A DNA stretch of 64,000 nucleotides, taken from contig KL197729.1 of the NCBI GenBank assembly GCA_000697665.1, forward strand, positions 226,596 to 290,595, in the 5' to 3' direction. This document shows, in pieces, positions 1 to 64,000 of the stretch (its first letter is position 1; every line of letters starts with the position of its first letter). The notes beneath the pieces were generated by a model, which was given only the letters and a program-made list of their open reading frames with translations, ran no database searches and was not told the origin of the DNA. The DNA is from Jaapia argillacea MUCL 33604. Taxonomy: Eukaryota; Basidiomycota; Agaricomycetes; Jaapiales; Jaapiaceae. Both the position numbers and the translations under genes were made by a program.

Positions 1-964
1 TCGTTCCCATCTCACTTGGCTTCATACCTCGTATGACGAAATTCTCGTTTCATGATTGCAGCAACCCTTAATGATACCGGGGTTTCTAGTAACATGGAAC
101 AGGAGATCATAAACCTCCGGAGGCATATCATCTGTTTTCCGCGTGCTCGGCGGAGTCGTGGGCCATGCTTTGACTTGATATGTTTCCTCTACCATCATTT
201 GACAACTCAGGTGCTACGGACCTATCTATCGTGGACTCAACCCCCTCCAGAGAGGCAACTATATCCGCGAGTCGACAAATTTCGTTGTCATTGAAAGGTC
301 TATTTAATCCCAATCCACTTAATTCGAGAAACCACCTTCTTATCAGATATCGGTGGTCACCCCTTGACCTCCATACGGACAAGTTCTCGTCTATCATACC
401 CCTGGAATGTTAACCATTGATTTGGGCTGATTGGTTCCAAGCTGTATCGATCAACCACCTGGTCTTACTCCGTTTTGTTGGGAAACGTGCTTGGTCTTTC
501 CTTCCTGGCGGGGCGAATGGGAGATTCAAATATGGATTGGTTATGCGTGTGATCGGTTTCGACTTTGCAGATGATGGGTCCGAAATGCTGACGAAATGTT
601 CTGGGACACTCCGTTGCAAGCTCACCTTTCTTGTCAGAACCAAGGGCAAAGCCAGGATAGGACCCATGTCTCGAACCGAGATGGAGAGTGCTTGCGAGGG
701 TGACACTCAAACGCCGATGAGGGTGCGTAGAAGCCATGCAACGCACTAGCTTCAAACCGAATGACCAGTGACAGTTAACCACCCGCACTTTGAGTGAGAC
801 ATGGAAAGCATTCGGTAGGAGCAACGGAGTAGCGCCACAGCCACTTTACTTGATAGATGGTCTACCTAGGCTATTATAATAATATCGAAACAAATCGACA
901 TTCCGAGATGACGGGGGCAGGTCGTGGTGAGTAAACCGTGATATACACAACTGGAGAATCAAAG
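1..964. other. Left-edge stretch without a confident gene
   Basis: No recognisable gene. On the minus strand one ATG-initiated frame (397 down to 128, 89 codons) has an amphipathic Trp/Arg/Leu-rich start and could be the last exon of a gene lying further right. A second open minus frame (about 706 down to 410) could join it across a possible splice acceptor near 400. Neither resembles a family I know, and composition does not separate them from chance frames. Treat this stretch as unassigned. It also holds the 3' flank of the haem-binding gene that ends at 965. Confidence 0.2.
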
Positions 965-1590
965 TCATCGATTCGCAACGGCAGCCGGGAGGTCAACGAC
1001 TCGGCCAACGACATTGTAGCGCTTCCTGAGAGGTTATCAGAGCGATGAACTAGTGAAAGTGAGAGAGTACTGACGTGAAGAAAGCGTGCCAATCATTCAA
1101 CACCTTTAGCTCATTGTCCGGCAGATCACTGTAGTCAGGTACAGCATGCTCCGGCTTCAGACTCGACATCCCTAACCCCTTCGACCCGTCTTTGCCAGCA
1201 AAAATGTTATAAGATCTCCCAGGTCCATACACATCTTTCTTGTGTGTCACATCAAACACAGTCCCTGGGCAAACCGTCAAGGCTCCATAAAGGAGCAGCA
1301 AGGCTTTCGGTGCTACGAAACTGACCTTTTATCGATACATAGATAGGCTTTGACTCATCTGAGCCATCGTATCCTTTCAATTGTTCAAGGGTGAACGGGT
1401 CGTCTTTGGGGGGAGCAAGGTCGTCTCGAGGAGCCTGCATGATCGACTTCTGCTCTTGTTTCTTCTCTGTCGGATTGCTAGGAGCTGGGTTCGTGGATCG
1501 AGCAAGGACACGATGGCGACGATATAGATAAGCGACAGGAATCAGAATTGCACCCAGGTAGATGACAAGTTCAAGAGAGAAAGTCGCCAT
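965..1590 (-). CDS. MAPR/Dap1-like cytochrome b5-type haem-binding membrane protein
   Basis: Spliced model complement(1590..1326, 1264..1075, 1025..965) gives 171 aa. An N-terminal hydrophobic segment (about residues 4-20, LELVIYLGAILIPVAYLY) is followed by basic YRRHR and looks like a single membrane anchor. A Pro/Lys-rich linker leads to a cytochrome b5-like fold starting DPFTLEQLKGYDG, then YVSIKGTVFDVT, YGPGRSYNIFAGKD and a C-terminal KRYNVVGRVV. The YGPG-x-x-Y-x-x-FAGKD signature is typical of membrane-associated progesterone receptor components and yeast Dap1, which bind haem through tyrosine and support cytochrome P450/sterol enzymes in the ER. Both introns have GT-AG ends and restore the family reading frame exactly. 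The start at 1590 puts the anchor at the N-terminus. It is divergent from the gene at 1876, with about 285 bp between their ATGs. The family call is firm; the pathway role is inferred. Confidence 0.88.
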
Positions 1591-1794
1591 ACGGCAATTG
1601 CCGACCAAAGCCATCGTGGTGGCCTTGGACGTTGGGACCCACGGTGGCAACGGGAACTGTGGGAGTCAGAATAAGTAACACTGCTTTGTTACACCAGGCC
1701 CTCAGGGGACAAAGCGAGTATTGTGGAAGGTGGTATTGCATTCCACGATGTTCTTTATACAAAAGCGATGGTGGCTTGACCGCAACACCCTTAG

Positions 1795-1800
1795 TATAAA
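1795..1800 (+). promoter_or_regulatory. TATA-like box upstream of the 1876 gene
   Basis: TATAAA lies 76 nt before the ATG at 1876 in the short divergent region. The spacing fits a fungal core promoter; no transcript evidence is available. Confidence 0.35.
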
Positions 1801-1875
1801 GGTACCCAAGTTCGCAACAAACCGCACACCAACACCCCCTCGAAGAACACCAGCTCCAATCTGTCCCCGATCACC

Positions 1876-2793
1876 ATGTACTCTCCGTTCAATATCCCCA
1901 TCTATCAGCCTTCACCCTATTCCTATTCGGGCCTGAAATTGCACGAGCTCCCCCTCCTCGCACAACATTACCTCGAAACGATCGAGACGCCACATTCGGC
2001 TCTCGACGTCTCCTTCATTCAATCGAAGATATCTGAGCTCTCCGTAGCTCTCTTCCGGAGCCTCCAAGGCGTGGATATCGCGATGGTCGAGCGTCGCCAC
2101 GAAGCTCGAATGATCTCTGACCGAGTCCAACGGTCACCCACCAAAGCTACTTTCGAGCGCGCCACTCATCTCGCTGTTCGGCGAGACGAAGAGCGGATCG
2201 GGGAGATTCTGAACGTCCTACTTCCGGAAAGGCAGAGTATCTTGGACGAGTTCATGATCAAGTTTGATACCCTCGTGTGGTTGCAGATGGAAGGTCGAGG
2301 GGAGGGGGAGAACTTGAGTGTGGAGAAGCAGATGCAGGACCGAGATCGTATGTGTGCTCCCGTCCTCGAGTACACACATCAAGCGCTGCTAGCTTTGGAC
2401 AAGGATGTGATGGAGAAGAGCTTCTCGAAGATGCTGGCGCAGGTCGGTAACCACACCGTTCTACCGGATATTGACTCTGTCCGTCAAGGATTCTCCTCTT
2501 CATTGACATCGCGACGGGCGAGTCGGTCGCCAACAACGCCAGTGTTTGTGCCTCCCGCGGAACCTTGGAGGAGTCTTCCACCTACGCAACATGACGCCCT
2601 TCCACCCCAGCAGAGCACTTGCAGAAATGGTCACCAATACATTCCGGCTGAGATGGACCCACGTACTCGCACCTTCCGAGACGTCCAGAATACAAAACGA
2701 GGGCCTACGTTCCCGGTGACGCAGGGCAGAGCGCGATCGAATTCGTGGAGAAGTCGAGGGGATTGGAAGGACGGGCATGAAGTGACGGAATAG
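1876..2793 (+). CDS. Orphan single-exon protein, 305 aa
   Basis: An intronless frame of 305 codons starts in good context (ATCACCATGT). The first 200 residues are rich in Leu, Glu, Arg and hydrophobic heptads and look mainly helical (FIQSKISELSVALFRSL, RIGEILNVLLPERQSILDEF, then a third helix around the KMLAQVGN segment). The last 100 are Ser/Pro/Arg-rich and look disordered (TSRRASRSPTTP, GRARSNSWRSRG), with several possible RxxS phosphorylation sites. There is no signal peptide or membrane segment and I recognise no family. The frame is real-looking: it is long, has a coherent amino-acid composition, a TATA-like element and tight divergent spacing to the MAPR gene. Function unknown. Confidence 0.7.
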   Translation: MYSPFNIPIYQPSPYSYSGLKLHELPLLAQHYLETIETPHSALDVSFIQSKISELSVALFRSLQGVDIAMVERRHEARMISDRVQRSPTKATFERATHLAVRRDEERIGEILNVLLPERQSILDEFMIKFDTLVWLQMEGRGEGENLSVEKQMQDRDRMCAPVLEYTHQALLALDKDVMEKSFSKMLAQVGNHTVLPDIDSVRQGFSSSLTSRRASRSPTTPVFVPPAEPWRSLPPTQHDALPPQQSTCRNGHQYIPAEMDPRTRTFRDVQNTKRGPTFPVTQGRARSNSWRSRGDWKDGHEVTE

Positions 2794-3245
2794 GAAGTAA
2801 TAGGAAGTCTACGTTCCAATGACAACCATTTTTTGATATGCTTGGGGGATTTTGGGCGCTGAGCCAGATTGGGGGTCAGCGCGAGTCGTCGATGTAAAAT
2901 CGCCAGGGCACCTATGTCCCTCGTGGGCTTGGTGTCGTGAAACTGTTGGGAGGGTTTTATCGAGTCAGGGTTTGTACGAATGGCACGTGTGTAGGTTGCT
3001 TTCAGGGCCTGCGTTAAAGACCTCTGTCCGTCTGGAGTATCCCCGTTGAATGGGAAGACAATCATCGGAACATGAGTTCAATGAAGAAATGAAGGGAAGT
3101 GATTTCTACGTACGGGAGGATGATGGCGGGGCTCGGAAATTCTCCGCCATCCTTTTTTGATCCAACCCTTGACCCTCCTCCGTTGGCTCATGTTCGCACG
3201 AGCGTGAAAATGCAAGTCAATCGTAAACTAATGACGGATAAGAGG
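2794..3245. other. Intergenic, nothing recognised
   Basis: This is convergent space between the orphan gene ending at 2793 and the small helical-bundle gene whose stop is at 3246. A short duplication (TAGGAAGTAATAGGAAGTC) sits just after the first stop. No conserved frame or RNA-like structure was noticed. Confidence 0.4.
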
Positions 3246-3773
3246 TTAAGAGAGTTGCTTGTGAAGGAGGGGCGAATGGAAAACACGCGCCACAAAATTC
3301 GTCGTCTCCTCGTCAACATCATCTTTAATATCTGCCAACTGGTTCGCGATATCCCGTGCGTGCCACATACGAACCAAAAACCATCGCTTTTCAGCCGAGA
3401 TCCACTTCTGACATAGCTCCAATGCCCTCTGTAGAGCGCTATAAAGAAGGTTATCAGACCCAAATCACTCTCGGAGACGGAGTGCGCACCTTTTCAGATT
3501 CTCAAGTGCGTCGAGACAACCTTGTGGTACATGGCTACTTCCTCGGATTTTATCTTCCCATGCACGTATTGCCTTCACTCGACTCTCGACAGACCGGCGA
3601 AAGGACCGAATCTTCTTGTTGTTGTGGCGGACCTGATCAACGCCGTCAGACGCGGGTATACTCAAAGGAGCGATCATCCAATGACTTACCTGGTCCACGC
3701 ACTGCGAGATCCGTTGGACGAGAGCCCACAAAGCACTGACAGCCTGGAGAATCGCTTGTGGTTCAACTAGCAT
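3246..3773 (-). CDS. Stand-alone helical-bundle protein resembling the MLKL N-terminal domain
   Basis: Spliced model complement(3773..3690, 3632..3469, 3426..3246) gives 142 aa. The whole protein is a run of amphipathic helices: ILQAVSALWALVQRISQCV, then VRHNNKKIRSFRRSVESRV, LDALENLKRCALRLREALEL, a Trp-flanked connector (CQKWISAEKRWFLVRMW) and a last helix ANQLADIKDDVDEETTNF. That order (long helix, basic/polar helix, AL-x-x-L helix, W-x-x-x-x-x-W connector, terminal I-x-x-L-x-D helix) matches what I know of fungal N-terminal domains related to the MLKL four-helix bundle, which usually precede kinases or NLR-type repeats. Here nothing follows before the stop. Introns are GT-AG and phase-consistent; the last one uses the second AG of ACAGAG. 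A TTTATATA stretch lies upstream of the start. The similarity is by pattern only, so confidence is moderate. Confidence 0.55.
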
Positions 3774-4699
3774 TTTTGACGTGTTGGTAGGGAGGACGGG
3801 CGAGACGGGTATATAAAAGATCAACATGGAGGCAGTGATCCTCCACCGCAAAGGCTGGGTTTCCGCGCTTGCCAAAGGGACTTAACCCGCTCGTTAGGTG
3901 GATGGCGAACAGATAAGCGCCCAAAGTTACCTGAGGCGGCATGGTTCAGGGACAGGGCAGTCTCGAAGGCAAGACAATTAAGACACCTAATTGGGACGGT
4001 CGCATATCATCGAGTCAGTGTCTCAGTGGCTAGCACAGCAGAATACAGATGCAGTACGTCCATGATGTCCGGTCAGGATTGAAAACCGGTCGATGCACAG
4101 GAATCTGCCAGTGAATGCAGTGGTGAACCAGGCCTTCAGATTGAGCCATGTAAACCATAATGGACACGATCGCCTGGTGGAATCCTATCCATGGAGAGCA
4201 CCGCACTCCTTGTTGTGGCGAACTTGAAGTCGGTAAGGTATGTACGCCCCGAGTCCCTAACCATCATGATGTTGATAGCACGGGTACTGGCATGACGGAA
4301 AAGCTTTAAGTTAGACCATGATGTCCAACCTCCAGTAGAATTCAATCCAGGATTCCAAGGCCTACCATAATTCGGGGAACGACAGAGCTGAAGACTGAGA
4401 CTCGAGGGCGAGGGCGAGGAGAAAGGCTGTAAGCGCCGAATTCGCACGAACCTGTCCGTTCCGGTTCCGGCCCGCCATTCTTTCTACCCCAGACTCCTCC
4501 TCGCCGGTGTGTGTAAATCACACACAAATTCATATCAGCGCAAGAGAGGCGAGTAGAGAAATACATGTCCATTATTGAGTAGAAACAATCCGTGTCTCGG
4601 TAACTACTCGTTGTACCGTAAGTCCGTAACTCTATGTAATCAAGAAAATAACAAAATAAGATAAACTTGGGTCTCCACTCCAAATCATTATCGATATCT
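3774..4699. other. Intergenic, nothing recognised
   Basis: About 0.9 kb between the start of the helical-bundle gene and the 3' end of the MFS gene at 4700. Minus-strand open frames (for example 4713 to 4342) overlap the MFS 3' end and carry no family signature. I see no repeat or RNA gene here. Confidence 0.4.
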
Positions 4700-7346
4700 T
4701 CAGGATGCATCACTCACACTAACCGCAGCATCGTTCCCCTTCCCGTTCTCTATCTCCCCTCCTCTCGCTTGATCTCTCCGTACTTCATAAACATTGATCT
4801 GGCTAGCTGCTTGACTTCGACCTTGAAGTGTAGCCTCGTCATCGCCCCCGGATATCTCCTCCTTATGTAACTGGGCAGCTAAGGCTGCCTCTGCTGCTCT
4901 CCGTTTGAGCATCAACGTGTGTAGATCTTCTGGCGCACTGGTAGGGAGAAATACGTCAATCAAATGTCAAGGCGACATGACAAGGAAAGACGGGGTCTAG
5001 TTGATGGAAGTGAAGGAAGAACTCACTGCTTGGAAAGTTTGCGAATCCGCGCTCCGTAGTGGAAAAACAAGAAGGGTAAAGGGACACACTGTGAAATTTT
5101 CGAGGATCAGGATCTATGTCCCACGAGGAGCTTCAAAAGATAACAAACCGCAAGGGCCAAAAACGCGACCAGACAACTCGCCCATTGAGTCCCCAAGTTC
5201 GCATACATCTGTACGCAGCCCAATTTCAGCAAAATTCAATACTAGCACGAAATATGAGGTGGGCAAACGTTGGGAGAAAATAGCGGGAACGCGAAGCCGA
5301 ATAAACTTCGGAGGACGGAGTTGGCTGCCAATGCAGACGCTGCGTGCATCAAGTACGTCTCGACGAGGTAACTCATCATCGACAAGAAGAGCACGACCAT
5401 CCCCCAACCGAAAGGGATAGTACCGATGATCGGAACGATCCAGTGGATGTTCGGATATGTAGTCCACCTGTAAGGATAATCCAGTCCAATAAGCGATGAA
5501 GCCACCTCATATCCGACGCTAAAGCCCATAGAACAAAACTCACGCGAACCAGAATAACCCAATAGGCAATAAAATGCCACCAAGCAAACTCATCTCCAAC
5601 CTTAATTCGGGAGGTGCGACACCACCGTGTTCTTTCGCCTGCCTGACATACCGCTTGTTCCACAAGAAAACGGTTAACGCTCCCAAAAGCATGCCCACGC
5701 CGATGCCGATGAAGGCAAGGCCCCCGATACCCGGTTTCCACCCACGTTCGACTTGGAAAACAATGGGGAACGCCTGTGATAATGAGTAAGGAGTAGGAAG
5801 GATGGGATAGGAGAGGTGCGCTTACTGTGAATTCAAGGTAGAGTGTTCCGTCTGGGGTCCAGATTTCAGTGGAGGGAAAATATAGAATTAACCGGGAACG
5901 TACAGATAATCGCCATATATATGCTTAACAACGAGACGATTGGTTCCATGAACAATAGGATGAAGGGTTGATGTAGCGACACCTATGGTCCACAAGTTAT
6001 GTTCGTGAGCATCACCATTAGACATCCGAAGTTCAGAAAAATTAGACCTGGAGTTTCTTGAAGAGGGTTTGCTTCGGCTTCCCGGCAAGGTACTTCGAGA
6101 CGTATACTCGACCCGTTTCCAATGAACGGCGCCGAGCGGCTTGATCGATTAGGTACGGTGCATCTAATGAACGAGGATGGCCACATTAGGGACATATTAA
6201 GTGATAATGTATTTGGGGAAGGATTTACAGGTCTCGGGCACAATGGCAATTTGGAGGATAGTCATAACGGCCGCGAAGATTGCCATCATGTAGCTGTCAG
6301 AAGTTACGATTAAGATGAACCACAGATAAGGAGATTGGGAGAAGTCAGAGCACGCACAAGACCCATTGATAGCCAGCGTACTCTCCGACGAAACCTCCAC
6401 AAATCGGGCCTAGAAAGTCATATCTGGGTGAGATGACCAAGAGCGCGGTCTACATAGATCTGAACCCTGACCTAGCACAGGCTACATTTCGAAGAAAGCG
6501 GAGAGACGCGTCAGTAAGAGGTGGAGCTGGAACCGAGGGACGTTACTTACACCTAAGAAGGGCATACTCGCAAAAATCTATTGGATTACATGTCAATCCA
6601 CCTCTATGGTGAGCGTATAATGGGCCACTTACGGCGATAGCTATCCCTCGTTCATTAGCGTCAAACATATCGGCGATTATCCCGCCAGGATTCACCATAG
6701 CGCTGCTACCGAACGTTCCTAAGAGGGGGTTAGGGGCTCGAAATTTTTACAGAAATTGGGAAAGAGAATGAGGACTTGCCTTGTAAGAATCGTAGGATCA
6801 GCAAGCCTGTAATATTCTTGACACCTCCACACGCGGCTCCAAACCTGCATGAGCACTGTGAGCAAAATAATACAATGTGATAAGAACATGATACCGGATC
6901 CGACTCACGCAACGAAGGGGATGTAGGAGACGATGAATATCTTGCTTCTGCCAACGGTCTCGCTCGCAGGGGCCCAAACCAACGGTCCCAACGCAAACCC
7001 AAGCACAAACAACGAGACCCCCAGCGTGATCACAATTTCTTTCGCTTGAAATCTCTCCATCAAAAAAATCGCCGCGCCAGTATACGCCGACGATGCGAAT
7101 CCGACCGCAAGCGTCGCTACGGCGATGACGACTAGAATTAGCCATTTTCGCCGTTTGGGGAAATTCCTACATGAGAAGTGTGAAGAGATTAATTCGTTCA
7201 GTAAGGGCATAGGCGAGAAAGGAAGAGATGTACTGGGCGTTGGCTGGATCGTCTGGTGCGAAATCGAGGATGAAAGGATCATCTTCCGTGCCAGACCCAC
7301 CGAGGACGGCGGGATCTTTTTCCGAGATATCCTTCAGACCATCCAT
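4700..7346 (-). CDS. DHA1-type MFS multidrug/polyamine (Tpo1-like) transporter, copy A
   Basis: A gene of about 15 small exons that I could follow from ATG (7346) to stop (4700) without a disabling change; about 560 aa expected. The N-terminus ends in DDPFILDFAPDDPANAQ before the first membrane segment ([20 protein letters not shown]). The motif-A region reads [16 protein letters not shown], the antiporter motif-C region GPVLGPICGG, and a long cytosolic tail starts APEDLHTLMLKRR. This matches the drug:H+ antiporter-1 family with 12 membrane segments at the plasma membrane, which exports drugs or polyamines by proton antiport; the substrate cannot be read. It is the inverted paralogue of the gene at 10446-12981 and shares its exon layout, including a 10-nt microexon (6472-6481) and a GC-AG intron (6719-6779). 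Confidence 0.85.
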
Positions 7347-8099
7347 TTATCGAGATGTAGATTATTCAGAGGTAGTATAGCACTCAATTGAGTAGAAACG
7401 GAGACACGGAGGAGGCAAAGCAACCCAAGAGTCGGATGACGACGATTTGGGAGATATAAACCCAGACAGAGGTTGAGTACAGATAGAGTGCGAGCGGGTT
7501 GGCATTTTGTCTGAATCAATAGGCGCTGGGGATGAAATCCGGAGTAAACGTCCGAGATGAACAGTAAACGCGAGGTTATGTGACAACGGAGAGATCGAGA
7601 GGACAAGGTTCTTGCAGCCTTATTTGGCAGTTCGTGGATGCAAGGGAAGCATGGATAATGCCGGTGGCGGTGCAATTTCCATCTTTAGCCTCCGGGTTTT
7701 CTCCCATACGGCGACCAACATGCGATAAAACTGATGAGGACCCAGTCCGACTTTTACAATCACCTGCAAGGAGATGATGGGGGTGCATGTTTGGGTCAGA
7801 TAAGCAGAAAAAGCAACGGTGAGCCGGTTTCACCCTTGGGCCATAGGCTCTCGAACATTTCACGGTAACGGGGCTGAACGTCACCGTTTGTGCTCAGGTT
7901 GATGACTATTCTTACTGACATGATGCGGTTCCAACGTGCTGAATGAACATAGGCATATCTGGCGTTCCAAGCGTAATTCCTCTTCATGTGATTAACCGGT
8001 GGCTCAAATCTCCGGGGAGCCCACCGGTTCAGAGGAGACGCTTCGTGTTGAGAGTGGACGGCAGCTGACGAACTTGCGACCGCAATACCCGACTGGAAT
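7347..8099. other. Intergenic upstream of MFS copy A
   Basis: This is the 5' flank of transporter copy A. Frames here are short and overlap on both strands; none shows family features. It probably holds the copy A promoter, but I saw no clear TATA element. Confidence 0.35.
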
Positions 8100-9830
8100 A
8101 GCCAGGCCTAACGACGGTGCCCTTGGACCAACTTTGAACTTACATTCGCGTATATAAAAAATCCAGAAGAGCCTTCCGAGGCAGCGTGATCTAGGGTGAT
8201 GAAGGGGGTCTTGACCCGAAGTATCCCTCCGTTAGCCTCGTAAGTGGTCAGCTTAGCTTGTGGTGAGGAGTCATCGTTAATCTATTTTCCCACTCCGGTT
8301 GGCGTCTATCTAAAAATATCGGCTTACTCGACCAGGATGTTGATAATCATAGTTTCGGATCTGTGGGAACGTGAGTCGTATATTAGCCTGCCAGGCTTCG
8401 CATGTCGGAAGTCTACTTGACGTTGACGATCCATTACACCTCTTCACCACACGCACAGTCTCTTAAGGTGGATGTTCGGATAAATTAGTTTTAGTCGTCG
8501 GTTTGTCTACCTCATGCAGCACCGACCAAACTTTCCCGCGACTCATCCTACGCCCTCGCACAAAGCCTGGCCCAATGTTCGCGGCTTTGGACCTTACCTT
8601 CACATCCACGAACAACCCAGACGAGCCCTCCGAGGCAACATGATGGAGGTGGCCTGCGCCCGAACTTGAAGCACACGCCCGTTAGCCTCGTTATTCCCCG
8701 TTGGTGGTCAGCTTAGCTTGCGACGACGAGTTATCGGTGATCTGATTTTTCCACTCCGGTTGGCGTCTATCCAAAATGTCGGTTTACTCGATCAGGATGC
8801 TGATAATCTCACGTTCGGATCTGCGGGAACGTGAGTCGTATATTTGCCTGTCGGGTTTCGCATGTCGGGGGTCTACTTGACGTTGACGACCCGTTTCACT
8901 TCTTTACTACTCTCACAGTCTCTTAAGGTGGATGTTCGGATGAATTAATCTCAGTCGTCGGTTTGTCTACCTCATGCAGCACCGACCAAACTTCCCCCAG
9001 ACTCATTCTACGCCCATTAACAACCTAGACGAGCCCTCCGAGACAGCGTGATGGAGGGGGTCTTCGCCCGAACTTGAAGTATACTCCCGCTAGCCTCGTT
9101 ATTCCTCGTTGGTGGTCAGCTTAGCTTGTGACGAGAAGTCATCGGGTGATCCAATTTTCCAATCCGGTTGGCGTATCTCTCTCAAATACCCGGTCGACAA
9201 GGATGCTGACAATCTCACTTCGGATGTGCGGGAACGTGAGTCGTATATTAGTATATTAACCTGTCGGTTTTTGGATGTCGAAAGCCTGCTTGACTTTGAC
9301 TACCCATTGCATTTCTTCACCACATTCACAGTTTCTTAAGGTGTATGTTCGGATAAATTAATTTTATGTCGTTGGTTTGTCTTCCTGATGCAGCACCGAC
9401 CAAACTTCCCCCCGACTCATTCTATGTCCTTGCACAAAACCAGGCCCAATGGGGACCTTACTTTCACGTCTATAGAAAATCTAGGCGAGCCCTCCGATGC
9501 AAGCGTGATGGAGGGGGTCTTCGCCCGAACTTGAAGTATACCTCCGTTAACCTCTTATTCCTCCTTGGTGATCAGCTTAGCTTGTGATGACGAGTCATCG
9601 GATGGTCCAGGTTTTCCCCTCCGGTCGGCGTCTCTCCCAAATTTCGGGTTACATGAGTCGTAAATATATTAACCTGTGGGGGTTTGCATTTCGAAAGCCT
9701 GCTTGACTTTGACTACCCATTGCGCCTCTTCACCACGTTCATAGTTTCTCAAGGTCACGGTGTATGTTCGGATAAATCAAATTTATGTCGTCGGTTTGTC
9801 TTCCTGATGCAGCACCGCATTATCTCCTCG
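8100..9830. repeat. Four-copy degenerate tandem repeat, unit about 410-460 bp
   Basis: The anchor GGTCAGCTTAGCTTG (with small changes) recurs at about 8246, 8706, 9114 and 9570, giving periods near 460, 408 and 456. Between anchors the same ordered blocks return: TTGGCGTCTATC, GGGAACGTGAGTCGTATATT, TCTTAAGGTGGATGTTCGGAT, TCATGCAGCACCGACC and GACGAGCCCTCCGAG. The last unit is shorter and more diverged. No unit carries a long open frame. The array fills the space between two inverted paralogous transporters. Confidence 0.85.
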
Positions 9831-10445
9831 CGCATCCCCCCTAAATCAACCTTTCAGTTCGTCTCTCGTCATAACGATGACTTCGAGGAATCACTCACTA
9901 CGAACTCTACAGTAAGTGTCCGTCCTCGGGGAATCAGTAAGTACTTATGTCGTATATTACGATCATCTTGGCTTTGGAAAAGGAGGGATTGACAAATCGC
10001 GCTATGCCTCACATACTGACGCAGGGTGATGAGTAACCGCGAGCCAGTTATGTAGCATGATAGCTCTCCAAGCATGCCTACTATAGCAGTGTAGCACCCC
10101 AAGTTCCAACAAGTAATCGCGAAACATTGACAAGTCTCCAGGGCGATGTCGCCTTGCTGCCTTGTAGAGTTGTTTCTTTTGCGCCCACACGCTTTTGCTC
10201 TCCTCATCGCTACCTTGTCATCCGCTGGCTGTTTGCCTTTCCCGGGCTCATGACTCCTGGATTCCATCGTCAGCATCAAGGATGTATGGAGCCCGCGACA
10301 GGATATTCGTCATGCAATCCGACGAACTCCCACTCTCCACCGTATCCTTTTAAACCCTTGAACAGTTGCTTCCTCCCACCTTCCCTTGTGTCTGGTTTCT
10401 ACTAGTATCATACTGTTCTTTCCTTTTGAATAATCGTTCGACGTC
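9831..10445. other. Intergenic upstream of MFS copy B
   Basis: This is the 5' flank of transporter copy B. The last 100 bases are pyrimidine-rich with a TTTTAAA stretch near 10347, consistent with a fungal promoter and short leader. No gene is recognised; minus-strand frames (10279 to 9869) are short and featureless. Confidence 0.35.
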
Positions 10446-12981
10446 ATGGACAGTCTCAAATTGAAACCTTACGAAAAGGATCCTGCGATTCTTAGTGGGT
10501 TTGGGACAGAGGACGACCCCTTTGTACTGGATTTCGCACCAGGCGATCCAAAGAATCCTCAGTGCGCTCACCCACTCATCCATATCTCCCTCCCCTAACC
10601 GTTCTCTTTTCTATGCAGGAACTTCCCAGAGTGGCGGAAATGGCTGATATTGGTCGTCATCGCTATGGCCACTCTCGCCGTTGGATTCTCGTCGTCAGCA
10701 TATGCCGGAGCAGCGGGTGCGCTGATGGAGAGGTTTCAAGTGAAGGAAGTCATCATCACTTTGGGAGTTTCGTTGTTTGTTCTTGGGTTTGCGTTGGGAC
10801 CTTTGGTTTGGGCGCCTGCGAGTGAGACGGTTGGAAGGAGTAGGATCTTCCTCGTCTCGTATATCCCTTTCGTCGCGTGAGTTCAGCATTGTTGCCTTCA
10901 CATCAGTTTTCTTATCGTGACATGATCTTAGGTTTGGAGCAGCTTGCGGAGGAGTCAAGAATATCACTGGGTTATTGATCCTGAGATTCCTCCAAGGCGA
11001 GTCTTGATCCTTCCTTCAATCCACTGTGTCCTCACACATCTTTCTTCAGGTACTTTCGGCAGCAGCGCTCTGGTAAACCCTGGAGGGATCATCGCCGATA
11101 TGTTCAATGCAGACGAACGAGGGCTGGCCATGGCTGTAAGTACTCCCTTCTTCTTCATACCAACTGACCTAACCATCGATCTTAGATTTTCGCGAGCATG
11201 CCGTTTTTAGGAGTGAGTCCTTACCCCGTCCCGCATCCTCCCAACTTCTTGCTGACCTAGCTCGTGTCTCATAGCCCGTCTTAGGTGAGATCAACACTGC
11301 GAAGGAATGTTATCCGACCGTGAATCTGATGTGTGTTTTTGGCAGGTCCGATCTGTGGAGGTTTCCTCGGAGAGTACGCTGGTTATCAATGGGTTTTGTA
11401 CGTCTCCCGCCTCCCTCCTGTTCCCCTTCCTCAGCTTGATAGTCCCCCTCTTACAGCTACATGATGGCCATCTTTGCCGGATGTATGGCATGTCTTCAAA
11501 TTGCTATCGTGCCCGAGACCTGTACGCCTCACTCTTTCTACAATATGTTATCATCCCTCATGTTTGTGGCACCCAGACGCTCCGTATCTGTTGGAACAAG
11601 CCGCTCTGATCAAGAGTAAAGAGACTGGTCAAGTCTACGTGTCAAAGTACCTCGCAGGGAAAGCTAAACAAACTCTCACCCAGAAACTTAAAGTAAGTGT
11701 CGACCCGACTTTCATTCATCTTCTCTTATGGTATGTCATAAACTCATTCGATTATTCCAGGTAACGCTTCACCGGCCGTTCATTCTGCTATTCATGGAGC
11801 CCATCGTCCTGTTGGTCAGTATCTACATGGCCATCATTTGTACGTCCTCCCTCTTCCACCGTCATTCAAGCCCTAACCGCTCCTCGCATCAGACGGTACC
11901 CTCTACCTCGAATTCACCGTACGCCCTCCTCCGCTCCCTCCCTCGACCCCTTCTAACTTTCACTCCCTCTAGGCATTCCCAATAGTCTTCCAAGAAGAAC
12001 GAGGCTGGAAACCCGGTGTTGGCGGGCTTGCTTTCATTGGCATCGGAGTTGGCATGCTCATTGGTGTCGGGCTAAACTTCTGGTTCAATGCTCGCTACGT
12101 GAGGCAGGCGCATGCGCATGGAGGTGTGGCTCCACCTGAGGCTAGGCTGGAGATGACTATGCTTGGGGGTATCATGTTGCCTATTGGGTTGTTTTGGTTT
12201 GCGTGAGTTTTCACTCTTGCGTGACATGTTGAGACTGAGGTGTATTGGGATTACAGATGGACGACATACCCTAGCATCCCCTGGATCGTACCCATACTAG
12301 CTACCGTCCCATTCGGTTGTGGGATGGTATTGCTCTTCTTATCGATGATGAACTATCTCGTGGATACATACTTGATGCACGCCGCTTCCGTACTCGCCGC
12401 AAATTCAGTCCTGAGAAGTTTGTTTGGATTTGCGTTCCCATTGTTCGCTCCTGATGTGAGTTATCATTTTGTCCGAGTGATGGTGAGATTTGTGCTGATG
12501 ACGTGTGGATGTAGATGTATCAGACCCTGGGGACGCAATGGGCCAGTACTCTTGTTGCTTTCTTGGCGCTTATTGTAAGTGGTCCTGTGGCTTCTTTCCC
12601 TCCGCTGTCTGATGGACTTTTTGTAGTGCGTACCACTACCCTTCTTGTTTTTCCGATATGGCGCCAAGATCCGCAAGCTTTCCAAACAGTCAGTCTCTCC
12701 TCCGTTATTCATTCTAACCAACGTAACCTTTTATGTATCACAGTGCTCCGGAAGACCTACACACGATTATGCGCAAACGTCAAGCCGAACAAGCAGCGCT
12801 ATCAGCTCAACTGAATGGAGAACGGGTGAGTGGGGATGACGAAGCTACACTCCAGGGTCGGAGTCGAGGAGGTAGTCGATTGAATGTCACTCAGATTGAG
12901 GAGGGTGATGTTCAGGTTATCGATGATGGTGAGATGCGCGAGAAGGATGGGAGAGAGGGGCTTGGAGTTGCTGATACCTGA
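10446..12981 (+). CDS. DHA1-type MFS multidrug/polyamine (Tpo1-like) transporter, copy B
   Basis: This multi-exon gene runs from ATG 10446 ([16 protein letters not shown]) to TGA 12981, about 560 aa. The cytosolic N-terminus ends in [17 protein letters not shown], followed by membrane segments beginning [18 protein letters not shown]. Motif A appears as [16 protein letters not shown], motif C as GPVLGPICGG, the central loop after PETY is basic, and the C-terminal six segments include [20 protein letters not shown] and [19 protein letters not shown]. The tail ([13 protein letters not shown] onward) is charged and cytosolic. The family exports drugs or polyamines in exchange for protons at the plasma membrane; the substrate is not predictable here. 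All junctions checked are GT-AG except one GC-AG intron (10997-11049), and there is a 10-nt exon at 11275-11284. It lies head-to-head with copy A across the tandem repeat. Confidence 0.87.
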
Positions 12982-13276
12982 TAGGGTGTCTGAGAGGTGT
13001 TGACTGGCAGATGGGGAGTATTTATCCAATATATCCGTTCTTTTAGAGGCTTCGTACAGTATGGTTATTAGTGGTTACCAGGACGTGGGTGATCTAAACA
13101 GTAATTAATGAATATGATTTGCAGACCTGCACTACGATGGTGAATATAAGGCTTGTGTCAAGGGCGCACCGACCAAGCGCTCACTGCACTGGAAGTTGAT
13201 GTGGCGGCGGGCCGCAGTTCCGGTCCGTCCTCAGCTTTTCCAACGTTCAACTGGATGTCATCCTCAGGCTAAGACA
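12982..13276. other. Intergenic between MFS copy B and an F-box gene
   Basis: About 300 bp without a convincing gene. It contains the 3' flank of the transporter and the likely promoter of the F-box gene at 13277/13440. Confidence 0.35.
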
Positions 13277-13439
13277 ATGGGGCAGAGTCCGTCGAAACCA
13301 AGCCACTCTCCACACGGTTCGACGTCCACAATCCCATCAGAGACTGCTCCCAAACAGCCCACCTCGATGAGTGTGAGTTACTTCCATCATTCCCGTTATC
13401 CGTCTGTCTTATACCACGTCGTTCGCCATTGAAAAGGAC

Positions 13440-14855
13440 ATGAAACCCAAGACCCCCGTTGACAAATTACCGAACGAAATCCTCGCCGATATCTTCGTCA
13501 TCTGTTTGGAGGAGGAGGAAGGGGTCGCATTCCCAATCACTGCGTCACATGTTTCGCGCTATTGGCGAACGGTTTCTCTTGGCACCCCAGCCCTCTGGTC
13601 GCGCATCTCCGTATCCCTTCTTCAACGCCCGCTCCTCGATATATATCTCACACGATCTTCGAGTCAATCACTCGATATCGTCCTTCGCTTTAACCTACCT
13701 GAAACCTGGCGTTATGGGGGCACAGACAGCGAGTTGATCTCACTCCCGGATTACCGTCAACGGATCGTTGTAACCATGTCACATTCAATCACCCGGCATA
13801 TTGGAAGATGTCGGAGCTTTGCCTTTACAGCAGACAATCCCCAAGTCACAGGGACAGTTCTTCGTTCGTTGGAGAATGTCGCTGCGCCCCAGTTGACTTC
13901 ACTATGTTTGGAATTTTCCCTCCGAATTCTTCGGAATGTGTTTGGTGGAGGTACCCCACTCCTCTCCACACTTTCCTTGACTTCCGTCTGGTATTCCGAT
14001 CCTTGGGTCGTCCCACTTCTTCCCCATCTCACGTTCTTGACCCTCAAGACTACCCCTGATATGCCGAAGCTTAGCGATCGGGACTTTTGCAAGCTACTCG
14101 CGGAGTGTCCGTTGTTGAGACAACTATCCCTCGACGGAATTCCGTTTACAACTCTCGTCGCCAGCTTGTCCCCAAATACCTCCCGTGGCGCTCATCTGGC
14201 TTTCCTCCAATCTCTGAATATTTCTCACTTCACTTTGCTGCCTTTTGACACTCGCGCATGCGCCTCGCGATTGTCGCAAATCCTCTCCATCCCACAATTG
14301 GAGTCACTTTCCTTTTCGAACTCATCGCAGGGTCTCGTCAGCAGTTTTGTCGACGGGATCATGATCACAAACTTGGACCGAGAATGGGCCCCAAATCTGA
14401 CCAGCCTCTCGCTGGTGGATGTACAAATATCGAGGCCTGCAGCCATTTCCTTGGCGCGCTGCTTCTCACGCATTCGGGAGTTGAAGCTCATAGGAAAGAG
14501 TCCCTACTCTGCACTGCTCAGCAGTGTCATCCCAGGAAATGGTCATGACGCCATGTGGCCCGAGCTGAAAGTGTTAACCCTTGCTCGCACAATGACGACA
14601 TGGTCCCAACTATCCGACTTACTTTTAAATCGGAACCGTATCGGCTTTCCTTTGCAGAGGGTTCGCATTGATCGATACGGTTATTGGACCGGGGATGGGG
14701 TGCCAGGTGTGCCCACCGAAATAGAGTTGTTTCACCCATTGAGCCCACAGTTCATGAGTGCGTCTTCTACTATCACATTAAGCATTCGAATACTAAATCT
14801 GTCCGTCCATAGCTGCATGAGAGGTTTTCTGTGGCTCAATACAACACCATGTTAG
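13440..14855 (+). CDS. F-box/LRR-like protein, gene 1 (471 aa)
   Basis: A single long frame with a textbook N-terminal F-box (about residues 8-55: VDKLPNEILADIFVICLEE, then ITASHVSRYWRTVSLGTPAL and W). Degenerate leucine-rich repeats follow over the next 370 residues (for example LPHLTFLTLKTTPDMPKL, CPLLRQLSLDGIPF, APNLTSLSLVDVQIS). F-box proteins recruit substrates to SCF ubiquitin ligases through Skp1; the target is unknown. A short upstream exon (13277-13372, starting MGQSPSK) can be spliced in frame through a GTGAGT donor and would add 33 residues. The extreme C-terminus is uncertain: in another frame after 14811 the sequence encodes LHERFSVAQYNTM, which looks more like a family ending than the frame used here, so a small indel or unrecognised intron is possible. 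Confidence 0.85.
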   Translation: MKPKTPVDKLPNEILADIFVICLEEEEGVAFPITASHVSRYWRTVSLGTPALWSRISVSLLQRPLLDIYLTRSSSQSLDIVLRFNLPETWRYGGTDSELISLPDYRQRIVVTMSHSITRHIGRCRSFAFTADNPQVTGTVLRSLENVAAPQLTSLCLEFSLRILRNVFGGGTPLLSTLSLTSVWYSDPWVVPLLPHLTFLTLKTTPDMPKLSDRDFCKLLAECPLLRQLSLDGIPFTTLVASLSPNTSRGAHLAFLQSLNISHFTLLPFDTRACASRLSQILSIPQLESLSFSNSSQGLVSSFVDGIMITNLDREWAPNLTSLSLVDVQISRPAAISLARCFSRIRELKLIGKSPYSALLSSVIPGNGHDAMWPELKVLTLARTMTTWSQLSDLLLNRNRIGFPLQRVRIDRYGYWTGDGVPGVPTEIELFHPLSPQFMSASSTITLSIRILNLSVHSCMRGFLWLNTTPC

Positions 14856-15070
14856 CCTAGTCGGAAACTTTGGACTGAGCATGAAGCTGCAGGGTGCTAC
14901 CCAGTGGTATCATCGTTTTGGCCTTCAGATATATGTAAATTCGCGCAAAGTCAGTTTCTGGAGAATCGAACTGGATCGACGTCTACGGACGGGTGATGTG
15001 GGGCGGAGAAGGATTCTGATAATGACGACCCATAGACAGCACGTCCAACAAGAAAAGTAAGGGCGTCGTG

Positions 15071-16411
15071 TCATTCCCACCAACATCGCTCAGTCTCGCT
15101 ACTGCCTCCCAACCATCTCACCTCCTCTTCACCATCAACGGAAAACTCTTCAACATCTACAATCAGTCGAAGCCCACCCTTGATCTCTTCGGAAAAAGAC
15201 TCTAACGCCTCGTGGCTGAGTCGAAGCCTCTCGAGAGGATTGCGAGACGCAATGCGAGCGCGGATGAAAAGCAATAGCGGTTCCATGTCCATGGCTATGG
15301 ACGTATGAAGCGTGACTGTCGATAGAGCAGGGCAGAGAATGTCTACACCATGTAGTAATGAAGTGTCTGTCATGGAGAAATTCAGAATCCCCTGGAGATC
15401 GCTATCCATAATTTTGAGGTGAGTGACATTGGGAAATTGGCGAAGAAACTTTGAGTGCATCCCAGGCATAAATACGAGAGAGGAGAAGGATACCGTCTTG
15501 ACAGACGGATATTCTGGACCCTCTATGAATAGTGGATCCCAAAAATTATTCAGAGGGCAAGAATCCGCAGAAACCAATTCAAGCTTCTCTAAATTGAGCA
15601 TGTTGAGGGTGATGAGCACATCTGCGGCGTAGTCGCAGTCCTCTCCCGCAACTAGAGTGAGGATGCGCAACGATGGAACATCAATGGGAGGATTTTGGGT
15701 GGCTGGGAATGCTTCGTTTCGAAGAATGAGGTGCGATAATCGTGGAGTTGCAAGGATGATAGAACGGAATATCGGATAGGGCCAGAAAGTAAAACCGATA
15801 TCAAGGCAAGTGACGTGTTCGAGTTGGAGGGGAAGACGCGGTTCGTGCCTTCCTGAGAGTCGGAGGTGAGAGAGCCGGGGCAATCCTTTATGGACTAACG
15901 GGGAATATTCCAGCGGTGTGGGTACTCCGAAGCGCATGGGTGCTATTGAGATGTGGAGGGACTCTATCTGAGGTCCCAAATGACGTCGCAGAACGTCACA
16001 GATTGTGTGCCATGCGCCGTAGGACATGATTTCAATAGCGAAGCTCTGCAATCGATGCGCGTGAGGGAGGAGGATGGTAAGAAACGCCGTCAAGGCATCC
16101 AAGGACTCTTCATCGGGGTCCGAAGCCCATCGACCATTGGAGAGTATCACTTTGAGAGGACATATCTTCGACCTTGCAAAATACCCAACCACCATCTCCA
16201 GTGCATCATCTCGACGACCATCAAGTTGGGCCAGGGATACGCGGACGTTAGTCCAAAGCAACGGTGTGCTCAAGGTGACAGTCCGGCAGTACTGAGAGAT
16301 ATGGGCAAAGAAGAACTCTGGGCGAGATTTGGTTTGTACGTGTGGGGTGAGGTGAAGCGTGTCGAGGAATATTCGCGACAGGAGCTCGTGTGGTAGGATG
16401 AGTAGGCTCAT
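15071..16411 (-). CDS. F-box/LRR-like protein, gene 2 (446 aa)
   Basis: An intronless frame starting MSLLILPHELLSRIFLDTL, an F-box opening at residue 3. It continues FFAHISQYCRTVTLSTPLLW, the usual second half of the fungal F-box. The rest consists of leucine-rich segments (LPRLSHLRLSGRHEPRLPL, TPRLSHLILRNEAFP, VPSLRILTLVAGEDCDY, NLEKLELVSADSCPL). The product is probably an SCF substrate adaptor in cytosol or nucleus; substrate unknown. It is convergent with F-box gene 1 and divergent from F-box gene 3, so three members sit together. The frame is intact from ATG to stop. Confidence 0.85.
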   Translation of the reverse strand: MSLLILPHELLSRIFLDTLHLTPHVQTKSRPEFFFAHISQYCRTVTLSTPLLWTNVRVSLAQLDGRRDDALEMVVGYFARSKICPLKVILSNGRWASDPDEESLDALTAFLTILLPHAHRLQSFAIEIMSYGAWHTICDVLRRHLGPQIESLHISIAPMRFGVPTPLEYSPLVHKGLPRLSHLRLSGRHEPRLPLQLEHVTCLDIGFTFWPYPIFRSIILATPRLSHLILRNEAFPATQNPPIDVPSLRILTLVAGEDCDYAADVLITLNMLNLEKLELVSADSCPLNNFWDPLFIEGPEYPSVKTVSFSSLVFMPGMHSKFLRQFPNVTHLKIMDSDLQGILNFSMTDTSLLHGVDILCPALSTVTLHTSIAMDMEPLLLFIRARIASRNPLERLRLSHEALESFSEEIKGGLRLIVDVEEFSVDGEEEVRWLGGSSETERCWWE

Positions 16412-17037
16412 TGTCGCGCCGATGAACAGCCTCTCCTAGACTAAAAGGACGTACGAAATGTCGAGGATCGATGTCAGATTCTCCTTCTCAGCGACCCATA
16501 TTCGAGGATCCTGGCGATGAAACATACCTTGTGGACGAGATACAAGCTTCCAGGCCACTTGAATACGTCTCAAAGACTACAAGCAGCCTTGAAGGCGGGG
16601 TTCAGCACTTAATTAGCCTTCTTGATACTTCGGAAGCCAGTCAAGATCGACCGGGTGCCCTGGTTGCTGACTCCGAGGGGACAGAATGTGACTTGGATAC
16701 CGAATTTATTGTCAAATTCTCCTGTAGTTTCGAGGGCAGACACAGAGAAGGAGGCTCAATAGACGCACCAAATAGATACAGGCCAACTTGTGTCGAAGGC
16801 CTGTGCGGTCCACAGTCAGAGGATTCAGGGAAGGCGACCGAACTTTGATTCTCACGAGCAACTCACAAGTCAACAACTCGTACATCCTCATCCAGTTTGA
16901 TCCGTTACTACCTCAGTACAAACTTGGGCGTTCTCGACGATTTCTTTGGAGTAAGTCAGTCCATCACAGACTCTATCTGCTTCTCTATCTACTTATGATC
17001 CCAGCTTCAAGTCGCAACTTGCTGCTGTAGGCTCGAT
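16412..17037. other. Divergent intergenic region, one unassigned ORF
   Basis: A plus-strand frame 16471-16848 (125 codons, MSDSPSQRPIFEDPGDETYL, acidic and Ser-rich) is open but matches nothing I know. It lies in the shared upstream region of two F-box genes, so it may be chance or an upstream reading frame. No other structure was seen. Confidence 0.25.
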
Positions 17038-18303
17038 ATGGAGACATCTGGCATATCATACAAAACTTCGCCCATTGACACCTTACCTGCCGAAATTCTC
17101 GCAGATGTCATCGAGCGTTGTCTGCCTCGGTATACTCCCTCAATGTGGACGACTCATAACCCCCGTACAAAGCCGTTCTCCATTGAAGCATCACACGTCT
17201 GCCGACGTTGGCGAGAAATAGCCCTAGGAGATCCTTTAATCTGGTCCAGAATCGCAATCTGCGTCCCTCAAGTTGAGATGTTCGAGTCTTTTCTCGAGAG
17301 ATCCAGGGAACTCCCAATCCATCTCAGGATCAATTTTGGCCTCCCATCAGCTTGGCGAAGTGCCCTTGCTTCCCTCACCCCCACACGCCAGTCATTACTC
17401 TGGACCATGATCTCGCGTCTTGCAGAATCCGTTCAGCGATGTTTCAAGTTGGAGATCTCAGCGAACGATCGGGAGATCATCACTACACTATCGTCTGTAC
17501 TCAGCAACGTCGCTGCTCCTAATTTGAAAGAATTTTCTTTCGTGAAATCCGGGATTTGGACGATTAGTTGTACAGACTCTCCAATTTTCGGTGGCGGTAC
17601 TCCCCAGCTATCCAATGCGATAACGGTCGGGATAACGTACTCATCACCTTGGATTCGACCCATCCTCAAGAATCTCACTTACCTGAGCCTACGAAACGTT
17701 CGCGAGTCCACCATGCCAAATCGACGCGACTTCGAGAGCTTGATCTCGGCGTCCCCATCCCTGACTCACCTCGTTCTCAACGACAAGTGCTTCGAATCCG
17801 ACTTCTTATCCTTCGATCCCATCCCTATCCCCACCCTCGTCACCCTCGAGATTATTTATGGAGATGATGATCTCCTCCACTTTCGAGAGTTGCTCACGTC
17901 GCTCCACATACCCGCGTTACAATGTCTGTCGCTGCAGCTCAGCCTAGTTCTCAATCTGAAGCAGACAGATGTCCACTTCATTCAGATTTTCGTGGATACC
18001 CTGCGGATGAAGCATTATGATCATTTACGGGAGCTTCGTCTCTTCGACATCGAGCTTAAGTTCTCTACTGCCTATTCGCTCATATATTGTATCCCAAGCA
18101 TTGAGCATGTCCGATGTTCGGAGGGGAGTATCATAGTACCCCTGGTCACCAGGGACGAGGACCTTATGCGCCAGTATACGTTTCTGCAATACTTTGATCT
18201 CTGGCCAAACTTACACACTGTGTCCTTCGGTCTTGCACCTGGCGTCGCGTCCCTTCGAAAATTGGAGGGTCAGTGGGTTCGCACCCCCGGTTCTGAAGCT
18301 TGA
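17038..18303 (+). CDS. F-box/LRR-like protein, gene 3, C-terminus probably cut short by a frameshift
   Basis: 421 codons starting METSGISYKTSPIDTLPAEI. The F-box spans about residues 12-75 (IDTLPAEILADVIERCLP, then IEASHVCRRWREIALGDPLI), followed by leucine-rich segments (LKNLTYLSLRNVRESTM, SPSLTHLVLNDKCFE). The segment FGGGTPQLSNAITVGITYSS parallels FGGGTPLLSTLSLTSVWYSD in F-box gene 1, so the two are paralogues. Near 18270 the frame ends in GQWVRTPGSEA, while the next frame reads GFAPPVLKLDLVTG, which resembles the expected family continuation. A small indel has therefore probably removed the normal C-terminus, or there is a sequence error. The F-box itself is intact, so the product may still bind Skp1. 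Confidence 0.78.
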   Translation: METSGISYKTSPIDTLPAEILADVIERCLPRYTPSMWTTHNPRTKPFSIEASHVCRRWREIALGDPLIWSRIAICVPQVEMFESFLERSRELPIHLRINFGLPSAWRSALASLTPTRQSLLWTMISRLAESVQRCFKLEISANDREIITTLSSVLSNVAAPNLKEFSFVKSGIWTISCTDSPIFGGGTPQLSNAITVGITYSSPWIRPILKNLTYLSLRNVRESTMPNRRDFESLISASPSLTHLVLNDKCFESDFLSFDPIPIPTLVTLEIIYGDDDLLHFRELLTSLHIPALQCLSLQLSLVLNLKQTDVHFIQIFVDTLRMKHYDHLRELRLFDIELKFSTAYSLIYCIPSIEHVRCSEGSIIVPLVTRDEDLMRQYTFLQYFDLWPNLHTVSFGLAPGVASLRKLEGQWVRTPGSEA

Positions 18304-18452
18304 CCTCGTAACGGGTATGTTTCTCTACTACCCCGTTGTGTCATTTCATAATTGCATTCCCAGGCTTCTAGTCTAATCTTTCCGTGATACTCCTCGTCGT
18401 CACGAATCTCCCGGACATCCGTACCCATCTTTATCTTACACAAGCTATCCGA

Positions 18453-18881
18453 TCACCCCCCAACGTGAAAGCGGGTGTCTGGGAAGGGTTGTTGTGTCGA
18501 TGGCTGAGACATGGAGATACTCTTGGCCGAAACTTCGAATGAAACCTTCCTGCAATGCGTCGCGTGACGTGGATCTGCGTTCCCCGCCCTCCTGGGCCGT
18601 TTCAGGATGGGTCGTTTCCCAGGCGAAGAAGACGATGTCTCCTGCGAGCGCCACCCATCGTCGCTTCGTCTCCTATGCTCCTCCCTTGGCCGGTGATAAG
18701 CCTGCTCTGTGGGTGCTTTGTGTCGTACACTTTGCGGAGAGGAGTCAGCCCTTCTCCTGGTTGGTGGCGAGGAGTGGTGGCGATGGCCGGATGGTATGAG
18801 AGGCATAGGACTGGATATTATTGACTTTGATGGTGTCTGTGGTGTATTTGTTTGCGTCGTACCGAAGGAAAAGAATCCCAT
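18453..18881 (-). CDS. Possible small Ser/Pro/Arg-rich protein (142 aa), unassigned
   Basis: An ATG at 18881 opens a frame MGFFSFGTTQTNTPQTPSKS that stays open for 142 codons. It is rich in Ser, Pro, Arg and His, with basic clusters (RRRADSS, KRPILKRPRRAG), and looks disordered. I recognise no domain. It lies just upstream of, and on the same strand as, nothing obvious; the next gene (19303-20760) is a complete DUF6699 gene. It could be real or a chance low-complexity frame. Confidence 0.3.
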   Translation of the reverse strand: MGFFSFGTTQTNTPQTPSKSIISSPMPLIPSGHRHHSSPPTRRRADSSPQSVRHKAPTEQAYHRPREEHRRRSDDGWRSQETSSSSPGKRPILKRPRRAGNADPRHATHCRKVSFEVSAKSISMSQPSTQQPFPDTRFHVGG

Positions 18882-19302
18882 TGTTGCGAGCGTGTGGAAA
18901 AGGAACTGAGAGCGAGGATTGTGGTAGTGGTCGATGGCTTGCTGATAGAGAGGCAGCCATGCGATGACCTGTGGAAGTCTTATATACGATTCCACATAAT
19001 GTTCGACGCTTTGATGCACTGCTTTACACTCGCTTTGTCGGAGACCTCTAGTAATAAGCCGCCGACCTTAGGTCCGGAGCATTGTCCTACGACAGATACC
19101 AAGAGCGAAGTGGCAAACGAGTCGTCATTCTAAACAGAGGGACGACAATCAAGAACATCGGTATTGCAGAAGACGAATAAAGATACGTGGGTAATGGTTC
19201 ATTAGGAGGATATAGTCATAAAGTCCGTGCAAGGTATTAATCGTGGCAGTCCATCGAGGAGGCTCATAAAATCCCGAGTGACGTCCATTCTCAACTAGGT
19301 GG
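18882..19302. other. Intergenic, nothing recognised
   Basis: About 0.4 kb before the stop of the DUF6699 gene on the minus strand. No conserved frame, repeat or RNA-like structure was seen. Confidence 0.35.
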
Positions 19303-20760
19303 TCATGACGTACGGCGAAGCGGTACGAGTCCTAGGTTCAAACGCCACGTCCCGTCGTTGTGGTACGTGATCCACGTACCCCACCACACCCGTCGATCCC
19401 CAAGAACATCCACCCGCCTGATTCCTTGCAACAGTTCGAACGCCTGGAGACCTGGAGTACTATGGCACCTCCTCCGATACGCGTCGCAGAGAATCTCGTA
19501 GTTTGAATGACTGAGATTGGAAATAAAGTCGACCTCTGATTGCTTCATCGGAGTCTGGAAGAACTCGTAGATGGCCTCCATAACGTCCCATACAGTGATA
19601 TCTTCCGTTTGGTCGATGATAATATCACTCCACATGGCGTGCATATGTCCAAAGTCACATTGGATGAACATCTTCTTCACCGGGGGATGGGTAGCAGTTG
19701 CTCCAAAGTCCCTTGTCATATCAAGGACGATGTGACGTCCAGTGATCTTCTTGGCGAGCGATGGCGGCTGGGTAACATCCCAAACGACATGAGGGAGAGT
19801 TCCATCGTTCGGATTGGGGACGAGCCGTGGGTGCAGCTGGATAGGCACAGGGCTGGGACCTACAGGCGGCCATGCCCCTGGTTGCCAGTTTGGCGCAGTA
19901 CCTGGCATAGGATGACCACCAGTCAACATGAGAGCTGCGGCTGGCGAGAGTGTCGCGGGGAAGGGGCTATGATAGGGTGCTCCCAAAACTCTCGGGTTCC
20001 ACCAAGTGGACGCAGGGATCGTAGGATGTGGATGGGGATGTGGAGTCCATGCTAGATGTCCAGCGGGCGTCGTCCATGCTTGGGAAGGCTGTTGACCAAG
20101 CATCGCTGTGATATGATCGGGAGTGGAATCGTGATAAGGGGTGGTAGGCTGAATCTGTGGGATAGAAGTCATGACATAGGAGGTGACTTGTGGTGGTGCG
20201 GGACCTGGGAATGACCATCAGCATACGTAAGATATACGCGGAGAACAATAGCACTCACCATCGTCCACCTGAATTCCCGGATTATGACCAGGAAGCGCGG
20301 CTAGAGGCGTTTGGGGGGTCGGCATCGGTGGTGGCAAGTGATAACTGGGAGTATATGGTGTTGCGACATGAGTAACCACATAGGGAGTTAGGTAAGGCGA
20401 AGGATAGGGAGTCCCGTAGCCACTTGGGCAGTATCCAGGTATGGTCGGAGGACTCGGACGCGATGCATTGGCTCGAGGGCGAGGTCGACGACGAATGAGT
20501 CGCGCTCCAGTAACGGGATCGTTGTACGACTCGGAATCGACTGGTCGATAGGCTGGTGCGATATAGCCACCAGGAGTCGGTAAAGTCGGTGCTGGTATAC
20601 ACAATGGTGTGGTACCTGCTGGGCAAACGAAGGGTGTACCCCAACAAGTAGACCAAGGACTGCACATATTGGATGGTGGTGTCGAGAAACCGTTGAGCCA
20701 ACTGATAGTATCTTCGTGAGCTATCCTACTTTCATCGACAATCAGCGGGAGAGGATACAT
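19303..20760 (-). CDS. DUF6699-domain protein with Pro-rich N-terminus (467 aa)
   Basis: Spliced model complement(20760..20259, 20204..19303). The one intron is GT-AG (GGTGAGT donor), phase 1, and joins IQVDD to GPAPPQVTSYVM. The first roughly 300 residues are Pro/Tyr/Thr-rich and probably disordered. The C-terminal 160 residues form a compact domain starting LPHVVWDVTQPPSLAKKI, with HIVLDMTRDFGATATHPP, DITVWDVMEAIYEFFQTPM and a final VWWGTWITYHNDGTWRL. This order matches the basidiomycete family I know as DUF6699: hydrophobic strand block, V-WDV-hinge, helix, then a C-terminal W-G strand. The biochemical role is unknown. Two other members occur at 47620 and 58422. Confidence 0.8.
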
Positions 20761-23700
20761 TATGAAAAGATGGGGGTGTGGTACACACGTGTAATGATTA
20801 TCGATGAGTTATAAGGTAGAGAAGCAGCAGTTTCGCAGACACTTGAGAAAGTCTAGAGAGGGGGGCGCAGCCCTGTTGTATTTGGGTATCTCTTCCTCCA
20901 AGGCATTGTTATGTAGGCCAAAGCAACAATGCTCTGTAGGAACAATATCGGCAGTGGATGGCGAGGGAACAGGTTGCCAGAGCACGACGTCGTCAGGAGG
21001 TGCTTTGTCTTTTCGTAACAGAACTACCCAAGATCGGTGATTTCGCCTGAAAGTACAATAGCAGCGTCTTGCGCATTGTAGCAGGAACAGGAGTCGGTAG
21101 CAACCGCCAAAGGGTAGACAAGACTCGCAGGCGAGAGGAAGACGAAAAAGTCATCCGAGAACAAGAGTGTGAGAGGCGTGGGAGTTTTGATCTGATGGTC
21201 CCCTCACGAAGCGCCCACGACTCAGTTCATCCCATCGGCATCGACGACAAAGGTTGCAAAGACAAGGTTGTCAGGCGTGAAAGCTTTGTCGCAGAGAACA
21301 ACAAGGACAGGTCTCGGGTACGGTGCAAGGGGCGAATAACAAAGAGCAGGAACTGATGGGAGACTGAGTGTTAGGAATTGACCTCCCGATCTCAGTTCCC
21401 GTAGTCTTAGCAGTCGCACCGGACGGGCCAGATTACTGATTAGTGAGATGATCAAGATCCCCTTCATGCATCCACGACAATCGGCCGATGTTACACAAGG
21501 CTTTTGCCAAGGAGTCAACACAATTGTGTGACGTCCATGACCTGTCGCGGAGGTGTGGAAGAATAGCCGAGGATAATAGATATGGTCGTAATAACGACAT
21601 AGCTACAGGACTAGACAATGAAGTGTATAGGAAGGTGGAAGCAGCCTGTCACTGTGGACGGAACGACTTACTCGAAGTCAACTTAGGGCAGACGAGCCAA
21701 TCCGCTTGTGGCACCGCTGCTCAGTATCTCTTGTCCAACTCCCACGAACAGGGAAGTCAGCGCACTGCGGCAACGAAACAAGAGAAGGGTGGAAGACTTG
21801 GCGGGCCGGTATCCGCCCACGTCGCAAACACGACAATGAATCATCGTCGACCACTCCATAGGTTACATGCAGGTAAAGTTCGGGCTCATACACACCAGGA
21901 ACACCACTTCAACCGTTCACATCCTCGCGATTCCGTCTTTGGGGAGGTGGACAGTTGATCAACGAGCTTGTTTCCCACAACGATGACATGAGGGCAAAAG
22001 TACAAGGACCAGATCGGAGATGCGAAGGTTGGTGCGCATGTTGGTGAAGGTTTGCGTAGATCGATCGCGGTGATAATTTAGCAACGAAGGATCTCTGGGG
22101 GAAAGCAATTGATCATCTAGCTTGTTTCGTACGACGTGGGATATGGGCGTGAAAATACAAGAACCACAAAGCGGAGATGCGAAGGTGGATATATGCGTAC
22201 CTAGGAACCCTGGTGAAGGTTGTCCTTAGAAGCGTCGATCAATCGACTCGGACGCAATGTGTTGCCAACGAAGGAGGTTATATCTCTTCGGGAATGGTGG
22301 GATTCGCTGGGCGGAAAGTGTCTCGGTGCCGTTTGTGGAGCCAAGTGGACTGTGTGACCTACACGCCGCACCTCCCTCGTTCTACCTTTGAGGGAATAGA
22401 TGGTTTTTTTGGTGCGACGATGAGAAGTGGGATATACTTACGCACGAAAACAAAAAGAATCGCAAGAGCGGAGATGGGAAGGTGGATATATGCGTACCTA
22501 GGAACGCTGCTGAAGGTTGTCACTAGAAGGGTCGATCGATCGACGCAATATCTTTGACGGAATAGTTGATCACCTAGTTTGTTTGGTGCGACGATGATAA
22601 GTGGGATATACACGCAAAACCAAAAGAACCACGAAGCGGAGATGCGAAGGTGGATATATGCGTACCTAAGAATGTTGGTGAAGGTTTGCATTGAAAGGGT
22701 CGATCGATCAAGGTGAGGGCTTAGCGACGGAGGAGGTTATGTCTCTGCGGGAAGTCGTTGGGCGGAAACTTTCTTGTGTGCTGTTTGTGGAGTCAAAGTC
22801 CAATGTGTGATCCAGAGTCAAACCGTCGCACCTCCCTGCATCCCATCGTTAAAGGAACACCTGATCATATAGCTTGTTTCGTACAACGATGAGCGCGAAA
22901 ACGAAGAACCACAGAGCGGAGATGGGTAGGTGATAAGAAATGTGAATATATGCTGATTGAAGGTTTGGATTGGAACGATCGATCAAGGTGATGCCTAACA
23001 ACGAACTTGGAGAGCTTAGGTCTTTTCGGGAGTTGTGGCATTCTTTGGTGGAAGAGGTGTCATGTGCCTGGAGTCAAAAGTCGTCTTGGTATGTGTTTCA
23101 AAGTCAAGGCAGACGTACTTACAGTAACAACAGCCCAAACGCTCGGAGCATTCATTCGTTCATTCGTTTACCTCCATACCATACCACCTTTAGAAAAATA
23201 TTATCGATCTTGAAATTGGTTTCATAGTTTAGAGCTCTGGAATGATGATGTCGAAAATGAGCGATGCACAGCAAGAAGAACAAGAGGCGGAGATGTGGAG
23301 GTGATAAGCTTAGAGGGTTCTTACCCATTCTTGCGAAGGTTTTGTTTTCATTGAAGGAGTTCAACGTTGAAGCCATAGCAACGAAGCGATCGATGGGGCA
23401 GAGATGTGAATCGAAAAGATCAAGGGCGTGTGTGAGTGGAGTTACATCGTACCTCGAGGTTGGTCGTAAGAGATACAGGACCGAAGGAGGGTACCGTCGG
23501 GACCCTCTTTTTCGCAAGGCAACCTTCGGCTGGAGTATGATTAAGGCAACGTACCCACTGGCAGTCAATATCCGTCCGTCATTCCGATCATAAGGAGAGC
23601 CATTGACGTCGGATGTCCAGGCAATTCAAAATACCTGGGTCAAGGAACTTGGTTTTGCCCGGTCAAGACTCAAGAGACACCTTCGGATTGTACGGAGGTC

Positions 23701-24961
23701 AGGCCGCTACTCGGCCGGCTCTGGAGAGAAGGGAGTCATAGACAGTCTGCGATGCACCGCCATTAGGAGGTTTCTTGCTTCCGACCAGAACATTGTAGCC
23801 CAGAGCCCAGAAAAAAACATATGCTGGTGGTGGTTATTTGTCAAAGACAAACGAAAGCGGTGCGAGTACCCCACAGACGGTGGCGCTTTTGCCTCATGTT
23901 TTCCTCATGTTGGATGCACAGTCGACAATCGAGCTTCCGTGGCACTTTGCAGTGCTCTGTTCTTTCATGATCATGAAAAGTCACCCCATCACATCGACAT
24001 ACCCTCGTCGCCGAGCTCTGATTTTCCGAATTGACTGCCATTGCAGTGCAGAAAGGACTTCCCGGGCCGAAGTGTCTGGGGGTTTTACAGCCAGGATTTG
24101 GTTCCGTTACTCCAACGTTGTTCGGCCCTCGAGATATTTTGCTATTTTCATGGTCGCGATGCGTCGTTTCATGTTCCTGTTCCTCCTCCGAGCCTTATCT
24201 CGACGCAACATATTGAATTCGCTTGCAGCGGCCCTTTTTGCCTGGAGAAATGGATTTAATCGTACAACGGAATGCCGTCCATTGGATCACAAGACTGCGG
24301 TATATTCGCGAGACAATGAACGAGCAGCGGAGGAAGAGCGTACGTAGGCTTGATAGTGTGGGGTACGGGAGGAAGGAGGACCGGACCTTTCGGAGACGTT
24401 ATGTGTCGGCGTAAACTTCCCAGAATGGCAGGAAGGTTACGCTTATCGGACACGGTTGTGCACGGGCCAGGTTGCGACAGCTTCCCCCCGGATCTCTTGC
24501 AGCGCGACTTGGTGAATAAATCCAGGTCTTTACGGTCCCTCGCTATTCCGTTACAGCCTCGCTCGAGTCCCCCCACAAATCGTATGTAAATTTCCTGCTT
24601 ACGCTCCCGTCTCTTGGTCCTGACCTGCTATATTAGGCTGCCAGCTGAATCTCGCAGCTTCTCGCTTTCGTTGCTCGAACTCGACTTAAAATAATCAGTA
24701 CCGGATCTCTAGTCTTCTTGAGCCTTCTCTAGGTCGTCATTATTCTGCTTGCGACGCTGCGCGCAGATTTCACAGGTGGGAAAATAGTCCCATCCGTCAC
24801 TGCCAACTTCTTCTCCCATACTTGCCTTGTTGAGCATAAAGACCGAGCGTCACTTCACGCTTTATTCCCGTGTCACCTTGCTTCTTCACAAACTTGGTAT
24901 TATTCTACTGAGCCACTCACGCAGTCCATAGATCCTCGTTGCAAACTCGCCCTAAACCGCC
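20761..24961. other. 4.2-kb gene-poor region before the HMG-box gene
   Basis: No gene recognised on either strand. The longest ATG frame (21488-21958, 156 codons) has a random-looking composition. The centre (about 22000-23330) holds degenerate repeats, listed separately. The last 350 bases before 24962 are pyrimidine-rich and likely act as promoter and leader of the HMG gene. Confidence 0.45.
22005..23000. repeat. Degenerate repeat cluster, about 90-bp core recurring five times
   Basis: A core running GCGGAGATGCGAAGGTGGA, then TATATGCGTACCTAGGAA, then a GAAGGTTG block and GTCGATCGATC recurs at about 22170, 22465 and 22635, with more diverged copies near 22015 and 22910. A weaker relative of the first block (GGCGGAGATGTGGAGGTGAT) occurs near 23285. 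Each core is preceded by CTAGCTTGTTTCGTACGACG-like sequence. Spacing is irregular (about 150-300 bp), so this is a decayed tandem or clustered repeat rather than a clean satellite. Confidence 0.7.
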
Positions 24962-26769
24962 ATGCCTGCCATTCGAGAACATGGTATACTGTTCGCTGAA
25001 GTTGACGATGATGGTATGTGTCACCCTCGTTGCTACGCTGCACAGTCGCTCAAAAGCACGCGCAAAAATTGGATAGATGGGATGCCGCCACTCGTCGACA
25101 ACCCCAATCCACCAATGACTTTCACTTTCGCAAACGACATGTCGCCTCTCACGTTCGACACCTCAATCCCACCACCACCACCGCGTTTCGAAGTGTTCTC
25201 GGAGGATACTTTCATCTCCTCCCCGCCACATTCTCCACAATTAGGCCCTGATCGACCATCGCACGCCAAGAAACGTGATGCGTCGTACATCCCAAGACCG
25301 CCGAACGCTTTCATCCTCTTCAGATCGGCTTTCATCCGCGCTGAGAACATCCCCGAAAAGATCGAAGGAAATCGGAGCACTCTTTCTAAGATCATCGGTG
25401 AGTGATCTGATCGCCTCTCTCCCTTCGCTGTCCTTTGACCGGAGAAAATAACTAGGTAAATATTGGAAGACTTTGCCTCGCGAGGAACGAGAGATCTGGG
25501 AAGCTAAAGCCGTCAAGGCTCAAGCTGAGCACCGTCAGAAGTATCCCGATTGGAGGTTCAGACCCGGCGCAAACGCTCTCGCCAAAGTCAAAGATGGACC
25601 GAAGAGGAGGAATAACAAGAAAGGGAGAGGAGAAGCGGAAGAGGAGGAAAGAAGTCGGGAGAAGAGGTGTACGAAGATTGCAGATTTGTTGGTCAAGGGG
25701 AAGAAGGGTTCGGATTTGGCAGAAGCTTTGAGAGAGTATGAGAAGCCGGAGGAGGTGGTTGGGACTCTGGGTCAGGCTATCAAAGCGAAGGAAGTGGAAC
25801 AAACCGTAAAAGTCGAGGGGGGATCGGATGAGGGAGGTATCGTTATGAAGGGAAGTCCTGTCGGTCACCACGACGAAGCGGCAGAGCCAGCACGAGTTCG
25901 ATGTCAGACACCCGATCCAGCGACCATGGAAGCTCGCTTCAAAGTCCCTCTCACCGCAATGTTCAAGCGCTCTTCTTCAGCGCCCGCCGTAGACGTCTAC
26001 GTCCCACAATCTACCACTCCAGGTCACGGAGCTCAATGCAATTACAACGACACTTTCGCCCTCGATATCCAGTCGCCTCTGTCCGTCTACAGCGCGCTGT
26101 CGCCCGTGTCCTCTGTTGACGGTCAACATGAGGCAGATACACGTGTTCCGAGTGACGTGGGATTCCAGACGGGAGGGTACACCACGCCTCCTCCTGCCGC
26201 CCAGTGCGTCCAGAGCGTTGACGTAAGTGTTTCCCTTCCGACATGATATATGAGTCTGACTTTTTCGTTCCCGTCTCCATCGGCAGCCATTCTCTTGGTA
26301 TTCCACACCAGTGTTGAGTCCTACCCCAGAGGGAACTCCTTTCACCTTTTATAGCCCTTCTCCGTCACCTTTGGACCCTCTGGCCAGTTTCGTACCTTCC
26401 CAAGCAGTTCAACAGAGCGCACAGCCCATATCTCCGGGCTTCTATAACACCTGCCAAGTAGATTCCTCTCCAGCGAACCAACAACACTCAGTCTTATCAT
26501 CCTACTCCTCTCTGAAAGGCTGGGCTGGAGATAACGTCGCTTCCCGACGCGCCTCACCTCTCACTTCATACCTGCCCTTACCTTCCGACCCTGTCTACAT
26601 CGTGAACAATGATGGGTACGAAGACCAGACGGGCGGGAATTACCAATGGTGGGAGACTCAGTATCAACATATCGTTGGGAGACATCGATTCTTGCCTGGT
26701 GAGGGGCAGGGGTTCGAGAAGTGTGTTGAGGGGATGAGGTATGCTGCGTATGATTGTGCGGCTGCGTGA
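24962..26769 (+). CDS. HMG-box (MATA_HMG-type) transcription factor, 561 aa
   Basis: Spliced model 24962..25397, 25456..26222, 26287..26769. The HMG box spans about residues 110-180: IPRPPNAFILFRSAFIR opens helix 1, LSKIIGKYWKTLPREER crosses the first splice site, and AEHRQKYPDWRFRPG ends helix 3. A highly basic block (RRNNKKGRGEAEEEERSREK) follows and may be a nuclear localisation signal. The long C-terminal half is Ser/Pro/Thr-rich, typical of an activation region. Fungal proteins of this type bind DNA in the nucleus and control mating, development or stress genes; the exact targets are not readable. Both introns are GT-AG and fall where the HMG frame requires. No homeodomain or pheromone gene lies nearby, so a mating-type locus is not supported. 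Confidence 0.87.
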
Positions 26770-27312
26770 TCCCTCAGAATCTCCGAGGTTCGCGACACTC
26801 TTGCTAGGTTTGATATCGGCCCTTGAATGTTGGCCGTCTATTCGACGTATTCGGATTGGATTCCGCGTCGACTTTCTTGGTATTTCATCGTGACTTTCTA
26901 TCCTTTTTTCGTCCGCCCCTTCCTCATATGCCTGCATCCAATATGCCTCCACTCCCATTGTATCATGTTTGCACCCTTTTCCCTTCTTCTCTTCCTACCT
27001 CGCATCTACCAACCCTTCGCGACTTTTCCAAAAGATCAAAACACTGAGGTCGTCATTTCATTCCTATTGGTTATTTAGGTGGTGGCACAAGCTCGCGGTC
27101 GCCGCACTCTTGGCTATGTATCGTTTCCTTGTTGGACTGTGTACGATTTTGTTGTGTATGCTCTCATTTATGTTTTCGAATACCCTCTTGGTTGTATGTT
27201 ATTTTGATGAAAACTATTATTTATCGAACGTATGCTCTTGTGTGACTGCAGTTTCACCTCGTCACTTGCTATCGCTCCACGAGCGCAACCCACCCCCAAA
27301 CTACGACAGCCA
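26770..27312. other. Intergenic between HMG and F-box genes
   Basis: T/C-rich sequence with no convincing gene; it is the 3' flank of the HMG gene and upstream region of the next F-box gene. An in-frame upstream ATG at 27232 could extend that F-box protein by 27 residues. Confidence 0.4.
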
Positions 27313-28792
27313 ATGTCTTCACGCCCTCTTCGACCGCCAGGCTTTCGCTCCGATGTTGTGATGAAATTGCCAGCAGAACTATGGCATAACATCTACAACC
27401 AACTCACTCGATCTGACTACCACAACCTCTCCCTAACATGCTCATCATTCCGTTCCTCGATCCGACCATTCCTCTTTCACAAGTTACAATTCATGATCTC
27501 AGCCAAACCACGATCTATCCATCCTCCTACCGGCCAACGTTACTGTCTTCTAACAGATCTCGACACATCGCTGAGGCGATTGAACCATTATGCTTTGGCG
27601 CCGGAATCGGTGAGGGAGTGTACGTTTATGGTTAAGCAAGCCACGAGGGAGTGGCCTATGGGCGCATACGCGCATGAAGGAGGAGAGAGGCTTATCGATG
27701 AGTTCTTCAACGTCCTGCCGAGGTTCTCAAGCTGTACGAGGTTGGCATTATCTGGACTCGTACTCGATGCGGAGAAGTTAGATCGGATAGGCAGAGTTGA
27801 GGCGTTGAGTGATTTGGAGCTGGAGAAGTGTCTCGTCCTCTGTGGGCCATACGAATGCCGCCCGATTCCGTTGACCAACTTTTGTATCGACGGAGATGGC
27901 TCATATCTCGTGCCCAAAGGAGATCACATCACGGTGTACGACAATTACTTCTCCATCGTCGATCCTTTGACCGTTAGAAGCATCAAGATCATGGTCGTAG
28001 GACCGAGGATCTTGCATTGTCTTCTCTACTCCCCGAGCTACGTCTACGACCTTGATGCCACGTTCTGTTCGTTGGTGAAGCTCTCCCTACCGCACAGAGC
28101 GACAGCATCTCTGTACTTCGTACCGTTCTTGGAACGATGTCCGAACCTACGGGAAATCACTTTCCACCCTCTTGAGTTCTACGATAAAGCAGATCCCGAT
28201 GCTCTCGCAGAGCCCCTCCCACCTTCCCTCTTACTCAATCTCCAGAAATTCGTGGGCCCGGCTTTCACTTTCACCCCTTTCACCACATTCGCCGTTTCTT
28301 ATATCAACTTGACGGGGACTTGTCTACCGAGTACCTTCCAAGCTCTTTTGAGGCAACTTCATCATCCCAGCAGAGTCCGGGAATTCAGGATGAGTGTAAT
28401 ACCACTTACGCCTACCCTGTTCCGGCTGCTTTGGGGGAGGCTGAAGAGGCTGGAGAGTCTAGAGTTGTGGATGGGTCAAAGAGCTCCACCTAATAAGCGA
28501 GATGAGAAACCTATAACTTGGGAGGTCTGTATCCTCTCCTTGCTTGAACTTGCTTCATTCCATTTACGTTACCGACTGTTTGTAGGCACTCCTGAAGGAA
28601 CTCCCTGAGGTGGCTGCGCCAACGCTTCGCCGACTCACATTACACATGGCGTTTATGAATGCACGTATGTTCGGTGATGCCTGGATGGATGCTTGGGGCG
28701 AAGCTCTGAGGAAGAAATGCGAAAAACTTGAAAGTGTGGACTTTACTTTCGAGGATAACATGTATTCTTGGTCTTGGCCGAGGAAGAAATGA
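27313..28792 (+). CDS. F-box protein (gene 4)
   Basis: Two exons, 27313..28524 and 28586..28792. The GT-AG intron is phase 0 and joins KPITWE to ALLKELPEV. I chose the ATG at 27313 (CCAATGTCT context); an upstream in-frame ATG at 27232 is possible. The F-box reads VVMKLPAELWHNIYNQLTRS then YHNLSLTCSSFRSSIRPFLF, a subtype distinct from the LPNEILADIF genes at 13-18 kb. The body is leucine-rich (ALSDLELEKCL, FLERCPNLREITFHPLEF, LRRLTLHMAFMNARM). The product is presumably a substrate adaptor for an SCF ubiquitin ligase; the target is unknown. The frame is intact throughout. Confidence 0.8.
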
Positions 28793-29071
28793 GTGAGTCA
28801 TTCCCCTTGAATTGTGCAGTGTATGATAATGGTCTCGGAAAACATGTTTGTCTGCTTAATGTTCTCACACTCGGTCGTTGACACATGAATTTCACTTGAT
28901 CCCACCGAACGTGAACGTCTGTCTGATAAGACCAGGTTTGAACGTAGAATGCCTGCCGCACTGCACGAACGGCTCCGTTTTCATTCCACACGATCATAAG
29001 ACACACTGAGACCATCGATAAAACAGGGTATCCCATCGATCCTCTCCGCGTCGGGCTGGCGTCCCACCTCT

Positions 29072-30253
29072 TTAGTAGTTGAAGTTGAGATGTACTAAGA
29101 CACGCACCGGTGGCGTCCTACAACATGATTGCAGGTATTCTAAACAACCTGAAAATATCACGTCGGTGGTGCATCGCTTCGCGTCCCAGAGCGACCCAGA
29201 AATGTGGGCATGGTGTACGTGTTTCCGAATATGGTCCACCGCGTCCGCCCAGGCTACTTCAAGGGAAGGGCCGAGAAACTCTGGAAGAAGCATTGTGACT
29301 AGCTGTACGTGAGCTGGCACGATAGAAGCTAGGTCAGTGATGACACTCGTCCCATGGAGAACAAAGACGACGAGAAAGCGTAACGAGGCGGCCTCTTGTG
29401 TCAAGAGCCGGGTGATCGATGGTTTGTAGTTATATTCCCAGACCTCTAGATCTGGGAGCCATGCCACCGTAGCAATGTGAGTGAGCGAAGGGAACTGTTG
29501 GCCGGTAAACAATGCCATTTGGTTTGGACGACCGGCGATGATGTGGGTGAGTTTGTTCCATGAATTCCGGGTAGGAGGTGACTCATTGGTCCCTAACAGA
29601 ATGACGGACCGAAGATTTGGAGTGTCGTATTCGAGCCGAAAGTTGTTATCGTAGTCACGAATGATATGAAGATGTTCGAGGTTGGAAGCTACGGTTTTGA
29701 GGACAGTTTTGACGTTCATTGTCCTGCTTTCAGAATTTCGGTTTTCTCTACCGATATCAATCACGATTGATTTGACGAGGGGACGAAGACACCTGTTCCC
29801 CTTCAACGCAGATGCAAGAATTTCGTGACGTGTGTCGCAAGTGATCTAAAGAGACGTATAGATTCAACTGAATCTGAGGAGTCCAGTAAGTGCTTCGGCC
29901 AGACGACTTACGTTAATCTTATTGTAGATCTTCGTGACAGCCCGATGGTAACAGAATCTACCCACTCGAGCCACAATGGTAGCCATGCCGGGAATCTCGA
30001 TAAGGAACCAAAGAATTCGCTCAACCAGCTCGAAGGGTAGTTCGAGGGGAAATGGGAGGAGTACTTTATTGTCAGAGCAGCAGAAAGGTGTGTCAGACTC
30101 GTGGATCTGGGGAATGGACTGGGGGCAGAAGTACTCACCTGGTTCCGGGGGAGAGCTTGTTGGATGTGCCACTTCGTACCCCATACCCGTACGCTCCCTA
30201 TGCGATGATTTCTCTCGCGATGCATTCTGAGTCCCAGTGAATGGCGTGATCAT
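29072..30253 (-). CDS. F-box-like protein, duplicated module copy 1 (346 aa)
   Basis: Spliced model complement(30253..30139, 30063..29912, 29845..29072). The start ATG is conserved in all three copies of this family (MITPF, MTTPF, MITPS). The short second exon carries the F-box-like motif (LELPFELVERILWFLIEIP followed by GMATIVARVGRFCYHRAV). The long last exon holds leucine-rich stretches (LVKSIVIDIG, VASNLEHLHIIRDYD, FPSLTHIATVAWLPD) and ends with a copy-specific tail. The middle exon is 152 nt in all three copies. The first acceptor is AAAG rather than a strong polypyrimidine AG. The likely role is an SCF substrate adaptor; target unknown. It is divergent from the truncated permease at 31342. 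Confidence 0.7.
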
Positions 30254-31341
30254 GGGTAAAGCGAACGTTTCGAGTGACACGGGTGAGCAGCGAAGAACCG
30301 GTGTGTTCAATTCAACTCCTAGGAATTCGGAGTTACTTATAGTTGAAGGAAGCTGAGACGTATCGTACACTCACCTCAAGTTCGATAGCAAGGATTTGAA
30401 GGCGGTGTTGCGCACGGACCACAGTCGCGATATAGCCGAGTCGTTCAGTCGGAGTTGGCGATTAGTGTTCACACTTCCTTTCCACCGTCTTTGGGAATTC
30501 CCACTCACCGTTACGGCTCCCGCATCTTCTTCCGCACTGGCAGAATTCTTGGTCTCTTGAGACATTGTCATTGGCGTCGCCTTGGATGGCTTCGGAGTCG
30601 CTCGAGTTCAAGTTCGGTATTATACGAACTCCAACACGTCGGCGCCCAGTCTCTTGGGCAGTTGGATCCCACATCTCCCACATCACTGGCAACTTCTGTT
30701 CCGGAAACCGTCGTCCCTCATTAACTGGTCTCGTAACTGTGGGCGCACTTTCCTGGGCGTTGTCTAGGATTGTCCGCATGACTATCCTTTACGTTGGTTG
30801 AAACCATTGAAGGACACGAGTATACGATGACATCTCTACAGGCTGAGCCGCCAAGCATCATGAATTCGGCTTGGCTTGTCGATAAAGCACTTTTGTTTAC
30901 TGTAAGCAAAAGTGACCTTCACCGAGAAGCCCACATCACTCGTTTTCTCCGTTATCCCGCTGCTTTCTTTACTTCCTCTTCCTCTGAGCCGTTCTTCAAG
31001 ATCTCATAAAAGCTGCTCCCGGCCTTTGACATGCCCAGGGGAATGATTATCTCATGTACCTGGTTATCACGAGATCGCGGTGGGAGAAAATGGTCGAATG
31101 AGTGTTTCGACTCCTTCCGCCTATACAGCATCGCTATCTCCTTCATACCCTTCACGGATGAATTACCCCATCCATCGCGAAGATGCGGCGAATTCACTGT
31201 CTACCTGGTTGATGTCCGGGGATCTCGGTCATTACGCTGATCGCTCAAATCTATATCAAGTTTCTCGAGGAAGGATAATAGTACGCAAACTTCCCCTCTC
31301 CTCTTCCCCTCTTCATGCCAAAGGGAACGGAACCGCTGGCA
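30254..31341. other. Divergent spacer of the duplicated module
   Basis: About 1.1 kb between F-box copy 1 and the truncated permease. From about 30590 onward it is nearly identical to about 35940-36710, the spacer of the third module. Short open frames in it are shared between copies only as DNA, not as conserved protein. It probably contains the bidirectional promoter. Confidence 0.5.
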
Positions 31342-32066
31342 ATGGCGACTTTCAACCGCACCGTCACTCGCTCCGTCGAGAAAGGCGGATACGACTCACC
31401 CCTCTCAGAGGTTGATACCAAGAAGTTAATGCGCAAGATCGACTTACGGATTCTTCCTATCCTCCTTGTCTCATACCTCTTGGCATTCCTCGACCGGTGA
31501 GTTGCGGGCATCTTACCTTCGCAAACTTTCATCAGCTTACACCTTCACTCTTCACTCTCAGCGTTAACATCTCTAACGCTGCTCTCTTCCGTCTCGAAAC
31601 TGATCTCCGGCTAACCGGAATTCAATTCAATACCGCCCTCGTCATCTTCTTCGTCCCTTACGCCGTGTTCGAAATTCCGTCAAACATACTTCTCAAACGA
31701 TTCAAGCCACACGTATGGTTGTCCTTAAGCATGTTTGGGTTCGGGCTCGTCAGCGTCCTACAAGGTTTCACTCGGAACTATGCCGGGCTGCTGGCAGCGA
31801 ACTTCTTCTTAGGTTTCTTTGAGGCTAGTTTGTTCCCAGCCTGTAATTATATCTTAGCTATGTGGTACCGGAGGGAGGAATCACAGAAGAGGTCAGTGTT
31901 CTCTTACCTGTGGGCACGATGTTCCTGATCACTTTCTCTCGTTGTAGATTCACCTTCTTCTTTGGCTCATGTACGCTGGCAGGCACCTTTGGTGGTCTCC
32001 TTGCTAGCGCTATAGGAAAGATGGATGGACTTCAAGGATACCGGGGTTGGCGATCGATCTTCATCC
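31342..32066 (+). pseudogene. Truncated ACS-type MFS permease (copy 1 of the duplicated module)
   Basis: Exons 31342..31496, 31562..31891 and 31948..32066 match the first three exons of the permease at 36711, with identical lengths for exons 1 and 2 (155 and 330 nt). The sequence encodes KKLMRKIDLRILPILLV, DRVNISNAALF and FFVPYAVFEIPSNILLKRF. Homology stops within the codons for RSIFI, where the intact copy reads RWIFILEG; after that the DNA matches the left border of the next F-box module. The last 60 percent of the transporter is missing, so this is a duplication-breakpoint pseudogene of a host gene. Conserved residues have also changed (ANFFLGFFEAS against TRFFLGFFEAG). Confidence 0.8.
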
Positions 32067-32327
32067 ACACGAAAACCATCCCCATAAACAGGGTATCCCA
32101 CTACCGAATTCTCCCCAAGATGCTGGCCTCATCGCCGGAGACATGCTCGGTTCTGTAGCATCAAGTCAGATTCCATTCCAATGCGATTATTCCCAAAGTT
32201 TGTGTTTCATGTCAATGCCAAGGATGACACGAGCATGGACATCAATACGCTTCCTTGTCAGGCTGTCGCCCCACCTCTTTAGTAGCAGAGGTTGAGATGT
32301 CCTTAGACACGCACCGGTGGGGGTCCT

Positions 32328-33476
32328 CTAGCGTGGTCCGCGTCGCAGGCATTCTAACAAACCTGAAAATATCACGTCGGTGGTGCATCGCTTCACATCC
32401 CAGAGCGTCCCAGAAACGTGGGCATCGTGTAAGTGTTTTTGGACATGGTCCACCACGTCTGCCCAGCTGCAGGGTACCTTGAAGGAAGGGCCGAGAAACT
32501 CTGGAAGAAGCAATGTGACTAGTTGGATGTGATCTGGCACGATAGAAGCCAGATCAGCGATGGCACTCGGCGGCGTCCCGGAGACAGCGACAACGACGAG
32601 AAACGTAACGAAGCGGACTCTCGTTTCGAGAGCCAGGCGATCGATGGTCTGTAGTCAAACACCCAGGTAGCTCCATGAATTGACCATGGCACTGTAGCAA
32701 TATGAGTGAGCAAAGGGAACCGTTGGGCGGAAAACGAGCGAATTTGGTTTGGACGATCGGCGATGACGTGGGTGAGTTTGGTCCATGAAGTCCGGGTAGA
32801 AGGTCGCCTCTTAGTTCCAAACAGAATGAGGGACCGAAGGTTTGGAGCTATGTATCCGAGCCGATAGTTGGTATCGTAGTTGCGAATGATATGAAGATCT
32901 TCGAGGTTGGAAGCTACGGCTTTGAGTATAGTTTTGACATTCATTGTCCTTCTTTCACAATTTCGGCTTTCTCTACCGATATCAATCACGATTGACTTGA
33001 CGAGGGGACGAAGACATCTGTTTCCCTTCAATGCAGATGCCAGAATTTCGTGACGTGTGTCGCAGGTGATCTAAAGAGACGTATAAATTCAACGGAATAC
33101 GAGGAGTCCAGTACGTGCTTCCATCAGACGACTTACGGTAATAGCATTGTAGATCTTCCTGACAGCCCGACGGTAACTGAATCTACCCACTCGAGCCACA
33201 ATGGTAGCCATGCCGGGAATCTCGATAAGGAACCAAAGAATTCGCTCAACCAGCTCGAAGGGTAGTTCGTGGGATAACGACGGAAGTACTGTGTTATCAG
33301 AGCAGCAGAAAGTTGTGTCAGACTCTTGGATCAGGGGAATGGACTGGAGGCAAAAAGTACTCACCGGGTTCCGGTGAAGGTCTTGGTAGATGTGCCACAT
33401 CTCCCCCTCCAAACTCACTCTCCTTGTGCGATGACTGCTCTCCCGATGCACGCTGAATCCTGAATGGTGTGGTCAT
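32328..33476 (-). pseudogene. F-box-like protein, duplicated module copy 2, frameshifted
   Basis: Three exons are recognisable: 33476..33365, 33288..33137 and 33070..32328 (minus). The F-box-like motif is kept (HELPFELVERILWFLIEIPG). The last exon matches copy 1 closely through SASLRF, then loses one base near 32605 (GAGAAACGTAACG where copy 1 has GAGAAAGCGTAACG). The frame shifts and ends early; the remaining family sequence (IVPDHIQLVTLLLPEFLGP, KRCTTDVIFSGLLE) continues in another frame. It is probably a young pseudogene, or a sequencing error. It lies directly against the truncated permease. Confidence 0.7.
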
Positions 33477-34509
33477 AGGGTAAAACAAATGTTTGGAGTG
33501 AAACGGGCGAGCAGTGAAGAACCGGTGTGTTCAACCCAACTCCTAGGAATCTAGAGTTGAAGGAAGCTGAGACCTATCATACAAAAGCACTCACTTCGTG
33601 TTCAAGTGCGAGGATCCTGAAGCTGAGGGCGGCCGTTGCGGCACCACAGTCGCAGTCCAGATATAGCAATCCCAGACTCCTCACGAAGTGAGGAAGGGTC
33701 TTTGGCACCACGAAACGAACATTTTCTCTATACCGACCATTGCTCCGCGGGAAAAATGACATCAATTTCGGCATCCAGAGCGCTGGAAGCATCATTTTGG
33801 ATCGCTCTGGGTTCTGTGACTTCATATAGACTGCTCTAGAAGTAGAATAAATTTCAAAATACACTTTCCGACTCCTCGCGAAGGGATGACAAATCAGTGA
33901 GGGAGGCTGTAAGTGTAACGCCGCACTCGCTATCGAGGAAAGTCGAAGACGTCGTTCAAACATTGTTCAACTCATTCAAGTGTATAATGTCGGTGACAAA
34001 CACCCCTGCCGCGCCGGAGTGGCTTGTCGGGCATTCATTACTAGTTTTTAGGACCTCTGTAGCTGAATATTTCCATGGTTTGTCTCGTATGTTTGTGGTG
34101 GTGCATATGGTGTACCTGGACTGGCTTGATTAACAATGTTCTGAAGCGAGCTCTTTAGGGCAAATAAAGACGTGCAGAATGGAGTCGGGGACTCTTGGTG
34201 CTCCTGCACCGCTACCGATTACTGTACTGCAGCGTTCATACATATCACCCGCCACCCTCTTCTCAAAAAGGGTGATATGATTGGTCTGCTGCGGGAGACT
34301 AAGCGTTCACCCAATGTAAAGGGCGATTATTCCTAAATATTGCGTTTTCATGTCGACCCTGAGCATAAACATAAGGATAGAGAGTAGCTCTCTCCCTCAT
34401 CCCTGGGGTCCCAACGGTTCGTAATATGAGGTGAGAAATACGAAGACACATACTGATACGACCCTGTAATCCTACAAGAGTTACCGAAGTAACAGGAGAA
34501 GGCATTAAT
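33477..34509. other. Spacer between F-box copies 2 and 3
   Basis: No permease copy is found here, unlike the other two modules. A minus-strand open frame (33963 to 33577) lies upstream of F-box copy 2 but matches nothing. A perfect 10-bp inverted repeat (CATATCACCC at 34241-34250, GGGTGATATG at 34270-34279) could form a small hairpin. Confidence 0.4.
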
Positions 34510-35628
34510 TTACATCTTATCGAAGGCATTCCTAAGACCCGAGAATATGACATCCGTGGTGCATCGCTTCACGTCCCAGAGCGACCCTGCAAGATGAGCC
34601 CGGTGTAAGCGCGTCTGAATAGTGCGCAGGTCCCAGACCATTATTTCGCAGTAAGGCTGGAAACAGTCTGGAAGAAGCAGTGTGATGAGCTGGATGTGAT
34701 CTGGTACAATATCATAGATATCGGAGATGTCACTGAGCTCTATCCTGTACCCAACAACGACGACCAGAAAACGCAAGGAAGCAGAATTTCGTTGCAAGAG
34801 CCAGGTGAACGCTCGTTTGGATTCCTCCCAAATATTTAGATCCAGGAGCAACGTAGCCATATGTGTGAGCGAAGGGAACTGCTGGGAGGTGAACGGGAGG
34901 ACTTGGGTTGGATTGCCCGTGATGACATGGGTGAGTTTGGTCCATGATGTCAGGGTGGAAGGTAGTTGGAGCCCCTTATAGAGAAGGAGGGATCGAAGGT
35001 TTAGACCTTCGTATTCGAGGTGAAGGATGTCACCGAAGTGGTGAACAATATGAAGATTTTCGAGGCTGGGAGCCACGGCTTTGAGGACGGCATCGATGCT
35101 CTCCGTCCTTCTGCTTCGAAAGTCTCGGGACCTTGTATATATCTCAAACACGATTGACTTGACAAGGAGAGCGAGGCGTTCGTTTCCTGTCAACGCAGAT
35201 GCAAGAACTTCGTGACGTGTGTTGCCATATATCTGAGTGGTCATAAACATATGATTCAACCAAATCTGAGTTCGGGAAGGCTTCTGGTAAATGACTTACA
35301 GTAATCACAGTGTAGATCTTCATGACAGCCCGACGGTAACTGAATCTCCCCACTCGAGCCACAATGGCAGCCATGCCAGGAATCTCGATAAGGAACCAAA
35401 GAATTCGCTCAACCAGCTCGAAGGGTAGTTCGGGGAAAAATGGGAAGAGTACTTTATTATCAGAGTAGCAGAAGGTGTGTCAGACTCGTGGATCTGGGGA
35501 GGTAAAAAGTACTCACCCGGTTCCGTGGGAGGGCTTGGTAGATGGGCGTCTTCATTCCCTCCACCCTCACTCTCCCTTTGCGATGACTGCTGTCCCAATG
35601 CATGCTGAATCCTGGATGGCGTGATCAT
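34510..35628 (-). CDS. F-box-like protein, duplicated module copy 3 (328 aa)
   Basis: Spliced model complement(35628..35517, 35451..35300, 35232..34510), all three junctions in frame. It has the same conserved start (MITPSRIQ) and the same 152-nt F-box exon (PELPFELVERILWFLIEIPG) as the other copies, but the last exon has diverged more (LLVKSIVFEIYTRSRDF, VAPSLENLHIVHHFGD, FPSLTHMATLLLDLN) and ends early at FDKM. The intact frame and divergence suggest it is the older, maintained member. The likely role is an SCF adaptor with unknown substrate. It is divergent from the complete permease at 36711, with near-identical spacer DNA to module 1. Confidence 0.72.
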
Positions 35629-36710
35629 AGGTAAAGCGAATGCTTGGAGTGATACGGGCGAGCGGTGAAGAACTCGGGTGCCGAATTCAGCTAGTAGGAA
35701 TTCAGGATTCCTTATAGGTGACGGAAGCTGAGGCCTATCGTACAAAGGTAGTGACTCACTTCAAGTTTAATTTTGAGGATTTAAAGCTGAGAGCAGCGTT
35801 GCGCACGGACCACATCCACGATCCAGTTAAGTTAGCTATTAGCGTTCACTTCTTGGGAATTCCCACCCATCGTTACGGCTCCCGCACTTTCTCCCGCACT
35901 GGTAGAATTCTTGGTGTCCTGAGATTATCATTGGCATTGCCCTGGATGGCCTTCGAGTCGCTCGAGTTCAAGATCGCCGGTATGTTACGAACTCCAACAC
36001 GCGGCAGCCAGTCTCTTCGGTAGTTGGATCCCACATCTCCCACATCACTGGCAACTTCTGTTCCGGAAACCGTCGTCCCTCATTAACTGGTCTCGTAACT
36101 GTGGACGCACTTTCCTGGGCGCTGTCTGGGATTATCCGCATGACTGTCCCTTACGTGGGTTCAAACCATTGAAGGACACGAGTATACGATGACATCTCTA
36201 TAGGCTGAGCCGCCAAGCACCATGAACTCGCTTGGCTTGTCGATAAAGCACTTTTGTCAACTGTAAGCATAAGTGACCTTCACCGAGAAGCCCACATCAC
36301 TCGTTTTCTCCGTTATCTCGCTGCTTTCTTTGATTCCTCTGCTTCCTCTGAGCCGTTCTTCAAGATCTCATAACACCCGCTCCCGGCCTTTGACGTGCCC
36401 AGGAGAATGATTATCTCATGCGCCTGGTCATCACGAGATCACGGTGGGAGAAATTTGTCGAATGAGTGTTTCGGCTCCTTCAGCCTATACAGCATCGCTA
36501 TCTCCTTCATACCCTTCGCGGATGAATTTATCCCATCCATTGCTAAGGTGCGGCGAATTCACTGTCGATCCTCGTTGATGGCCGGGCTCTCGGTCTTTAC
36601 GTTGATTGCTCAAATCTATATCTAGTCCTAGAGGAATAGTAACAGCACGCAGACTTCCTCTCCTCTTCCCCTCCCATTCCAAGGAAAGAAAGAGAACGCA
36701 GCCGTTGGCC
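35629..36710. other. Divergent spacer of module 3
   Basis: This is the counterpart of 30590-31341. Long blocks match almost base for base (for example CTTCTGTTCCGGAAACCGTC and GCCAAGCACCATGAA), with a few substitutions and short indels. No protein-coding gene is recognised; it is likely promoter DNA for both flanking genes. Confidence 0.5.
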
Positions 36711-38569
36711 ATGGCGACTCTCAACCGCACCGTCACTCGCTCCGCCGAGAAAGGCGGATACGACTCACCTCTCCCAGAGGTTGATACCAAGAAGTTGATG
36801 CGCAAGATCGACTTACGGATCCTTCCTATCCTCCTCGTTTTATACCTCTTAGCATTCCTCGACCGGTCGGTTGTGGCCAACTTAACTTCACAAAGTTTCA
36901 TCAGCTCACATCTTCTCTCTTCATTCTTAGCGTCAACATCTCTAATGCTGCTCTCTTCGGTCTCGAAACTGATCTCCGGCTAACCGGAATTCAATTCAAT
37001 ACCGCCCTCGTCATCTTCTTCGTCCCTTACGCCGTGTTCGAAATTCCGTCAAACATACTTCTCAAACGATTCAAGCCACACGTATGGTTGTCCTTAAGCA
37101 TGTTTGGTTTTGGGCTCGTGAGCGTCCTGCAAGGTCTCACTCAGAACTATGCGGGGCTCCTGGCTACGAGGTTCTTCTTGGGTTTCTTTGAGGCTGGTTT
37201 GTTCCCCGCCTGTAATTATATATTGGCGATGTGGTACCGGAGGGAAGAGTCGCAGAAGAGGTCAGTGTGCTCTTACCCATGAGCAACATATCCCTGATCA
37301 CTTCCTCTCGTTGTAGGTTCACGTTCTTCTTTGGTTCATGTACGCTGGCGGGCGCCTTCGGTGGCCTCCTTGCTAGTGCTATAGGAAAGATGGATGGGCT
37401 CCAAGGATACAGGGGTTGGAGATGGATCTTCATCCTAGGTTCGTCGGTTTCAGTCACACTCCTTCGTCTATCCGTATACTCATGTGTTCACAGAGGGCAT
37501 CTTGTCCTGTCTCATCGCCATCATATGGTACTTCATTGTGCCTGATTTCCCCGAGGACGCGACGTTCCTCACTGAAGACGAACGGGAGGCTGTTCAAGAA
37601 AGGCTGAGTGACGACGTCGGTCATTCGGCGGTTGAGAAGCCTATTGGATGGAGAGATGTCATCCATGTATTGTCTGATTGTAAGTTACACTTCGAAACAT
37701 CAGATCCGCAAATATTCACTGGAGTTGCTTCAGACAAGATATTCCTCGGCGCTTTCATGTACTTTGGACTCATCGTCCCCGCTTACGGCTATGCTTACTT
37801 TGCCCCAACAATCATCAAAGGTTTGGGTTATGGAGGTAAGGGGTCCCTCGCTTGATTACGGAGTCCGTCTTGTATCAAGCGCTGACCCTTCTTTCAGCCA
37901 TCGAGTCTCAATTACGATCTGTGCCTCCATGGGCCTGCGCGTTTGTCTTTTCAATGATTGTGGCATACATCTCCGACCGACTGCGCCATCGTTATCTCTT
38001 CGCCGCTGGTACGTAGACCATTAGTCATCCTCCATGTGAAGGCCTCCAGCTGAGAGTTCTCTGCAGCGTCGGCTCTCATCGCAGTAGCTGGGTATGCGAT
38101 CTTACTCACGGTCCATGATAATGTTCACGTCCAATACGGAGCTCTCTTCCTTGCTGCCATGGGTACTTACACCTCGATGCCAATCGTCCTGGGTTGGTTC
38201 AACACCAACTTGGCTGGGCACCATCGTCGAGCTATAGGCTCTGCTTGGCAGGTGGGTTCTCCCTCATTCACTGGTATCTTCTTCGCATTGTTCTGTTGCC
38301 CTAACCTTTAGTTTCAGATCGGCTTTGGGAACATCGGCGGTATCGTCGCGTCCTACGCTTTCCCCTCGAAAGACGGACCAAAGTTCATAAAAGGTTACGG
38401 CGTCTGCCTCGCCTTCGTATGCTTCGGCATCCTATCCTCAACAGTCTACTTTATTGCCATCACCTCCGAGAATCGTAACCGCGATCGTTTGGCTGCATCG
38501 AATGCTCCACTTCCATCCGACGATGAGAAATTGGGAGATCTCGACCCGAACTACCGCTATTTGGGATGA
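36711..38569 (+). CDS. ACS-family (Dal5/allantoate permease-like) MFS anion transporter, 480 aa
   Basis: Eight exons (36711..36865, 36931..37260, 37317..37438, 37494..37679, 37734..37835, 37898..38008, 38067..38251, 38318..38569) read without interruption. The hallmark N-terminus KKLMRKIDLRILPILLVLY is followed by LDRVNISNA, FFVPYAVFEIPSNILLKRF, FFLGFFEAGLFPACNYIL and WYRREESQKR. After the central loop, KIFLGAFMYFGLIVPAYGY and a second set of membrane segments appear. These motifs define the anion:cation symporter branch of the MFS, which imports allantoate, vitamins or other organic anions with protons at the plasma membrane; the substrate cannot be told. Exon 1 has an unusual GTCGGT donor where the truncated copy keeps GTGAGT. 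It is convergent with the RBR ligase. Confidence 0.87.
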
Positions 38570-38747
38570 ACGACATGAGTTGTTGGTCACTGTATCAAGG
38601 ATCTTGTGTGTATTTTTACATTGATAGACTACTGTTTGATAGGGTTTAGGTATACCTTTGGTCTGGCGATTACATCTAGTGTAAGATAACGAAGAAGACG
38701 AGCCAACGCAAAACAAAATCCAACCTCGACTCCCAACAACAATCCTA
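38570..38747. other. Short convergent 3' spacer
   Basis: 178 bp between the permease stop and the RBR ligase stop. It must hold both polyadenylation regions; nothing else was noted. Confidence 0.5.
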
Positions 38748-41700
38748 TCATCGTCTCTTCGGCGCCCGCCTCTGCTTCGCCTTTGGCTTAACAGGCGCCC
38801 TCGGCATAACAGGCGCAGGAGGCAAAACCGGAGGTATAGCAGGTAAAGGTGGCGGCGGAGCATGAGCCACCAAATGCGGTGGCATATTAAAATTGAAATT
38901 GACGTTATACATCGCCGCCAGTTGACCATGAATTGCCATTTGATGATGATGAATATCCGGATACCCAGGGAGTTGAACTTGGATCCCAGGTGGTAATCGA
39001 GCGTACGGGTTCATCGCAGCTTGGGGCACCCCGTGAACGTTGGCAGGTCCGGCTGGTGGGGGAGGAGGCAAGTCCACTTGAAGGTCTTTCTCATCGACCT
39101 CTGGATGGAGTCGTTTAAATTCTTCCATTGCTTTTTGGCGAGCTGCCGTAACCTGCAAATTACGGATTCGATCTTCAACGAAATTCCGAAAAGGTAGAGG
39201 AGAGAATGGAATGTACCTCATCGCTATGTCTTTTCTCGACTGGATCCCACAACTGGCATTTATTGGGGTCCACTCGGCCGTTATAAGGTGGAGGCTGTAA
39301 CGAAGAATATACACAGTGAGACATCGTTGTCGTACATCCATTCCTGAGAATCTCGGACGAAGAGTGACACTTACATTCCCGTAATGTTCGTAACCAGTGA
39401 TGATGTTCCTACACACATAGCAAGACATAGTCGCACAATGTGGACACACCATCTTGTTACACTGCGAAACCGGACGGCGGGGAATGGTAAGCCGAGTGAA
39501 ATACACAAATTACATCTGACATACCCCAGATTCTTTGATGAAACCTAGAGGCAAGCGTCAGAGACAATACGAGAGAAAGATGGACGGAGAACGCTACCTT
39601 TTCCACATTTCGGACAATTCCTCATAAGCGCCTTAGCTACAGGACCAATCAGTATACCGCCGTTTACGAAAAGACCGGTTCAAAATTACTAACACATAGC
39701 CTCCTCAATCAAATGTCTCGCATCCAACGTCTTATCCTCTTCGACCTCTACAAAAACCAGAAAACCATCAGAAAACCGTAGTCACACCACTCAAGGCCGA
39801 TATGAACCCACCTTTACAGCTCTTGGGTAAATGATCCTACATGAGTTGGTCAATGACTGCACATACCCAACGAAGAAAGTAGTCGGAACTCACGGGTTTC
39901 TTACAGGCCCTACAAGTAACAGCACCACAATCAACACCTTCGCACCTAAACAACTTTTCGTCTGGGTTCTCAATCACCACCTACAAGCGACCCTGATCAG
40001 CTTATTGAACTCAAGAACGAAGGATGCCCAGAGGGAGGGAGAAGAAAGACGCATATAGTCAGGATACGATCTCGAGAGCGCGTACAGTCCAGTATCGTGA
40101 TCTCGGGCGCGCATATAGCCACGCCAGAGCTCCAGTACGCATCTCGATAGCACATATAGTCACTCCAGGGGACGCATGTAGTCCAGTATCACGATCCTGA
40201 GAGCATATACCCTCTCACCGAATCTCGAGAACGCATACAGGCCCGACATGACCCCCCAAGTCCACACAACCTCGACATCCAAATTCAGCATTCGATAAGA
40301 AATACGACAGACCTTATACTCGCAATACGGACACTCCTCCAACCCTTCCAACCCCGCACTCTCTATTTCCTTCCGGGCTTTAACACGTTCGTAAAGACCT
40401 AGTAATTTCTCGGGTAGGAACCTATTTTCGGTATGCGGGTTAGGATGTTTTGGTGAAGGAGGCAGACGAAATAGTATGAATGCAAAGGAAGGGGACATAC
40501 CGACGTAGCTCGCCCTCTGTGAAACGCATCTTACAACCACTCTGGTCCATACAAACTATATTTGCGTTTTGACTTCCTAACCTATCAGAAACGTACGACG
40601 TCATACAGTCTGTGCAGAATAGGTGGGCTTCGGGACATTGGATAAGCTTTTCCTGTGGGGTGTGGGGCGTTAATGGGTATCGCGGGAGGAGTGAGGACCA
40701 ATGAAGGCACAAGAGGAAAGAGGAAAGAGGACGTACGAAGGGATAATCCGAAAAACAACATCCACACTCCATCCCATCTCCATCTCCATCCCTCATTCCT
40801 ACATCTGCCTCTCCTGCCTTCTCCTTGCCCTCATCACTTCCCGGCTCCTCGCCTGACTCTCTAATCCCCCTAATCCACTCAACCTCCAACTCCAACTCCT
40901 CATCAACCAACTTCCTCCCCTTTCCCTTGCCCATATTCCTATTCCTATTCTTTTTCTCCACATATGGTAAAGGGGGTTGGCCAACTCCTCCTTGCTCTCT
41001 GGCTTGTTTTGCTAGGAAGAGATAAGTGGGGGCGTAGAGGGCGTTGTTTTCGATGAATGTACGACTGATGTGGGGTTTAGGGATAAAAGGAAAGTCGGAT
41101 TGGAGTTGCTCCTGTATCAAATCCCACGTCAATCGTTGGATAGAGATAAATCAAGGGGAACAAACATACCATTGCGAGGATAGGATAATTAATCCCAGCA
41201 TTCCTCTGCCTATCCTTACTCCCAAAATCAACTCTAGGTTTCTTCGGCGAGCTTCCCTCTCCCGCAGCTTCTTCTTCAGCATCAATCCTAACCCTCTTCC
41301 CTTTACCCTTCGTATCAACCTTGGGATAATCAGGGTTCTCGAAGAGTAAATGCAAGATATGTTCGACGAGGTTATCGGGGTGAGTTGGGAAGTATTGTTC
41401 GAGGAGGGTTAGGACGTGGGTAGGTTGGACGTCTGGGATTATTTCGAGGATGAGGGCGAGTGGGTGGGAGAGTGGATCGGGGTCGATTTCAGGTTCGAGT
41501 TGGGCGGGTGGTGAGACAGGGATTTGTTGTTGAGCGTTGGGAGGAGAAGGTGCTCTGATGAGGGGAGGAGTCTGAGGACGAACGGCACTGGGGCCTGGGG
41601 CCTTCCAACCATCCCTCTCGTCGTCGCTCTCAGGCAAGAACAGAGGAAACGGTCGCGGCTTGGAAGGAGACTTGGAATTTGATGAACCAGGGATCGCACC

Positions 41701-42024
41701 AATGCGAGAAGGACCAGCAGCAGGAGTAGCAGTGCGCGAAACACCAGCAAGAGGACCACTAGCCATTCCGAACGGCGTCACTTCACGCGCCTTCCCCTTC
41801 CCCTTCCCCTTCGCTTTCTCCTTGCCAGGATTTCGTGCCGATGGACGTTCAGGCTCAGAATCGCTACTGATATCTATGATATCCTCTGGTCGGAAAGCTC
41901 GCATTTTGGCTTTCGAGAGACGAGTGGGGGTGGAGTGCTTCCCAACCGTGCGTGGACGTGAACGACGACCAGGATGGGAGAGTAGCTCGGGTTCGGGAGA
42001 GGAGGATATTTCGATAGTTTCCAT
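38748..42024 (-). CDS. RNF216/TRIAD3-like RBR E3 ubiquitin ligase, 761 aa
   Basis: A 12-exon model, all junctions in frame: complement(42024..41170, 41111..40737, 40652..40501, 40421..40313, 39980..39894, 39836..39812, 39747..39694, 39636..39598, 39544..39525, 39461..39375, 39294..39217, 39152..38748). The N-terminal 285 residues are acidic and disordered (IDISSDSEPERPS is a SUMO-interaction-like acidic stretch). RING1 begins ECGCCFSDYPFEKLIQC and ends near DQSGCKMRF. The IBR runs from ECPYCEYKVVIENPDEK to CRACKKPDHLPKSC. RING2 is NCPKCGKGFIKESGCNKM followed by CPHCATMSCYVCR. The Cys in SGCNKM is the expected catalytic residue that accepts ubiquitin from E2 as a thioester. The order and spacing are those of RNF216. 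The tail is Pro-rich and basic. One intron is unusually long and repeat-filled, and one exon is only 20 nt. Confidence 0.9.
39981..40312. repeat. Minisatellite-like repeat inside an RBR-ligase intron
   Basis: The intron between exons 4 and 5 is about 330 nt while its neighbours are about 50-100. From about 40050 to 40240 it holds a degenerate direct repeat of roughly 30-45 bp: CAGTATCGTGATCTCGGGCG, CAGTACGCATCTCGATAGC, CAGTATCACGATCCTGAGAG and GAATCTCGAGAACGCATA, each followed by CATATAG/CATACAG-like sequence. Confidence 0.65.
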
Positions 42025-42492
42025 TATGATGGGCGATGTTGAGGATGATACAGTGCTTTCTTGTGATATGAGACAAATGAGACAAACGCGTGGTGAAGAA
42101 TAACAGGGAGTTTGGTGGACCTTGACGCGGTCTTCGGGAGACCGCGTTCTGGACTTCAAGTTGTCCTTCAACCCTTCACATCAATGCCCGACTCGCTGGA
42201 TGAAAGGATGAGTGTGGTGACCAACAAGAGGCAAACGGGAACGCGATACCCAAGCATTCCATTTCAAAATCCTTTTAAAATCCTTATTATCCGTTGCGGC
42301 CAAGCCGTATGTCAGATATTACATTCTAAGTTAATTGGGTCCAAGTCCCGTATTTCGTCTATCTAAACAAAGGCCTATGGTGGGCGCGATCTACGAAACC
42401 ATGCTGAGGCACGGTGGATTGAAGAGTGGTAAGACATCTGCAACTACCCTAAGCCCGGACATTTCCAAAACTCTTCTCGAACCGTTTGGTAC
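42025..42492. other. Intergenic between RBR ligase and zinc-finger fusion
   Basis: About 470 bp on the same-strand path from the stop of the zinc-finger gene to the start of the ligase gene. It holds an A/T-rich stretch near 42265-42310 and no recognised gene. Confidence 0.4.
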
Positions 42493-44728
42493 CTATGATG
42501 AAGTTGACTTGGGGCTCGAAGGCAACTGGGCATGTGAGCCGATAACGGACATCGTGTTGGAGGGTATGGTCCCAAGTATGTCGTTGCCAGGTATATGCGG
42601 GGCACTGGGGTAGTAGGTAATGCTGGTCGGTCTGCTCGTGCTCGCCGCAAGCTGGGGTGACAATCCACTAGTAGTCCCACCCGTACAGGCTTGGCTATCG
42701 ATGTGCCGCGTCAGGGTATCAGTTCTCCCAAAGTTCTTCCCGCAACCAGAACATACATTCCTCGGGCGAGATTCCGGTGACGCATGATGGCTTTCGTAGT
42801 GACGCTTACGGTCGTACTGGCGCCCGAATGACGAACAACAGAACTGACAGGCGTACTGTTCTGGGGCTAACGATGACGATGACGAAGCAGCGGGAATTTG
42901 GACCGCGCTTGGGCGCGCTTGCGTCGATTGGGCTCCCCGTGTAGACTGGGCAGCCTGATTAGAACGGAACTCGTGCGCCCGGGCGGGGGTGGCAACGAAT
43001 TGGGTAGGGGCTATGTGGTACTGTTGATTTGGGTACGTGTGACGGGTACTGTGCTGGGAGGATGGCATACGGTATGAGGGAGCGCTATGAGATGACTGTT
43101 GTGCGCCGGTGTACGGGCTGGGAGCAAGGCCAATGGTGTCTGCACACGCGGGTGGGACAGAATTCCCCCGCGCTCCAAGTGAGGCTGAGGGCAAGGCCCT
43201 CGACGGCTGGGCGACGGCTGGCTCGACAAGCGGATGTTAGCGCAGAATACAACATCCTGGTGAGCGAATAGACATACCGAAATCTGAGGAGCTGCACTTG
43301 GTTTCCTCCGGGAGGCAGGTGGATTCCGATTTAGCACCTTCGCCAGATTCCCTGACAAGACTTCCAACTACATTGAGACATTAGAGATGAATACGAGGAC
43401 GCGAGATATCACATACCGCCATTTTCAACAACAACGGCAGGACGTGTCACCTCCAATGCCAACCGTATCTGTTCTTCATTGCCATACCTCTGTCAAACTC
43501 GCGATCAGAGATATTTTAATTTAGATGCAGGAGGACACATACTTGGGTGTAGGGCCAGATATCTTCATCATGCGCAATGACGACATCCGCATCCGTATGC
43601 TAATAGCTAGATCTGGGTGAGAGTGTCATCAAGTTAAAACGTGTCTCACCCTGAGCAAATGATCCAGAAGTGGAAGTAAAAGGTTCAAGTCCTAAACAAG
43701 GTGGTTAGTTGCTCAGAGACGATAACAATGAAACTCACTAACCTTTGGAATCTCCGACAGGGGCATGATCTCGTCCTCTGTTTCACCCCCCTCACATGGC
43801 ACAGCTGTATCGCCCTGCTCGGGTCCTTCGTGGCCAAGATTTTGTGGGTCCGCCGCAGCCTCAATCACTTTTGGTCCCAAAAACCTCCTTTCCATCACTC
43901 GATAACCGCGTAAAAAGACGCATTGGTTGCGATCATCCTCTTCTGAACCATCGGGATTCGAAGAACCTTGCGCCTTGGTACCCAGGAAAGACGGTTGTGG
44001 GCCCGAATGATGATGGACAAAGCGACTCGTGGACCATCCTCCACTTAATGAGAACTTCGCAGAAACCCCACCGGGGATGCCCGCACCAAAGCTCCCAGAA
44101 GCTCGGACATCGCTATTACTGAATGCAGCCATGGCCCACTTTGTTGTCATATGACATCCGGTGACGAGGACGAGATCAGAGACCTTGATCTCACATCCGC
44201 ATTGGTGGACCGCGAATTCGTACCAAGATCGATAGTGCTTCAGCATGTGATCCTTGAACATCTTGGGGTAAAAGGCATCTTCACGATGAGCAGAATCGGG
44301 TAACACCAAAACCGCGCCCTTCTCTTTAGTGCACGAAAAGGTTAATTCCGCGTGCGCCTTCCCGCTGGAGAGAGGTTTGAACTCGTTAGGTAGGTCCTAG
44401 ATGGATGAACTTACCCATCGACCGACGCAGATGCCGACAGCTCTTGAACGCTCTCAGAATGGTATGCCCCCGGAGGAAGGGGGCTCTTCACGCGCAGAGG
44501 ATCCCCAGGGAGAACTAGACGCTCGAAATCATGCGGTACACCCCATCGAGAATGTGAAGAATCCTTCGCTTCTTTTAGGACATTGAAAAGTGGTGTGAAA
44601 GCCCCGTCGTCGAAGTAGCCCACGTGGCCGATCTCAACGCGCTTGTAAAGGCCATTGGGGTGAGGATCCCAGACAGCGTGACCAAGCTTGAGAACGGCAA
44701 GTCCAGTCCTGAATATTTCGGAGGCCAT
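42493..44728 (-). CDS. Uncharacterised fungal domain fused to two zinc fingers (640 aa)
   Basis: Seven exons join in frame: complement(44728..44415, 44364..43743, 43691..43650, 43599..43543, 43489..43417, 43367..43278, 43217..42493). Residues 1-360 form a domain shared with the gene at 54218. It starts MASEIFRTGLAVLKLGHAVW, continues VEIGHVGYFDDGAFTPLFNV, HYRSWYEFAVHQCGCEIKVS, LVLVTGCHMTTKWAMAAFS and a Gly/Phe-rich FVHHHSGPQPS part, and ends with VVIAHDEDIWPYTQ. I know relatives as unnamed Agaricomycete proteins; the function is unknown. A Ser/Gln/Pro-rich linker leads to finger 1 (YACQFCCSSFGRQYDRKRHY, C-x2-C-x12-H-x3-H, about residue 521) and finger 2 (VCSGCGKNFGRTDTLTRHID, C-x2-C-x12-H-x5-C). 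It is therefore probably a nuclear DNA-binding protein with a sensing or partner-binding N-terminus. The last intron (60 nt, GCTAAC branch) was chosen because it keeps frame. Confidence 0.8.
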
Positions 44729-47619
44729 TGGTTTCAACGAAGGTAGACTGGAGGTGGGGGTGACAGGTGAGCTGAATTCCTTGATAGACGATTCTCGCTA
44801 AATACCTGAACGAGCGCCAGGAAACTAGGCTGTGCACCTTCGGGCATGCGTCCGTAGCATCTATAGTTCACCAAGAAAGCTCGGTTGCACCAATGGAGAT
44901 GTCGTGACGAAACGGTCAGGTACATTGTTCGACAAGAAAAGCTCGGTTTCACCAATGGAGATGTCATAAGGTCAGGCATCGGAATGGCGAGATTTGCGTC
45001 CTCCACAATCGTCAGATAAGTTGAAAGTTCAATCTCAGCTTCGCATTCCAGCCAGTGTCAATCCGCTGATCGTTGATCTGGGGCGATACACCAAAATCCC
45101 CTCCATCGCCAGATTGAGTGTTCCACGATGCTGATGCGATGCTGTGGATTCCAAGTAGCCAGTCACAGTTTTGCCACAATGACGGTCATGCAGCAGCAGC
45201 AGCTCGATGATGAAAGCCAAGACGATGATCTTGAAGGCAACATCTCGGAGGTACGACTTCAAGTTCCAGCCAACTCAACTTCGAGCAAGCTCGTAATTTT
45301 CGCAGGCCCGGGCCGGAACCCAGACTCTTCTGAATACCAGTCGGCCAGCAAAGCGTGGTCTCACTGGTTCACTGGTGGGCACGATTGATACGTAGTGCAG
45401 ACACGCTGTATATGTGAGATTCTTACGTCGGTCTAAGGATCGTCTTGGAGGTAATTGTTCGCGGGAGTTTACATGGCAGGAATTCGCTGCAGTTCCAGAA
45501 TAGAGAACTCTGGCGATCGACTCGCTGACCTTGACCTCGCGACGCGTGCACAAGGATCCCACTACATCGAAATTGTGACTAAGGTGCAAGACTCGACGCC
45601 ACCATTTTCACAGAAGTAGATACTGTATCTCGCCAATTCTGCGAGTCCCGACGAGAGTGTTCTATCGCCGGACGAAACTCCTGCTGTCCAGGAAATATCC
45701 AGCGGAGGGCAAGATTCCTAGATACAACAACGCGATAAAGATCGTGGCCCTGTAGATGACGGCTGTTGAAAAAAGATTGAAGGAGTAAGCAGGTACACCG
45801 GTCCAATGTAACACGAGACTAAACCACCAAGGAAGCAAAGCAGCGCACCGAAGGGAATGAATGCACTGGGCTTACCAGCATCTGGGCCGATCAAAATGTG
45901 TCCAAGACGATGCCCAACACGATTAGATTGAGAACCAGTAAATCCGAAAACGACGATGCTCGGTATGTCTTCCACTCTAGAAATCTCCCACACGGATCCA
46001 GTGCCGAGCATCGCCACTGGCATATCGGAGTGATCCTGTTGAATTTTGCATTGAATGATAAGCCCATTGTCCAGAGAAGCCCAATCCAAAAGGACACCTT
46101 TGGTGAGCAATTGAGTAGGACAATGTCGAAGTTCAACCTCCGTGACTGGCACAGTACCAGTACTGATCGTCGGTACAGGTATACCGAAAAAAGTGATATT
46201 GGCTGATCCACTTCACTCGTTCTCAGAAATGGGGGGGGGTAAAAAGAGCACCCCGATCAAACTGCGGGTTGGGACAGATAGCTGGGGATCAGCGATAATA
46301 GAGTGTATCTGCACGTAGGATATCCTAGCGGAGTAGCCAATCTGGTTGCAGAAAAGCTCGAAAATTTCCTTTCTCGTTATTCCAAAGTGTAGGATATCCT
46401 AGTGCAGATACACTCTAATGGAGAGTAAACAAAATGGAAAGGCACTGGTTCATCCCGGGTCCTTTACAGCGATGAAGGCTCGTATGGTAAGGGACAATCC
46501 ATCCTGTACACGTGAAGACTTCTCGACCACACGGTCCAAAGATCCCAGGGAAAGCTGTGTAGTTAAGGCACCCCACCAAAAGTGCCAATCTGCGTTGATG
46601 TCGGGGGTTAAGTTTACTGTGCGGCGTCTAAGAATTTGGAAAAGAGGCTGTTCATGCTCTGTAGTCAATCCCGCCCACGGACCTGGTGTCGGGGATGCTG
46701 TGATAGCTGATAAGATACCAAGTGCAATTGAACTATATTGACGACCAAGTCTGAGTGGAACGTGGATACGCAGGAGTGAGTGCGATGATGGAGAGGTGGG
46801 TCCATATCGGTCCACTCATCCAAGGACCAGTATTCCCACACCTTCGTAGACCTTCCCACACTCAGAATCGGATTGATGTTACAACAAATATTTCTTTTCT
46901 TCTCTTTTTCCTACTACTGTACATACATGTCTGCATACTGCATAAGTCGATGGCAATGGGAGGTTGATACACTAAAAGGGACATTGAACCTGGCGATGGT
47001 GGGGTGGGATGAAGGTACGGCGTGGTCTAAGGGATTAAGAAAGGGCGAAGTTGGTCGATCGATCGGGATGGCGGGCATTTGGTGTGAAGGTAAGGGGGTG
47101 AAGCGGGAATAAGAGAAACGACCGAAAAGATGAAGCAAAGCAAAGACGTTAAGATACTTTCGAAAAGCAAATATCGAAATAAGACTAAGTACTCCAGAAC
47201 AATATGAAATCATAAATCAAGGCCTGAACATCGTCAACAAATGCAAAGCGTCCACGTCGCGCAAAGTAAGGGTGTAAAGAGAAGCCAGGGATGGAACCGA
47301 GAACGATGGAAGAAATAGACGTCTGGTTCGAGGCGAAGGTGTGGGGGGTGGAGTGGGTGGGTGATAGGGGATACAGTCCGGGTTTTTGGTTTCGATTATG
47401 CTTGGGGTGGTGTTATAGGTGGTGGTACTGATACAGTCTATGATGGGGTCCGGTCGAAGGTCATGATTGAAAGTAAGAGGCATCGAAGGGGGGTATTGGA
47501 AGTTCGTCTTCACGCGTCCTCGGAAAAAATATATGGTTTTCGACGTTTGTTTGAGAAGGGTCCAGCTCGTCTCTCGCGCGTCTTCATCGGCCTCTCCTAG
47601 AAGGAACAACAACAACAAC
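44729..47619. other. Mostly non-coding region with small repeats
   Basis: No confident gene in about 2.9 kb. Minus-strand frames (for example 46152 to 45718, with a hydrophobic end) lack an ATG and family features. A 45-50 bp direct duplication (44871-44920 and 44932-44976, both containing CACCAATGGAGATGTC) lies in the upstream region of the zinc-finger fusion. A run of nine G is at about 46231. A 115-bp inverted-repeat element is listed separately. Confidence 0.45.
46301..46415. mobile_element. 115-bp TA-flanked inverted-repeat element (MITE-like)
   Basis: The left end GAGTGTATCTGCACGTAGGA and the right end (reverse complement) GAGTGTATCTGCACTAGGAT match over about 26 bp with one indel. TA flanks both sides (46299-46300 and 46416-46417), as expected for a TA target duplication of the Tc1/mariner-like class. 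The 60-bp middle (about 46328-46389) has no coding capacity. The small size, terminal inverted repeats and TA flanks make a non-autonomous element the best reading. A single copy was seen in this window. Confidence 0.6.
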
Positions 47620-48561
47620 TCATCTCGTCCCCCCATAAACCCTCATCTCAACGACTCCCAAACCCTTCGGCGTCTTCTCAAACCCAGCAAACATCGTTCT
47701 CCCAACCAACCAGTCAACCCTCTTAACACCCTTCCTCCGTTCCTCCTCCTTCTCCGCATCACCCCCTCGAACCCTCCTATACCTCGCCCTCCAGCTCTCT
47801 TCCACCTCATGCCTCATCTTCTTGTCCAACCCATCGTACTCGCCCCTGTTCACCGGCGTCCTCAGACTACTATAGATTTGATGGAGGACGTCGGAGACGG
47901 TGACGTAGGGGTATGGAGAGGATGGAGGTGGAGCGATAGTGATAGGCCAAGGAAGTGGGGGGCAGAGAATGTGGAGGGAGGATAGAGGTGGTTGCGTGGC
48001 TGGGTGATTCAGAGTTTGAAGGGACAAAGCCTGTTTGGTGGAGGTGACGATATGGGATGGAGGGAGGAGGAGATCGTAGTGCAAGGGTGGAGGGTACGGC
48101 GCGAACTGTGCTGAGAAGATGGGATGCAGTTCGTAGTGGTGGGGATCGACGTGTCGAGGTGGAGCCAAACCATGCCCGGCAAGCGGAGGCCGTGATTGGG
48201 CATGGTTGGACTGGTTAGACGATGACGACGATGACGATGGAGAGAAGAGGGCTGCCGCTGCTGGGGGCATGGGTGTATGGAGAAAGGCTTCGTGCTGGGG
48301 AGGGGTTATCGGACCATTTGACGACGCGATAGACGATGCGCACGAGAGGGTCGGCGATGGAGGGATATACACGTCCCGCTCGGGAGCAAAGTGTACTCGC
48401 TTACTAGGGGCCATTGGCTCGAGGGGTAAGGGAGGAAGAGGTTTGTGTTCTGAAGATGATGAGGAGGAGTTCGAACGCGACTGATTGTGATGATGATGGT
48501 GATGAGGGTTGGCTGATTTATGGGGGGAGTCGGCGGATAAATCAATATCGTCTCTTGACAT
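47620..48561 (-). CDS. DUF6699-domain protein (313 aa)
   Basis: A single intronless frame. The first roughly 165 residues are low-complexity: a His run (NPHHHHHHNQ), Ser runs and Pro-rich stretches. The C-terminal domain starts near PPLSSLHILCPPLPWPITI, continues YVTVSDVLHQIYSSLRTPV and RGEYDGLDKKMRHEVEESWR, then RVDWLVGRTMFAGFEKTPKG, ending in EMRVYGGTR. The hinge V-T-V-x-DV-x-x-x-IY-x-x-LR and the terminal D-W-L-x-R-T-x-F-x-G-x-E motif are shared with the gene at 58422, placing both in one DUF6699 subgroup. Function unknown. The ATG at 48561 is the first in frame, and the frame is intact. Confidence 0.8.
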   Translation of the reverse strand: MSRDDIDLSADSPHKSANPHHHHHHNQSRSNSSSSSSEHKPLPPLPLEPMAPSKRVHFAPERDVYIPPSPTLSCASSIASSNGPITPPQHEAFLHTPMPPAAAALFSPSSSSSSSNQSNHAQSRPPLAGHGLAPPRHVDPHHYELHPIFSAQFAPYPPPLHYDLLLPPSHIVTSTKQALSLQTLNHPATQPPLSSLHILCPPLPWPITIAPPPSSPYPYVTVSDVLHQIYSSLRTPVNRGEYDGLDKKMRHEVEESWRARYRRVRGGDAEKEEERRKGVKRVDWLVGRTMFAGFEKTPKGLGVVEMRVYGGTR

Positions 48562-51500
48562 GGCGGGGTTATTTATATTCGGGGACGCGTCCTATTCTGT
48601 GTGGGTATGGAGTATGTACAGCCTTTTCAAGACTGCAGTGAACAAAGTACTGGGCGGGTTCTTGGAGGAATGGATAAGTGGCTGTTCGTCTTTTGAGCGC
48701 TAGCTGCGGTCGTCGTGGTGCCAGTCGAGAAGGGGATGAGAGAAGAGTCGGTCGATTTTAATCAGGAGCCGAACAAGGGAACCGCGTCCATATAGCAACG
48801 CAGAACTTGTAGCGCCCAAGGCCTTCCTTTATATATCTCCATAGCCTCATCTGGTGTTGGTCTCCAAACCAACAGGGGTATATTATCGGATACGTGTTGG
48901 CTCGCCTTGAGGGAGTCACACGCAGGAGAAACAAGGAGCATCGCCCTCTCCGATGTCGTCAAGTCCAAGTTCGGTAGCCATCTCGTATTTTCTCAGCCGG
49001 GATCTTGACCGAGTATAGCCTTGTTTGCTTGATATGCCAATCAGATGGCTGCACCAACCTCGTGGGTCGTCTGGAAATGGATCGATTGGCCGGCTCTTTT
49101 TACCAGCAATTGTCGTTCGTCGGCCTCGTTGTTATCCCGCGACACTATTTTTCATCAGCACAATCCCGTACCTGTGCATCTCCTCACCCATCACATATTC
49201 ACCACCCCCATCACTCGAGATCCTCAGTTGTTTTCATTGTACTTTCGGAAATCTTCCTCGTCGCGTGTTGGGCGGGGCAACTCATCACACCGGGTCACAT
49301 TGACTCCACTCTTGATCCGGTACTCCTTTGGAATGATTGCATAAAGGGGTTATCGACGGTCAGCACATCCCGTATTGCCTCAACGCTAGTCACCACGGCA
49401 CCCAACCCGCCGTACCTCGTCCCTCCCTCGTCGGACACATGCGCTCCAGACGATTGGCCTATCCGAGCCATTAGCCAACGTTTCACCAACTCGACTGTAT
49501 TCCGCTCGCTGAAACCGCACGTGTGGCTATGCTTCAAGCGCTCAAGCATGTACCTCATGGGCGAAGACCTGCGTGGGAGGCCAACCGAGCATTATCGCTT
49601 CTGGCGTATCTGCACCGACATCACTATACAGTTGATTTTCGAACCAATCGCCGATAGTCTTGATGACACTACGGACTCGCACAATTCCTTATCCCGAAAC
49701 CCATTCTGGTGCGCAGCTTTGCTTCATTTTCAACGATATTAGGTTCAGAATTGACAGAAGCATCCCCAGTAGTCTCTTGGAATGACGGGAGCACACTCGA
49801 CTTGGTTAGAGTCGGGACACGTGGTGAGACCTGATGATACTTTCTTTCATCTAAGGTTTCTCCGGAGCGGTGCATCCGCGCCCTATCTCGCCGACTTTGG
49901 GGTATGGTGAGACAGTAGTCAGGTTCAGCATCGTCATATGCGCCCCACACTTTCAAAGAGTCATCTCCAGTCATGATGGAGGTAAATCCCGGGTCGGCGG
50001 CAAGATGGAGAGGAGCTCGAGTGATTCGAGTCCTTATCCGCTGCGCATCGCTCATATCTTGATCGGGACCGCAAAACGCACTTGGGTTAGCTCCTGCCTC
50101 GCCCTATATCCCCCTAGCTCACCCAACTATTTGCAGAGCACTTCCTTCCACGCCAACCATACCCCAAATCCCACTTCTCCGGTGCAAAACCTCCTCCGGT
50201 CTACTTGGCTCACACGACGTACGCAGTACTCACACTTCTATCCTTATCTTATCTGAATAACCATTCTCACACTCCTTACTTCCATCCACATTCGGCTCTT
50301 ATAGAGCCAAGCTCATCGTCTCCTCGACTTGCCGAACGATATTTGGGACCAGGGCAAAGGGTGTGCATTCTCAGTGTCTGATGAGAATGGTAAGAGATAC
50401 CCACGATGATGGCCATCGAAGTTGATATCTTCCCCTTCCTCCCCCCTGTCTGTCCAAAGGCCATCTCGGCGTCGGACAAGTGCTTTATTGAAGGGAGGCG
50501 GAGGCTGGGATCGATCTGATCAGGTACGGAGGTGATGGGAACCATGTGGTCCGGTCTCTTGGATCCTCTCTTGGTCTTCGTCGGAAGTCCGATCACGGCC
50601 TATCCTCGTCAGCTCTTGTGGACTATTGGACAGCTCTTGATGAACTCTTGGCTTGTCATCGGCTCCTGATCTGTTCACCGTCGCTGTTCACTGCCAAGCC
50701 GCTGTGAAACGGAAGTCCGTTCCATTTCGCTGCACCTTCGGATGGACCAAATTGCCGAATCGTCTGGTGACCAGCATATATGCGCTGGTTTGGTGAACTT
50801 TTGGATCGCCCCTCACCCTGGATGTTTCGGAGTGCTCGGTACCCCAACTCTTTCTTGCATGGGATCTTCTAGCTACCGAGGAAATCCTCTCCGATCGATA
50901 TGTTTTTCGCGATCTCGGACCACTGTCGTTTCAGAAAGCGGTCGTGGATCCCGAAAAGCTTATCCTTCGAACTTTTCCTTCTCCTTGGAAAAATTCCTTC
51001 CAACGTCTTGGATGCTTGGTTAATTCCATTCTCCTAGGTCTCAAAAATACACCCTCCGATCGCGACGGTCCTCATCACTTCTGGTCTGCTGCCCTCATAT
51101 CAGCCGCTTCTGGCTCTTCGTTCATCAGCGTTTGGATAACTTTGGCCCACCTTGCTACGTCCTTATCTGGACAAGACCAACTCGAGTTAGGTCCATTGAC
51201 GTATAGATCACCCCTCCGACTCCCGTCAAACGCAAAGTGACTCGAGATGTCAGAATGGGACGAGGAAGGACCGGCCCGACTGTGCATTCATCTGCCCTTG
51301 CTGTTTGTTTGGCTGAGTTCAGCTCATCCCATCGGACCTTGCCACGTCGTCATTCACACAAGTCCATTCTCGAGTTGGATCCTTTGAGCTATTGATCAAC
51401 CCTCCGACTCCCGTCTTGATCGCAAAGTGGCCTTGAGATGACAGACTCGGACGATGGAGGGCCAGCCCGACAATGCGTTCGGTATTCGTTTCAACTTTGC

Positions 51501-53082
51501 TCTTTCGCCACTATTTCCTATGAGCTTACTCGACCGACCGGCCATGCTTGTGACGGATGCTTTGACTCACGGAAGAACGAAAAGTCGCATCCGGCAAGAC
51601 TCGGGATGGGACCCATACTTCATTTATCACCCCGAGTGTCTACGACCGGCCAAGTATCTCAACAACCGGTGTTAGTATTACGGTCGGTGCCCAACTCTCT
51701 CCTTCCTCCGCGTTTTCCTCACTTCAAGATTCTGTCAGGTTCGGCTGAAATGTGTTCTGGTTTCGTAGAGGTCGAGTCTGGGACTTCTGTATTTCATCTA
51801 TGCACTCCGGAGTGCCCGGGCTGCTCACCTACCTTGCTCGCTGAATAAGGTGTGTCGACGCGCCGCTGCGAAAGCACTTGTTTCGTCTCCTTCGTTTAAG
51901 GTGGTTTGTCAACTCTGGAGTTTGACGCCCACTGCGGATCATAGCCGTCTCACTCGGAATGAGACCCCCAGGTGGAAGCTGCGGGGATACTCAGCTATAT
52001 CAGTCAGCCGAAAGGCCCTTGGCTTGGGGTCTGGTGTTTCCAACCCATGGATCCCGCTCTCTTGTCGAATTCAGGTACCATGATGGTGCACGGTTCGCTG
52101 AGGCCGCGGCATCGCTTACTGTGATGTCGGTTTCCTCTTAGCGAGCTGGTATGACCTTGTCTCTCATCAAGAAATGTCCAAATTTTGACAACTCTAAGTC
52201 AGCCGGGTTTTTTAGACTCTGCAGAGTCGTTTTTGGTCGGACAGGAAGTCATTCCGGATTCTCACTTCAATCCGTCTGCGGTGTGGATTTGCTGGCAGTC
52301 ACTCTGTTAGGGATATCTGTTCCGACGCTCATGGATATCTCCAGACAGACCTTATTCCAGACCGAGGCGAGTGCGAACCTGGGCTTTCTCGAAGGTACGA
52401 TGTTCAGCTCGCTCCACAGGAGCAACTCCCCACTCATTCGGTCCGGAGTGCTCTGACGAAGGGTTTCATTCCTTGCCATAACAGATTTAATTCGCTTGAG
52501 ACTGTATGAGGGGCTGTGCTTCCAGCGACCAAAGTTCACCGCGTGTATATTTGCTGTGTGGGTGACTGACCGAGCTTTTTTATCGTGTTCGGAATACTAA
52601 TACTGACTTGCCTTGATCTTCGGAATTGTTTCATATCACCCTTTGGGTTTGCACTGTTAGTGGATGTCGAACTGGAGGCATTACGTTCGGAACTGACGAG
52701 CAATCTTTCGTGCTGTGCTGGAGAAATTTCGTTTCCCTCCCTTGACAATAGTATGTTTATTGGCTGCCGCCTCCTGTTCCTGTCGTAGCTATCCTTCGAC
52801 GATGTAACTCATTCTTCTCAACAGTGTCCTGTTCTACTAGTAGCAGTCCGACCTTCACCTTGTTCCTTTCATTCCTCACAGTTCAGTGGTGCGTCTAATC
52901 TTGATTCCTGGTTTTCGGTTACCTCGGTAGATATGTACTTTTCGGTCCGCGTTTCATCGAGTCGACTTTTGCAAGTCAACTTGTGAATAGAATATGTGGA
53001 AAACGCAGCTACTTATTCGAATCCTTACTGCATTTAAATAAGATGTGAACTTGCGTGGGAACGATTGGTGCTCCCAAATGCA
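48562..53082. other. 4.5-kb gene-poor region
   Basis: No family recognised. The longest ATG frame is 49077-49742 (listed separately). A minus frame of 128 codons (50055 to 49669) is open but featureless. A diverged tandem duplication of about 190 bp is visible around 51150-51530: both copies contain CCCTCCGACTCCCGTC, then CGCAAAGTG, GAGATG and GCCCGAC. The region may contain decayed genes, but none can be rebuilt with confidence. Confidence 0.45.
49077..49742 (+). CDS. Orphan ORF, 221 codons, low confidence
   Basis: A plus frame starting MDRLAGSFYQQLSFVGLVVI, with one clear hydrophobic stretch (VVFIVLSEIFLVACWAGQLI) and a C-terminal half rich in Trp, Arg and Phe (HVWLCFKRSSMYLMG, HYRFWRICTDITIQLIFE). 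It belongs to no family I recognise and has no obvious introns. The open frame continues upstream without an ATG. It may be a lineage-specific gene, a decayed exon, or chance; a frame this long is uncommon by chance but not impossible in 64 kb. Confidence 0.25.
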   Translation: MDRLAGSFYQQLSFVGLVVIPRHYFSSAQSRTCASPHPSHIHHPHHSRSSVVFIVLSEIFLVACWAGQLITPGHIDSTLDPVLLWNDCIKGLSTVSTSRIASTLVTTAPNPPYLVPPSSDTCAPDDWPIRAISQRFTNSTVFRSLKPHVWLCFKRSSMYLMGEDLRGRPTEHYRFWRICTDITIQLIFEPIADSLDDTTDSHNSLSRNPFWCAALLHFQRY

Positions 53083-53090
53083 CTTAGGGA

Positions 53091-53745
53091 GGGGATAATG
53101 CTATCCAGAAACCCAGGTTAAGAGAGAAACGACCAAGTCAACGAAAGCTGAGCAAAGTCAGGGAGGGTTGTTGATCTCGGAGCCCAGGGGTTTCGGGCGG
53201 TGTCAAGCCCGAGGGTGCCTACTGTAGTTCTAGCGGAGGAAGATTGATGCTGGGATTGGCCGAGAACTTCGCTACACTGCGAGCACCTGGTGGCAACAGC
53301 GCCGACGTCGTTTGGCACGGAGTCGCGCTCGTCGCTGTGGACAGCGGGCAGCGGCTTGCTCACCGAAAGTCGAGAGGATTGGAAGCCATTCCAACAAACT
53401 GCATTTATATGTCGCATTATCACCAACTATACAAAATTTTCAATCAATTTGTTTTTGCTTTTTGATGTTGTCGACAACGACGAGTGTGACTACTTCGCCG
53501 CCGTGCCAAACGACGTTGGCGCCGTTGCCAACAGGTGCTCGCACTGTAGCGCTTCTCGCCCAATCCCAGCATCAATCTTCCTCCGCTAGAACTACAGTAG
53601 GCACCCTCGGGCTTGACACCACCCGAAATCCCTGGACTCCGAGATCAACAACCCTCCCTGATTTTGCTCAGCTTTCGTTGACTTGGCCGTTTCTCGCTTA
53701 ACCCGGGTTTCCAGCAGAAACTGGGGTTTCTGGACAGCATTATCC
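53091..53745. mobile_element. 655-bp foldback element with 8-bp target duplication (hAT-like, non-autonomous)
   Basis: Two long inverted arms (about 53091-53343 and 53473-53745) are reverse complements with scattered differences; the right arm carries an extra block of about 18 bp near 53705-53725. The ends read GGGGATAATGCTATCCAGAA and, reversed on the right, GGATAATGCTGTCCAGAA. CTTAGGGA flanks both sides (53083-53090 and 53746-53753), an exact 8-bp direct repeat like the target duplications made by hAT-type transposases. The roughly 130-bp centre and the arms have no transposase. It is therefore a non-autonomous DNA element that would fold into a long hairpin. Confidence 0.75.
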
Positions 53746-54217
53746 CTTAGGGACCCACAACATCATTCGAGTTGTTACTTTGTTCCCTCTACAAAACAGC
53801 CTACGCACCTAAAGAGCTGAGTTCAACGCGAATGGATCCTAGCTTTAGCCGAGCATGGCGTACGTGTAATTGTCGAACGTCTGATTCTGGCAACCCACTC
53901 ACGCCCGTCGGTTGTTGAGCGGGATGGCGATCCAATTATTAATGCTGATAACACTAACAACGTCAACTGCGACGATCTCAAACGGCCTTGGCGGTACGTA
54001 TTGCAGTGCACTGGTGCCTTCCATTGGTTAATCTCAGACGGAACAAATGGACATCAGACAGGGAATTTTCCTGAATGGGCTCTGCAATATTGGGATGTCC
54101 GGGGATGCGCACAGGATTTGACAGATAGACGCTCTCGTATAAGTACTGAACGGCTCCTCAGTGACTGCTACCATTCTCATTCCGTCCAACGTCATCCTGT
54201 AGCCCACTCTACTACCG

Positions 54218-56483
54218 ATGGCCTCAGAGATCTATAGGAGCGAGTTGGCTATCCTCAAGCTTGGCCACGCCGTCTGGGATCCAAATCCGAATGGCGAATA
54301 CGAACGTGTTCGCGTCGGTGATGTTGGGTATTTTGAAGATGGCGCCTTTATCGTGCTCTTCAATGTACTCCCAGCTACCGAATCTCAGTCCCAATCGAAG
54401 TGGGGCTTTCCAGAAGATTTCAAGCCTTTGGTGCTTCCCGGCCGTGCCGTCCGCGAGAAGAGCCCCCTTGTCCCAGGGCCGTATCACTCTGAGAGTGTAC
54501 AAGAAGTTTCCGCTTCTGCATCTATGACCAGGTAAGTTCCACCACTACTTTCTGTGGTACAAGTATACCTCATCGTCTTCGCCTTCTAGCCCCTAAGGTC
54601 AAGCAGAATTATCTTTTTCCTGTAGCAAAGAGAGAAGTGCAGTCCTTGTCCTCCCTGGCTTCGCACGCCGCGAAGAAGCCTACTTCCGGAAAATGTTTAA
54701 AAATTATATGCTGGAAAATTATCGCAGCTGGTTTGATTTTGCGGTCGACCAGTGTGGCTGCGAAATTGAAGTTTCGGATCTTATTCTTGTCACAGGTTGT
54801 GACTTGACTACGCAGTGGGCAATGGCGGCGTTCAGTACCACAGATGTTCGAGCGTCTGCTAGCGTCGGTGGTCAGGTTCCTGGGGCTATATCGGCGAAGT
54901 TCTCATTGAAGGGGGGTTGGACTACCACTCGTTTCGTCCACCATCACTGGGGTCCTCAGCCTTCAAGATGGATGACGAAGGCACCAGAAACACCATCCTC
55001 TCAGCCCACGGACAAGCTTCCGGATCAGTGCGTATTTCTTCGGGGTTACAGAGTCAAGGAGCGGCGATTTCTTGGACCAAAAGTTATTGAGGCGGGAGCA
55101 GGACCCCACGATATCGGAGGTTACAGCCCTGAGGATGGAAATACGAAGGTGTACAGCACAGATAGCGACTCTAATGAGGAGGTGGAGTCACTGTCTGATA
55201 CACCAAAGGTAACTTAACATTCACGTGTTGCCTTGGAAGGAACTGAAGGTCAGCCTTGCAGGACATCAACCTCGTGCTTCCTTTGTTGGATCACTTGCTG
55301 GAGGTGATAAAGGCTCCCCTCCTCCGTCGATCGAGACTGAAGATGCATTTTGACCCAGCACTCAGATTCCTCTGTCGTGATCGCCCACGATGAAGACATC
55401 TTCCCATATATTCAAGTGAGTGATACTCATTCTTGCGTCTTTTGTTGATGAGATCGACAATGGTCGTAGAGTGGAGTTGGCGTGGAGGGTATGCGCTCGG
55501 CATTGGAGAAGGAACGACCACGCATTACAGTTGAAGCCGGCTGTGTGTATCTAATACTTTGTGGTCCAGACTCCTCCTGAAATTTTGAGCGCATAGGTGG
55601 GATGCTTCATGAGTCCGCTCAAGAAACTCTCGATTTCCCTCTCCCTTCAAACCTACCCCTGGCGATGAATGATGACATATCACGTGAAGACAAGTGCACG
55701 ATCGTCATTCCTCCCTCTGCGTATAGTTTCCCCTCCCACTCTCACAAAGTTCCGCCACTGCCTTCCTTGGAGCGCGAACATAGAGCCGTGACTTTTGTCG
55801 GCTTCGTCGGTACTAAGGACCTTGTTGGAAGAAACGAGTATGCCGGCTTCGATGCTCTGCGCGAGGCTCCTGGACGGCCAATATCGCATGAGAAGGCCAC
55901 TCTCCACGATCCACAAATAACACTACCTCTCCAACCATCTTCGCTGGCATCGGTTGAGTCAAACTATTCGACGGAGTCATCATCTTCGTTTGATCACAAG
56001 CGCCGAGGGTCATCCCACTCGATCTGCAGCGACATCAGCGCTGCATCGAACGAGCCAAGGAGGCCCAGGGAGGGGGGTGGCGATCATATCAAGCCACCGG
56101 AAAATGCCTTTATTCCTTTCCTCCGAAAGTGCCGTGAAGAAAGAGAGAACTTATTACAACAAGGAGAAGAGGCTGCTGGCGCGGACGGCATCCAGAATGA
56201 GAGGCCGCGGCACACCGATCTAACCAAGACGATCGGTTTGCAGTGGGAGAGCCTTTCTCCTGAAGAACTCGCTCGCTTAGAAGACCTCACCAAGGAGAAG
56301 AAGAAGGAGCACGAGAAGATGTACCCCGACTACATGTACAGCCCTCAGCGGTCGAAGGGGGGATGCAAGACGTCAGGAAAGGGGGGAGGGACGGCTTACG
56401 ATGATCAAGTATTTGCCGAAGAGGCTGTGGGTGTCTATTCTCGATGTGATCCATATATCCTAACGTCTGCTATCCTTCCATAG
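54218..56483 (+). CDS. Uncharacterised fungal domain fused to an HMG box (651 aa)
   Basis: Six exons join in frame: 54218..54531, 54626..55208, 55262..55303, 55359..55415, 55470..55542, 55597..56483. Residues 1-360 are a clear paralogue of the N-terminal domain at 42493-44728. Exons 1, 3, 4 and 5 have exactly the same lengths (314, 42, 57 and 73 nt), and motifs such as ILKLGHAVWDPNPNG, LILVTGCDLTTQWAMAAFS and VVIAHDEDIFPYIQ are shared. After a Ser/Pro-rich linker an HMG box follows at about 522-607: IKPPENAFIPFLRKCREE, an insertion rich in Gly/Ala/Glu, then LTKTIGLQWESLSPEELARL and KKEHEKMYPDYMYSPQR. It is probably a nuclear DNA-binding regulator. The 3' end is ambiguous: a tandem GTGT donor at 56431/56433 allows splicing into the membrane-protein exons that begin only 12 nt after the stop. 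Confidence 0.8.
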
Positions 56484-56495
56484 CTTGGTGCGGCA

Positions 56496-57988
56496 ATGGA
56501 TGATCGCAGAGGCACAAATATGCCTGGATCCTTATATTCCGATCATCACACTGACGAATACCAGATTGATCCCATTCGTCGGGATGACCTTCTCGAATGT
56601 CGTCCACGCTATCAACGTTGTATGTCTCTTGATGAGCGTTCATGCCTCTTGGGCTTCGTAACCGAGCTCTACCTGCTAACCTTATGTGAGATAACAACAT
56701 TCCTCTATGTAATCGTTCAACCATCTAACACTATTTCCTAGGCTGGACGCCCTTCGACTTTGTTTGTCTTTCTACTGTCCTTGTCCCCACCCTACCACTA
56801 ACTTCTCCTTTTCACAGGAATTTTCATATGTGTTCGAGGGCTGTCATAGGCTGCACGGCCTCTTGGCTTCTGCGATCACCCTCATTGCGGTAGGGATCAT
56901 CTTTTTCAGCAACGGGTTCGGCTTTGTGGACACATTGTTTCGTGTCGTGATCCTCATCAAGACATCGTTGGAGATCCTACCATTTGCTCGACTCGCAAAC
57001 CCGGCACAGCCCTTTCATGATCTTCTTCCGCTCAAGTCTCTGAAAGCCTGGACTGCGAATGTCCCATCCCATCATATCTATTCTCCGGACCTTCTGCTGT
57101 TCCCCCTATACATGAGTGACATACTCCGGTCTATGGCGGAATATTTGCGGGGGTTCCGTCCTAAATTTTCTGTCGGCCTGACATGGTGCCTCGTCAACCT
57201 TTTCTTTTGGCTGTTCTTCCCGTTGACTCTTTCTGTGAGTTTTTCCCGTCTTCCTTCGTATATCATTGATGTGTGACATTTCTTTATAGGAGGAGAGTTT
57301 TTGGGTGACGCTTTCCCCAATTATCGTGAGTATTACGATACAGGTCCCGCGTCACCCACTGATCAACACCATATTTTGTCTCCATCCGTGTTCTGTCTTC
57401 ATCATCATCGTAGGTCCAAATGTCAGAATTTTGGTGGTTCTTTGCGGGTCTTGGTCTTGGTCTCATCTTATCGTTCCTCGTCTCTTCGGCGAGTGAAAAT
57501 TCTGTCTTTCACGAGAAGCTCCCTTCCCACTTAATCTTTCTCCAGTGGACGTTGAAAGGTTGGATGGTCAGGACGGGCTATCAGGTTTACTACTCAACCT
57601 CTACTTTCTTGGTGAGCTATCCCCTTACATTATTCCAAACGGATGTTGACTTGGCTTGCCCATAGATTTCTCCTACGTTTCTCAGGCCATTGCCCACTTA
57701 TCTGGAGGCTCTCTTCGATCCGGTGCATCTTGCTGCCCTCAACGTTCTCCTTGATCTGCCACCAATATTATTCCCGGTGGTGGTGGTCAATTTGATGCTT
57801 CTTTGCGAGGTTATCGTGAGTCACAGCTCCTTGTGCCAAAACAACGACCCCTTAATCGGTTTCAGTCCCGTTTCCTGCTCGCCCTCTCGTCGCCCTCGCG
57901 TCACCCATTGAATAATCATAACCAGTACGTTGATTCTTTATCCATACCGATCGAAGAGACGGCTCAAATTACCTTTCAGGCCGCCTGA
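56496..57988 (+). CDS. Multi-pass membrane protein of unknown family (355 aa as a separate gene)
   Basis: Seven exons join in frame: 56496..56619, 56742..56761, 56818..57234, 57290..57325, 57414..57611, 57666..57815, 57866..57988. All introns but the first are phase 0. Hydrophobic segments are LLASAITLIAVGIIFFS, LTWCLVNLFFWLFFPLTL, FWWFFAGLGLGLILSFLV and ILFPVVVVNLMLLCEVI, suggesting four or more membrane spans. I recognise no transporter, receptor or enzyme motif. The first ATG lies 12 nt after the stop of the HMG fusion gene, too close for an ordinary separate promoter, and the first 48 codons are polar. These exons may therefore be a continuation of the HMG gene rather than a separate gene. 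The 20-nt second exon and its GTTTGT donor are the weakest parts of the model. Confidence 0.5.
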
Positions 57989-58421
57989 TGGCCAACTCGT
58001 CGTCACCGATGCGGGTGGTTTGGGCTCTTCAGCTACACCCCTGCCCGGGTTCAATTGAATCGAGAGAAATCTGTCAGAAGTCGGATCCGAGAATGCAGTG
58101 GTTGAGACAATTGCAGAGTCACTATCGTCCAGGACTGCAGGACCGGTCGTGGTTTGTAACAAAGAGGGCACCCAGAATGCTGCCAGACGGTGGTTAACTT
58201 ATTCGATATATATATCCACTCAATCCAGAGGGTGATCTCAATGAGCGAAAGCCTTGGCTTTTCCAACTCTCTCTGCTCTTTGCTCCTCACAAGCCACTTG
58301 GAGACCCTTCAGTGTATAATAGGATAACCGATCGATTATCCCACCAGGGGAAAGAGAAGGACATGAGTACTTCGCATCAACTTGGTAGACCCGCACCCGG
58401 CGGAGGAAACCCGCAACAGGG
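57989..58421. other. Convergent intergenic spacer
   Basis: About 430 bp between the membrane-protein stop and the DUF6699 stop. It contains an A/T-rich TATATATAT stretch near 58205. No gene was seen. Confidence 0.4.
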
Positions 58422-59947
58422 TTAATAAGTCCCCAAGAACATTATCCACGTCCCATCTTTACTTGGGTGAGGCTCCAACCCCCTAAACATCGTCCTATCC
58501 AACATATAATCCACCCTCGTCAGCCCATCACGAGGAGAGACCGCACCCTCCACTTCATCATCTCCACTCCACCTCGGCCTCCTCCTCTCCTCCTTTATCC
58601 TCTTAAAATACCTCTCCTCAACCAACCTCTTCCTCCTCTCCATCATCCCATCATACTCCTCCCTCTGCAAAAACTCCCTAAAATTCTCATAAATACGATC
58701 AAACACGTCCCGTATCGTCACCCCTCTCCGATTATGCACTCTTATAGGCCAAGGCCACGGATTAGCACAATCGTCGGCTACGCCTGATATACACATCAGA
58801 CTGACGAACGGGTAAGTGGCTGGTTGGGCAAAGTCGCCTTCCATTAGAGGGATAAGGTTCTGGGTGGTTGAGAAGAACGTCGCGTAGGGTGGTTGGCCGA
58901 TGTCGAAGGTTATACAGGGTGTGCCTTGTGGCGTGTGAGATAGGTATGGGTTAAGTTGGCATTCCCAGGGAGGAGGATGGGTCGTTGATGAGGATATTGG
59001 TGGGTGGGGAGGTTTCGACCAGAGGGAAGGCCGACGAGGGAGGGATGGGTGTTGCAGGTTTGGTATCCAGCGTTCGGGGTGTGGCGAATCATTAGGACCC
59101 CGAAGAGAACGGAAGACTTGCACAGGGTCGATCGGGAGATCGGACGTTGGTGGTCGGGGCGCTAGCGAATAAGACAAAGTTTAGGTTTAGTGGTTCAGGG
59201 TGGAAGAGGGGGATAGTCCGAAGAAATTACGATAGAAGGATGGATGAGGAAGAATGAAGGAAGGGTCGCGGAAAGCAAAGAAGCATGGATCATGAATGTA
59301 TTGGAAGGGGTAAACGGTAGCAGTAAAGGAGATGGATACGAACTTGCGTTGCGCACAACTCCGACTCCGCGTATGTAGGGTCGCGCCCAATATCCATACT
59401 CTTTCCAGGCTTCTGGTGGTATTGGATTCCGACGGATGGTCCGCGATAACTGATCATCATATCGAACCCCATCATTCCCGTCGACAACGAGGTTGGCATT
59501 ACGCCCGTATCGACGGCTGTCGATGGAATTGGTATTGGAGGAGGAAGGAGCCGTGCTACGATGGTCCGAACCGTTTGTGCTCGGATCTGCAAGATCCCGA
59601 AACGCAATGAGCAACTGCAGTACGTAAAGATTGAGCAACAAAGGAGCGGATCGCCACTCACCGAATAGATGTCGCAGTCGCCTAACAATCCCAAACTTGC
59701 CCCATCTCCGTCTACTTTGTCGGAATTCCTGTCCTCCATCCATCATATCCGCTCTGCTCTGCGTTCTATCGGGCTCAAAATAGCGATCACGAGAATTTAT
59801 CGATGGATCCAACGCAAAGGAGGCAAGTTCGAGGGGTAGCGAGTTCAGAGACTGAGCTGTTGTCGTTGGTGGTGATGGGATCCAGGGTTGATGCGGAACC
59901 ACAATCCGACTACCCACTGCATGTGGTGGGATGCCAGGGAATGGCAT
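58422..59947 (-). CDS. DUF6699-domain protein, three exons (422 aa)
   Basis: Spliced model complement(59947..59662, 59586..59344, 59161..58422), every junction GT-AG and in frame. The first two exons encode a Ser/Pro/Arg-rich, probably disordered region (MPFPGIPPHAVGSRIVVPHQ onward, with a Trp/Arg-rich RRRWGKFGIVRRLRHL helix). Exon 3 carries the domain: CITFDIGQPPYATFFSTT, WPWPIRVHNRRGVTIRDVFD, RIYENFREFLQREEYDGMME, then RVDYMLDRTMFRGLEPHPSK. The V-T-I-x-DV-x-x-x-IY hinge and RVDYML-x-RT-MF-x-G block align with the 47620 gene, so these two are closer to each other than to the 19303 gene. Function unknown. The start at 59947 is the first ATG of the frame. Confidence 0.8.
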
Positions 59948-62900
59948 TGAGGCGATGTTGAAGAGGATAAGACGGAGGACGAAGGTGAGCCACTGAGAAA
60001 GATGGCGGGAATTACACGCGGTGCGTGTACAGCACTGCTAACAGATACAATTTGGGTAATTCTTGCTTTAATGGGCTCGATCGCGGACCGGACGCGACCC
60101 TGCATCGTTTACCCGAGGCCTTGGGAGTATAACGGTGTCTTGTAGTACTTTGAAGCAAATACTGTCCCGAGCATCGTGCAGGGGTAGAGTTGGTCGTCGT
60201 TGTCAAGCACAGCGACTCTGGCTCACCAAATAAAACAATGACAGGACAATCGGACTTGGCCGGTCACGCAGGTCACACCAGCATTTGCCGATGGCAAACT
60301 TGATCACCGTCGATTCACCGACCGTGAACTTCGCGCACAGCACACCCACACTGCAGATGTGGACAAGCAGGATATTTTCGATGCATATAACACCTCCAGC
60401 TGTGAGAGGTTTCAATGTGTGGATTTGAAAAAGATGAGGTCCTATGAGAGGGGCTCACTCGAGGGTTGTAAGTTAGAAAACATGTGCCAACGTTTCCCAA
60501 CTATCCACTTGCCGCATTGCAGCGTTCCGATCAGAGATCAATGGTTAGCAGGATAGTAGAATGGCCAGCGTCGAAAAAACGATCCTCTGGGTAGCGTTTG
60601 CCAACATGTCTTGCGGCAGACCTTCATCTTGAAGTCCGTTTAATGGAATCCGTCTACTCAAGTTTCCAACATGGAGACCCTTCAAGTCGCCTCAGTGCAT
60701 AGCTGAAGTCAACTTGAAAGATGGGAATCTAGGATGCGAGACGCACCGATTACAACGCGCAGGAAGAAACCAGCATTGCAGTCGGCAGAGTACAAGGTTT
60801 GGGAGGTTCAAATCGAAGCACATGGTCATCAGTAAACCGCGAACCTGAACCTTCTCAAACTCAAACCTTCATTCAAAGAACGCGTTCCACAACGCGTCCA
60901 AACGCGTCGACAAGACCCACCGTCGTCGATTCGCGTGAAACACTCAATTGCGACCAGCGTCACGACTTCAACGAATTGCGTCATGGATATCCCCACACTG
61001 CTTAACACGATGCCAACACGTGTACGACAGCGTGCATGTTCATTGCCTCGCTGCAAACACGCGTTGCTCGACAGTGAAACTGTTACCACGTAGCTCTTTC
61101 CCTGGATGTCATCCTCTTTCTTCCCCGCTCATCGATGAGATGGCAACTCAGCCCAGCTGATCACGACGTGCTCGCTGTTCCCCCCTCGTCCGAGAAAATC
61201 TCACTTGTGACTTTTTGTTATGCAATCCGTTCATCGAGGGGAGACCATTGGAATGACATACCAGTTCTGCATTTGTAGATCGGCACCTGAGTTTGCCATC
61301 AGATGTCCGTCGTCAAGATTCCCGCACTTTCGCTCTCACCTCAGGCTCCTGTCGTGACTTCTGACCCTGGAATCTCGGCGAGTCTCACAAGTATGCCAAG
61401 GATTCAGGAGCCCAGCAGAAAAAAACACGCGGCGGTCGTCGGTGAGGATTACACCGCTGTGTCTATTTGTGCAACGTTGAGTACTCACCTTCACCCCAGA
61501 TTCCAGGATCCTCGGCTTATACGACCGTGAACCGGGTGCCGATGAAACCCGGTTCCCTTGCATTATCGGTGAGCCACTGTCGCGATCTGTTGAGGTTTCG
61601 TACGCGGACGGTACTTGGCGCCGGAGGACCAGATCTTGGGTCACCAAAGACAAGGCGAAATTCGAGGAGGTCTGTTGATACTTTTGTCAAACTGGACAGC
61701 TGGTGTGTGGTAGGGGAACGGTGTACCTGGTGCGTCATTGAGATCGCCCCTCAGATTATGTCGCTCACTATCGTCCTCGCGAAGACAGATATGATCAGTC
61801 GACTCACATTCAATGACCTGAGTGGGTTTCTTCGTCCCACTGCTTCGCCTGGTATCCCATGCCGTTCGTCGGCTTACCCTTACCGTTCCGTAGATGTGGG
61901 GGAGGCCTTCGACAGGCGCATCCCAAGATTTCAGAACGAGCTATGGGTGCTGGTATCTGAAGACCAAGCAGCCCCACGGTGTTTGGCCAGAAACTGAGGA
62001 GAGGACTGGGTCAATGTACTTTTGCTCGTACCGTTCCATCAGGCAGAGGTTCTTGTGAGTCTTGTCGAGCTACCCGCTGGGATGTGCGAGAGAGGGGGCA
62101 CCGACTGTCGGGGCGCTCGACGTTGGCTTCCTGCGGTGAGTCAGCAACTCCCGTTACGACTCAACTAATTTCTAATTCGTTCCTTGGCTATCGCACTTCT
62201 GTGACATGTCAGCTGGACCATCCAGGACCCCTGGTGCAATCCTTAGCGGCCAAAGGGTACCATAAGGATACACAAACTCTCCCCCTCCCCGAGCCGAATA
62301 ATCCTTTCTCAACTTCAAATTATGGGGTTGGTTCCCTCGCCCTGGAAAGTACCGTTGAGTATATTTTTCTTCGCATGATGAAACTATCACAACATACCCC
62401 GATTCTTCCCTTCGATGGGCTGAACGATTGAACGATATCATCAGACAATTGAGCCTGAGAACATGGGAGCGGGTGGTTCCTGGTTCCTTCCCTCCCGTCT
62501 ATCAAGGTCTAAACTCATCGTAGAAAAATCTCGAGCGGTATCATTGGATCGTTGGGCCGCCGCCCTATCGCTCGACGCAGGTGCATCCAAAATATTTTCC
62601 CTTCCACTCCAGACCCCGCTTCACGATCCTATAATTTGCTTTCCAGAACATTGTCCGCCTGTTAATTTTCACGCCGCTCCTTTGGATCTTGCTTATTTGA
62701 GCTTCCTTGGTGATTCGGGTGGGAATGGATTGTTATCAGAGGAGAGGTACATTCTACGGCTTGTGGCCGTCACACATCTTAACTAACGTCTCGTGATGGA
62801 CGAGGACGGCCTCTTCCCGTCTCGGATTTGATGTTCGACTCCTGACTTGGGTGGGTGTGGGTAAAGAGGGGGAAAGTGACTTGCAGTGGTTCAAATTTCT

Positions 62901-63497
62901 GTTTCATGATCGTTCATTCTCATTTTCAGTCCCTCATCATTTTTGATGGCTCGCCAGGCAACCCAATAGCCGTCCATAGCCCTTCACTCTACTCTCGAGA
63001 CCCTCGCTCTTGTTGGTTGAGGGTGACTCGGGTGGGTAAGTTTGGACCAGATAGGCTATATGGCAAAGTGTATCTCGATCTCATCATTTTCCAACGGTGG
63101 AGTGTTTGATCTTCATTGCCCCCTTGGTTTGTCCCAATCTGTCGGACAATGTCTTCGAGACGGACACCAGGGTTTACCAAGTTTCCGTGGAGACGAAAAA
63201 GAATCTGGTGTTCGAGTTCACCTGCGGAATTGTGGTGTGAATGGATGCTGCGACGTCCATGTGCTGCTCTCTAAGATGAAAGAAACACTTTCCCAAACGA
63301 TTTCCCAAACAATCCAAAGCACCGTGAATTTGGCGTCGAACGCAGCTCCGAATATATCTCAGCGACAGATACGGGACCTGGCCGGAGAATGGAGTGATTT
63401 GATCTCAACGCGTCAGACATAGTTGGAACGGGATCATCATCTGATTGCAGTACATCACCGATAGCGCCAAAGCAAGCCCATCCTATCGAGGAAGACA
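59948..63497. other. 3.5-kb gene-poor region
   Basis: No family recognised on either strand. Frames are short and overlapping; the longest (61467-61997 and 62022-62431 plus) have random-looking composition. A direct duplication TTTCCCAAAC occurs twice near 63290. It probably contains decayed or lineage-specific sequence, and I could not support any gene. Confidence 0.45.
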
Positions 63498-64000
63498 TCA
63501 ACCAATCTCCTCCTTCACCTGCTCATCGGCCTCGTGAACCATAATCTCTACCTCCTCGCCTTTGACGCCCTTCCTATCCTTCAAATATGCTTTGAGTGGG
63601 CACGCGCCCTTCCCTTGATTCTTGCAACCTGAACACAGCCTCCCGTGCGTAATCATCAGGACATGTAGACCGTACTTCAACTCTCCCGGGATCCTCAGAT
63701 CGAGATGCGCCTGTGCCAAAACCCTATCCGCTTTAGGCGGAACCCATCCCAACAGCTTGCTGAGCCGAAAGACGTGCGTGTCTACCGCAAATGAATCCCG
63801 ACCTAAACAAAAGAGCAAGACGCATGAAGCGGTCTTGGGCCCCACGCCGTCGTAGGACACGAGTTCCTTCATGACATCATCATCCGATACGCCTGGATGA
63901 GCGAGGTGCTGGAGGGAGTAGTCCCCGTGTTTTGCCTTGACGGAGGCGAGAAGCTTTTGGATTGTGGCCGCTTTCTTATTCGCTAACCCTCCACTTTTGA
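63498..64000 (-). CDS. EndoIII-like HhH-GPD DNA glycosylase, 5' end beyond the window
   Basis: The visible 166 codons are the C-terminal part; the frame is open to the window edge. It begins GGLANKKAATIQKLLASVK, the helix preceding the helix-hairpin-helix of EndoIII relatives. The HhH is VSYDGVGPKTASCVLLF, with the Lys (GPK) in the position of the catalytic lysine. The catalytic Asp follows in FAVDTHVFRLSKLLGWV. These enzymes remove damaged or mismatched bases and cut the abasic site in base-excision repair, in nucleus or mitochondria. The Cys cluster reads HGRLCSGCKNQGKGACPL (C-x2-C-x7-C), not the C-x6-C-x2-C-x5-C pattern of bacterial EndoIII, so iron-sulfur binding is uncertain. The tail is acidic. 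Confidence 0.88.
   Translation of the reverse strand, partial: KSGGLANKKAATIQKLLASVKAKHGDYSLQHLAHPGVSDDDVMKELVSYDGVGPKTASCVLLFCLGRDSFAVDTHVFRLSKLLGWVPPKADRVLAQAHLDLRIPGELKYGLHVLMITHGRLCSGCKNQGKGACPLKAYLKDRKGVKGEEVEIMVHEADEQVKEEIG

What the first reader, a model, noticed from the sequence alone, without database searches (positions are those of the whole stretch)
42493..56483. One uncharacterised domain fused to two different DNA-binding modules in paralogous genes
The genes at 42493-44728 (minus) and 54218-56483 (plus) share a roughly 360-residue N-terminal domain. Exons 1, 3, 4 and 5 are identical in length (314, 42, 57, 73 nt), and intron phases match up to the exon after EN/EAG. They then diverge completely: one carries a C2H2 plus a C2HC finger from about residue 521, the other an HMG box from about residue 522. 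This looks like domain swapping on a common sensor or partner-binding module, giving two regulators with the same input and different DNA targets. The shared domain is common in Agaricomycetes as unnamed proteins, and I know of no assigned function. The exon data are seen in the sequence; the regulator idea is inference.
Basis: partly seen in the sequence, partly recalled or inferred. Interest (0 to 1): 0.85.

Follow-up and report, generated by a model that had tools for sequence, protein, structure and literature searches.

The report
Fungal protein module that swaps tails
Two neighbouring fungal genes share one old, unnamed front half but carry different DNA-binding tails that look like recent copies of pieces of other genes in the same genome, and related genes carry still other tails, most often a protein kinase.

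Summary
Genes A (42493-44728, minus, 640 aa) and B (54218-56483, plus, 651 aa) share an N-terminal module of about 370 aa with matching exons (314, 42, 57, 73 nt) and phases, then end in C2H2+C2HC fingers or an HMG box. One correction: B's conserved exon-2 start runs into an in-frame TAA, so B needs a later acceptor that drops a conserved stretch, or is broken.

The scope was too narrow. Twenty places in this genome encode the module. Of 19 checked, 8 have a kinase downstream, 2 C2H2, 1 each HMG, DUF6699, WD40 or coiled coil; in 5 nothing was recognised. The module is not specific to transcription factors.

The tails look captured. Most of A's finger exon plus the intron before it is 85% identical in DNA to a gene elsewhere that lacks the module; the match starts within 2 nt of the splice donor. 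B's HMG stretch is 82% identical to another such gene. Both are far younger than the A/B split. A's fingers keep their metal ligands. B's HMG box has 19 private changes against 3 in its relative and is probably decaying, so "two regulators with different targets" is doubtful for B. The module's fold and function stay unknown.

The parts
44415..44728 (-). gene A exon 1 (314 nt), start of the shared N-terminal module
43743..44364 (-). gene A exon 2 (622 nt), core of the shared module
   Evidence: paralogues
43650..43691 (-). gene A exon 3 (42 nt)
43543..43599 (-). gene A exon 4 (57 nt)
43417..43489 (-). gene A exon 5 (73 nt, exits in phase 1)
43278..43367 (-). gene A exon 6 (90 nt, exits in phase 1)
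42493..43217 (-). gene A exon 7: low-complexity linker, C2H2 and C2HC fingers (residues 521-577), then a tail not seen in the C16 or C4 copies
42677..43279 (-). intron 6 plus most of the finger exon, 85% identical to a locus on contig C16 and 80% to one on C4; the match begins at the splice donor
54218..54531 (+). gene B exon 1 (314 nt)
54626..55208 (+). gene B exon 2, open model; the homologous start would be 54590 and meets an in-frame TAA
55262..55303 (+). gene B exon 3 (42 nt)
55359..55415 (+). gene B exon 4 (57 nt)
55470..55542 (+). gene B exon 5 (73 nt, exits in phase 1)
55597..56483 (+). gene B exon 6: linker, HMG box, short tail
55950..56408 (+). stretch holding the HMG box, 82% identical to part of an HMG frame on contig C41

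Best explanation
The shared front half is the conserved, probably regulatory, non-catalytic module of a family scattered through this fungal genome and often followed by a protein kinase. Copies of it acquire new coding tails, in A, B and C21d after a phase-1 intron that follows a 73-nt exon. Gene A gained a zinc-finger tail and gene B an HMG-box tail as copies of fragments of other genes in the same genome, long after the A/B duplication. The DNA similarity is shown; the direction of copying is inferred from the 5' parts that the C16 and C41 loci have and A and B lack. Most likely way of working (inferred): the module senses or docks to something in the cell and the tail sets the output, phosphorylation in the kinase forms and DNA binding in A. 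B's DNA-binding output is probably already failing.
For: Twenty places encode the module. A kinase frame lies downstream on the same strand, starting within about 2.1 kb, in 8 of 19. With 163 kinase matches in 43.7 Mb about 0.5% of sites would have one within 2.5 kb by chance, or 1.5% if all 525 first-look candidates were real (own arithmetic; no opposite-strand or random-site control was run). The best 18-row tree needs 8 changes of tail type (5 is the least possible for six labels), and the group A, B, C21d (92/98) holds three different tails. Tandem copies C4a, C4b and C4c match from the module into the kinase, and C4c alone holds a 1-kb repeat block between. C21d can be joined in frame, after a 73-nt phase-1 exon, to one long frame holding DUF6699. 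A's tail matches the C16 locus from the donor on, phase 1 on both sides, and the C16 locus has an upstream reading frame that A lacks. Module A-B: pN 0.21, pS 0.87, so old and constrained; fingers A-C16: dN/dS 0.17 (0.05-0.49).
Against: No transcripts were available. The joins to kinase, WD40 and C21c's fingers were not modelled. In 5 of 19 copies no tail was recognised, so an ancestral kinase is only a guess, and the tree's root is a midpoint. C4c's module model has an in-frame stop and lacks its start, so the repeat-bearing copy may be dead. In the fingers A has 7 private changes against 0 in C16 (p 0.016), and A's linker shows no constraint (1.39). Shuffled labels need as few changes in 36 of 200, so tails are hardly clustered on the tree. 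Nothing here shows sensing or docking.
Confidence: 0.5

Rival explanations
1. The captured tails are passengers. The module is the working protein and random gene fragments become attached and decay, so A and B are not regulators.
For: B's HMG box has 19 private changes against 3 in the C41 gene (p 0.00086), with R to P, L to P, R to L and W to L at places identical in its two relatives. B's exon-2 start meets a stop. The module itself is constrained. The C4 copy of the finger stretch holds a stop, and module copy C4c has an in-frame stop.
Against: A's fingers keep all ligands and show dN/dS 0.17 against C16. B's HMG fragment as a whole is at 0.30, though much of that may come from the C41 branch.
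Confidence: 0.3
2. Each locus is two adjacent genes, and the fusions are artefacts of joining exons by eye.
For: No transcripts. Fusion artefacts are common in helminth annotations (PMC12964723, title and start of abstract seen).
Against: A's finger stretch starts at the splice donor and lacks the C16 locus's upstream frame, with only a 60-nt intron before the finger exon. B's tail is one open frame of 300 codons in the right phase. C21d allows the same kind of join.
Confidence: 0.08
3. The module is a membrane-acting or cell-death effector, gasdermin-like, and the tails restrain or trigger it.
For: By eye the order of strands, one long helix, strands and the DLVLVTG...W..AAF and QCVFLRGYRV motifs recall gasdermin N-domains (recalled, not tested). 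Fungal gasdermins are a widespread family (PMC10197012, passages seen).
Against: No convincing match in Pfam, PADLOC, NCBIfam or PDB sequences (best weak hits E 0.14 to 0.92 to unrelated names). The gasdermin Pfam model finds nothing in this genome, but rang in no control either. The fold prediction failed at pLDDT 33.
Confidence: 0.1

Closest known systems
Tyrosine-kinase-like (TKL) kinase expansion of Laccaria bicolor (PMC2838846, abstract and passages seen)
   Same: Kinase tails match PK_Tyr_Ser-Thr or Pkinase, and this genome has 163 PF07714 matches.
   Different: The passages seen say nothing of this N-terminal module, and A and B carry no kinase.
Gene-fragment capture by Helitrons in Pleurotus ostreatus (PMC4289320, title and start of abstract seen)
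   Same: Pieces of resident genes are copied elsewhere in a fungal genome and make new combinations.
   Different: Transposon ends round A's or B's stretch were not examined; the A junction sits at a splice donor.
Modular fungal NLR proteins with diverse effector domains (PMC9815663, passages seen)
   Same: One kind of module combined with many partners; WD40 and TPR partners are typical of NLRs (recalled).
   Different: No nucleotide-binding domain was sought here; kinase tails are the commonest.
Fungal gasdermins RCD-1 and HET-Q1 (PMC10197012, passages seen)
   Same: Only a by-eye resemblance of motif order.
   Different: No profile match; the passages describe a short inhibitory C-terminal part, not kinase or DNA-binding tails.

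Membership tests
C2H2 zinc-finger protein (gene A) | paired Cys and His/Cys metal ligands | tested here: met
   C-x2-C-x12-H-x3/4-H and a second C2HC finger, ligands the same in the C16 and C4 copies
C2H2 zinc-finger protein (gene A) | Pfam zf-C2H2 model above its cut-off | tested here: not met
   18.8 bits against 25.2; zf-C2H2_4 22.7 against 27
HMG-box protein (gene B) | Pfam HMG_box above cut-off over the full box | tested here: inconclusive
   28.5 (300 aa) and 34.1 bits (box alone) against 25.4, but only profile positions 28-68 of 69; HMG_box_2 16.2 and 20.3, below 22.4. The C41 box scores 43.8 and 28.8 and also aligns 28-68 in HMG_box
HMG-box protein (gene B) | first-helix and later residues identical in both relatives (RPENAFILFRR, W) | tested here: not met
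   B reads PPENAFIPFLR and W is L
Gasdermin | sequence profile match | tested here: not met
   none of 12 members matches gasdermin at E<=1 in Pfam
Gasdermin | N-terminal fold | tested here: inconclusive
   model of exon 2 at pLDDT 33
TKL-type kinase family with this module | kinase domain in the same gene | tested here: inconclusive
   kinase frame within about 2.1 kb, same strand, in 8 of 19; module and kinase alike together in C4a-c; no transcripts
TE-captured gene fragment | transposon ends or target-site duplication round the fragment | not tested
   a repeat scan of 42000-46000 (25 nt or longer) showed one 28-nt direct repeat pair upstream of A and no inverted repeats; ends were not examined
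Fungal NLR | NACHT or NB-ARC domain | not tested
   no search was made for it

The most novel reading that the evidence does not exclude
An undescribed plug-in module of mushroom-type fungi, ancestrally tied to kinases, repeatedly trades its output tail at one phase-1 intron. This genome would then catch the step from signalling kinase to one-protein transcription regulator, in which the same input is rewired by copying the DNA-binding exon of a resident regulator.
Probability: 0.25. Interest if true: 0.8.

Novelty: new variant of a known kind. Interest (0 to 1): 0.55.

Why it matters
New domain combinations are usually inferred across species with the donor long gone. Here apparent sources for both tails sit in the same genome, the joint in A lies at a splice site, and the module is kept while tails change. 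That makes it testable whether tail capture really rewires a regulator or is mostly noise. It also flags a module without any Pfam match in a family where kinase is the commonest partner found.

Tried and rejected
Tried without gain: a 2OG-Fe(II) dioxygenase model, PF20515, as an early guess from memory (nothing, and no control rang, so uninformative). Profile of 12 modules against PDB sequences: one hit at E 0.92, taken as chance. Relatives in viral contigs: none of 151 stretches confirmed. Relatives in prokaryote genomes: one short hit in a Lokiarchaeota MAG, 42 query residues at 37%, taken as chance and not followed. AlphaFold2 on the exon-2 pieces of A and B: pLDDT 33, no fold search made; the second job was not used. 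Synonymous changes in the HMG box were not polarised because the C21 HMG outgroup is saturated.

Rejected: that equal exon lengths show a special A-B relation; that the module is specific to DNA-binding proteins; that the palindrome near B explains its tail (it lies 5' of the gene).

Limits and dropped rows: C40b and C40c are partial and were left out of the tree (18 of 20 rows), where C58 was put under 'none found'. C40c was left out of the kinase count (19 of 20) because a run of N follows it. C57 is a long branch of unsure place. Of the copies without a recognised tail, I gave Pfam only pieces of C6 and C8; C20, C40b and C40d were checked by the kinase profile and by eye alone. Module searches score only the best candidates, so other copies may exist, also near the C16 and C41 loci.

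Papers: nine searches were made; four were aimed at such fusions or shuffling. One search found no paper; in the listings of the others I saw nothing on this module. That is no proof that it is unpublished.
Full report
What is there. I rebuilt both genes from the sequence. Gene A has seven exons and 640 aa; gene B has six and 651 aa; every intron is GT-AG. Exons 1, 3, 4 and 5 are 314, 42, 57 and 73 nt in both, and the exit phases of exons 1-5 are 2,0,0,0,1. The first 279 residues are 67% identical. A's fingers and B's HMG box both begin at residue 521.

A flaw in B. By homology B's exon 2 should start at 54590, as A's does, but that frame meets TAA at its third codon (SP*GQAELSFSC). A later acceptor, with exon 2 starting at 54626, keeps the frame and gives an open 651-aa protein, but removes a stretch well conserved in the family (AELSFSC). 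B may be spliced differently, newly broken or mis-assembled; I cannot tell which.

The family. Searches of the window's own genome (43.7 Mb, 95 contigs) with A's module and with two divergent copies gave 20 places in all: A, B, two more on the same contig, three in tandem on C4, four places on C40 (two partial), two on C10, and single ones on C6, C8, C20, C27, C39, C57 and C58. Fifteen alignment columns are invariant among 12 members. No convincing match was found in Pfam, PADLOC or NCBIfam or in PDB sequences. The copy C4c has an in-frame stop and lacks its start.

Tails. For 19 copies I scanned up to 5 kb downstream on the same strand (for six copies less, down to 1.2 kb, where the locus ended) with a kinase profile built from six of them. 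It finds kinases in 8: C10, C10b, C4a, C4b, C4c, C39, C27 and C40a; C4c and C27 were not in the training set. Pfam kinase models match the pieces I gave from seven of the eight, in C4b below cut-off; for C4c a Pfam kinase match lies at the expected place in the genome scan. The others: A and C21c have C2H2 fingers, B an HMG box, C21d a DUF6699 domain, C57 WD40 repeats, C58 a coiled coil seen by eye (no Pfam hit), and five (C6, C8, C20, C40b, C40d) nothing recognised. With 163 kinase matches in the genome, a same-strand kinase within 2.5 kb is expected at about 0.5% of sites (own arithmetic; 1.5% if all 525 candidates count). I ran no random-site or opposite-strand control.

Evidence that tails belong to the same gene. 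The three tandem C4 copies are alike from the module through to the kinase, and C4c alone carries about 1 kb of repeats between the two (L017 6292-7303); Pfam's TPR models match part of it below cut-off. C21d can be joined in frame, by a 58-nt GT-AG intron after a 73-nt phase-1 exon, to one long frame that holds DUF6699 (465 codons counted from exon 5; one of several possible joins). C21c also fits the 73-nt phase-1 exon, but its join to the fingers was not modelled.

Sources of the tails. A's tail, from 43279 to 42677, matches C16 at 85% and C4 at 80% in DNA. The match includes intron 6 and begins within 2 nt of the splice donor; both loci are in phase 1 there. The C16 locus has its own upstream reading frame, which A lacks, and no module hit was reported there. 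B's stretch 55950-56408 is 82% identical to part of a longer HMG frame on C41. C21c's fingers resemble five finger loci about 19 to 72 kb away on the same contig, and others elsewhere. C21d's DUF6699 is closest to four others on the same contig, one of them in this window.

Timing and constraint. Between A and B the module has pN 0.21 and pS 0.87, saturated: old and constrained. A's tail against C16 has dS 0.20 over the exon (0.38 in the fingers, 0.12 in the linker; few sites); B's stretch against C41 has dS 0.47. So both captures look younger than the A/B split. The fingers proper have dN/dS 0.17 (bootstrap 0.05-0.49), the linker 1.39 (0.77-3.41). B's HMG fragment has 0.30 (0.17-0.47), the box alone 0.39 (0.18-0.76). 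Private amino-acid changes: in the HMG box B 19 against C41 3 (p 0.00086); in the fingers A 7 against C16 0 (p 0.016); in the module A 30 against B 23 (p 0.41). B's HMG changes include R to P, L to P and R to L in the first helix and W to L later. I read this as a decaying HMG box; fast adaptive change is not excluded.

Tree. The best tree of 18 copies (two partial ones dropped) needs 8 changes of tail type; C2H2 needs two; A, B and C21d, each with a different tail, form one group at 92/98 support. Labels shuffled at random do as well in 36 of 200, which fits frequent turnover but also means the tree says little about order. Kinase occurs on both sides of the midpoint root, so a kinase ancestor is plausible but not shown.

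How it probably works. Shown: a constrained module, changing tails, similar loci in the same genome. Inferred: the module takes an input or docks to a partner and the tail gives the output. Kinase as the commonest partner speaks for signalling. A would be a DNA-binding form. B probably was one or never worked.

Novelty. Fragment capture and domain shuffling are known kinds; gene capture by Helitrons is described in Pleurotus (PMC4289320, title and start of abstract), and expanded TKL kinases in Laccaria (PMC2838846, abstract and passages). I know of no name for the module, and four paper searches aimed at such fusions showed nothing on it in their listings.

Noticed in passing
window 53108-53711: A long palindrome: arms 53108-53266 and 53553-53711 (159 nt, 95% complementary) with inner arms of 56 nt, about 0.5 kb upstream of gene B; looks like a foldback element.
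   Followed up: partly
window 47620-48591 and 58422-59180: Two DUF6699 genes on the minus strand near A and B; three more lie about 12 to 26 kb right of the window, and DUF6699 is also the tail of module copy C21d.
   Followed up: partly
window 40440-42180: Minus-strand frames with RING-like cysteines, weak C3HC4 matches below cut-off in the 40440-41150 frame; perhaps a RING-type ubiquitin ligase gene next to A.
   Followed up: no
window 44876-44965: A 28-nt motif repeated once at 62-nt spacing just upstream of gene A's start.
   Followed up: no
L035 4493-5635: The C4 copy of the finger stretch holds a stop and is preceded by part of another, locally repeated gene frame, so it too looks chimeric.
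   Followed up: partly
L037 5294-6337: Another HMG-box frame with an intact-looking box about 5 kb right of the window on the same contig.
   Followed up: partly
L017 6292-7303: A 1-kb block of TPR-like repeats present in only one of three tandem module-kinase copies; that copy's module has an in-frame stop.
   Followed up: partly
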